Shown here one piece after another: positions 1 to 31,922 of a stretch of DNA of 31,922 nucleotides. Under the pieces are notes generated by a model that saw only the letters and a program-made list of their open reading frames with translations, did no database searches and was not told where the DNA came from. Both the position numbers and the translations under genes were made by a program. Source of the stretch: a virus; the IMG/VR virus record IMGVR_UViG_3300022752_000254, positions 1-31,922 of that record; one strand, written 5' to 3'. Position 1 is the first letter of the stretch, and every line of letters begins with the position of its first letter.

Positions 1-117
1 GCAAGGAACGCATCCCTGCCTGATGATTCCGATGAGCGGCTCGCCACGGATGCGGAATATGTGCAGTTTGTCATGGCCTCGGCGGCAGAGAGCTATTCCA
101 AGCAGTATAGCACATGA
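1..117 (+). CDS. C-terminal end of an unidentified phage protein (partial)
   Basis: An open frame runs from the first base of the window to a TGA at 115-117, giving the last 38 residues of a longer protein. The tail is acidic then Ser/Tyr rich (ends SYSKQYST) and no domain can be recognised. It precedes the lysis cassette, so it may be a tail-tip, fibre or chaperone gene, but that is only positional inference. The start lies outside the window. Confidence 0.5.
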   Translation, partial: ARNASLPDDSDERLATDAEYVQFVMASAAESYSKQYST

Positions 118-167
118 GCGATGCCGTCCGGTTTGTCGCCCCGCCGGTGCCGTCCGGCCTGTGACCC

Positions 168-308
168 ATGGCCACGCCGTACCAGCAGCTGATCTCCATT
201 CTAAAGTGGATGCAGGCCGAGGGCCTCGTTGAACTTTTTTACGACGAATCCGGCCGCGAGTGCGTCCGCCTCACGCCCGAGGGCGAAAAGTTTGAGTTTG
301 CCAAATGA
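168..308 (+). CDS. Small winged-helix-like protein, 46 aa
   Basis: A short ORF starting at ATG 168 whose TGA overlaps the start of the next gene (ATGA at 305-308). Residues 15-43 read like the recognition-helix/wing part of a winged helix (AEGLVELFYDESGRECVRLTPEG). It is too short for a full domain, so it could be a degraded or minimal DNA-binding protein. No function is known. The coupled overlap with a credible lysis gene is the main reason to accept it. Confidence 0.45.
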   Translation: MATPYQQLISILKWMQAEGLVELFYDESGRECVRLTPEGEKFEFAK

Positions 309-529
309 GTGACTCCGACATCCTGACCGAGCTCCGCATCGCCGTGGCAAGAATTGAGCAGCGCCAGATTCACATCCTGGAATTATTTGAGGATCACAAG
401 GGCAAGATGAAGGCCCTGGAGGACGAAGCCGGCACGATCAAGGGCCGGGTCTGGCTCATCTCCACCATCGTGTTCGGGGTGCTGGCGGCCGCCTGGGAGA
501 TCATTAAAAACCGCCTGCTGGGTCACTAA
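305..529 (+). CDS. XhlA-like coiled-coil/membrane protein, putative lysis accessory
   Basis: 74 aa. Residues 1-48 form a charged amphipathic coil (LRIAVARIEQRQ and onward) and residues about 50-68 form one C-terminal transmembrane segment (VWLISTIVFGVLAAAWEII). This coil-then-TM layout and length are those of the hemolysin XhlA family found in phage lysis cassettes. The start overlaps the previous stop (ATGA). It is followed by a holin-like peptide, a spanin-like pair and an endolysin, which supports a lysis role. Membrane topology is predicted by eye. Confidence 0.6.
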   Translation: MSDSDILTELRIAVARIEQRQIHILELFEDHKGKMKALEDEAGTIKGRVWLISTIVFGVLAAAWEIIKNRLLGH

Positions 530-562
530 TCCCGCCTTCCACCTGCCCCCTCACGCCACCCT

Positions 563-568
563 TTGACA
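563..568 (+). promoter_or_regulatory. TTGACA start-associated motif
   Basis: TTGACA lies 13 nt before ATG 582, with no GGAGG-type ribosome binding site. It sits in a small inverted repeat (CCCTTT-GACAC-AAAGGG). It is one of a recurring set in this window. Confidence 0.5.
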
Positions 569-581
569 CAAAGGGTTAAGC

Positions 582-746
582 ATGGAAATCATCCAAAACA
601 TAATCACCCACTGGCAGTCCTACCTCGGCGTCCTGGTCACCGTGCTGGGCGCAGCCATCGCCGTCGCCACCCTGGTCCCCGGGGACGAGCCGGAGCGGAC
701 GCTCCAAAAGATCGTTGATTTTATCGCGCAAATCTCCCGCAAATAG
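582..746 (+). CDS. Small membrane protein, holin-like
   Basis: 54 aa. One hydrophobic segment at about residues 14-33 (YLGVLVTVLGAAIAVATLV) is followed by a short charged tail ending in ISRK. Position between an XhlA-like protein and the spanin-like pair/endolysin suggests a holin or antiholin, which is inference because single-TM holins have no diagnostic motif. The start is ATG 582, set by the preceding TTGACA motif, and the next gene begins 9 nt after the stop with a GGGGAGGGG sequence before it. Confidence 0.5.
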   Translation: MEIIQNIITHWQSYLGVLVTVLGAAIAVATLVPGDEPERTLQKIVDFIAQISRK

Positions 747-755
747 GGGGAGGGG

Positions 756-932
756 ATGATTACCGGTGCCCTTACCGTCCTCGGCACCCTTTTGGCCTTG
801 GTCCTTTGGTGGTTTCAGAACCGCGGGAAAAACCGGCATGAGTATCGGGATTCCGTCATCGAGGCCGAGCGGCGCAAGCGGGATCAAAAGATTGATAGCT
901 GGTGGACTAAGCGGCCTCCTGCTGGCTCTTAG
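756..932 (+). CDS. Inner-membrane spanin-like protein (Rz-like), short
   Basis: 58 aa. An N-terminal signal-anchor (residues 5-20, ALTVLGTLLALVLWWF) is followed by a strongly charged region (RHEYRDSVIEAERRKRDQK). This is the topology of i-spanins, which span the periplasm from the inner membrane and fuse inner and outer membranes at the end of lysis. It is much shorter than typical Rz proteins. The reading frame overlaps the next, lipoprotein-encoding frame by 95 nt, as Rz/Rz1 pairs often do. A purine-rich GGGGAGGGG sits just upstream of the ATG. Confidence 0.45.
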   Translation: MITGALTVLGTLLALVLWWFQNRGKNRHEYRDSVIEAERRKRDQKIDSWWTKRPPAGS

Positions 933-1146
933 CCTGGCCGGCTGTGCCACCGTCACGCCGATCTCGGACGGCCCGCCGCCCAGGCCGGAAACCATCGAGG
1001 CGCTCATCTACGAGTGGGACAAAATCGAAAGAAAAGAAGGCCCCGCTCCGGCCGCTTACCGCGACCAGTATGTCTCCGCGCTCAAAGCGCTTAATGCTTC
1101 TCTGGCTGAAACAGAGAAATGGCGGCATCGGGCCGAGGCCAAATGA
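838..1146 (+). CDS. Outer-membrane spanin-like lipoprotein (Rz1-like)
   Basis: 102 aa from ATG 838. A lipoprotein signal is clear: basic residues KR at 17-18, a hydrophobic core, then lipobox LAGC with the lipidated cysteine at position 36. It is followed by a proline-rich stretch (DGPPPRPET) and a helical tail. Embedding in an alternate frame within the preceding TM gene, plus proline content, fits the o-spanin of a two-component spanin. It is longer than lambda Rz1, so a generic phage lipoprotein is possible. The frame is also open upstream, but those codons give no signal peptide arrangement. Confidence 0.55.
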   Translation: MSIGIPSSRPSGASGIKRLIAGGLSGLLLALSLAGCATVTPISDGPPPRPETIEALIYEWDKIERKEGPAPAAYRDQYVSALKALNASLAETEKWRHRAEAK

Positions 1147-1667
1147 CCTGGCGCCAGATCGTCGATAGGAGCGAGGCCCACATCGCCAAGCTGGCCCCAG
1201 GCTTTAAGGAGCGCGTGGCCAAGTGGTACCAGGAGCTGACGGCCAAAAGGATCCCGGTGCTGATCTACTGCAGCGTGAGAACACCGGCGGAACAGGACGA
1301 GCTCTACGCCCAGGGCCGATCCAAGAAGGGAACCAAGGTGACCAACGCCAAGGGCACGCCCGTGGCCCAGTCGTTCCACTGCTACGCCCGGGCGATTGAT
1401 GCGGTGCCGTGCGCCAACACCGCCGCCGGCGGATACACCCCCAGCTGGGATGATGAAAAGACGTACCAGCTCCTGCGGAACTGTGCCGAAAAATACGACC
1501 TCCGCTGGCTCTCGTTTGAAACGCCCCATTTTGAGGACGGAACGTTTAAGGACTGGCGGGCCTTGGCTGGCGTGGCTACATCCGCGCCACAAAATTCCAT
1601 GGCCGTTCGTAAATCTTCCCGCCTTCCACCTTCCACCTCCCGCAAGGTTTCGCTGCGCAAGCCATGA
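1143..1667 (+). CDS. Endolysin, M15-type L-Ala-D-Glu/D-Ala peptidase
   Basis: 174 aa. Matches the VanY/M15 metallopeptidase pattern: a 'R-T-P-A-E-Q-D-E-L-Y-A-Q-G' region (residues 46-58), the zinc motif QSFHCYARAID with H79 and D86, and a second ligand H129 in FETPHFED. Such enzymes cut peptidoglycan peptide crosslinks to release phage. It has no signal peptide, so it would need the holin for export. The start ATG 1143 overlaps the lipoprotein stop (ATGA). The last ~40 residues (Ser/Pro/Arg rich) are not part of the catalytic domain. Confidence 0.82.
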   Translation: MTWRQIVDRSEAHIAKLAPGFKERVAKWYQELTAKRIPVLIYCSVRTPAEQDELYAQGRSKKGTKVTNAKGTPVAQSFHCYARAIDAVPCANTAAGGYTPSWDDEKTYQLLRNCAEKYDLRWLSFETPHFEDGTFKDWRALAGVATSAPQNSMAVRKSSRLPPSTSRKVSLRKP

Positions 1668-2002
1668 CGCCAGGCGTTATACCTCCCATGAGCAAGGAGC
1701 ACGAGCTGCACCTGGCCTCCATCATGGAGGCGTTCATCAAGGATTTTTCCAAGAAGTATCGCAAAGGGCAGCAGGAACACGGCGGGGCGCTGTGGCTGCG
1801 CCCGTGCTGGAGTGATGCCATCAGCGAGGTGCTGGACCTCGTAAGCTACGTCTACACGCACAAGGTGCAGCTGGCCGTGATTGCGGACCTAGCGCTCAAG
1901 GGGGCGGAGGATTCGTCCGTGGCCGCGGCGGACAGCCGGGCGGCTTGTGTGAAAATCCTCCAAGTCCTTCAAGGCATGCCGGGCTACGAGGACAAAAAGT
2001 AA
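1664..2002 (+). CDS. MazG-like nucleotide pyrophosphohydrolase-related protein
   Basis: 112 aa, all-helical. The segment KYRKGQQEHGGALW followed by EVLDLVSYVYTHK resembles phage MazG-like proteins, in which acidic EXXD-type helices bind metal and hydrolyse NTPs or dNTPs. Only one clear EXXD (EVLD) is visible, so activity is uncertain. The start is ATG 1664, overlapping the endolysin stop. ATG 1688 (MSKEHELH) is an equally plausible start. Confidence 0.45.
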   Translation: MTPGVIPPMSKEHELHLASIMEAFIKDFSKKYRKGQQEHGGALWLRPCWSDAISEVLDLVSYVYTHKVQLAVIADLALKGAEDSSVAAADSRAACVKILQVLQGMPGYEDKK

Positions 2003-2018
2003 GAAGGCCCACAAGCCT

Positions 2019-2024
2019 TTGACA
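2019..2024 (+). promoter_or_regulatory. TTGACA start-associated motif
   Basis: TTGACA lies 14 nt before ATG 2039. A small AAGGC/GCCTT inverted repeat precedes it. There is no GGAGG before the ATG. Confidence 0.5.
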
Positions 2025-2038
2025 CATACGGCGTAGCA

Positions 2039-2836
2039 ATGGCCCGCATTTTACTGGTCGTCAGCGACCTGCACTGTGGATCCGAGGTGGGCCTCATGCC
2101 TCCCGAAACCACCGTCCGCACCGGGAACAAAATCTCCTTTGGCGGAAACGTGCACCAGGAGTGGCTGTGGGCGTGCTGGACGGACCTGCAGGCGCAGTTT
2201 GCCCGGATCCGCGGCAGGGATCAGTACGCCCTGCTGCTCAACGGGGACCTGACCGAGGGCATCCACCACAAATCCATTGAGAGCCTCACACAATCCATTG
2301 AGGACCACGCCAACATGGCGATCGAGGCCGTGGGCGGTCTGGCGGCCAAGGCTCACAAGACTTTTGTCACGCTGGGCACGGAGGTGCACACCGGCCTGAT
2401 CGAGCATTACATCGCCAAAAAGATCGGGGCCGAGGGCAAGGGGGCGAAGGCCAAGTGGCTTTTCCGCATGGCCGGCTGCCTCGTGGACGCCACCCACCAC
2501 ATCGGCGTGACGAGCCGCGCCTACTTGGAAGCGACCAGCCTTTCCATCACCATGGGCAACGCCCGCCTGAACAGCATGCGCTGCGGGCAGGAGCCGGCCC
2601 GAATCTACCTGCGAGGCCACCGGCACACCGGGGGATGGTTTTCGGACGGGCAGGGCATGATCGGCGTGACCGGAGGATGGCAGTTTTTGACCCGCTATGG
2701 CCGAAAGGTAGTGCCAGACGCGATCCCCAGGCCCAGTGCCATGGTGCTGGACTGGCGGCGCAAGCGGGACGGGGAGCTGCCGGAAGTGACGGAGATCGTA
2801 TTTACACCCGATCAGGATGAAATCGTCAAAGTATAA
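2039..2836 (+). CDS. Calcineurin-like metallophosphoesterase
   Basis: 265 aa. Shows the metallophosphoesterase motifs in order: SDLHCGS (D10, H12), NGDLTEG, a GTEVHTG loop standing in for GNH, and a C-terminal RGHRHTGG. These bind two metals for phosphoester hydrolysis. The substrate is unknown; phage relatives act on nucleic acids or nucleotides. The start is ATG 2039 after a TTGACA motif. The 3' end overlaps the next gene by 20 nt. Confidence 0.8.
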   Translation: MARILLVVSDLHCGSEVGLMPPETTVRTGNKISFGGNVHQEWLWACWTDLQAQFARIRGRDQYALLLNGDLTEGIHHKSIESLTQSIEDHANMAIEAVGGLAAKAHKTFVTLGTEVHTGLIEHYIAKKIGAEGKGAKAKWLFRMAGCLVDATHHIGVTSRAYLEATSLSITMGNARLNSMRCGQEPARIYLRGHRHTGGWFSDGQGMIGVTGGWQFLTRYGRKVVPDAIPRPSAMVLDWRRKRDGELPEVTEIVFTPDQDEIVKV

Positions 2837-3083
2837 GGCGGAGGAGCTGCAGGCCAGCGCCTGGCGGGCGGCCTTCCATAAGGTAAACCTGCACATGGCC
2901 GAAGTGGTCCCACCTGGATGGCATACGCCGGATCAGATCGCTGAAAAGCTGGGCTACTGCCGTGAAGTGGCCATGCAAAAATGCCGCGAGATGGCCAAGC
3001 GCGGCCTGGTGGAGCGGCGTGATTTTAAGGTGGCGTGGGGAAGCTTGATTCGTGCCCGCCCGCACTACCGGCTCAAGGGCTAG
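2817..3083 (+). CDS. Small winged-helix DNA-binding protein
   Basis: 88 aa. Residues 35-85 look like a winged helix-turn-helix: HTPDQIAEKLGYCREVAMQKCREMAKRGLVERR, then a beta wing (FKVAWGSLIRARPHYRLKG). The N-terminus is basic and helical. It probably regulates transcription, with unknown target. It overlaps the phosphoesterase 3' end by 20 nt (ATGAAATCGTC), implying coupled translation. Its own 3' end overlaps the opposing secreted-protein gene by 11 nt. Confidence 0.55.
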   Translation: MKSSKYKAEELQASAWRAAFHKVNLHMAEVVPPGWHTPDQIAEKLGYCREVAMQKCREMAKRGLVERRDFKVAWGSLIRARPHYRLKG

Positions 3084-3363
3084 GCTTCACAAAGATCCAG
3101 CGGCGCCGGCCGGTCTCCGGGTCCACCGTGTCCTTGCGCAGGGTGCAGGGGGCAATTTCCTCGTCAATGGCCACGTCGGAATACCCGGGGTGGTCGATAA
3201 TCAGGAAAACCTTGTTGGTGGCCTGTACCGCCAGGCGGGTCTCGATCTTGCCCGGGTTAATCCTTTCCACCGATTTTCCCGTGACGATGCCCCCCGAAAA
3301 AAGCATCTCCTCCGCCCAGCCGGTGGCCGCGCACAGAAGCAAAACCAAAGCGAGATGCTTCAT
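3073..3363 (-). CDS. Secreted/periplasmic protein of unknown function, 96 aa
   Basis: A clear Sec signal peptide (MKHLALVLLLCAATGWAEE, cleavage near A17) precedes a ~78-aa beta-rich mature part with no recognised domain. It is read opposite to the lysis genes. Its ATG overlaps the stop of the RHH gene just upstream, so the two form a two-gene minus-strand unit. In a temperate phage, an exported product next to the lysogeny genes could be a lysogenic conversion or superinfection-exclusion factor. That role is inference only. Confidence 0.6.
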   Translation of the reverse strand: MKHLALVLLLCAATGWAEEMLFSGGIVTGKSVERINPGKIETRLAVQATNKVFLIIDHPGYSDVAIDEEIAPCTLRKDTVDPETGRRRWIFVKPSP

Positions 3364-3578
3364 GTCCTTTTTGTCCTAGTTTTTGCCTGTAACCGCCCGG
3401 CCACATACAACGCAGGGCTCTCTGTGGTAAAACCCTTGTCGCGGGCTGCCTCCTTAATTAGCAGCTGGGTGATGAATACGGAGAGGGACATGCCAGAGCG
3501 GTCAGCCAATCCCATGGCCTTTTTTTTGACCTCCGTGGGAAGGTAGACATTTGTCCGCTCCTTTTTCACGACACACAT
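3360..3578 (-). CDS. Ribbon-helix-helix DNA-binding protein
   Basis: 72 aa. Residues 6-45 fit an Arc/MetJ/CopG-type ribbon-helix-helix: a beta strand (RTNVYLPTEV), helix A (KKKAMGLADRSG) and helix B after MSLSVFITQLLIKEA. It probably binds the operator-like spacer upstream (3579-3683), shared with the divergent RHH gene. It is coupled to the downstream secreted-protein gene (ATGA overlap). The basic tail ends KTRTKRT. It may act as a lysogeny regulator or autoregulator; no CI-type repressor is evident in the window. Confidence 0.65.
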   Translation of the reverse strand: MCVVKKERTNVYLPTEVKKKAMGLADRSGMSLSVFITQLLIKEAARDKGFTTESPALYVAGRLQAKTRTKRT

Positions 3579-3683
3579 TGTGCGCTAAAACAGCACCCCC
3601 TGCAAGCCGGCTTAAAAATATTTTTTCAAAAAATACGATTTTTGTTGACGCCACAAAGATGGCGCACAGCGTGCGTCATACAT
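3579..3683. promoter_or_regulatory. Divergent promoter/operator region between two RHH genes
   Basis: A 105-bp AT-rich spacer lies between divergent starts. It holds a perfect 17-nt palindrome TATTTTTTCAAAAAATA (3619-3635) and a near-perfect inverted repeat GGCGCACAGCGTGCGTC (3661-3677, one mismatch) just before ATG 3684. A related TGTGCGC lies near 3583. TTGACG at 3645-3650 could be a rightward -35. These are plausible RHH operator sites, but no binding is shown. Confidence 0.45.
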
Positions 3684-3842
3684 ATGGCACCCCGTGATAA
3701 GAGCGAGCCGACCAACCTCTACATCCCGGTGGAGGTAAAAAAAGCTGGCATCAAAATGGCCGAAGATCGCCGCCTTTCGCTTTCTCAGCTGGTCACCGAA
3801 CTTATCGAGCGCCACGCGCTTGAGATCGAGGAAGCAAGATAG
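3684..3842 (+). CDS. Ribbon-helix-helix DNA-binding protein, 52 aa
   Basis: Residues 8-48 fit a ribbon-helix-helix: a strand (PTNLYIPVEVKKA), a helix, then RRLSLSQLVTELIERHALE. It resembles the divergent RHH protein in its first strand (TNLYIP / TNVYLP), which suggests the two are paralogues. The start ATG 3684 is favoured over upstream in-frame codons because these would read through the operator repeat. It lies upstream of the excisionase-like gene by 8 nt, so may be co-transcribed with it. Confidence 0.6.
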   Translation: MAPRDKSEPTNLYIPVEVKKAGIKMAEDRRLSLSQLVTELIERHALEIEEAR

Positions 3843-3850
3843 TACGTCCA

Positions 3851-4209
3851 TGAGTGTGGGGGCTTTCAACGGTGACGGTGCCAGGGAAAAGGGGATGCCC
3901 CCGCGCGCGCATGAAAAGCGCCTGCTTAATCAGCCGCTTAACTTGCGGGAATTGTCGGAGGCGTACGGGATAACGTACCACCGGGCTCGGGCCCTGTCGC
4001 TGGAGTCCGGCTTCCCCATGGTGCGGGGGCTGGTGTTTCCGAGTGCGTTTGAGGCGTGGATGAGCCAAGGCCCGCGTTTACGTAGTTGCGCAGGTCCTCA
4101 ACCGAGTGACGCTGGTACAAATCATGCACCAAGGTCGAGGAATGGTTTACGAGTCTCATGGCAACAGCTTGCACAATCCCTGCCTTTCGCAGGTTCGTCA
4201 CTCGGGTAG
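3851..4209 (+). CDS. Excisionase-like HTH protein overlapping the integrase gene
   Basis: 119 aa if ATG 3851 is used (ATG 3895 is an alternative). Residues 30-70 resemble an Xis/AlpA MerR-type HTH: LNLRELSEAYGITYHRARALSLESGFP followed by a short wing (MVRGLVFPSAFEAWM). Such proteins bend attachment-site DNA and favour excision. The last 272 nt lie antisense to the integrase 3' end, so the C-terminal half (from about residue 74) may be unconstrained read-through. Location beside the integrase supports the assignment; homology is not strong. Confidence 0.45.
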
Positions 4210-5083
4210 CCCGCAACCCATGAAAACTATGCCTTTTCAAGCCCAGGAGATTAAAGAAGCGTCGCCAGTAGCTGGAAACTTTGGTTCCTGCTCCCGGCCA
4301 CTCAAAGGTATGGCTGCGGGGCGTGGACTTCAGTTTTCTAAACAAGGGGATCAGGCCGTCCGGAATGGGGATCGTGTAGGCACGGCCGGATCCGCCTTTG
4401 GGCTCGGGGAACGTAATCGTGCCTGCGTCCAGGTCGATGCAGGAAAGGGGCAGTCGGGTTTCCTTCAGCCGGCATCCGGTGTGGTAGGCGATCTCAAAGC
4501 TGGTCCGCATCCAGTCGGGCACGTACCTGCTGGCCAGCGCCTCCCGGCATCGGGCGATGTCCTGCTCGGTAAAGACCGGCCGGCGCTGCACCGGGCTTTT
4601 GCGGGACCGGAAGTCCACCATCGCCATGGTGGTCAGGTGGCCCAGCAGCCGGCCGTTGCGATGGATCCATTTCAAAATCTTGATGTCCTGCAGGGCTTGG
4701 TTGCGGCCGACGAAGCCTCCACCTGTTCGGGTGGTGGCCGTTCGCCACGCCAGGTAGTCGTGGGCCGTGGCAGGAGCAAAGTCCTCCAGGGCGATTTGCC
4801 TTTCCGCCATAAAGCGAAGCAGGTTTCTCCAGCTGTTGCGGTAGTAGATTCTGGTGTTTTCGCCTACGGGGTGCGTGCGGATCAGGTCGTCCACCCAGGT
4901 GAGATCCGTGCTGCGCTTGTCGTGCTCGGCAATGGAGAGCTCTGCGGCCTCCTGGCGGGCCTTGGCCCGGTGCAGCGTGTTGTCGGTCCGGTAGCGTGTC
5001 GCCTTGCAGGCCCATTGGCCGGCCTTGGTTTTGTACCGGATCCAGAACCACTGGCTGTCCTTTCTTGTGTAAATCGAGGCCAC
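3938..5083 (-). CDS. int: Tyrosine recombinase / phage integrase
   Basis: 381 aa from GTG 5083 (VASIYTRKDSQWFWIRYK, a typical integrase N-terminus for arm-type DNA binding). The core-binding domain spans about residues 60-155 and the catalytic domain about 168-338. Catalytic residues are R205 (TGCRLKE), H288 and R291 (HGLRAT), H314 (VNHSS) and nucleophile Y323 (DLYQRH). The open frame extends further upstream to an ATG at 5191, but that segment translates the tRNA-like attachment core and gives a hydrophobic nonsense leader. The ~40-residue Pro/Thr-rich tail after the catalytic domain overlaps the convergent excisionase-like gene. The enzyme should integrate the phage at a host tRNA 3' end. 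Confidence 0.88.
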   Translation of the reverse strand: MASIYTRKDSQWFWIRYKTKAGQWACKATRYRTDNTLHRAKARQEAAELSIAEHDKRSTDLTWVDDLIRTHPVGENTRIYYRNSWRNLLRFMAERQIALEDFAPATAHDYLAWRTATTRTGGGFVGRNQALQDIKILKWIHRNGRLLGHLTTMAMVDFRSRKSPVQRRPVFTEQDIARCREALASRYVPDWMRTSFEIAYHTGCRLKETRLPLSCIDLDAGTITFPEPKGGSGRAYTIPIPDGLIPLFRKLKSTPRSHTFEWPGAGTKVSSYWRRFFNLLGLKRHSFHGLRATRVTNLRKAGIVQAVAMRLVNHSSTLVHDLYQRHSVEDLRNYVNAGLGSSTPQTHSETPAPAPWGSRTPATGPEPGGTLSRTPPTIPAS

Positions 5084-5099
5084 GTAGCAAGCGTAGCAA
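5083..5099 (+). repeat. Left pair of arm-type repeats CGTAGCAA
   Basis: CGTAGCAA occurs at 5083-5090 and 5092-5099, 9 nt apart and in direct orientation, overlapping the integrase GTG start. The same octamer occurs twice on the other side of the attachment core. Such paired direct repeats fit arm-type sites bound by the integrase N-terminal domain and may also autoregulate int. Confidence 0.55.
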
Positions 5100-5128
5100 A
5101 TCCCCCAAAAACAGAAGGAAAATAAGTA

Positions 5129-5530
5129 ATGTCCTACACAATAAAACACCAAAAAACTGAAAACGTTGCTCGCCGTGGGTTCAAATCCCACCCCGTCCGC
5201 TTGTTGTCTGACAGTGAGTTACGGCCGGAACGTAGCAAAAACGTAGCAAGGCAGATCAATGATCTTGGGTTTTGCAGGCTTGTCGGCGCGGTTTGCCTGC
5301 GCGCATTTCTTGACCGCTTTTCTTACGGAAAAAACAACCGCCACCGCTCAGAGGCCGTTCATTCCGAGACCTTAGAGGAGCTGGAGAGATTTATTCAGAT
5401 CGACGCCCCTAAGTGGTGGGAGGCTGTTGGTTTTAAGTATTTGTCTGGTGACTGGCTGCTACGGCACTGCCGCGGCAAGGCCCACGTCCTTTCCATGCGC
5501 TGGCATCAACTGAAAGGAGGGCTCGTATGA
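5129..5530 (+). CDS. Hypothetical protein with reading frame crossing attP (start uncertain)
   Basis: The open frame gives 133 aa, but the first ~45 residues translate the attachment core and arm repeats. No ATG or GTG start occurs downstream until 5498, and only TTG codons offer alternatives. The C-terminal ~75 residues (from about SEAVHSETLEELERFIQ to MRWHQLKGGLV) look like genuine protein: helical, with Trp pairs. The stop overlaps the next gene (ATGA) after an AAAGGAGG sequence. Function is unknown. If real from 5129, integration would replace its N-terminus. Confidence 0.35.
   Translation: MSYTIKHQKTENVARRGFKSHPVRLLSDSELRPERSKNVARQINDLGFCRLVGAVCLRAFLDRFSYGKNNRHRSEAVHSETLEELERFIQIDAPKWWEAVGFKYLSGDWLLRHCRGKAHVLSMRWHQLKGGLV
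5155..5201 (+). other. attP: attP core: tRNA 3'-end fragment
   Basis: The sequence contains a T-arm with a perfect 5-bp stem (GTGGG 5175-5179, loop TTCAAAT, CCCAC 5187-5191). It is followed by an acceptor 3' strand CCCGTCC and discriminator G at 5199. Upstream bases (AAACGTTGCTCGCC) look like the anticodon-stem/long variable arm of a Ser- or Leu-type tRNA. There is no tRNA 5' half, so this is the 3' fragment carried by the phage to restore the tRNA gene on integration. Both flanks are phage, hence attP. Confidence 0.7.
5231..5249 (+). repeat. Right pair of arm-type repeats CGTAGCAA
   Basis: CGTAGCAA occurs at 5231-5238 and 5242-5249, in the same orientation as the left pair and about 32 nt beyond the attachment core. 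The left pair lies about 56 nt before the core. The symmetric bracketing of a tRNA-like core supports an attP site. Confidence 0.55.
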
Positions 5531-5679
5531 CCTACGAAACAATCAAAGACCTTGCCCAACTGGTGGCGATTGCCACGGGCTGGGCGCTCATTATCGGGGC
5601 GGCCTGGGGACTGCTGGTGTTTGCGGTCTCCTTCGCCGCTTGGTTTATCAAAAAAGCCAAAGACGAGGCCAGCCAATGA
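5527..5679 (+). CDS. Small membrane protein, 50 aa
   Basis: It starts at ATG 5527 behind AAAGGAGGGC, a strong ribosome binding site. There are two hydrophobic stretches in close succession (VAIATGWALIIGAAWGLLVFAVSFAAWFI, residues about 11-39) and a charged end KKAKDEASQ. It is probably an inner-membrane peptide of the early region, function unknown. It is the first of four genes joined by ATGA overlaps. Confidence 0.5.
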   Translation: MTYETIKDLAQLVAIATGWALIIGAAWGLLVFAVSFAAWFIKKAKDEASQ

Positions 5680-5879
5680 GCGAGGCAGAGAAGCACGTCT
5701 TGGTAGAAAAGCTGATCGCAGGGCTGGTGGAAAAGTTTAACGCCACGCCGGATCTGGCTCGCCATGAGCACGAGACAATGGATCCGGAAGAGCTTCGGGA
5801 GCTGGTGGCCAAGCGCCCCGAGGAGCCGGCGCCTGTGGGGTACGAACACTTTGAACACCTGCGAGAGGAGGGCGCATGA
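5676..5879 (+). CDS. Hypothetical acidic protein, 67 aa
   Basis: Begins at ATG 5676 overlapping the preceding TGA. The product is helical and acidic (MSEAEKHVLVEKLIAGLVEKF at the start, then HEHETMDPEELRELVAK), with no recognised domain. Its place in a run of ATGA-coupled small genes supports it being translated. It may be a small early effector, but nothing in the sequence identifies a target. Confidence 0.5.
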   Translation: MSEAEKHVLVEKLIAGLVEKFNATPDLARHEHETMDPEELRELVAKRPEEPAPVGYEHFEHLREEGA

Positions 5880-6046
5880 GCCTGACCACCAGACTGATGG
5901 CCTTTGCCGGATTCGTTACGATTGCCGACACGGGCCGGGCGGTGCACGTGATTATTGACCGCCGCAAAAAAAACGCCCGCCTAAAGCCGCACGATTCTCT
6001 ACGCGGGTACTACAAAAAGCTGAAGCACGTGGAGAAGGGGCGATGA
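5876..6046 (+). CDS. Hypothetical basic protein, 56 aa
   Basis: Third in the ATGA-overlap chain. The N-terminal half is mildly hydrophobic (RLMAFAGFVTIADTGRAVHVII). The C-terminal half is strongly basic (DRRKKNARLKPHDSLRGYYKK), suggesting nucleic-acid contact. No family recognised. Confidence 0.45.
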   Translation: MSLTTRLMAFAGFVTIADTGRAVHVIIDRRKKNARLKPHDSLRGYYKKLKHVEKGR

Positions 6047-6306
6047 CGCGGGTGTCTTTGCGCAAGCGGGAGGAGGCCTGCAAGACCCGGCCGGTTCTGC
6101 GCCGCTGCCGATGGATGGCGGAGATTTTGCGGAAAAATGGCGAGCTGCCTAGCTGCGAGAAGCTGGGGCAGGAGTTTGAGGTTTCCTACAAAACCATCGC
6201 CAGAGACATCGACCTGATGCGGGATTTTATGGGCTACCCGATTGAGTACGACCGGCCCAGCTACACGTGGAAGCTGGCCGGCCCGCTACCGGAGCCAGTG
6301 CTCTAA
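6043..6306 (+). CDS. HTH (DeoR/YafY-type N-terminal domain) DNA-binding protein
   Basis: 87 aa. Residues 20-80 match the winged HTH found at the N-terminus of WYL/YafY and DeoR regulators: RCRWMAEILRKNG, LPSCEKLGQEFEVSYKTIARDIDLMRDFMG, then a wing (PIEYDRPSYTWKLAG). It lacks the ligand-sensing domain of full-length family members, so it probably acts as a stand-alone phage regulator. It is translationally coupled to the gene before (ATGA at 6043). Confidence 0.6.
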   Translation: MTRVSLRKREEACKTRPVLRRCRWMAEILRKNGELPSCEKLGQEFEVSYKTIARDIDLMRDFMGYPIEYDRPSYTWKLAGPLPEPVL

Positions 6307-6311
6307 AATTT

Positions 6312-6428
6312 ATGGCAAACAAAAACACAATGCGGTTACGGAAAGGCAGGGATGGCTATGGCGAAAAGCGCGGTCATCCGGTGGACACCAAGAGAAAGCC
6401 AAAGCCGGAAAGGAACAAAAAACAATGA
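6312..6428 (+). CDS. Very basic 38-aa peptide
   Basis: From ATG 6312 to TGA 6428. The composition is dominated by Lys/Arg (MANKNTMRLRKGRDGYGEKR, then TKRKPKPERNKKQ), suggesting nucleic-acid binding or a disordered tail. No domain is visible. It ends in an ATGA overlap with the next gene. Coding status is plausible but unproven. Confidence 0.35.
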   Translation: MANKNTMRLRKGRDGYGEKRGHPVDTKRKPKPERNKKQ

Positions 6429-6625
6429 TTGAACCAACTGACGTAAGGGATCTGGAGCAAGAGGGTGTGCTGGGAAACATCAACCTATCCCAAAGCTGGA
6501 GTGCCGGGGTGCAGGACGCGTTCCTCAATGCCCGCAGGGACATCTTAATTCAAGGCCTGGTCGCCCGAGTGGAGCGGCTGGAGGAGGTCCTGGCGGATCT
6601 CATTAAAAAACAAAAAGGAGGGTAA
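6425..6625 (+). CDS. Hypothetical coiled-coil protein, 66 aa
   Basis: Starts at ATG 6425, overlapping the previous stop, behind AAGGAACAAAAAACA. The C-terminal half is a likely coiled coil (GLVARVERLEEVLADLIKK). The N-terminus is acidic (MIEPTDVRDLEQEGVLGNI). Function unknown. The coil suggests an oligomeric early protein. Confidence 0.45.
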   Translation: MIEPTDVRDLEQEGVLGNINLSQSWSAGVQDAFLNARRDILIQGLVARVERLEEVLADLIKKQKGG

Positions 6626-6627
6626 TT

Positions 6628-6726
6628 ATGAGTGAACTAGAGCTACTTGTAAGACTACTGATTCCGGCAGGGGCCTTGGCGTTATTTGCCCTGGCGTGGC
6701 CGGCCTTAAAAAGCTGGGACGCGTAG
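6628..6726 (+). CDS. Single-pass membrane peptide, 32 aa
   Basis: ATG 6628 follows a good ribosome binding site (AAAAAGGAGGGTAATT). Nearly the whole peptide is one hydrophobic helix (LLVRLLIPAGALALFALAWPAL) with an acidic N-terminus. The next gene starts immediately after the stop (TAGATG). Confidence 0.4.
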   Translation: MSELELLVRLLIPAGALALFALAWPALKSWDA

Positions 6727-7239
6727 ATGACCTACGCAGGCCACCATTGTGATGCGGCCGACAGGCCGGAGGCCAGCCATACCCCCGATATGGCCAGCTT
6801 ATGCGACAACCCCGTGGAGGCCCTTTACCGGGAAGCTACGGAATCGTACAGCAGTGGTGGCCTGCCCGGCTTTCAAAAATGGCTAACTAACGCCACGCAG
6901 GAGGAGGCCCGACAGCTGACGGTGGAAACGCTATCCCGGGTGCTGCCGGTGCTGGTCAAGCCAGGCAACGTCCGGCTGCGGGTGTATGCCCTGATGTTTG
7001 CCATTAACAGCGATGCGCTCAACGGGGTAGTGACGCAGACGGCGGCCGCCAAGGAAATGGGACTTACTAGGGCGGCAATGAGCAAACAGGTGCAGTGGTG
7101 GCTGGTGTTTTTGGGTTTTCGCCGCAACGCGCACACCAAAAGCGCGGAGGCGGTGGAAAGTTATCGAACAGTGCAGCGGGAGCGGCACTGGAGACGTCAA
7201 TCAATCGGCAAAAAAGGAGGAAAAAATGCAAATCATTGA
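6727..7239 (+). CDS. HTH protein of the early region, 170 aa
   Basis: The C-terminal half holds a helix-turn-helix (TQTAAAKEMGLTRAAMSKQVQWW, residues about 102-124) followed by a basic tail (ERHWRRQSIGKKGGKN). The N-terminal half is helical without a recognised fold. It is likely a replication or transcription DNA-binding protein. It starts directly after the previous stop and overlaps the next gene by 14 nt, with that gene's GGAGG inside its 3' end. Confidence 0.5.
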   Translation: MTYAGHHCDAADRPEASHTPDMASLCDNPVEALYREATESYSSGGLPGFQKWLTNATQEEARQLTVETLSRVLPVLVKPGNVRLRVYALMFAINSDALNGVVTQTAAAKEMGLTRAAMSKQVQWWLVFLGFRRNAHTKSAEAVESYRTVQRERHWRRQSIGKKGGKNANH

Positions 7240-7858
7240 ACTGAAACGCTTGGACCGTGAGGGCCGGGCGGTGGAAAAGGTGCCCGGAGTAAGGATTACG
7301 CCAAGCGGGCTGGTGTTTGAAAAGGCGCTAAACATCGAGCAGTGGAAGGAGGTGGGCCGGTGGCTGCAGAGCTGCCGCCGGGCGCAGACCTGGCTGGACG
7401 CGGACTGGCTAAACTATGGCAAAAAGTCATACGACGAGGGGGATCTGCAGGAGGCATTGGACCAGCTTGAGTTTAACTTTGGGCCTAAGACAGACGCTTT
7501 GCTTGCACTAGGGACGGTGCCGATTGAAAAGCGGCGGCCGGAACTGACGGCGGCGCATTATTTGGAGCTTCAAAAGCTTAAGACAGCCAAAGATCAGGAC
7601 AAATGGGCCAAGCTGGCGGTGGCGGAAAAACTAACTCCTAACGATCTAAAGCGATCCATTGCCTCCGGTGAGGTTGTGCGAGGATCCGACGAAAGATCCA
7701 GCGGAGTCTGGACGCTGCAAGCCTGGGTGACTGAATTTGAGATCTGGAAGCGGGACCTGCCGGCTGGATGGCAGGACGACAAAAGCTGGCACCGGATGGT
7801 AAGGGATTGGATCAAGCCGGTGATTGAGTTTGTCGAAACCGTAAAAGCCAAGGAGTAG
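7226..7858 (+). CDS. Phage early protein resembling a ParB/KorB-type HTH-containing family
   Basis: 210 aa, from ATG 7226 preceded by AAAGGAGGAAAAA. The segment WLDADWLNYGKKSYDEGDL, a long helical section, RRPELTAAHYLELQKLK, WAKLAVAEKLTPNDLKRSI resembles proteins of actinobacterial and phage origin that carry a KorB-like DNA-binding core. This resemblance is from memory and moderate. It may help in replication or partition. The N-terminus (residues 1-40) is a separate beta-rich part. TAGTG coupling links it to the next gene. Confidence 0.45.
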   Translation: MQIIELKRLDREGRAVEKVPGVRITPSGLVFEKALNIEQWKEVGRWLQSCRRAQTWLDADWLNYGKKSYDEGDLQEALDQLEFNFGPKTDALLALGTVPIEKRRPELTAAHYLELQKLKTAKDQDKWAKLAVAEKLTPNDLKRSIASGEVVRGSDERSSGVWTLQAWVTEFEIWKRDLPAGWQDDKSWHRMVRDWIKPVIEFVETVKAKE

Positions 7859-8076
7859 TGCCAGATTTAGCCTGGATGCGCGACGTGCTGGGCACGTTGC
7901 GGGGCACGCTCGTGCGGATCCGTGAGGTCAGCGCCAACCCAGAAGTCCGGACGGCTATTGCCCTAGTGGATGCGTTGTTACTGATGTCTGGAACAAAAAA
8001 GGAGGATGAAAATGGACAACAAGCTGATCGAGGCGGCCAAAAACTACCGCCTGACTGTGCTGGAAAAAAAGTCTGA
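7858..8076 (+). CDS. Hypothetical protein, 72 aa (GTG start)
   Basis: The GTG at 7858 overlaps the previous TAG (TAGTG); ATG 7876 is an alternative start. The product is helical (MRDVLGTLRGTLVRIREV, then TAIALVDALLLMSG), with a polar C-terminus that lies inside the overlap with the next gene. Residues after about 50 may be mostly read-through of the next gene's ribosome binding site and start. Confidence 0.4.
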   Translation: MPDLAWMRDVLGTLRGTLVRIREVSANPEVRTAIALVDALLLMSGTKKEDENGQQADRGGQKLPPDCAGKKV

Positions 8077-8425
8077 GCATTACGAGCGGGAGCTGGACAA
8101 GATCAGGCAATCTCTGGCTCAGCTAAGCCAGGAAGCGGTCCTAAGATCTGCCCTTAAAAAACCCGAGCTGGCTCTGCCTGTTCTGGAGGTGCCAAAAGAA
8201 ATTAGTTACCGCCCGGCAAATGGGAAAAAACAGCGAAACAGGACCACACACGTGGTGGCCCAGCGTTGGGCTTTTTGGCGCAAGCAGTATGAGGCAGGAA
8301 TGACGGTCTCCATGATCGCCAAGGCATGGGACTGTGATCATGCCACAGTGTGCAATGCAAGAAGGTGCGGATGGAAACCATCGATCCGTGGGCAGCGCCG
8401 AGGGTTTTTGGTAAAGTCATGCTGA
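8012..8425 (+). CDS. Coiled-coil/HTH DNA-binding protein
   Basis: 137 aa from ATG 8012, chosen because GGAGG at 8001-8005 is spaced properly (ATG 8006 is too close). The N-terminal ~45 residues form a coil (KKSEHYERELDKIRQSLAQL). The C-terminus has an HTH (RKQYEAGMTVSMIAKAWDCDHATVCNARRCGWKP), like resolvase or small-terminase recognition helices. Probably a replication or regulatory factor. It overlaps the primase-like start (ATGCTGA at 8419-8425). Confidence 0.5.
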   Translation: MDNKLIEAAKNYRLTVLEKKSEHYERELDKIRQSLAQLSQEAVLRSALKKPELALPVLEVPKEISYRPANGKKQRNRTTHVVAQRWAFWRKQYEAGMTVSMIAKAWDCDHATVCNARRCGWKPSIRGQRRGFLVKSC

Positions 8426-9285
8426 CGATAGAAGATCTAAAGGCGAAAATTTCTTTGCCGGAGGCAGCCCGAAGGCTGGGGATTACGGGATTTCCTGACG
8501 GGCCTGGCAAGATGTGCAGCCCGATACGGCAGGGCGACGAAAATCCCAGCTTTTCGGTATGGCAGGGGGACAAGGGGCTGGTCTGGACAGATCACGGCAC
8601 CAAGGAAAGCGGGGATCAGATCACGCTGATTGAAAAGGTGCGAGGAGTATCAGCCAAGGAAGCGATTCGCATGATGCGCGAGTGGGCGGGGGATTTGGCC
8701 CCAGTTATTACGCGAAAAGACGGCAAGCCGCAGCCTAGGATTGTAAAGGTTTATGATTATGTAGACGCGGACGGAAAGCTGAAGCATCAGACGCTGCGTT
8801 ATGAGCCCAAGATGTTCCGGCAGCGCCGTCCGGCCTCAGAAGGTGAAAGGGCAGGGAACAAACAGGCCAGCCGAGACAGGGAGGGAAACTGGTGGCTCTG
8901 GACATTGGCCGGGATCACTCCGGTGCTGTATCGGTTGCCTCAGTTACTGGCTAACCCGGAGCTGGTTGTGGGAATATTTGAGGGCGAAAAGGACGCGGAT
9001 GCCGCCGCGGCTGCGGATGGAAAGATTGCGGCCACAACTTCACCGATGGGGGCCGGGAAATGGCGTGACGAATACACGCAGGCGCTGGCGAAAAGGCGGG
9101 TCGTCATTGTACCAGACCGTGACAAGGCAGGGCAGGACCACGGGCTGGCGGTGGCCAAAGCCTTGCGGGACAAAGGAGGATGCCAGGTGAGAATTGTCAG
9201 GTGGGAGTTGCTGTGGCCATCGGCTCCGATGGACGGAAAGGTGGATTTTTATGACTGGATGGACGTGTGGAGGAAATCGGCATGA
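8419..9285 (+). CDS. DnaG-type primase-like protein with TOPRIM domain
   Basis: 288 aa. The N-terminal CHC2-like part has MCSPIRQGDENPSFSV (residues 32-47), then VWTDHGTKESGDQITLI, matching the DnaG zinc-domain outline (CPFH..KTPSF, GGD). Most of the zinc cysteines are absent. A TOPRIM core follows: FEGEKDAD (E188) and VPDRDKAG (D233). It would make RNA primers or act in priming with the downstream helicase-like protein. The start ATG 8419 overlaps the previous stop, and its own stop overlaps the helicase ATG. Confidence 0.75.
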   Translation: MLTIEDLKAKISLPEAARRLGITGFPDGPGKMCSPIRQGDENPSFSVWQGDKGLVWTDHGTKESGDQITLIEKVRGVSAKEAIRMMREWAGDLAPVITRKDGKPQPRIVKVYDYVDADGKLKHQTLRYEPKMFRQRRPASEGERAGNKQASRDREGNWWLWTLAGITPVLYRLPQLLANPELVVGIFEGEKDADAAAAADGKIAATTSPMGAGKWRDEYTQALAKRRVVIVPDRDKAGQDHGLAVAKALRDKGGCQVRIVRWELLWPSAPMDGKVDFYDWMDVWRKSA

Positions 9286-10904
9286 AGGATGGGCAGGTAC
9301 TTGATGCCTTATGGGAGGCCAGTGCAGATGTTTCTGATTTTATAGGGCACTCCGAAGCTGGGGCCGCGGTGGTCAGTAGCGTGTTGCCAAAGGTGCGGCT
9401 GCCTGGGAATGGCCACAGAATAGGTCAGACGGCGGAGGATCTAGGTAAAGCTTTGCGAGAGCAGGATTTGTTTGAGCGTGACGGCATTGTGCTGATGGTA
9501 AACCGGCGCGGCCGGCTGTCGGTGATGACCTCGGAGAAGTTTCACAGCTGGATTGAGGATTACGTGGCGCCTTACAAGCTGGGCGAGCACGGGGAGGAGG
9601 CGGCCAGCATGAGCGACAAGTGCGCGTCAGGGGTGTTGGCCAGTGAGCAATTTATTAGGGAACTAAGGACGATTCGCAGGGTGGCCACCGTAAGGCTGCC
9701 TGTGATACGAAAGGATGGGACGCTGGAGCTGTTGCCGGAAGGGTACGATGCGGAGACACAGGTTCTTACTAGGTCGGAAATGGAGCTGCAGGACGACATG
9801 ACGCTAGAACAAGCCAAAGCTGTTTTTGATGAGTGGATGGTGGATTTTCCGTGGCCGACTAACGAAGCTGAGGCGGCTAGGTCAAAGGCCGTTGCTTTGG
9901 CGGCGATGTTTGCTCCTTATCTTGACCTGATGCTGGCCCCTCGGGAACCACGCCCGGCGTTCATCTTTTCAGCAAACTCTGAGGGCGCAGGTAAGACATT
10001 GCTGTGCCGGCTTGCGGTTTGCCCCGTGTTTGGGCCTATGAAGATTACGGCACCTCCAGAAGGCGGTGAAAGCGAGGAGCTGACGAAGGCGCTGAACGCG
10101 GCCGCGATCAATGGAGAGCCCTACCTGGTGTTTGATAACTGGAGGGGTGAAATTAAGTCGTCCAGCTTGGAGGCTTTTATTACGGCAAACGTATGGGCTG
10201 GCCGGGTGTTGGGTGCATCTCGCAATTTTGAGGTTGAAAAGTCCTGCCTAATTTACGTGACCGCCAATACCGCCAGGGTAAATGCGGACATGCGTCGGCG
10301 GTGTTTGCAGCTCTCGCTGCACGTTCAGGAGGCAAAGATTGAGGAAAGGCGGTACAGCCGCGCTATTAGCGAGGAGGATATTTTGTCGGCCCGGCCGCAG
10401 TTATTGGGTGCCTTGTGGGCGTTTGTTAAGCACTGGGACGCACAAGGCCGGACGCCAGGATCTGTTAACCATAGCAGTTTTCCAAGATGGTCAGCTCAGG
10501 TAGGTGGCATCGTGCAGCTTGTCACGGGGATCCATCCATGCACTGCGCCTTTGGTAAGTGCAGACGACACCCTGGCCGATATGGAGAAGTTGGTCGGGGC
10601 AGTAATGGTTGATGAGACACAGACGGTCTTAGAGTTTCGTCCTGCAGAGCTAATGGCAAAATCGCGTGAGCTGGGGCTTTTTGCCTGGGTATTAGATGAA
10701 ACGCCTCCAGATGAGGAAAGGCAGGATAAGCAGGTAAGGCGTGAGCGGTCAGCCTTTGGCAAGATCTTGGCTAGGTTTGATGGTAGAACGTTTGGTGTTA
10801 AGCGCTTAGAAGTTAAGGGCGAGGGTCATGCCAGGATGATTCAAGTGCACCATGTGCCCTGCCATGTTACAGACCATGTCGCAACGCAACCCGCTCCCAT
10901 TTAA
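9282..10904 (+). CDS. P-loop ATPase, putative replicative helicase
   Basis: 540 aa from ATG 9282 (GGAGGA at 9269-9274 with 7-nt spacing; overlaps primase TGA). There is an N-terminal ~180-residue region without a recognised domain. A P-loop NTPase follows with Walker A SANSEGAGKT (230-239) and a Walker-B-like YLVFDNWRGE (281-290), then a probable sensor/arginine region (VTANTARVNADMRRR). The layout fits phage D5/primase-helicase type proteins. Pairing with the TOPRIM gene suggests a split primase-helicase. The 3' end contains some of the CATG repeats. Confidence 0.68.
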   Translation: MKDGQVLDALWEASADVSDFIGHSEAGAAVVSSVLPKVRLPGNGHRIGQTAEDLGKALREQDLFERDGIVLMVNRRGRLSVMTSEKFHSWIEDYVAPYKLGEHGEEAASMSDKCASGVLASEQFIRELRTIRRVATVRLPVIRKDGTLELLPEGYDAETQVLTRSEMELQDDMTLEQAKAVFDEWMVDFPWPTNEAEAARSKAVALAAMFAPYLDLMLAPREPRPAFIFSANSEGAGKTLLCRLAVCPVFGPMKITAPPEGGESEELTKALNAAAINGEPYLVFDNWRGEIKSSSLEAFITANVWAGRVLGASRNFEVEKSCLIYVTANTARVNADMRRRCLQLSLHVQEAKIEERRYSRAISEEDILSARPQLLGALWAFVKHWDAQGRTPGSVNHSSFPRWSAQVGGIVQLVTGIHPCTAPLVSADDTLADMEKLVGAVMVDETQTVLEFRPAELMAKSRELGLFAWVLDETPPDEERQDKQVRRERSAFGKILARFDGRTFGVKRLEVKGEGHARMIQVHHVPCHVTDHVATQPAPI

Positions 10905-11227
10905 TTGGTTTCATTAAAGTAGTCATGGTCATCATGGTAAGTTGCTTATACACGCCTATCTGTTGCCAAAGATCTCCAGCGCGGGCGCGCGGGTGCGCGC
11001 GCGCATTTGTATGGGGACTGACCATGTTGACCATGTCGTCATGTTTAGTAGTTGCTTTCTTATATCATCTTACAAACAAGCATGGTCACCTGCATGGTAG
11101 GTGCATGGTTGCAAACCATGACCAAGGAATCTTTTTAACCTGTTATATGCATGCGCGGTCAAAGACCTGCGTAGTTTTTGAGCGAGTAACTTTAGTTAGT
11201 TCTAGGTTGACAGGTTGGCGGCTACCT
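10849..11227. promoter_or_regulatory. CATGGTCA repeat cluster upstream of terS: candidate cos/pac or origin
   Basis: Thirteen CATG tetramers lie within about 310 bp. Most extend to CATGGT(C/T/A) or its complement ACCATG. Full TGACCATG/CATGGTCA units occur at 10924-10931 (last base A), 11019-11026, 11028-11035 and 11081-11088, with others at 10933, 11093, 11104 and 11115. An alternating G/C tract (10979-11004, GCGCGGGCGCGCGGG and on) splits the cluster. 10905-11227 has no credible gene; an open frame from 10925 reads low-complexity nonsense. Location just before the small terminase gene suggests terminase (Nu1-like) binding sites. Confidence 0.5.
11207..11212 (+). promoter_or_regulatory. TTGACA start-associated motif
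   Basis: TTGACA lies 15 nt before the small terminase ATG at 11228, with no Shine-Dalgarno in between (GGTTGGCGGCTACCT). Confidence 0.5.
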
Positions 11228-11830
11228 ATGACCGCCAGCGATTTAGCTAAAGAGTGGGGATGCAGCCGGCAGGCAGTGGCCAAGTGGGTCGCGAAAGGTA
11301 TGCCATTGACCAGCATGGAGGAAGCTAGCGCATGGAGATCGGCCAATTCACAGCGGGCACCAAGGTGCAAGGTTGCCCAAGCGGCCGCGGCCTACACGGA
11401 TCCGGACGGGCCGGTAAGCTTGGAGACGGCGGTGCCTGGTGAAGCACCTGAACTGACCGAGGTAAGGGAGCGAGCCAACAGAGCAAAGGTAGCTGAGCGG
11501 GAGGCCATGAAACTTTTAGATCAAGCCAAGGAGGCCAAAGACGTCCATGGCATCCGGCTGGCCCTAGACAAAGTCATCGCCACCCAAGAGCGTGCCCGGG
11601 ATGCGGCCGAAGAGTTAGGCAAGGCGAGGGCAACGGCCGGGATCATGATGACAGTGACTCAACACACACAGACAGTGGAGCGGTTGGCGGCTGAATTTCA
11701 GCGCGGCTTGGAGGCGCTGGTCAACAAGGGCAGCCGGCTGGTTGGTAAAAGCGCCCAGGAGATCCACGAGATTATGAGGGAGGAAACCGGCCGGACCTAC
11801 GAGGCGATCAAGGCCCGCATGATTGCATGA
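11228..11830 (+). CDS. Terminase small subunit, Nu1-like
   Basis: 200 aa from ATG 11228. The N-terminal HTH (TASDLAKEWGCSRQAVAKWVAKGMP, residues 2-26) matches the winged HTH of lambda gpNu1, which binds cos-site repeats. The middle is a long coiled/helical region (residues 75-150) and the C-terminus (about 165-200) probably contacts the large subunit. The frame is open further upstream, but that part reads the repeat region. ATGA overlap couples it to the large subunit. The neighbouring repeat cluster is a natural candidate binding site. Confidence 0.75.
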   Translation: MTASDLAKEWGCSRQAVAKWVAKGMPLTSMEEASAWRSANSQRAPRCKVAQAAAAYTDPDGPVSLETAVPGEAPELTEVRERANRAKVAEREAMKLLDQAKEAKDVHGIRLALDKVIATQERARDAAEELGKARATAGIMMTVTQHTQTVERLAAEFQRGLEALVNKGSRLVGKSAQEIHEIMREETGRTYEAIKARMIA

Positions 11831-13617
11831 CGATCACGTCATCATCACCAGTCCATTTGGCAGGGGCTGCGTTTAAATTTTTACGCCCTGCTGGGATGGA
11901 TTCAGTCAGCAAGTGGGCGGAACAAAACATCTGGTTTTCGGAACGGTACAGCCCAAGCAAGCCGGGCAAGGTCAGCCTAGATTCGATGCCCTACCTGCGG
12001 GAGGTGCTGGACAGCGCAACAGCCCCCGGGGTGCATGAGCTTACGCTATGTTTTGCAGTGCAGTGCGGAAAAAGCACAGCGCTGCAGCTTATGTTGGCGC
12101 ACCGGTTAACCAACCGAGCCACACCCTGCATGGTGGTACTGCCGTCGCTGAAGCTGGCGCGGTCCATCAGTGCGGACCGATGGATGGAGCTGGTGCAAAG
12201 CAATGCCTGCCTTAGTCGGCTGTGCCCAGATAACGACGACGAGATGAAACTGGACGAGCAGAGATTTCGATCCGGCACGGTTTGGTGGGTGGGTGCGGGT
12301 TCTGAGAGCAATCTTAGTTCACGCAGTGTCGGCATGAGCATAGCCGACGAGATCGACAAGTTTCCGGACTGGAACACCAAGGAGGCGGCCCCACTGCAGC
12401 TGATCGGCGCCCGGATGGAATCTTTTCCTCACTGGCTATATGTCCAGGCAAGCACTCCAACCGTAGATAGCGGCATTAACATTTGGACAGAATTTCTTCG
12501 CGGTGATCAGCGCTACTACATGATCACATGCAACCAATGCCATCATCAGTTCAACTTAGAGTGGGAGGGCGTGCGCTGGGCGCCAGACGCGTACGACTCG
12601 GAAAATAATCTTTGGGATTTTGATAAAATCCGGGCAACTGCTTGCTACGAGTGCCCGGGATGCCGCAGGCAGATCCCGTTTAGCGAACGAAACGAAATGA
12701 TGCGCCACGGCAACTGGAAACCCACTGCTCAGGGCGAACTTGGCCGCCGTAGCTATCACTTAAACGCGCTTTATAGTCCTCACAAAACATGGGGGGAGCT
12801 GGCGGTCATGTTTATTCAAGACAAGGAAAGCATCCGCGGGCTGCACCATTTTGTTAACAGCTACCTGGCCAAGCCATGGACGCCGAACGCCGCCACAATT
12901 AAGCCCACCCTGGTTGAGGACATCGTCAAGGCCAGCCCGGAGTATCTGCTGGGTGAAATCCCTTTGCCACCGGACGGACTATTTATGTCGATCGACGTGC
13001 AGCAGTCAGAGCTCTGGTACGTCATCCGGGCTTACGGTATGCACGCCAATCGCCCATGGTCCGCCCTGGTGGACTACGGCCAGATCATCGGATGGGATCT
13101 GGCACTAGAAAAGTTTGCCCACAAGTACCCCGTCCGCGGCCAGCCGGAGGACGCTCACCAGTGCCGCGGCGGCCTGGTCGATTCAGGCTACGCCGCCCGC
13201 CGGACCGGTGGCGTCTATGAGTTTGTCATCAAATCCAACGGGAAATTCTGGGCCAGCAAGGGAAGGGCAGGGGTGCCCATGCGCAAGGTGGCCCAGCGCC
13301 AGATCGTCGAGCATCTTGGCCGAAAGCTGATCCTTGCCCAGTACGACGACAACGTCTTCAAGGAGCGCCTCTACATCAACAAAATTAAAGAGCGTGCCGG
13401 CGCGGACTGGTGGCTGCCGCGCAACGTCGGGCGCGATTACATCAGCCAGCTGACCAACGAACGCCTGACTGAGCGGCGCATGAAGTTCGGGCAGCGCGAG
13501 CTAGTCTGGGAAAGGGTAGGAGCAAACCACTTGGGCGATTGTGAAAAGCTGATCCTGGTGCTCCTCGAGCACCTCCCTGAGCAGCAGCCTAGTTCCGACC
13601 CTGCCAGCGAAAAGTAG
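11827..13617 (+). CDS. terL: Terminase large subunit, lambda GpA-like
   Basis: 596 aa. Phage DNA-packaging ATPase/nuclease: an SVSKWAEQNIWFSERYS start motif, PYLREVLDS, Walker A AVQCGKS (77-83), Walker B SIADEID (171-177), a zinc-ribbon-like insertion (C235, C238, C276, C279), then an RNase H-like nuclease region beginning at FMSIDVQ. The order and motifs match the GpA family, used with a Nu1-type small subunit and generally cos-type packaging. The start overlaps the small subunit stop. The last 29 nt overlap an opposite-strand gene. Confidence 0.9.
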   Translation: MTITSSSPVHLAGAAFKFLRPAGMDSVSKWAEQNIWFSERYSPSKPGKVSLDSMPYLREVLDSATAPGVHELTLCFAVQCGKSTALQLMLAHRLTNRATPCMVVLPSLKLARSISADRWMELVQSNACLSRLCPDNDDEMKLDEQRFRSGTVWWVGAGSESNLSSRSVGMSIADEIDKFPDWNTKEAAPLQLIGARMESFPHWLYVQASTPTVDSGINIWTEFLRGDQRYYMITCNQCHHQFNLEWEGVRWAPDAYDSENNLWDFDKIRATACYECPGCRRQIPFSERNEMMRHGNWKPTAQGELGRRSYHLNALYSPHKTWGELAVMFIQDKESIRGLHHFVNSYLAKPWTPNAATIKPTLVEDIVKASPEYLLGEIPLPPDGLFMSIDVQQSELWYVIRAYGMHANRPWSALVDYGQIIGWDLALEKFAHKYPVRGQPEDAHQCRGGLVDSGYAARRTGGVYEFVIKSNGKFWASKGRAGVPMRKVAQRQIVEHLGRKLILAQYDDNVFKERLYINKIKERAGADWWLPRNVGRDYISQLTNERLTERRMKFGQRELVWERVGANHLGDCEKLILVLLEHLPEQQPSSDPASEK

Positions 13618-13837
13618 ACAAAAGACTCTCCCGTTCCTCGGCCGTCAGTTCTTGGCGCTCCAGCATTTTGACCAGGACAAACAAAATCTGCTTCTGAATA
13701 AACAGGCCCTCCTGCCTTTTCGCCTCCTCTGCCGCCGCCGTGGCTTTCACCATATCCCGGCCGCGCTTCCAGATAATTCCCGCATACACAAGCAAAAGCA
13801 CGGGCAGCGCCAATGATCCTATCGCCACCCAATTCAT
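13589..13837 (-). CDS. Small membrane protein on the opposite strand, moron-like
   Basis: 82 aa. An N-terminal TM helix (VAIGSLALPVLLLVYAGIIW, residues about 4-23) is followed by a charged coiled coil (AAAEEAKRQEGLFIQKQ to ERESLLS). It lies antisense between terminase and the gpW-like gene. A GGAGGGG plus an AT-rich stretch (TTACTTTAATTAT) precedes its ATG, so it may have its own promoter, as expected of a moron. Function is unknown. It resembles lysis or superinfection accessory proteins only in topology. Confidence 0.55.
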   Translation of the reverse strand: MNWVAIGSLALPVLLLVYAGIIWKRGRDMVKATAAAEEAKRQEGLFIQKQILFVLVKMLERQELTAEERESLLSTFRWQGRN

Positions 13838-13858
13838 ATAATTAAAGTAACCCCTCCG

Positions 13859-13864
13859 TTGACA
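13859..13864 (+). promoter_or_regulatory. TTGACA start-associated motif
   Basis: TTGACA lies 16 nt before ATG 13881, within the 43-bp gap between divergent genes. Confidence 0.5.
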
Positions 13865-13880
13865 CTGTCCAGTCCCTTCG

Positions 13881-14177
13881 ATGGCCGCCTATACCCGCGA
13901 ACTAGCGCGGGCTGTTGCCCTGAACGAGCTCAAGCAAGCCTCCGGGGTCACGGCCTCGGCCATTGTTGCCCTCGAATCCATGCGTGATTCAGCCATGTCC
14001 GGAGTTGATTCAGGCAGGTCGGTGGTGGGCAGTTCGGCCGGAGGCCAGTCCGCCAGTTTTGCCATCGACATGAAACCCACCGAACGCGTCACCCTGTTTC
14101 AGGCCGCGATTGATTTTCTACAAGGCAACCGCGTAAGCCGCACCGTTGGCTCATTTACCAACATTTATGACTCCTAA
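13881..14177 (+). CDS. gpW-like head-tail joining protein
   Basis: 98 aa. It lies between the large terminase and the portal, exactly where lambda gene W sits, and has a similar size (gpW is 68 aa). The N-terminus is helical (YTRELARAVALNELKQASG). The C-terminal half (ASFAIDMKPTERVTLFQAAIDFLQG) has a gpW-type strand-helix look. gpW stabilises filled heads and enables tail joining. Sequence likeness is weak; synteny carries the call. It overlaps the portal start by 11 nt. Confidence 0.55.
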   Translation: MAAYTRELARAVALNELKQASGVTASAIVALESMRDSAMSGVDSGRSVVGSSAGGQSASFAIDMKPTERVTLFQAAIDFLQGNRVSRTVGSFTNIYDS

Positions 14178-15936
14178 GCCTGTCTCCCTGGTTCAGCGGA
14201 TCGGAGCCGGCGTGAAGGCGTTTGCCGCCGGCTACGGCGCCGGTATCGCCACTTTCCAGCCTTATGAGGGCGCAGGCTTTTCCCGTAAGCGGCCCATCAT
14301 TTACGGCGCCCATGCACGTGACTCAAAGATCGACCTGACAGAATCCACCCGCACCGAGCTCCTTAAACTCGCCCGTCACATGTACCGCAACATCGGTTTG
14401 GTTAAAGGAGCCGTCGATTCCATCGCCGCCTACTCCATCGGACCCGGCTTGCGCCCGCAGTACCGAGGATCCGACCAAGAGTTCGGCAAGCTGGCCGAGG
14501 CATACTGGCGTGACGTTGTCTCGCCAGCGCCGGAAGTCACCGGGCGCATGACGTGGACCGATCTCCTCATGGCCTTGTCCAGATCCATCGACGTGGACGG
14601 GGACGTGTTTGTCGTCATGACCGATTCGGGAAAGTTGCAGGTCGTCGAAGGCCACCGCGTATGTGAGGGCGACGACTACGGCACCACCGACGGCGTTTTT
14701 CTTGGCAAGCTTGGTCAGCCCACGGCTTACCTTGTCGAGGTCAACGATCAGTACCGCAAAATCCCAGCCGATCTAGTTGTTCACTTGATGGAGCTGGAAA
14801 GACCCGATCAGATCCGCGGAGCGTCCGCCCTAGCTCGCGCCTTGAATCATTTGCGCGATCTTAAGCTAGTCACCGAATTTGAAAAAGACGCCCTCAAGGT
14901 TCAAAGCTCCATCGCCGCCGTTATCGTCAGCCAGGATGGCGACCCCATTGCCAACTCCGGCGGATTCTTTGGAAAGATTCAGGAGCGAGACAGCACCAAC
15001 GACGTGGCCCGCGAGGAGATCACCAGTTCCGCCAATATCCCGCGGCTGGCCCCAGGAGAAAAGATCGAGAACCTTTCCCCATCCCGTCCCGGCACAAGCT
15101 TTGAGCCGTTTGCCAAGTTCCTCATCCGCGACATTGCGCTGGGGCTAAATCTTCCGCCGGAGTTCGTCTACGACCCAGCCTCCGTCGGCGGCGCAGGCAT
15201 GCGTTTCGTGGTGGCCAAGGCGCAGCGCCGGTTTGAGCAACGCCAGCGCCTGCTTATCGACCGCTTCTGCCAACGCGCCTGGCGCTACTTCATTGCCCGC
15301 GCCATCGCCGCAGGAGACCTGCCGGCCGTGGAAGACTACGACCGCGTCTCCTGGCAGACGCCCAAGAGCCTGACCGTGGACGCCGGTCGCGAAGCACAAC
15401 AAGCCCGGGAGGACTACAAGGCCGGCCTTTCAACCTTGGCCGACTACTTTGGTGAGCTTGGGTTGGACTGGCAGGAGCAGGTCGATCAGCGCAAGGCCGA
15501 GGAAATTTACGTTTCTGGAGGAGCCGGAACTCGGCCCGATGCTCTTATCACTAAGATTGGGGCTGGGGCTGCCAGCAGCCTGTTGGGCATATTGCAAAGC
15601 CTTGCCGCCGGCCAAATCTCCAAGGAACAAGCCGTCACGATTTTGGTCAGCGTTTACGGCTTAACGGAAGACGATGCGGACAAAATTGCCACCCAGGCCC
15701 CCATCCCACAGCAAGACAAACAGTCAGAAACGGAACAACAAATAGACCCAGCAGAACTCGCCGCCTACGTCACCGAATCCACCGCCATGCAGGCGAGGGT
15801 GGAGATCGTTCCCCCCAAGGCAGAGGCGTTTACCATGAAGGACGAGCCGGACTTCACCCTTTCCGAAAAAGAGGCCGATATGGTGGTCAAAGCCATCGGT
15901 CTGAAAAACAAGCCCGCTAAAAAGAAGAAGACGTAG
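14167..15936 (+). CDS. Portal protein, lambda gpB-like
   Basis: 589 aa. Motifs typical of the lambda portal family: RTELLKLARHMYRNIGLVKGAVDSIAAYSIGPG near the N-terminus, a wing region with 'VEGHRVC', 'VVHLMELERPDQIRGASALARAL', and 'PPEFVYDPASVGGAGMRFVVAKAQRRFEQRQ'. It forms the dodecameric ring through which DNA is packaged. The start ATG 14167 is preferred to an in-frame TTG at 14146. The C-terminus is Glu/Lys rich. It is followed, after TTGACG, by the protease-scaffold gene. Confidence 0.88.
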   Translation: MTPKPVSLVQRIGAGVKAFAAGYGAGIATFQPYEGAGFSRKRPIIYGAHARDSKIDLTESTRTELLKLARHMYRNIGLVKGAVDSIAAYSIGPGLRPQYRGSDQEFGKLAEAYWRDVVSPAPEVTGRMTWTDLLMALSRSIDVDGDVFVVMTDSGKLQVVEGHRVCEGDDYGTTDGVFLGKLGQPTAYLVEVNDQYRKIPADLVVHLMELERPDQIRGASALARALNHLRDLKLVTEFEKDALKVQSSIAAVIVSQDGDPIANSGGFFGKIQERDSTNDVAREEITSSANIPRLAPGEKIENLSPSRPGTSFEPFAKFLIRDIALGLNLPPEFVYDPASVGGAGMRFVVAKAQRRFEQRQRLLIDRFCQRAWRYFIARAIAAGDLPAVEDYDRVSWQTPKSLTVDAGREAQQAREDYKAGLSTLADYFGELGLDWQEQVDQRKAEEIYVSGGAGTRPDALITKIGAGAASSLLGILQSLAAGQISKEQAVTILVSVYGLTEDDADKIATQAPIPQQDKQSETEQQIDPAELAAYVTESTAMQARVEIVPPKAEAFTMKDEPDFTLSEKEADMVVKAIGLKNKPAKKKKT

Positions 15937-15942
15937 TTGACG
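15937..15942 (+). promoter_or_regulatory. TTGACG start-associated motif
   Basis: TTGACG directly follows the portal TAG and ends 13 nt before ATG 15956. It is the one exact-position variant (G for A) in the set. Confidence 0.45.
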
Positions 15943-15955
15943 CTGGGCGGCCGAT

Positions 15956-16873
15956 ATGGCCACACAGCTTAAAAACGTCTCCATCCTGACCATTGGCGAG
16001 GCCAAGGGTCACAACCTTTTAATCGACGAAACCAGCCTGCAGCAGGCCCTAGCCGTCGCTCAGTCCATGGGCCGGATCAAGGTCACCAACGGCCACGGCG
16101 CCCAGCAGGTCATGGACATCCTAGGCTTTGTTGAAAACTTCCGGATTGAGGGCAGCCGCCTCATGGGTGACCTGACGCTCCTCAACAGCGAGAAGGCCGA
16201 TTACGTCGCTAATCTTGCCGGCCTCATGCCCGACCAGTTCGGTCTCAGCCTGACCTTCTCCGGCGTGCCGGAGGATCGGGCAGGGGAACGGTTCGCCCGC
16301 GTGACCGAAATCTACGACGTGTCCGTGGTGACCCAGCCCGCGGCCAACCCAGCCGGGATGTTCAGCGCCTTCAGTCGTCTGCCGGTTGACACGTTTTCCA
16401 AACCACAAATGGACACACCCATTGTCGAAGCAAAGAAAGAGGAGCTGAGCGCGCCCGCGCCGGTTGCCGAAATTAAAACCGAAACCCCCGCCCCCGTTGA
16501 GGCTCCCAAGGCCGAACTGGCCGAGGCGCCTTCCGCTCCGGCTCCCGTCGCGGAGACCAAGGCCGCCGAGCCCACCCTAGGCGACATTGCCGCCATGCTG
16601 GCCGAGCTCCTTGGCTACATGAAAAAGGACAAGGCGGAAGACATCGTCGAGGATATGGCCGGCAAGACGCAGGAAGCCCCTGTCGTCGTGGAAGCCGCCG
16701 CCAAGACGGAAGCCACCACCCTTTCAAAGGTCGAGAAGGACGCCGCGGGTGCGGCGCCCGTCCCGGCCCAACACGCGGACAGCCGTCTGTCCCGCACCGA
16801 GATCCTCAACCAATTCAACCAGGAGACGAACCCCGCCAAGCGCGTGGAACTTCTCCGCAAGCTGGGCGTTTAA
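15956..16873 (+). CDS. Head maturation protease fused to scaffold
   Basis: 305 aa. Residues 1-140 resemble a phage prohead protease fold: NVSILTIGEAKGHNLLIDETSL, 'VTNGHGAQQVMDILGFVENF', 'FSGVPEDRAGERFARVTEIYDVSVVTQPAANP', the last like the SLVTxPAN motif of head proteases. Residues 152-305 are Ala/Pro/Glu-rich, coiled and low-complexity, ending with a charged helix (ETNPAKRVELLRKLGV), as scaffolds do. Lambda gpC/Nu3 has the same layout. The catalytic residues cannot be assigned with confidence. It lies directly before the major capsid gene. Confidence 0.72.
   Translation: MATQLKNVSILTIGEAKGHNLLIDETSLQQALAVAQSMGRIKVTNGHGAQQVMDILGFVENFRIEGSRLMGDLTLLNSEKADYVANLAGLMPDQFGLSLTFSGVPEDRAGERFARVTEIYDVSVVTQPAANPAGMFSAFSRLPVDTFSKPQMDTPIVEAKKEELSAPAPVAEIKTETPAPVEAPKAELAEAPSAPAPVAETKAAEPTLGDIAAMLAELLGYMKKDKAEDIVEDMAGKTQEAPVVVEAAAKTEATTLSKVEKDAAGAAPVPAQHADSRLSRTEILNQFNQETNPAKRVELLRKLGV
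16386..16391 (+). promoter_or_regulatory. Internal TTGACA motif before the scaffold start
   Basis: TTGACA lies inside the protease gene, 17 nt before the in-frame ATG 16409, at the protease/scaffold domain boundary. Confidence 0.45.
16409..16873 (+). CDS. Scaffold protein from an internal in-frame start (Nu3-like)
   Basis: 154 aa, identical to the C-terminal half of the protease-scaffold protein, from ATG 16409 (MDTPIVEAKKEEL). The start coincides with the change from compact protease sequence to Ala/Pro/Glu-rich scaffold sequence and follows the internal TTGACA. In lambda, the scaffold Nu3 is made this way from gene C. It would guide assembly of the major capsid protein and be removed by the protease. 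No expression evidence; internal initiation is inferred. Confidence 0.5.
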   Translation: MDTPIVEAKKEELSAPAPVAEIKTETPAPVEAPKAELAEAPSAPAPVAETKAAEPTLGDIAAMLAELLGYMKKDKAEDIVEDMAGKTQEAPVVVEAAAKTEATTLSKVEKDAAGAAPVPAQHADSRLSRTEILNQFNQETNPAKRVELLRKLGV

Positions 16874-16878
16874 CGCCC
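16864..16878 (+). promoter_or_regulatory. Inverted repeat between scaffold stop and capsid gene
   Basis: GGGCGTTTAACGCCC is a perfect 7-bp inverted repeat around one T, spanning the scaffold TAA. It lies 14 nt before the capsid ATG and just 5' of AAAGGA. It could form a small mRNA hairpin that stabilises the capsid message. Confidence 0.35.
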
Positions 16879-16891
16879 AAAGGACACCACC

Positions 16892-17782
16892 ATGGCTAAC
16901 AACTCACTCGGAACGACCAATGCCAATGTGATCGCCCAGCGCGCGCTGGAGATCCTGGTTGAGGACTATTCCTTCATCCGCAACGCGGTGACCGACTTCT
17001 CCTCCGAAGCGGCCCGCTACAACGCCTCCATCTACACGCACCGCCTCTCGGCGCTGACGGCCTCGGACTACAGCCAGGCCAACGGCTACGTGGCCACCGC
17101 CGCCACCCAGACGGACGTGCAGCTCCAGCTCAACAAATTCAAGCACGTCACCTACGACGTGGACGATCAGGAACGGTCCACCTCCGAGATCAACCTGATC
17201 GAGCGTTTCGCCGGCGCCGCCGCGCACGCCCTCGGGCTGCAGATGGTGGGCGACCTGCTCGCGCTCGTCACCACCTCCTACACCTCGGCCATCACCGTCA
17301 GCTCGGCTTCGTTCAGCTACGCCTGGGCGGTCAGCGCCGGTGAAGTGCTCAACTCCAACAAAGTGGCCCCGAACGATCGGTACGCGGTTCTTGCGCCCAA
17401 GTTCTTCAGCTCGCTCTTGAAGGACAGCAACGTGGTGGCCAATCCGCAGATCAGCGGTGACGCCGTCCGCAATGCCGGCCTCGGCAGCGTGGCAGGGTTC
17501 AACATCAACATGTACCCCGCCATCCCCAGCAACAGCATCACGCTCGGCGGGTTCTTCGCCCAGCGGGAAGCGCTGGTGATCGCGGCTCGGGTGCCTGAGA
17601 TTCCCTCCGGAATCAGCATCCCCGGCACCATCACCAACATCACCGAGCCCCGCACGGGCCTCACGGTTCAGAGCCGAGAGAGCTACGATGTGGTCAAGGG
17701 CAAGGTGACCCGCAGCGTGGCGCTGATCTACGGCGTGGCGCGTGGGGAAACCTCCAGCCTCGTCCGGATTAACGGAGCCTAA
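16892..17782 (+). CDS. Major capsid protein
   Basis: 296 aa. It follows the protease/scaffold and precedes a strong terminator, as an abundantly made coat gene should. The N-terminus (SLGTTNANVIAQRALEILVEDYSFIRNAVTDFS) and long helical spine segment with 'HVTYDVDDQERSTSEINLIERFAGAAAHALG', then a mixed alpha/beta core ('NDRYAVLAPKFFSSLLKD', 'AGFNINMYPAIP', 'REALVIAARVPE'), fit an HK97-fold coat of the P22-like type ('sources of A/P domain' only by eye). It is preceded by AAAGGA, one of few structural genes here with an SD-like site. Confidence 0.8.
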   Translation: MANNSLGTTNANVIAQRALEILVEDYSFIRNAVTDFSSEAARYNASIYTHRLSALTASDYSQANGYVATAATQTDVQLQLNKFKHVTYDVDDQERSTSEINLIERFAGAAAHALGLQMVGDLLALVTTSYTSAITVSSASFSYAWAVSAGEVLNSNKVAPNDRYAVLAPKFFSSLLKDSNVVANPQISGDAVRNAGLGSVAGFNINMYPAIPSNSITLGGFFAQREALVIAARVPEIPSGISIPGTITNITEPRTGLTVQSRESYDVVKGKVTRSVALIYGVARGETSSLVRINGA

Positions 17783-17793
17783 CCTCCTTGGCG

Positions 17794-17833
17794 GGGCGGT
17801 CCCGACTTCGGTCGGGGCCGCCCTTCCTTTTTT
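17794..17833 (+). terminator. Strong intrinsic terminator after the capsid gene
   Basis: A 13-bp stem (GGGCGGTCCCGAC 17794-17806 with GTCGGGGCCGCCC 17811-17823, one G-U pair) is closed by a TTCG tetraloop and followed by TTCCTTTTTT. It should end most transcripts after the capsid gene, leaving a lower level for the downstream connector, cassette and tail genes, or imply a new promoter or antitermination. Confidence 0.85.
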
Positions 17834-17844
17834 GAGATCCTGAC

Positions 17845-18144
17845 ATGTCCGAGTTCACCGATTGCCTGAAAGACGCCTTGGCCGTTGCCTTTGATCAATT
17901 CGGCACAACGGCCACCTTTGGATCCACGGCCATCACCGGCGTACTCTCCACCATCACCCGCCGGGAAGCTCTTGAGCTTCACGGCTACGATCTGGATCTC
18001 AACGCCACCTTCACCGCCGACAAGGCCGTGCTGACCAGCGTCCCAGTCATCGGCTCCACCGCTCTCATTAATTCCGTCACCTATCGCGTCGTCAGCACCG
18101 ATACCAATCCTGGCTGCTACGTCATCGGCCTGCGCGAGGGATAG
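17845..18144 (+). CDS. Head-tail connector, lambda FII-like
   Basis: 99 aa. It sits immediately after the capsid gene's terminator. The pattern (TATFGSTAITGVLSTITRREAL, DLDLNATFTADKAVL, then INSVTYRVVSTDTN and YVIGLREG) is that of the small beta-barrel head-tail joining proteins (FII family). These add to the portal ring and receive the tail. The next gene starts 5 nt after the stop, so the auxiliary cassette is in the same operon. Confidence 0.62.
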   Translation: MSEFTDCLKDALAVAFDQFGTTATFGSTAITGVLSTITRREALELHGYDLDLNATFTADKAVLTSVPVIGSTALINSVTYRVVSTDTNPGCYVIGLREG

Positions 18145-18149
18145 AATCC

Positions 18150-19844
18150 ATGCCACGAGATCCTAAAATTTCCATCTATCTGATCGCCGGCCGGGAAGCC
18201 CAGTACATCGGCCGCTGCCTGGATGCGTTCAGGCCCATGGCAGACGAGCTGGTCGTCTGCATGGCCCGTGGAGGAGCACCGGATGACGGCACCGAGGACA
18301 TCGCCAGGGACAAAGGCGCCACCATCGTCCACTACCAAAACCAGTCTGCGCACGCAGATTGGCCCCACGTCGACCACTTCGCCCACGCCCGCAACACCGC
18401 CCTGGATGCCTGCACCGGAGATGTGGCCATGTGGGTGGATGCGGACGACCTGCCCGCCGCCGGACTTAAAAACGCGCTTAAAAACGCCGCCAGCGAGCTT
18501 TTGAAGGCCGACAAGGTCGGCATCTGGGCGGCTGTTTACAATGTGACCAACGCCAAGTTGACCCCCGTCCGGGAACGCCTGGTCAAGCGCCTGCCAAATG
18601 GTGGCTGGGCCGGCCGCTGGCACTACGCGGTTCACGAAGCTCTTTTGGCTGCTCCTGGATACGAAATTCGTGCCGAGCAGACCAGCTGGGTTGAGCACCA
18701 CCCCATCGGCTACAAGGCCGGCTCTGCGGAGCGTAACATTCGCATTCTGCAGGGTGAATTGGCCGAGGCCGGAAAGTACGCCTATTACCTTCAACAAGAG
18801 TTATTTCTTTCAGGTAAGCGTGACCAGTCTGCCACCTGGTCCCACGTTTCCGCCTTGTGGCCCACTCAGGATCCCACGTTGCGCTACGAATCTTGGTGTA
18901 ATTACGCCCAGGCAATGCCGGATCGGGATCAGCGCATGGCCGTCTTGGCCAAGGCCCATCAGGCCAGCCCATCCCGCCGCGAGGCGCCGTTCTACATGGC
19001 TCGGGAGGAGGCCAGTGCCGGCCGCTGGGGCGCCGCCTACTACCTGCTGAAAAGCGCCATGGTGTTGCCGGATCCCGGGGTCACCCAGTGGAACGCCCAG
19101 CGCGCCATTTATGATTTTGAGTGCATTGACCTATACATCGCCGCCGCCCGGGCCGTGGGGGATAACGCAGAGGCCGACAAGATCGAGGCTCAGTGGCGTA
19201 AACTAAAGCCCGTCCGCATTTCCGTCTGCCACGCCACCCGCGGGCGTCCGCAGGAGGCCATTAACGCCCGAATCCTCTGGATGAAAAAAGCGGCCGATCC
19301 AGCCAGCGTCGAGTGGATCTTCAGCTGCGACGATGATGATCCCAAGGCCGATGTCCTTAAAGCCTGGGCGCCCATCAAGGGCAAGGGCGGCTGCATCGCC
19401 GCATGGAACCGTGCCGCCGAGCAGGCCAAGGGAGAGGTCATTGTGCAGGGCAGCGATGACTGGGATCCGCCCTTGTGGTGGGACCGGATCCTGCTGGAAC
19501 GCATGGGCGACACCACGCGGGAAAGCGTGCTGGCTGTCAGCGACGGCCACCGCAAGGACCATCTCCTGTGCATGGCCATCCTCACGCGCAACCGGCTTAA
19601 AAAACAGGGCCACTTGTTCGCGCCGGAGTACGACGCCGCCTCCGGCATCTACTCCGATAACGAGTTCACCACCCGTGCCTACGCGGACAAATGCGTCATT
19701 GAGGCTCGTGACGTCATTTTCACGCACAACAATCCCATGTTCACCGGCCAAAAGGCGGACGAGGAGTTTCTGCGCCACAACTCCGCCACCAATTACGAGA
19801 CCGGCAAAAAGATTTTTGATGCACGCAACCCGTCGGCGCCATGA
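18150..19844 (+). CDS. Double-domain GT2 glycosyltransferase with a helical middle
   Basis: 564 aa. The first GT-A domain (about 5-215) starts KISIYLIAGREAQYIGRCLDAF and has the metal/nucleotide-sugar motif WVDADD (95-100). Residues about 216-350 are alpha-helical and repeat-like (TPR-like: 'YMAREEASAGRWGAAYYLLKSA'). A second GT2-like domain (354-564) starts VRISVCHATRGRP with DDDD at 394-397 and QGSDDWDPP. The enzyme should transfer one or two sugars to a protein or glycan. No signal or TM segment, so it is cytoplasmic. It is the first gene of the inserted cassette, with ATGA overlap to the next. Confidence 0.75.
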   Translation: MPRDPKISIYLIAGREAQYIGRCLDAFRPMADELVVCMARGGAPDDGTEDIARDKGATIVHYQNQSAHADWPHVDHFAHARNTALDACTGDVAMWVDADDLPAAGLKNALKNAASELLKADKVGIWAAVYNVTNAKLTPVRERLVKRLPNGGWAGRWHYAVHEALLAAPGYEIRAEQTSWVEHHPIGYKAGSAERNIRILQGELAEAGKYAYYLQQELFLSGKRDQSATWSHVSALWPTQDPTLRYESWCNYAQAMPDRDQRMAVLAKAHQASPSRREAPFYMAREEASAGRWGAAYYLLKSAMVLPDPGVTQWNAQRAIYDFECIDLYIAAARAVGDNAEADKIEAQWRKLKPVRISVCHATRGRPQEAINARILWMKKAADPASVEWIFSCDDDDPKADVLKAWAPIKGKGGCIAAWNRAAEQAKGEVIVQGSDDWDPPLWWDRILLERMGDTTRESVLAVSDGHRKDHLLCMAILTRNRLKKQGHLFAPEYDAASGIYSDNEFTTRAYADKCVIEARDVIFTHNNPMFTGQKADEEFLRHNSATNYETGKKIFDARNPSAP

Positions 19845-20605
19845 TCCACACGCACAACGCCCTGCGGCTGGGCGACAACTTGATTCAGCTGAACTTTCTG
19901 CGCCGCGCCTGCTTGGCTGACCCGGCTCTGGAGGTGACCCACTATCACAATCCGCAGCTCTGCAGGTTTGAAGAAATTGATGCGCTGCGGTCTGATATTT
20001 CAACCCGCCTACGGATCCGCCCGATTGAGGAGGCTCCTGCCGGCAGCATCGACAGCTGGCGCAACGCCGGCGGCTGGTGGGAGCGTCACCCGGACCGGCT
20101 GGACTTTGCCAGGTTCCATCTGGCTTGGTTTGAGGAGCTGGCTGGCCGCATGGGAATTTCCAACCCCATCCGCACCGTGGATGACCTGCTTTTGGATTAT
20201 CCGACGCTGGACAGTTTTATTCCCATGGCGCCGGAGTGCGACGTGCTGGTCATCAACTCGCCAGGCCTTTCGGGCCAGTTCCTCAACTTTAACCCGGAAG
20301 ATTTCCGTGATCTGATCGCCCGGCTGACGCTGAAAGGGCTGCGCGTTATGACCACAGCGCCTACTCCTTTTTGCCCATATTTCATGTCCAGAAACGTCAC
20401 TTGGATCGGAGCGACATCCGTCAAGGCTAGGGTCATCGTGGGCACCAGCACCGGACCCAGCTGGCCGTGTCTAAACGTCCATAACAGGGACAAACTCATC
20501 ATCCTTTGCGCCGATCACGAGGACGTGATTCTTACAAGGGACAGCAAAATGGCGCGTAGCGCCCACCACGCCATCCATCTGCTCGAAAAGTGGGGGATCC
20601 TGTGA
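19841..20605 (+). CDS. GT-B/GT9-like glycosyltransferase
   Basis: 254 aa. The N-terminus HNALRLGDNLIQLNFLRRACL is the glycine/asparagine loop of heptosyltransferase-like (GT9) proteins (usual form xxGLGDxLxxxPxLR). The C-terminal half has 'DVLVINSPGLSGQFL' and 'RVIVGTSTGPSWPCLNV', like the nucleotide-sugar-binding Rossmann half. It is shorter than a typical GT9 (~340 aa). It likely adds a sugar in the same pathway as the double GT2. It is joined to its neighbours by overlapping stops/starts (ATGA, GTGA). Confidence 0.5.
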   Translation: MIHTHNALRLGDNLIQLNFLRRACLADPALEVTHYHNPQLCRFEEIDALRSDISTRLRIRPIEEAPAGSIDSWRNAGGWWERHPDRLDFARFHLAWFEELAGRMGISNPIRTVDDLLLDYPTLDSFIPMAPECDVLVINSPGLSGQFLNFNPEDFRDLIARLTLKGLRVMTTAPTPFCPYFMSRNVTWIGATSVKARVIVGTSTGPSWPCLNVHNRDKLIILCADHEDVILTRDSKMARSAHHAIHLLEKWGIL

Positions 20606-21132
20606 GCGCCTACAAGGACGAGCTCACCCGCGCCATGCTGGAGTGCTCAACGGATCCGCGTTGCCGTTTTATCGGGTACGGCGTGAAAATCGGAGGCCGC
20701 GCGCTGGGCACCTTGCGGGATGTGCCGGATCGCCAGCTCATGGAGACGCCCGTCGCTGAAAACCTGATGGTCGGCCTAGCCACCGGCCTGTCGCTGGCCG
20801 GCCTGCGGCCTGTTGTCTTCATCGAGCGCATGGATTTTATCCTTAACGCGCTGGATGCCATCGTGAACCATTTGGCTGCTGCCGATAAAATTAGCCGCGG
20901 GCAGTTTCGGCCGGCCGTCATTTTGCGCGTCGTCATTGGTAACCGGCATAAGCCTCTCTACACCGGCCCCACCCACGTGCAGGACTTTACCGAAGCCGTG
21001 CGTCAGATGGTAGATTTCCCCGTCATTCGCCTGACGTTGCCCGAGCAAATCCGCCCGGCTTACCACGACGCCATGCGCGACTTGGATGGCGGCCGCAGCA
21101 CCATGCTTGTCGAGCACAAGGACCTGATCTGA
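20602..21132 (+). CDS. E1-beta-like pyrimidine-binding half of a split ThDP enzyme
   Basis: 176 aa from GTG 20602 (overlaps the previous TGA). It matches the transketolase pyrimidine-binding domain of 2-oxoacid dehydrogenase E1-beta: RQLMETPVAENLMVGLATGLSLAGLRPVVFIERMDFILNALDAIVNHLA. The conserved Glu (E53, in TPVAEN) contacts the thiamine pyrimidine N1'. The usual C-terminal transketolase_C domain (~130 aa) is absent. It should pair with the E1-alpha-like gene at 22220. With no E2/E3 genes in view, it may make a C-C bond or a decarboxylated aldehyde for a sugar donor; the substrate is unknown. Confidence 0.75.
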   Translation: MSAYKDELTRAMLECSTDPRCRFIGYGVKIGGRALGTLRDVPDRQLMETPVAENLMVGLATGLSLAGLRPVVFIERMDFILNALDAIVNHLAAADKISRGQFRPAVILRVVIGNRHKPLYTGPTHVQDFTEAVRQMVDFPVIRLTLPEQIRPAYHDAMRDLDGGRSTMLVEHKDLI

Positions 21133-22223
21133 TGCGCCAGAACAAATACAGCGATTACAAGATCTTCAGCTTTCCGGAAAAAGTGGACAGCTTCCGCACC
21201 CGCACGCTGACCGCCCCCGTCTACGTCCGCATCAAGCCCACCAACCGCTGTAACCATGCCTGCCGTTTCTGCACCTATTCCGATGGCACCACCCGGCCCA
21301 AGGACCGGCCGGATCTCCACCTTCAGTCCGCCATGCACGCGGAGATGAAGGAGCAGGACGTCATGCCCACGTGGAAGCTCATGGAACTGATGGACGACTT
21401 GCGCGAAATGAACGTGCAGGCCGTCACCTTTTCCGGGGGAGGGGAGCCGCTATTCCACCCCGCCATTACTCAGGCCATGACGTCCACCCTGTCCTCCGGC
21501 ATCGATCTTTCCATCATCACCAACGGCCAGCTGCTGACCGGTGAGAGGGCTGAAATCCTTACCCAGGCCAATTGGGTGCGCGTCTCCATCGACTACACCA
21601 GCGCCGAACAGATGCACCAGAGCCGGGCCGTGCCGCCGGCCAGCTTTGAGGCCGTGCTGAAAAACATGCGGCAGTTCGCCTCCGCCAAGACCGCCACGTG
21701 CGACCTAGGGGTCAATTTTATCGTCACCCGCTACAACTACGAGGGCATCACACCGTTTGCCAAGACCCTCAAGGAATGCGGCGTGGAAAACGTCCGCTTC
21801 TCGCCAGTGTACGTGCAGGGATTTAAGGATTACCACAAGGACATCGCCGTGCGCGTGCGCGAACAGCTGGCCGAATGCCAGTCGCTGGTCGACGACACGT
21901 TCTCCGTCAACAGCACCTATGACCTGGATAGCCCCAGCAAGAGCCCAGTGCGGCCCTTTCACCGCTGCCTGTACGCCCAGGCCGTCTGCGTGGCGGCGGC
22001 CGATCTGAACATCTACGCCTGCCACAACACCGCCTACAGCTCCCACGGCCGGATTGCCTCGTTCCAGGACCAATCCTTTCGTCAGGCGTGGTTCAGTCCC
22101 GAGGCGCGGGAGTGGCACGCCAAATTCAACCCAGGCGTGGCCTGCCTGCACGAATGCGCCAATCACAACAAGGTGGCGCTCTTTGAAAGTCTGGCGTCCG
22201 ACAGCCATGACGCCTTCGTATGA
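21132..22223 (+). CDS. Radical SAM enzyme with C-terminal SPASM-like cysteines
   Basis: 363 aa. CxxxCxxC cluster motif at C40, C44, C47 (RIKPTNRCNHACRFCTYSDG), GGGEP (102-106) for SAM binding, and a TIM-barrel pattern. C-terminal cysteines C279, C286, C297, C338 and C342 resemble a SPASM/twitch auxiliary Fe-S site. Radical SAM/SPASM enzymes modify sugars, peptides or cofactors. Being between the two halves of the ThDP enzyme suggests a shared substrate. The start overlaps the previous stop by one base (TGATG); the stop overlaps the next gene (ATGA). Confidence 0.8.
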   Translation: MRQNKYSDYKIFSFPEKVDSFRTRTLTAPVYVRIKPTNRCNHACRFCTYSDGTTRPKDRPDLHLQSAMHAEMKEQDVMPTWKLMELMDDLREMNVQAVTFSGGGEPLFHPAITQAMTSTLSSGIDLSIITNGQLLTGERAEILTQANWVRVSIDYTSAEQMHQSRAVPPASFEAVLKNMRQFASAKTATCDLGVNFIVTRYNYEGITPFAKTLKECGVENVRFSPVYVQGFKDYHKDIAVRVREQLAECQSLVDDTFSVNSTYDLDSPSKSPVRPFHRCLYAQAVCVAAADLNIYACHNTAYSSHGRIASFQDQSFRQAWFSPEAREWHAKFNPGVACLHECANHNKVALFESLASDSHDAFV

Positions 22224-22843
22224 CCGCCCACGATCTTATTAACTTTGAACTTCGGATCCGCCGGCTGTTTGCGGATGGGAAGCTGCCGTATCTCATTCAC
22301 CTTTGTGGCGGAAACGAAACCCAGCTCATTGGGATTTTTCAGGAAATTGATCCGCAGGACTGGGTTTTTTCCACCCACCGCTCCCATTACCACTATTTGC
22401 TCCACGGCGGGCATCCGGACGCGTTGGAGCAGATGATCCGGGAGGGCCGCAGCATGTTTGTCTTTGATCGCAGGAAAAACTTCTACAGCTCCAGCGTGCT
22501 GGCCGGCACCTGCGCCATCGCCGCCGGCGTGGCTCATGCTTTGGCAGAGGCCGGCAGTCCGCGCAAGGTGTGGTGTTTCCTGGGGGACGGGGCCGAGGAC
22601 GAGGGCCATTTTTATGAGGCAGTAAACTACGTGGACGGAAAAAACCTGCCCTGCACGTTCATTATTGAGGATAACGACCGCAGCGTGGACACCACGAAGG
22701 CCCAGCGGGGCAGGGGACGCATCGGCTGGCCGCCCTGCGTGCGCCGGTATCACTACGTGCCGGAGTACCCTCACGGCGGAGCCGGCCTGAAAACTATGGT
22801 CACGTTTGATCCGCGCATCCGGCCCGTGTGGGATCAGTCGTGA
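22220..22843 (+). CDS. E1-alpha-like diphosphate-binding half of a split ThDP enzyme
   Basis: 207 aa. It matches E1-alpha/transketolase N-terminal enzymes: 'DWVFSTHRSHYHYLLHGG' (48-64, the family's YR.HG region), GVAHALAEAG, then the ThDP motif GDGAEDEGHFYEAVNY (122 onward) closing at EDND (150-153). GDG...N binds Mg and the diphosphate. The family's usual length is 320-370 aa, so N- and C-terminal parts are shortened. It pairs with the pyrimidine half at 20602, but the gene order is reversed (Pyr before PP) and split by a radical SAM gene. Translation is coupled on both sides. Confidence 0.75.
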   Translation: MTAHDLINFELRIRRLFADGKLPYLIHLCGGNETQLIGIFQEIDPQDWVFSTHRSHYHYLLHGGHPDALEQMIREGRSMFVFDRRKNFYSSSVLAGTCAIAAGVAHALAEAGSPRKVWCFLGDGAEDEGHFYEAVNYVDGKNLPCTFIIEDNDRSVDTTKAQRGRGRIGWPPCVRRYHYVPEYPHGGAGLKTMVTFDPRIRPVWDQS

Positions 22844-23085
22844 TCCGCCAGGGCATGCAGTTTGGCCGGGCCGTGGCCGGCTACGTCGCCGGTGGATTCA
22901 GATCCGTGCCTGATGATGTGCTGGTCCATCGGCGCGGAATCTGCACGCAGTGCGAGCACTGGGATCCGGCCGGATTTGCCGGCACGGGTCGGTGCCGCAA
23001 GTGCGGGTGTAGTTGCTGGAAATTACATTTCCCGCAATCCTCCTGCCCCATCGGCAAATGGCCGGCGGTGACACCGTTGTCGTAG
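22840..23085 (+). CDS. Zinc-ribbon protein, 81 aa
   Basis: From GTG 22840 (overlapping the previous TGA). Eight residues into the core come two Cys pairs: CTQC and CRKCGCSCW, then a final CPIGKW. This C-x2-C ... C-x2-C-x-C ... CPxGKW pattern is a small zinc-ribbon family seen in phages, often beside glycosyltransferases (remembered, not searched). It may bind a cassette partner or nucleic acid. It ends the coupled cassette, 4 nt before the tail terminator gene. Confidence 0.6.
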   Translation: MIRQGMQFGRAVAGYVAGGFRSVPDDVLVHRRGICTQCEHWDPAGFAGTGRCRKCGCSCWKLHFPQSSCPIGKWPAVTPLS

Positions 23086-23089
23086 GGAT

Positions 23090-23536
23090 ATGGCCGCCGT
23101 CACCATGCTGGATCGCCTGATTGAAGCCGGTCTCAAGGAGCTTCTTTCCGCCTCCGTCACCGGCTTTACCTATCACCTGTCCCAGGAAACCATTAAAAAA
23201 GATCCTCCTTTTGTGGCCATCCGCGCCACCATGGGGGGCGAAACACCCGTCCGTGGCTCCGGCGTTTTTGAAATACCAGTGGAAATTGTCATGGCCGACA
23301 AGGCGGACGACACCACGGCGCAGGCTTTTAACTCCAAAAGCGCCCAGCTTCTGCAGGCATTTTATCACGATACCTCTACCGTATCCCGCCTGAACGCCAC
23401 CACAGCCATCGGTTCCGCCCGCGCCTACCGTTGCGACGTCACCGGCAGCGTCGGCGGTGTGGAGACCGACGAACGGCTTTGGACCCGCACGCTAAACCTC
23501 ACCGTTCTGGCCTACCCCAACAGCATTGCCGGTTAG
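23090..23536 (+). CDS. Tail terminator/completion-like protein
   Basis: 148 aa. Alpha/beta: TMLDRLIEAGLKELLSASVTG, then strands 'FVAIRATMGG', 'GVFEIPVEIVMADKADD' and a C-terminal 'TLNLTVLAYP'. Size and order (just before the tail tube gene) match gpU-type tail terminators, which cap the tail and join the head. GTGACA, a one-mismatch version of the start motif, lies 16 nt before the ATG. Call rests on position more than sequence. Confidence 0.5.
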   Translation: MAAVTMLDRLIEAGLKELLSASVTGFTYHLSQETIKKDPPFVAIRATMGGETPVRGSGVFEIPVEIVMADKADDTTAQAFNSKSAQLLQAFYHDTSTVSRLNATTAIGSARAYRCDVTGSVGGVETDERLWTRTLNLTVLAYPNSIAG

Positions 23537-23541
23537 ACCGG

Positions 23542-23547
23542 TTGACA
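23542..23547 (+). promoter_or_regulatory. TTGACA start-associated motif
   Basis: TTGACA lies 16 nt before ATG 23564 of the tail tube gene, after an ACCGGT palindrome. Confidence 0.5.
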
Positions 23548-23563
23548 GCGCAAAAAAGGCAAT

Positions 23564-23911
23564 ATGGCAGCCACCACCGTCGGCACTTCCGGGATTCAAT
23601 TCGGCATCACCGCAGAGAGCGGAGGGCTCGTGCAGAGCTTTTCCGAGACCTCCAACGTTCAGCGCAGCGAGGTTCGTAACTCCTCTGGCGAGGTTGTCGC
23701 CTGCGCGATTTTTAACCCCACCAACAGCCTGAACTGGTCCATGACCGTCACCGGGTCCTATGCCACCACCGCTGGTGCCGTTTTGGCCAGCGTGGCCAAT
23801 GCCTCCAGCAGCAGCGGCAAGGTCATCGTGGACAGCGTGACCACCAGCAAGACGTCCGACGGGTTCGTCACCGTGGACGTGTCTGCCACCCGCTACCCGA
23901 ACATGTCCTGA
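23564..23911 (+). CDS. Putative tail tube protein
   Basis: 115 aa, almost all beta, Ser/Thr-rich: 'TVGTSGIQFGITAESGGLVQSFSETSNVQRSEVRNSSGEVVAC', 'WSMTVTGSYATTAG'. The 'EVRNSSGEVVACAIFNPT' segment is like short tube proteins of gpV/gp17.1 type. It lies between the terminator-like gene and the tail chaperones, the usual position. It is shorter than most tube proteins. A start-associated TTGACA and absence of SD are noted. Confidence 0.5.
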   Translation: MAATTVGTSGIQFGITAESGGLVQSFSETSNVQRSEVRNSSGEVVACAIFNPTNSLNWSMTVTGSYATTAGAVLASVANASSSSGKVIVDSVTTSKTSDGFVTVDVSATRYPNMS

Positions 23912-23947
23912 TCCGCCTCGCGGCGGCATCCATGAGATCCTCCGGCC

Positions 23948-24319
23948 ATGATCGCTAGCTTTTGGTCCACAACTAATTTGAAAGTCGCGGCCTGCGCCGC
24001 CGCTTTTGGAGCCCAGATCCGCAAAGAGGATCCCGTCACCTGCACCGTCACGGAGGACGGGCGTCGCCAGTTTACGTTCTGGTTCTCCGGGGGAGGGGAT
24101 GAGGCCCGCGCCGAGATGGAGCGCAGCTGGTCCCAGATGCAGTCCGATCCGGAAAGCCCGGTCCGGTACGCCCGCGCCGCCCTGGAGAATCGCGAAACCC
24201 TGCTTGGCCTGATGAAGCGCGCTGAGCCCATTATGGTCATCAGGCGCGGGGAGCAGACCCTGCTGGTGCCTGAGCGTGCCAAGCCTGAGCTTAAGCGCGC
24301 CATTTTGGAGAAGATGTGA
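23948..24319 (+). CDS. Hypothetical tail-region protein, 123 aa
   Basis: Alpha/beta with an N-terminal Cys-rich Ala stretch (AACAAAFGAQIR) and a C-terminal basic helix (RAKPELKRAILEKM). No family recognised. It sits between the tube gene and the tail assembly chaperone pair, so a tail-assembly role is likely. Its stop overlaps the next GTG (GTGA at 24316-24319). Confidence 0.5.
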   Translation: MIASFWSTTNLKVAACAAAFGAQIRKEDPVTCTVTEDGRRQFTFWFSGGGDEARAEMERSWSQMQSDPESPVRYARAALENRETLLGLMKRAEPIMVIRRGEQTLLVPERAKPELKRAILEKM

Positions 24320-24702
24320 GCGAGGAGCATGATTTTACCCAGGAACTGAACGGGGCGTTTGTCGCATCCGATCGCACGTGGAAAGGCGAGCCCTTGGCTC
24401 CTTACACCGAAGGATCCCGCCTGCTGTTGTCCCAGATCCGCAGCGAGGACGATGCCGGCCTGTTTTTTATCTGGGCCTTTCTTTATCTGCATCTGGAGCT
24501 CAGGAAAGACCGCAAAAACGCCATTCGCCTGTGCTGGGACAGGCCTGCCTTCCGGGAGGCCGTGCTGGATTTTAGCGCCGGCATGACGATTCATGACCGG
24601 GATCTGGCTGCCGCCATCGTCAACGCCGTGCTGGATGAGGCCGCCAAGGCTGAGACGGAGGTCATCCCATCAGGAAGGCCAGCTCCGCCGGGAAACGCGT
24701 GA
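24316..24702 (+). CDS. Tail assembly chaperone G-like protein (N-terminal part of G/GT)
   Basis: 128 aa from GTG 24316, helical (GAFVASDRTWKGEPLAPYTEGSRLLLSQIRSEDDAGLFFIWAFLYLHLELRKDR). Helical chaperones of this size lie before the tape measure gene and wrap it during tail assembly. The 3' end carries a perfect slippery heptamer in the correct frame. A fraction of ribosomes should therefore shift -1 and add the next frame. Family identification is by context and frameshift signal. Confidence 0.65.
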   Translation: MSEEHDFTQELNGAFVASDRTWKGEPLAPYTEGSRLLLSQIRSEDDAGLFFIWAFLYLHLELRKDRKNAIRLCWDRPAFREAVLDFSAGMTIHDRDLAAAIVNAVLDEAAKAETEVIPSGRPAPPGNA

Positions 24703-24727
24703 CGCCGGCGGGTGCCGCCTTGGGCGT
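24690..24727 (+). promoter_or_regulatory. Programmed -1 frameshift signal (GGGAAAC plus hairpin)
   Basis: The heptamer G-GGA-AAC (24690-24696) is in the zero frame of the upstream gene, two codons before its TGA. After a 5-nt spacer, 24702-24727 can form a 10-bp stem (ACGCCGGCGG pairing with CCGCC and GGCGT) with a GTG loop and a TTG bulge. The lambda G/T slippery site is GGGAAAG. Confidence 0.8.
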
Positions 24728-24902
24728 GTTCCCGCTGGCCAAGGAGTTTGGCTGGAGCGTGGAGTACATTTTGTGGGAGCTGCCCATGGCCGTGTTTAAC
24801 CAAGCCCACACGTTTGCTCTGTGGCGCAAGGGCACCAAGCTGCGGCCACTGCAGCGCGGCAGGGTCAACCGCGCTGACATTGCCAAAAAGCTGGGGATCT
24901 AG
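24699..24902 (+). CDS. Tail assembly chaperone T-like extension
   Basis: The -1 frame of the upstream gene. Read alone it has a GTG at 24699 (67 aa). Read via the frameshift, it adds R then VTPAGAALGVFPLAKEFGWSVEYILWELPMAVFNQAHTF and more, giving a ~195-aa fusion. The 'FGWSVEYILWELPM' segment resembles C-terminal tail chaperone domains. In lambda, gpGT is made at a few percent and bridges the tape measure and tube protein. The GTGA overlap also allows reinitiation, so both routes remain open. Confidence 0.65.
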   Translation: MTPAGAALGVFPLAKEFGWSVEYILWELPMAVFNQAHTFALWRKGTKLRPLQRGRVNRADIAKKLGI

Positions 24903-24904
24903 CC

Positions 24905-25771
24905 ATGGGCCTGCAAATTGACGCCTCCAAACTGCAAAAAGCCCTCGGCGCCTTTGTGGGGCAAACCCGTCTGCAGGCCGCACAGGAGATGCGCATTCAG
25001 GCGCGCAATCTGGCCGTCCGGCTGGCCAACGCCACCCAGCCCTTTGGGGATTCGGACGACGTCAAAAAACGTTCCGAGAAAAAAATCAGGACGGAAATTG
25101 GCCGCGTCTACATGCCCACTTGGCTGGCCTCGTCCATCATTGCGCGATCCTCGAAGGGGCAGGGGAAAAGCCCCACCCAGAATCCGCGCCAAGCCGCCCG
25201 GGCGTTTTCATCGCTTGTGCTGGGGGCGCAAAAGGCGTCTGGAAAGCGCAAGTACCGCGGGCTCGTGGATGCTGATCTGCTTTTGCAACGCCTTCAGGTT
25301 AAGCCGCTAATTGGTAGCCTGGTAAGCCGGTTTGACGACGGGGTGGCCCACAAGGCCGCGCGGTACGGGAAGACCCAGCGTGTTCCCAAAAATCAGTACG
25401 TCCGGCAGGTCGTCACCGATCCCGCCAAGCTTGAAAAATACATTGCCATGAAAGAGCAGCGCGCCGGCGTGGCCAAGTCCGGCTGGGCCATGGCCGCCGA
25501 GATGATCTCTATGGCCGGAGGGATTAAGGCCGGCATGCGGGGCATCCCGTCATGGGTCAAGCGCCACGTCAAAAAATATCAGACCGGAGACGCAGCCGAT
25601 TTCGCGGAGGCCAAGGACAAACCCTTTGTGGAGCTAAGGAATCGCGTCAAATACATCTTCCAGACGATCAGCCCGGACACCATCCGCAAAACCATTGACA
25701 TTCAGATTCTCGCGATGATTAAACGCCTGGGCATCATTGCCGCCGCCGAGGCCAAAAAGGCAGGCCTGTAA
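24905..25771 (+). CDS. Hypothetical tail/virion morphogenesis protein, 288 aa
   Basis: Strongly basic and helical, with a mixed core ('KAARYGKTQRVPKNQYVRQVVTDPAKLEKYIAMKEQRAGVAKSGWAMAAEMISMAGG'). The motif 'KSGWAMAAE' resembles part of phage minor virion proteins, but I cannot name the family. It lies between the chaperone pair and the tape measure. It contains a TTGACA 14 nt before an in-frame ATG (25715) near its end, probably by chance. The next gene begins 7 nt after the stop. Confidence 0.5.
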   Translation: MGLQIDASKLQKALGAFVGQTRLQAAQEMRIQARNLAVRLANATQPFGDSDDVKKRSEKKIRTEIGRVYMPTWLASSIIARSSKGQGKSPTQNPRQAARAFSSLVLGAQKASGKRKYRGLVDADLLLQRLQVKPLIGSLVSRFDDGVAHKAARYGKTQRVPKNQYVRQVVTDPAKLEKYIAMKEQRAGVAKSGWAMAAEMISMAGGIKAGMRGIPSWVKRHVKKYQTGDAADFAEAKDKPFVELRNRVKYIFQTISPDTIRKTIDIQILAMIKRLGIIAAAEAKKAGL

Positions 25772-25778
25772 GGACTTT

Positions 25779-27107
25779 ATGGCTGAAGCCGCTGAAGCCG
25801 TTGCCCGCCTGCGCCTGGACGCCACAGGGTTTGATAAGCAAGCCAATGCTTCTTTCCGGGAATTTTCCAAGCAGCTGACATCCGTCAAGGACGCCACCGA
25901 TGCGGCCATGCGCGGGGCTGAGGCCCTGCAGAAGGTCTTTGTAAAGTCTCTTGGTGGCACCATCGCCATCGGGGCAGCCAACGCCTTGGGCGACGCCATG
26001 CGCGACGTGGGCGCCAAAATCGGATCCGCCGGCCAGCTGGCCGCCGATGCCCAGGCCGGCATGAAGGGCTTGGCGCAGTCCTTCGAGGAAGGCGCGGCAA
26101 GGGCGGAGAAGCTTAACGCCGCCGCCGCTGGCGTGGCCAAGACCCTGGAAGAGCTGAAAAACTCCAGCCCCGTGCAGGCCGCCATCTTTAAGGCGTTTGG
26201 CGGGGAGCAGACGTTGAACAACCTGCAGGAATCCATCCGCGGCGCGGCCGATGCGGAAATGATGGCCGGAGCCATCCAGGCCAAAGACCGGGCCCGCAAG
26301 ACGGCTGGCATGTCGCCCGAACAACTTCGCGGATTTGATCTGGAGCTAAAGCGCAACGCAGAGCGCGCGCAAGCCAGGCGCATTGCGGATCTTGGCGTCA
26401 GGACAAGGACGTTGGCCGCCCTGGACGAGCGCTACGCCACCGAGGACGTGGAGGCGCAGGACAAATTCTTCCGCGATACCGATCCCGATAGGATCAAGGC
26501 CAGAACCGGGGGTTTTGATGGGGACCTGTACGACATGCAGAGAAACCGGGAGCGCGAGCGGATGCGGGCTGATTTTAACGCCGGGCTGGCGGACGCTAGG
26601 GCAAAAGCGGATGAATTGGAGGCCGCCCGGCGCGCCGAGGATCAAAACCTTAACACCATGCGAATCGTGGAAACTCAGGTCGCCCTGGCCGATGCCGAGG
26701 AAAAAAGGAAAATCCTTGAAAAACGGGTGGTGGAGACGGATGCCGCCGCCTCGAAAATAGCCCAGGGCGTGGGTGGAAGCGCCCGTGGTTTAGGCCAGCG
26801 CATGACCAGCACGGAAGTGGGCATCAACCGTGCGGTGGAACGCGCCTTTAATGATCAAACACTTCGCAGCTCCAGGGAATATCGGAGCCAGATTGCCAAT
26901 GATTTGAAGGCACAGGGGAAAAGTTCAGATGGCTATGCCGTCAATAAGGAGATTCAGCGGCGCAGGGCGGCTGGAGCCGAACAGCAGGCAAGGGCTCCGT
27001 TTGAGGCCGCCAGTCAGGCCAAAGCTGATCGCGACAGCATGCTGGCCTACATGCAGGACGTTAAAAACATCCTGAACGAACTTAAAACCTACGCCCACGC
27101 CACATGA
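25779..27107 (+). CDS. Tape measure protein, short
   Basis: 442 aa from ATG 25779, preceded by AAGGACTTT. Ala/Lys/Glu-rich helical throughout, 'GTIAIGAANALGDAMRDVGAKIG' being the only hydrophobic part, with long coiled stretches (ANASFREFSKQLTSVKD, QVALADAEEKRKILEKRVVE). It follows the tail chaperones, as tape measures do. With ~1.5 Å per residue it predicts a tail of about 65 nm, short for a siphovirus. The C-terminal motif 'DVKNILNELKTYAH' is coiled. Confidence 0.65.
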   Translation: MAEAAEAVARLRLDATGFDKQANASFREFSKQLTSVKDATDAAMRGAEALQKVFVKSLGGTIAIGAANALGDAMRDVGAKIGSAGQLAADAQAGMKGLAQSFEEGAARAEKLNAAAAGVAKTLEELKNSSPVQAAIFKAFGGEQTLNNLQESIRGAADAEMMAGAIQAKDRARKTAGMSPEQLRGFDLELKRNAERAQARRIADLGVRTRTLAALDERYATEDVEAQDKFFRDTDPDRIKARTGGFDGDLYDMQRNRERERMRADFNAGLADARAKADELEAARRAEDQNLNTMRIVETQVALADAEEKRKILEKRVVETDAAASKIAQGVGGSARGLGQRMTSTEVGINRAVERAFNDQTLRSSREYRSQIANDLKAQGKSSDGYAVNKEIQRRRAAGAEQQARAPFEAASQAKADRDSMLAYMQDVKNILNELKTYAHAT

Positions 27108-27811
27108 GCGCTAGCCATCTTGGAACATTCCCCGTTAAGACTGTTTTGTCTGACTCCATCACTGAGCCAGGCGTTCGCACCTCCACGGCCAAAATTGTCG
27201 TTAAAGAGGGCGAGGGCACGGCCCTGCTTCCGCTTCCCGGATCCGTTTATGAGTTTAACAGCTCTCTGTGGGTCACTCAGGCAGAGCTTTCCAAGCCCTC
27301 CATCGGATTGGAAGAAATCTCGATTTCCGCTGCCGGGCCCGCCGGTTCAAGTTTCACCACTGTGGAAATTCAGCCCGGCGGTCCGCTGATTTGGGGCCTG
27401 TCGCAGGACAATGCCGACGGCCAAAATTGGTCTTCAGCCAGCTTCCCAGCTCGGTTTGGCGCCAACATGGGAACCACCATTCAGGTCAGGTTTATTTCTG
27501 TTGCTGGGAATGAGAGAACCATTGCTGATCAGTACCAAAACAAGCTTATCCCTTCATCCGTCAACAACGTTGCCCTTCCTTCTCCATGGAAAAGTCCGGG
27601 AACGTACAATGGTTCGGAAATCATTTTTGGCGGGCAGCCAATTCCGGCCCAGATTCTTTATTATTTTGGATTTCTATGCCGTGATATTCAGATGCAACGC
27701 CAAGGCAGAGCACTGGTGGTTACGCTGTTTTTTCGGGAGTCTGGAAAGATTATGCAACTTAATTATTCCAACCAGACCTCCGTCGTTTATTCGACGATTT
27801 TTGAGTCCTAG
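27104..27811 (+). CDS. Putative tail-tip protein, 235 aa
   Basis: Beta-rich; no family recognised. Follows the tape measure with an ATGA overlap, where distal-tail or tip proteins usually occur. A hydrophilic N-terminus is followed by 'SAAGPAGSSFTTVEIQPGGPLIWGL' and a C-terminal strand-rich part. Base composition is lower in GC than the head genes. Function assigned only by position. Confidence 0.4.
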   Translation: MSASHLGTFPVKTVLSDSITEPGVRTSTAKIVVKEGEGTALLPLPGSVYEFNSSLWVTQAELSKPSIGLEEISISAAGPAGSSFTTVEIQPGGPLIWGLSQDNADGQNWSSASFPARFGANMGTTIQVRFISVAGNERTIADQYQNKLIPSSVNNVALPSPWKSPGTYNGSEIIFGGQPIPAQILYYFGFLCRDIQMQRQGRALVVTLFFRESGKIMQLNYSNQTSVVYSTIFES

Positions 27812-27813
27812 TC

Positions 27814-28095
27814 ATGGCCGAGCCACGCCTTCAGCCCCTCCCCAGCGGCAAGCTTAAAATTCACGCAGAACACTTCCGCAAGGTCGTCCGGCGCATTGAG
27901 TGCATCAAGCCTCTGGCCGGGGCCGGGATTCAGGTCAAACAAACCGAAGATGGGATTGAAATTTCATCCAGTGGCTCCAGTAGTTCTTCCGGTCTGCCGG
28001 CTAATTTTGGCCTGATTGAACTCACCGTGTGCCGCAATGGAGCGCCTGACGTGATTTTTGTCTACGGCCCGCCGGATCCGGAGGCCGACGGATGA
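27814..28095 (+). CDS. Small tail-tip associated protein, 93 aa
   Basis: A helix-strand N-terminus ('GKLKIHAEHFRKVVRRIECIKPLAGAGIQVKQ') is followed by 'EDGIEISSSGSSSSSGLPANFG', a Ser-rich linker typical of tail-fibre-associated proteins, and an acidic C-terminus. It starts 2 nt after the preceding stop. No function is known; structural role is inferred from its place. Confidence 0.45.
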   Translation: MAEPRLQPLPSGKLKIHAEHFRKVVRRIECIKPLAGAGIQVKQTEDGIEISSSGSSSSSGLPANFGLIELTVCRNGAPDVIFVYGPPDPEADG

Positions 28096-28112
28096 CAACA
28101 GCCACCTAGTTT

Positions 28113-29117
28113 ATGCCGGCCAATCTTAACCTCACCCTGGATGCCTCCGGCCTGGGCCTTTTGTCCGGAGGAGGGCAGACCTTTACATTTGACGACTCTT
28201 ACAACGTGCGCCTTCGCGTCCTGCAGGGTGGCACAGATGCCTCGCTGTCGGCTCCTTCCTTCAAGCTGGTTTTTGGAAAGGCCGGCGCCGTGCCAGCTTC
28301 CGGGACTTTTAAGCTGACCACCTCCACCGGCACTAGCCAGGAAATTCCCTATAACGCCACCACCGCGGCCGTCCTGACAGCCGTCTCTGCCATTGCCGGG
28401 AACGTCACCGTGACCACCTACGGCTCGTCCGGTTCTGCCTGGCTGGTCACCGCCGCCACCGCCAACAGCGCTCTGTCTTTTTCCGGCGTCACCTTTAGCC
28501 TTTTTCCTTCCTCCACCGTGCGCATTACCACCCAGATGGGTCCCGCATCCGGAGTGACCGCTGCCCAAATTGTGGAGCTGGTACGCCTTCCGGCTGTCAG
28601 CGCCGTGACGTTTGCTGCGGCTTCCACCGCCGGCGTTGTGACCTTTAACCTTTTGCAGGACGGCTCCGCCACCGCCAACGAAACCTACCGCCTATCCATA
28701 GGGTCGGACGCCATTGGAGGCTCCTACAGCCTCATCTACGGATCAAATGCCACCACCGCCGTGGCATTAAATGCCTCCAGCAGCGCGCTGCAGACCGCTC
28801 TGTCCGCCGTTACCGGGCTGGGAGCCAACATCGCTGTGCAACCCTCCGGCGTGGAATCCGGCCACATTGTCAGCTTTGTGAACGCGTTGGCCCTGACCAA
28901 CGTAAGCACCGCGGTCACGCTGGATGCCGCCGGCGTGCGCTACGCCAGATGGTACGAGGGAACCGTCACCTTTTCCGGCGTCGATCTTCAGCAGCTGTTT
29001 GTGGAAACTTCAGCTAATACATGCACTGGCCTGTTGGAAGTGGAAATGACCGAAAGCTCGCGAAAAGTTACGCTGCTGCAGATCCAGGCTGCTGTTCGGC
29101 GAGATGTTCAAATTTAG
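28113..29117 (+). CDS. Beta-sandwich repeat tail protein, 334 aa
   Basis: Two related beta domains. One has 'GTFKLTTSTGTSQEIPYNATTAAVLTAVSAIAGNVTVTTYG' (residues about 66-110). The other has 'YRLSIGSDAIGGSYSLIYGSNATTAVALNASSSALQTALSAVTGLGANIAVQ' (about 192-245). The 'PYNATTAAV..AL..V' pattern is common in phage tail and fibre adhesins. An N-terminal 60-residue beta domain and a C-terminal tail segment complete it. ATGACA (one mismatch from TTGACA) lies 15 nt before the ATG, overlapping the previous gene's stop. Confidence 0.55.
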   Translation: MPANLNLTLDASGLGLLSGGGQTFTFDDSYNVRLRVLQGGTDASLSAPSFKLVFGKAGAVPASGTFKLTTSTGTSQEIPYNATTAAVLTAVSAIAGNVTVTTYGSSGSAWLVTAATANSALSFSGVTFSLFPSSTVRITTQMGPASGVTAAQIVELVRLPAVSAVTFAAASTAGVVTFNLLQDGSATANETYRLSIGSDAIGGSYSLIYGSNATTAVALNASSSALQTALSAVTGLGANIAVQPSGVESGHIVSFVNALALTNVSTAVTLDAAGVRYARWYEGTVTFSGVDLQQLFVETSANTCTGLLEVEMTESSRKVTLLQIQAAVRRDVQI

Positions 29118-29178
29118 GCAAAAACACAGAGATCCTTAATTTTTATATTGGCATAAAAAGCCCAAAGAATTTCTATCC

Positions 29179-29802
29179 ATGGGCAAAGTCATCCATCCCA
29201 AGCTGTTCCCACAATGTCCTGCATTTGGAAGCACTTGCATTGATGCAGTTGGGGAGAATGCCTACACGATTAATACAATGTCTTTGGCGTCGGCCATGTA
29301 TGCCTACTGGGTTCCAAGGCGTTGGAAAGTCTCTATTGATGTCACCCAGACAGATCCTCCCGGCCAAGAACCAGTTACTTATAACTTTATTTTTGGAAGC
29401 ACAGCCCAAAGGGAAGAGGACTTGGTTTGTGAGCCCACATGGGAATTGGAAAATGACCAGGGATGGGAGGGATGTGGCTTTTCTTTATTTTGGAATTTTA
29501 TTGATCCGGCACCCATCTGCGGAGTTATTGATGGGTATAGGGTTTATGGAGGAGGCACTTTTAGCCAAAATGCAGAAGGCAACGACGATGCTATTGAATT
29601 TGGCGGCTCTCTATTTAATGAGCCGCAAATGGAAATTACAATCGGTGCAGGGCCATATTCTTATAGCTTTCCCCTTTGGCAAGCATCTTCCGGCTTAGAC
29701 CCAGGAAGCTTCTATCAAATTTATTCCAATTTCAATATAGAGCCAATTTCATATTGGTCTTACGGGGGTACCTGGGACACGGAAACAGGCATGCCTCTTT
29801 GA
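29179..29802 (+). CDS. Low-GC protein of unknown function, 207 aa
   Basis: Aromatic- and Gly-rich (SMYAYWVPRRWK-type; 'PTWELENDQGWEGCGFSLFWNFIDPAPICG'), with several cysteines and likely beta structure. It has no recognised domain. The gene and the 60 bp before it are clearly AT-richer than the surrounding tail genes, suggesting recent acquisition, perhaps as a host-range module. Flanked by tail genes; a surface/adhesin role is only a guess. Confidence 0.5.
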   Translation: MGKVIHPKLFPQCPAFGSTCIDAVGENAYTINTMSLASAMYAYWVPRRWKVSIDVTQTDPPGQEPVTYNFIFGSTAQREEDLVCEPTWELENDQGWEGCGFSLFWNFIDPAPICGVIDGYRVYGGGTFSQNAEGNDDAIEFGGSLFNEPQMEITIGAGPYSYSFPLWQASSGLDPGSFYQIYSNFNIEPISYWSYGGTWDTETGMPL

Positions 29803-29804
29803 CA
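29799..29804 (+). promoter_or_regulatory. TTGACA start-associated motif
   Basis: TTGACA overlaps the previous gene's stop (TTTGACA) and lies 13 nt before GTG 29818. A perfect AGGCATGCCT palindrome ends 3-4 nt upstream. Confidence 0.5.
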
Positions 29805-29817
29805 TCCTTTTTACGCC

Positions 29818-30153
29818 GTGGGCGCAGGTGTGTATCATCTTACCGTTGAACAGGGCGTGGATCTCGCCCTGCAGGTCTCCGTGCAGGATGCCAATGGATC
29901 CACCTACAGCTTGGCCGGCGCCGCCGCCGCTGCTCAGATTCGCGATACCTACAACGGCAGCCTCTTGGCCAGCTTTTCGGTTGTCACTGCCACTGGCGTG
30001 ACCGGCCGGCTGGATCTTGCGCTGAATGCCGCCACCGCCAGCTCCCTGCCGCTTTCCGGCGGCAAATGGGATCTGCTGCTGACCACCAGCGGCGGGACCA
30101 AGGTGCGGCTGCTGAACGGAAACGTGACCGTCAGCGGCGAGGTCACCGAATGA
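29818..30153 (+). CDS. Beta-rich tail-fibre-associated protein, 111 aa
   Basis: From GTG 29818, set by the TTGACA motif. The pattern 'YHLTVEQGVDLALQVSVQDANGSTYSLAGAAAAAQIRDTYNGSLLASFSV' then 'GKWDLLLTTSGGTKVRLLNGNVTVSGEVTE' is a small beta-sandwich seen in phage neck/fibre-attachment proteins that begin 'qG.dl...v...d..G...dltG..a..qiR'. It is thought to be structural. Ends with ATGA overlap to the next gene. Confidence 0.55.
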   Translation: MGAGVYHLTVEQGVDLALQVSVQDANGSTYSLAGAAAAAQIRDTYNGSLLASFSVVTATGVTGRLDLALNAATASSLPLSGGKWDLLLTTSGGTKVRLLNGNVTVSGEVTE

Positions 30154-30347
30154 GCGCCCCCGTTGTCACCACTATTGCCGGCCCTGCCTCCGTTACTGTG
30201 GCCAGCGGGATATTAAGCACCGCTGGAGCCACTCCGGGAGCCCATGCCTCCAGTCATGCCGCCGGTGGGACCGACCCCGTCAGTCCTTCCAGTATCGGGG
30301 CACTTTCAGCTGGAGAGGCTATTGCCTACGCCATCGCCCTTGGCTGA
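30150..30347 (+). CDS. Small fibre-associated protein with GGTDP-IGA motif
   Basis: 65 aa from ATG 30150 (overlap with previous stop). The motif 'HASSHAAGGTDPVSPSSIGAL' is common in phage tail-fibre and neck-whisker proteins. The rest is Thr/Val-rich beta sequence. It may be the attachment piece for the following fibre. CTGACA lies in the stop region just before the next gene. Confidence 0.6.
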   Translation: MSAPVVTTIAGPASVTVASGILSTAGATPGAHASSHAAGGTDPVSPSSIGALSAGEAIAYAIALG

Positions 30348-30367
30348 CAAGTCATTCAAATAAAGCC

Positions 30368-31714
30368 ATGAAGCAGATTGTCTCCAACTACATCTATAGC
30401 CCCACGACCAATGTGGTGACCCTTTCCGGCCTCAACATTGATGCCGATCAGCTCCTTCTTATCGTGGCGCCGCAGGTGGGGCGAACGATGTACAACTTTG
30501 CCAGCGTCACCGGATCCGTGGTGGCTGGCGTGGACACACGCGTCACGCTGAACGCCTCCACCGCCGGGCTTACCACCACCAGCCCGCTGGTCATTTTTTA
30601 TGATGACCAGGCCTCCGTCCAGTCCGTCACCGGCACCGTGGCGCTGGATGCCAACAGCCTGGCGGCCCTGGAGAGCGTCACCGTCACCGTGGGCAACGTC
30701 ACCATCGGTAGTGCGGTCACCATTGCCGGCTTTTCCACCTCCAGCCTGCCCCCTTCCACGGTGACGGTGGGCAACACCGTCACCATCTCCGGCACGGTCA
30801 CGGCAACTTCACTTCTGAACAGTACGGTTGAAAATTATGACGAAACAGTTGCCCCTAATGTTATTGCCGTTCATATAAAAGATACGGCTAACAACATTTT
30901 TGGAGTATCTCCATTTCCAATCTCCGGCACGGTCACGGTTGGCAATTCCGTCACCATCGGCTCTCTCCCCGTCTCGCTTTCCACCACCACCATCGGCGGG
31001 ACGGCTCGGCTCAACGTCACGCTGTCCTCCGCCACCACGCTGGGGGCCGCGGTGCCCAGCTACGGCAATCTCTACGGCGGATCGGACGGCACAAACTTCC
31101 GCGCCATCAATGTAGACAGCTCCGGGCGGACCGTCGTCACCGGCTCTGTCAGCGTTGGATCTCTTCCAGCCATCTCCGGCACGGTCACGGTGAGTGGATT
31201 TGCATCTGTATCTGTGGGTAGCGGAGCAATTTTGGCGGCTGGTTCAAGAAATGGAACTATAGTTCCATTGCCTCTCGATTCGGGGTCTGGGAATCTTGCA
31301 GTTCAATTAAAGCAATCAAGTGGGCCGTCTAATGACCCTATTTCTAATACAAACCCCCTTTGGGTAACTGCTGTAAATACAACCGTCACCGTGGGATCTC
31401 TGCCAGCCATCTCCGGCACGGTCACAGTAGGAGCCATGCCCTCCGGCGCACTGACCACTAGGTTTGGCTCCGTCACCACGGCCAACACCGCCCAACTGAC
31501 TAGTGCGGTGACTAACGCCTCCCGCAAATATCTCCTCGTCCAAAATATCGCCACCAGCACCGTCACCATCGGGATCGGCTTTGCCCCCACCACCACCCAA
31601 GGCATTCAGCTGACGGCTGGGGCCGGGCTAACCTTTGACGCCTTTTGCCCTACCGGCGGGGTGTGGTGGCTTTCCGGCGTTACCAGTTCCAATTTTTGCG
31701 TGATCGAGGGTTGA
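30368..31714 (+). CDS. Repeat-rich tail fibre protein
   Basis: 448 aa. Dominated by short beta repeats of the type ISGTVTVGN.VTIGSLP (residues about 100-360), suggesting a beta-solenoid or trimeric fibre. The C-terminus (ATSTVTIGIGFAPTTTQ to GVWWLSGVTSSNFCVIEG) looks like a globular receptor-binding head. The gene alternates GC-rich repeat units with AT-rich unique inserts (30804-30919, 31191-31408). Probably a host-recognition fibre; length varies by repeat recombination in such genes. Confidence 0.65.
   Translation: MKQIVSNYIYSPTTNVVTLSGLNIDADQLLLIVAPQVGRTMYNFASVTGSVVAGVDTRVTLNASTAGLTTTSPLVIFYDDQASVQSVTGTVALDANSLAALESVTVTVGNVTIGSAVTIAGFSTSSLPPSTVTVGNTVTISGTVTATSLLNSTVENYDETVAPNVIAVHIKDTANNIFGVSPFPISGTVTVGNSVTIGSLPVSLSTTTIGGTARLNVTLSSATTLGAAVPSYGNLYGGSDGTNFRAINVDSSGRTVVTGSVSVGSLPAISGTVTVSGFASVSVGSGAILAAGSRNGTIVPLPLDSGSGNLAVQLKQSSGPSNDPISNTNPLWVTAVNTTVTVGSLPAISGTVTVGAMPSGALTTRFGSVTTANTAQLTSAVTNASRKYLLVQNIATSTVTIGIGFAPTTTQGIQLTAGAGLTFDAFCPTGGVWWLSGVTSSNFCVIEG
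30785..31427 (+). repeat. Four copies of a 19-bp repeat in the fibre gene
   Basis: ATCTCCGGCACGGTCACGG occurs at 30785-30803, 30920-30938, 31172-31190 and 31409-31427 (the last has AG for GG). The repeats encode ISGTVT units and bracket two AT-rich segments, as if these were exchanged through the repeats. Confidence 0.7.
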
Positions 31715-31735
31715 TCGCCGTGATTGCCCTATTTT

Positions 31736-31759
31736 CTATCTGCTATCTCCTATCTGCTA
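31736..31759 (+). repeat. Short direct repeat CTATCTGCTA between fibre genes
   Basis: CTATCTGCTA occurs at 31736-31745 and 31750-31759, separated by TCTC, in the 67-bp gap before the last gene. No function evident. Confidence 0.4.
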
Positions 31760-31781
31760 AAACACCGGAGGCGTTTTAGTC

Positions 31782-31922
31782 ATGGGCTTCTTCGGCGGCG
31801 GAGGCGGGAGTAGCGTGGATTTGGCCAGCCCTTCGGCGATTGGTAGCACCACGCCAAATACTGGCAAATTCACAACACTAGAGGCAACGACATCACTTCA
31901 AGTCTCAACCAGCGGATTTTTG
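31782..31922 (+). CDS. Tail fibre-type protein (partial, 5' end)
   Basis: Starts at ATG 31782 with CGGAGG about 10 nt upstream and runs off the window. The 47 visible residues begin MGFFGGGGGSSVDLASPSAI, then 'GSTTPNTGKFTTLEATTSL'. This 'P..IG.ttP..gkFTtL.a' sequence is the repeated N-terminal pattern of many tail fibre and tail-spike proteins. It should be another receptor-binding or fibre component; its size is unknown. Confidence 0.7.
   Translation, partial: MGFFGGGGGSSVDLASPSAIGSTTPNTGKFTTLEATTSLQVSTSGFL

Follow-up and report, generated by a model that had tools for sequence, protein, structure and literature searches.

Six open reading frames, forming a gene cassette, were confirmed at positions 18150-23085 of the window (the whole analysed stretch of DNA, 31,922 nucleotides), amid particle-assembly (head-tail morphogenesis) genes. 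The source of the cassette is a freshwater virus of bacteria. The features of the locus are listed below, with E-values of the profile or fold matches.

17793..17824, + strand: strong intrinsic-terminator-like hairpin just 3' of the major capsid gene (14 bp stem, 11 G-C pairs, T tail)
17845..18144, + strand: Hc, weakly assigned head closure / FII-like connector, left border outside the cassette (Phage_attach 1.1e-4; phrog_82 0.004)
18150..19844, + strand: G1, GT2 glycosyltransferase with a second GT-like part (Glycos_transf_2 1.4e-12; phrog_13126 2e-17; phrog_14945 1e-7)
19841..20605, + strand: G2, GT9-like glycosyltransferase with a heptosyltransferase fold (model pLDDT 92.7; WaaC 1e-7, TibC 4e-6)
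20602..21132, + strand: G3, Pyr (E1-beta-like) chain of a ThDP enzyme (Transket_pyr 4e-8; phrog_34187 residues 237-403, 1.7e-46)
21132..22223, + strand: G4, radical SAM enzyme with a Twitch-like C-terminus, rSAM-A family (Radical_SAM 8e-18)
22220..22843, + strand: G5, PP (E1-alpha-like) chain of a ThDP enzyme with a GDG...EDN motif (E1_dh 3e-18; phrog_34187 residues 9-194, 1.2e-68)
22840..23085, + strand: G6, zinc-ribbon protein, accessory (phrog_13558 9e-10)
23090..23536, + strand: TT, putative tail terminator, right border (named from position; syntenic in relatives)

As described in the first-pass annotation of this DNA, all six frames are present and each overlaps the next by 1-4 nt; counted with GTG starts for G3 (20602) and G6 (22840), the consecutive overlaps are 4, 4, 1, 4 and 4 nt, and the genes are translationally coupled. 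These GTG codons were picked because relatives begin there or because a standard GTGA overlap results. Of the borders, proposed earlier as an FII-like connector and a tail terminator, the left one has weak backing: the Phage_attach score of Hc falls below the curated cut-off and, together with phrog_82, weakly suggests a head closure protein of the FII-like type. On the right side TT gave no family match in Pfam and PHROG profile searches, hence its label is a purely positional one.

The order Hc-G1-G2-G3-G4-G5-TT, with 46 distinct G5 sequences, was found again in dozens of other viral contigs, so it goes beyond chance. Linkage of the gene set in other phages had been set as a check, and the genes proved syntenic rather than scattered, in agreement with a single linked cassette within a morphogenesis operon. 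The conserved core consists of five genes: GT2 (G1), GT9-like (G2), ThDP Pyr (G3), radical SAM (G4) and ThDP PP (G5). The zinc ribbon reported for G6 is there, but its place as an integral cassette part was not retained: the gene lies between G5 and TT in three contigs only (the window, L004 and L005), it was therefore rejected as a core gene and is regarded as an optional extra. The insertion site is a variable cargo slot of glycan-type enzymes in which G1 is constant. G1 comes after Hc in all relatives whose sequence extends far enough, whereas the genes downstream of it give way to methyltransferases, to other glycosyltransferases or to a split transketolase; in L087, L089-L091 and L239 a split transketolase pair replaces the E1-like pair, with G1, G2 and G4 kept. 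A tblastn search of G1 against isolated phages returned no match, and literature searches for a published description of this gene set gave nothing relevant; as had been stated before, no characterised phage pathway with this set was found.

The assignment of G1 to GT2 is borne out by its Pfam match, and residues 355-512 make up the second GT-like part (phrog_14945). G2, described earlier as GT9-like, gave no match in Pfam (including the GT9 model, E 0.1), PHROG or NCBIfam, yet its predicted structure has a GT9 fold, the best PDB folds being WaaC and TibC, both GT9 heptosyltransferases. TibC glycosylates a protein, the autotransporter TibA. G2 shares their fold but differs in having no sequence family match and in its length of only 254 aa. 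The GT2 and GT9 folds leave donor and acceptor unfixed.

G5 carries the PP-domain GDG...N Mg-ThDP motif of PDH E1, with G122, D123 and G124 invariant and Asn152 nearly invariant (>90%) in the alignment to 1ni4_A, while in G3 the catalytic Glu57 is invariant and aligns with the E1-beta Glu of 1ik6 and 1um9; the ThDP residues expected of such a pair are thus in place. Both halves match a single natural fusion, phrog_34187, a protein spanning the G5 part and the G3 part, as the previously proposed split PP/Pyr enzyme would predict, and fused ThDP relatives are present in cyanophages S-SM2 and P-TIM68. The two chains are E1-type in every profile, G5 matching E1_dh and not Transketolase_N; the L087 variant does match transketolase. 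G3 is short (~176-180 aa), its alignment reaches only residues 4-174 of the 324 of 1um9_B, Transket_pyr is its sole Pfam match, and the transketolase C-terminal (TKC, E2-docking) domain is absent. No E2 or E3 gene was found in the cassette or recognised near the related loci examined. Judged from these sequences, with the pairing based on the natural fusions, G5/G3 appears to be a minimal PDH-E1-like two-chain ThDP enzyme. A role as E1 of a PDH complex was rejected because the TKC domain is missing and there is no E2.

G4 had been annotated as a radical SAM/SPASM enzyme. The radical SAM part stands (Radical_SAM match; C40, C44 and C47 of the CX3CX2C motif invariant), while a full SPASM enzyme was rejected, as there is no Pfam SPASM match and only four Cys are invariant at the C-terminus (C279/C297/C338/C342), which looks more like a Twitch domain. 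Among known folds, those of DesII and BlsE, radical SAM enzymes acting on sugars, come closest, but at 15-18% identity and with different reactions; G4 also aligns with MoaA and SuiB. Against NCBIfam, 61 weak families were obtained, none of the best 25 near its cut-off, and no equivalog cut-off was reached. The step of BtrN (2-deoxy-scyllo-inosamine dehydrogenase) falls to a dehydrogenase in sister pathways. BtrN itself, a radical SAM enzyme with a four-Cys Twitch domain, performs alcohol oxidation (PMC9012708). It has in common with G4 the CX3CX2C core, a putatively Twitch-like C-terminus with four Cys and the X17 spacing of the first pair, C279-X17-C297 lining up with the Cys pair of BtrN in a weak alignment (E 3e-4 with the full profile, 0.13 when the C-terminus is taken by itself). 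The two differ in that their sequence identity is very low and the N-terminal part of G4 is longer (NKYSDxKI motif), and the Twitch part of G4 alone gave only weak matches against PDB, with unrelated proteins on top.

Cellular relatives of G4 sit in heptose-type surface-glycan clusters. Among 80 cellular G4 loci HldE was present in 46, a GmhA-like gene in 31, transketolase N in 52 and transketolase C in 47, and the nearest cellular G4 (65%) lies in a glycan cluster of a Verrucomicrobia MAG. This heptose-type context may not carry over to the phage studied here.

The ThDP enzyme has two alternative partners. In 49 ThDP clusters we counted 22 with rSAM-A, 24 with Zn-ADH, three with neither and none with both (14, 24, one and none, respectively, in the viral clusters alone); the virus relatives of the ThDP family numbered at least 572, of which 80 were kept. 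The exclusivity is also true across whole records, with positive controls. Profile search places the ADH among the classical zinc enzymes; its gene often shares 4-8 nt with the ThDP gene, in a position equivalent to that of G4 beside G5. The tree implies about five changes of partner, of which well-supported branches force at least three; the sign test on these switches was not significant (p 0.25, 4 independent pairs on well-supported branches), significance requiring at least 6 opposite pairs. We infer that G4 and Zn-ADH, which are non-homologous, do the same key step, and, given this exchange and BtrN as a precedent, we take G4 as a putative sugar hydroxyl oxidase. The exclusive partners could instead represent two different pathways sharing one ThDP enzyme.

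Two-chain E1-alpha/beta-like ThDP enzymes working with no E2, in a sugar context and with glycosyltransferases, are known in AviB1/AviB2 (the E1-like pair of avilamycin), Plm8/Plm9 (paulomycin) and EvdU5/EvdS3 (everninomicin), and G5/G3 resembles them in all these respects. Plm8/Plm9 attaches a two-carbon branch to a sugar (PMC4802897), and the same role is hypothesised for EvdU5/EvdS3 (PMC10338323). The phage chains differ from such pairs in being minimal (no TKC), sometimes fused, and coupled to radical SAM or Zn-ADH, and the cassette has no 4,6-dehydratase. LPS clusters of cyanophages have been noted (PMC3037559). In the LPS-type clusters of S-SM2 and P-TIM68 a fused ThDP homologue is accompanied by genes for a kinase, a nucleotidyltransferase, an epimerase and a phosphoheptose isomerase; unlike the window, these clusters have Zn-ADH instead of radical SAM and lie at another genome location, in 190 kb myoviruses.

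The reading we favour, to which we give an even chance, is that of a late-expressed, exchangeable phage cassette making and attaching an unusual sugar; late expression is implied by its position inside the head-tail operon. Counting against it, the cassette has no NDP-sugar-forming gene, so the sugar must be host-supplied. G4 would oxidise a hydroxyl of this activated sugar, possibly of heptose type, to a ketone, as BtrN does, and G5/G3 would make or break a C-C bond using the carbonyl compound. Most likely two carbons would be added and the sugar would become branched or chain-extended, in the manner of paulomycose and eurekanate with their E1-like pairs. Transfer of this product would then fall to G2 and G1. 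The cassette contains no recognised membrane or flippase gene, which favours a cytoplasmic acceptor, most simply a virion protein; the annotation covered part of the window, and a membrane gene may lie elsewhere in it. The broad idea of the first-pass annotation, making and attaching an unusual sugar, is supported by the sugar-type enzymes and the synteny of the cassette, the reactions, the sugar and the acceptor all being presumptive; for its acyl modification and peptide chemistry options nothing was found.

The same sugar pathway might instead glycosylate the envelope of the infected host, so as to mask receptors or exclude superinfection, and not the virion. Phage glycosyltransferases have often been proposed to alter the host O-chain (PMC7029224). 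The surface-glycan setting of the cellular relatives, including the Verrucomicrobia one, and the resemblance of G2 to the LPS heptosyltransferase WaaC agree with this, but an envelope change helps less at the late stage implied by the head-tail operon, neither a GtrA-like nor a flippase gene was recognised, and the other fold match, TibC, acts on a protein; we hold this version rather unlikely. The ThDP pair could also work in the transketolase sense, G4 or Zn-ADH making a ketose two-carbon donor and the product being chain-altered, not C-branched. This possibility, a minority one in our estimate, gains from the replacement by split transketolase in the five contigs that keep G1, G2 and G4, and from split transketolase in 52 of the 80 cellular G4 clusters; it is opposed by the E1-type character of the window's pair in every profile, E1-like pairs being the known branch adders.

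Separate pathways for radical SAM and Zn-ADH, with G4 as an epimerase, dehydratase, deaminase or peptide-modifying enzyme, seem doubtful, although G4 aligns also with DesII (a deaminase), BlsE (a decarboxylase), MoaA and SuiB, reached no equivalog cut-off, and the exclusivity statistics are based on few independent switches. Against them, Zn-ADH performs alcohol/carbonyl redox, occupies the equivalent place and never co-occurred with G4. A boost to the host's pyruvate or acetoin metabolism by the E1-like pair is very improbable: the similarity to PDH E1 is real, but there is no E2/E3 nearby, TKC is missing, and the loci examined usually hold glycosyltransferases and sugar genes. Phages do glucosylate DNA, and hypermodification of DNA with a sugar has this general precedent; we nevertheless find it improbable in the extreme, as the ORFs searched (many of them without any match) included no recognised base-modifying gene, the neighbourhood is structural and not replicative, and the cellular relatives belong to glycan clusters.

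Taking the sugar-making cassette as the preferred reading, we tentatively suggest, at somewhat less than even probability, that an undescribed module for building sugars is common to phages, bacteria and DPANN archaea. In it a minimal E1-like ThDP carboligase would receive its carbonyl substrate from either a Twitch radical SAM alcohol oxidase or a Zn-ADH, in repeated non-homologous replacement, and yield C-branched or chain-extended sugars as exchangeable phage glycan coats. If true, small phages would use dedicated chemistry, including a C-C bond-forming ThDP enzyme of their own, to diversify the sugars of the virion or host surface. Phage glycosylation genes are already known; here a ThDP enzyme has a radical SAM/ADH partner, and glycan genes are swapped like alleles. 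From the radical SAM/ADH exchange it is also predicted that G4's uncharacterised radical SAM family, widespread in cellular glycan clusters, would be an alcohol oxidase.

Virion glycosylation occurs in mycobacteriophages Che8 and Rita, as cited in a passage of PMC11256854. Like the virus studied here, they encode glycosyltransferases, and their glycan is on the capsid, comparable to the virion glycan proposed here. They differ in that the passage places their glycosyltransferase genes near the genome 3' end and describes no ThDP/radical SAM set. Upstream of the cassette, a hairpin similar to that at 17793..17824 was found in 12 of 12 relatives examined.

In the IMG/VR virus record of 31,922 bases, six co-directional ORFs lie between a connector-type gene and a small gene:

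17793-17824, hairpin with a T tail, 3' of the major capsid gene
17845-18144, connector-type gene (Hc, head closure/FII-like), left border
18150-23085 (+), cassette genes G1-G6: GT2, GT9-like, ThDP Pyr, radical SAM, ThDP PP, zinc ribbon
23090-23536, small gene (TT, putative tail terminator, named by position), right border

Taking GTG 20602 as the start of G3 and GTG 22840 as that of G6, successive genes overlap by 4, 4, 1, 4 and 4 nt. The six overlapping genes described in the first-pass annotation are thus in place, but G6 occurs at this position only in the window and two related contigs (L004, L005). The order Hc-G1-G2-G3-G4-G5-TT was found in 73 viral loci, several of which are one contig retrieved a second time; the loci hold 46 distinct G5 sequences. 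Unrelated large phages (74-735 kb) carry G3, G4 and G5 adjacent or nearly so, in several cases amid FkbM-like methyltransferases and glycosyltransferases. A co-inherited glycan cassette is almost certainly real.

The + strand of this region showed no sigma-70-like promoter, and its strongest signal is the hairpin at 17793-17824; relatives carry a similar one. This puts the cassette in the late region, 3' of a probable partial terminator, and its expression is presumably late. Lying directly behind the major capsid gene, the hairpin may set capsid versus downstream expression.

Among relatives gathered with the capsid protein as bait, G1 follows Hc in every one with enough sequence, while the G1-TT interval varies and looks like a variable glycan locus.

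Gene content between G1 and TT
G2, G3, G4, G5: the cassette order
G2, split transketolase, methyltransferase, G4: L087, L089-L091, L239
Methyltransferase, short GT9-like protein (by motif alone, no Pfam match): L225, L228, others
Exostosin GT47, same short GT9-like protein: L241
Methyltransferase-like, nucleotide-sugar transferase, exostosin-like protein: L245

In L087 (6200-7998), the phage split transketolase (213 + 151 aa, the second chain without a C-terminal domain) and the methyltransferase occupy the slot with G4 retained. In the exostosin GT47 protein of L241 (7012-8862, 616 aa), the C-terminal half matches radical SAM weakly, below the threshold.

Family profiles identified G1 as GT2 with a second GT-like part, G3 as a transketolase pyrimidine domain, G4 as radical SAM, G5 as a dehydrogenase E1 component and G6 as a zinc ribbon. 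The sequence-family search gave no match for G2, the AlphaFold model of which (pLDDT 92.7) matches the heptosyltransferases WaaC and TibC in fold. G5 matches the first half of PHROG 34187 and G3 the second, and fused forms are present in cyanophages S-SM2 and P-TIM68 and many other contigs, so the two chains are, judging from sequence, very probably one enzyme. Active-site motifs (GDG and EDN in G5, Glu57 in G3) are kept and align with PDH E1 structures. The phage chains end ahead of the E1-beta C-terminal domain, which is the E2-docking part.

The survey of ThDP partners drew on 296 PP sequences, grouped into clusters at 80% identity. A G4-type radical SAM gene lies within 5 kb in 22 clusters and a zinc alcohol dehydrogenase (Zn-ADH) in 24, while none has both and three have neither; one of the last (L202) resembles ordinary PDH E1 and another (L151) has G4 about 6 kb off. 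For viral clusters alone the figures are 14, 24, 0 and 1 (Fisher p 1e-9, relatedness ignored). When entire records were searched, the two complete cyanophage genomes among them, the two partners never turned up in one record, and positive controls worked. The ThDP tree requires at least five partner changes, at least three being forced by supported branches; only four independent opposite-partner pairs lie on such branches, so a sign test cannot reach significance. By profile the ADH is a classical zinc enzyme; its gene often shares a few bases with the ThDP gene, in the way that G4 and G5 overlap.

The fold of the G4 model (pLDDT 81.5, low at residues 41-70 around the SAM cluster) most resembles those of DesII and BlsE, enzymes whose substrates are sugar nucleotides or nucleoside sugars. 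G4 has four invariant C-terminal Cys, the first two aligning, in a weak match, with the BtrN Twitch Cys at equal spacing. BtrN, which performs two-electron oxidation of a cyclitol hydroxyl, has a four-Cys auxiliary cluster, whereas that of MoaA has three (PMC9012708). In other 2-deoxystreptamine pathways the BtrN step is assigned to 2-deoxy-scyllo-inosamine dehydrogenase (PMC5461906, PMC8304502). The phage exchange has the same form, and by this analogy alcohol oxidation would be the simplest reaction shared by G4 and Zn-ADH. 2-Deoxy-scyllo-inosamine dehydrogenase is a zinc/NAD-type enzyme. That G4 is the oxidase feeding the ThDP enzyme is an evenly balanced proposition. In a 199 kb phage (L055:5145-7268), the radical SAM gene (707 aa) has its match split after residue 59 by an intein-like insert beginning CLVAGTRVVTENG.

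E1-like pairs without E2, Plm8/Plm9 (PMC4802897) and EvdU5/EvdS3 (PMC10338323), are reported or proposed to add a two-carbon branch from pyruvate onto a keto-sugar. One slot variant has a split transketolase in place of the E1-like pair, and a split transketolase was shown to function as an alpha2beta2 enzyme (PMC7661550). Since both perform carbonyl C2 chemistry, the G4 product is favoured as a carbonyl substrate, which the ThDP pair would take up for branching or chain extension. The earlier suggestion that an unusual modification could be made and attached is right in outline: a sugar role is likely, and the virion is slightly favoured as target.

Genes near G4 in 80 cellular loci (bacterial and archaeal genomes, fetched by G4 similarity; raw counts)
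Split transketolase N: 52
Split transketolase C: 47
HldE-like: 46
A methyltransferase family: 43
GmhA-like isomerase: 31

The E1-like pair adjoins radical SAM genes in several DPANN archaeal loci. The closest cellular G4 copy (65%) belongs to a Verrucomicrobia MAG that also carries genes similar to HddA, HddC and GDP-mannose dehydratase (named by reading the sequence, not by family scan). Among isolated phages, Verrucomicrobia phage P8625 and Akkermansia phage Moulinsart come nearest in capsid and terminase (~30% identity), and these two affinities make a verrucomicrobial host plausible. In a Verrucomicrobia MAG (L133:3137-6580), a protein of 1147 aa and multi-membrane type ends in a G2-like domain, either naturally or by an assembly effect. 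An uncharacterised cellular cluster (L145, L149, L154, L197 and similar), common in Lachnospiraceae, combines a radical SAM gene of G4 type with a second one of SPASM type; split transketolase, methyltransferase and HldE-like genes often accompany them.
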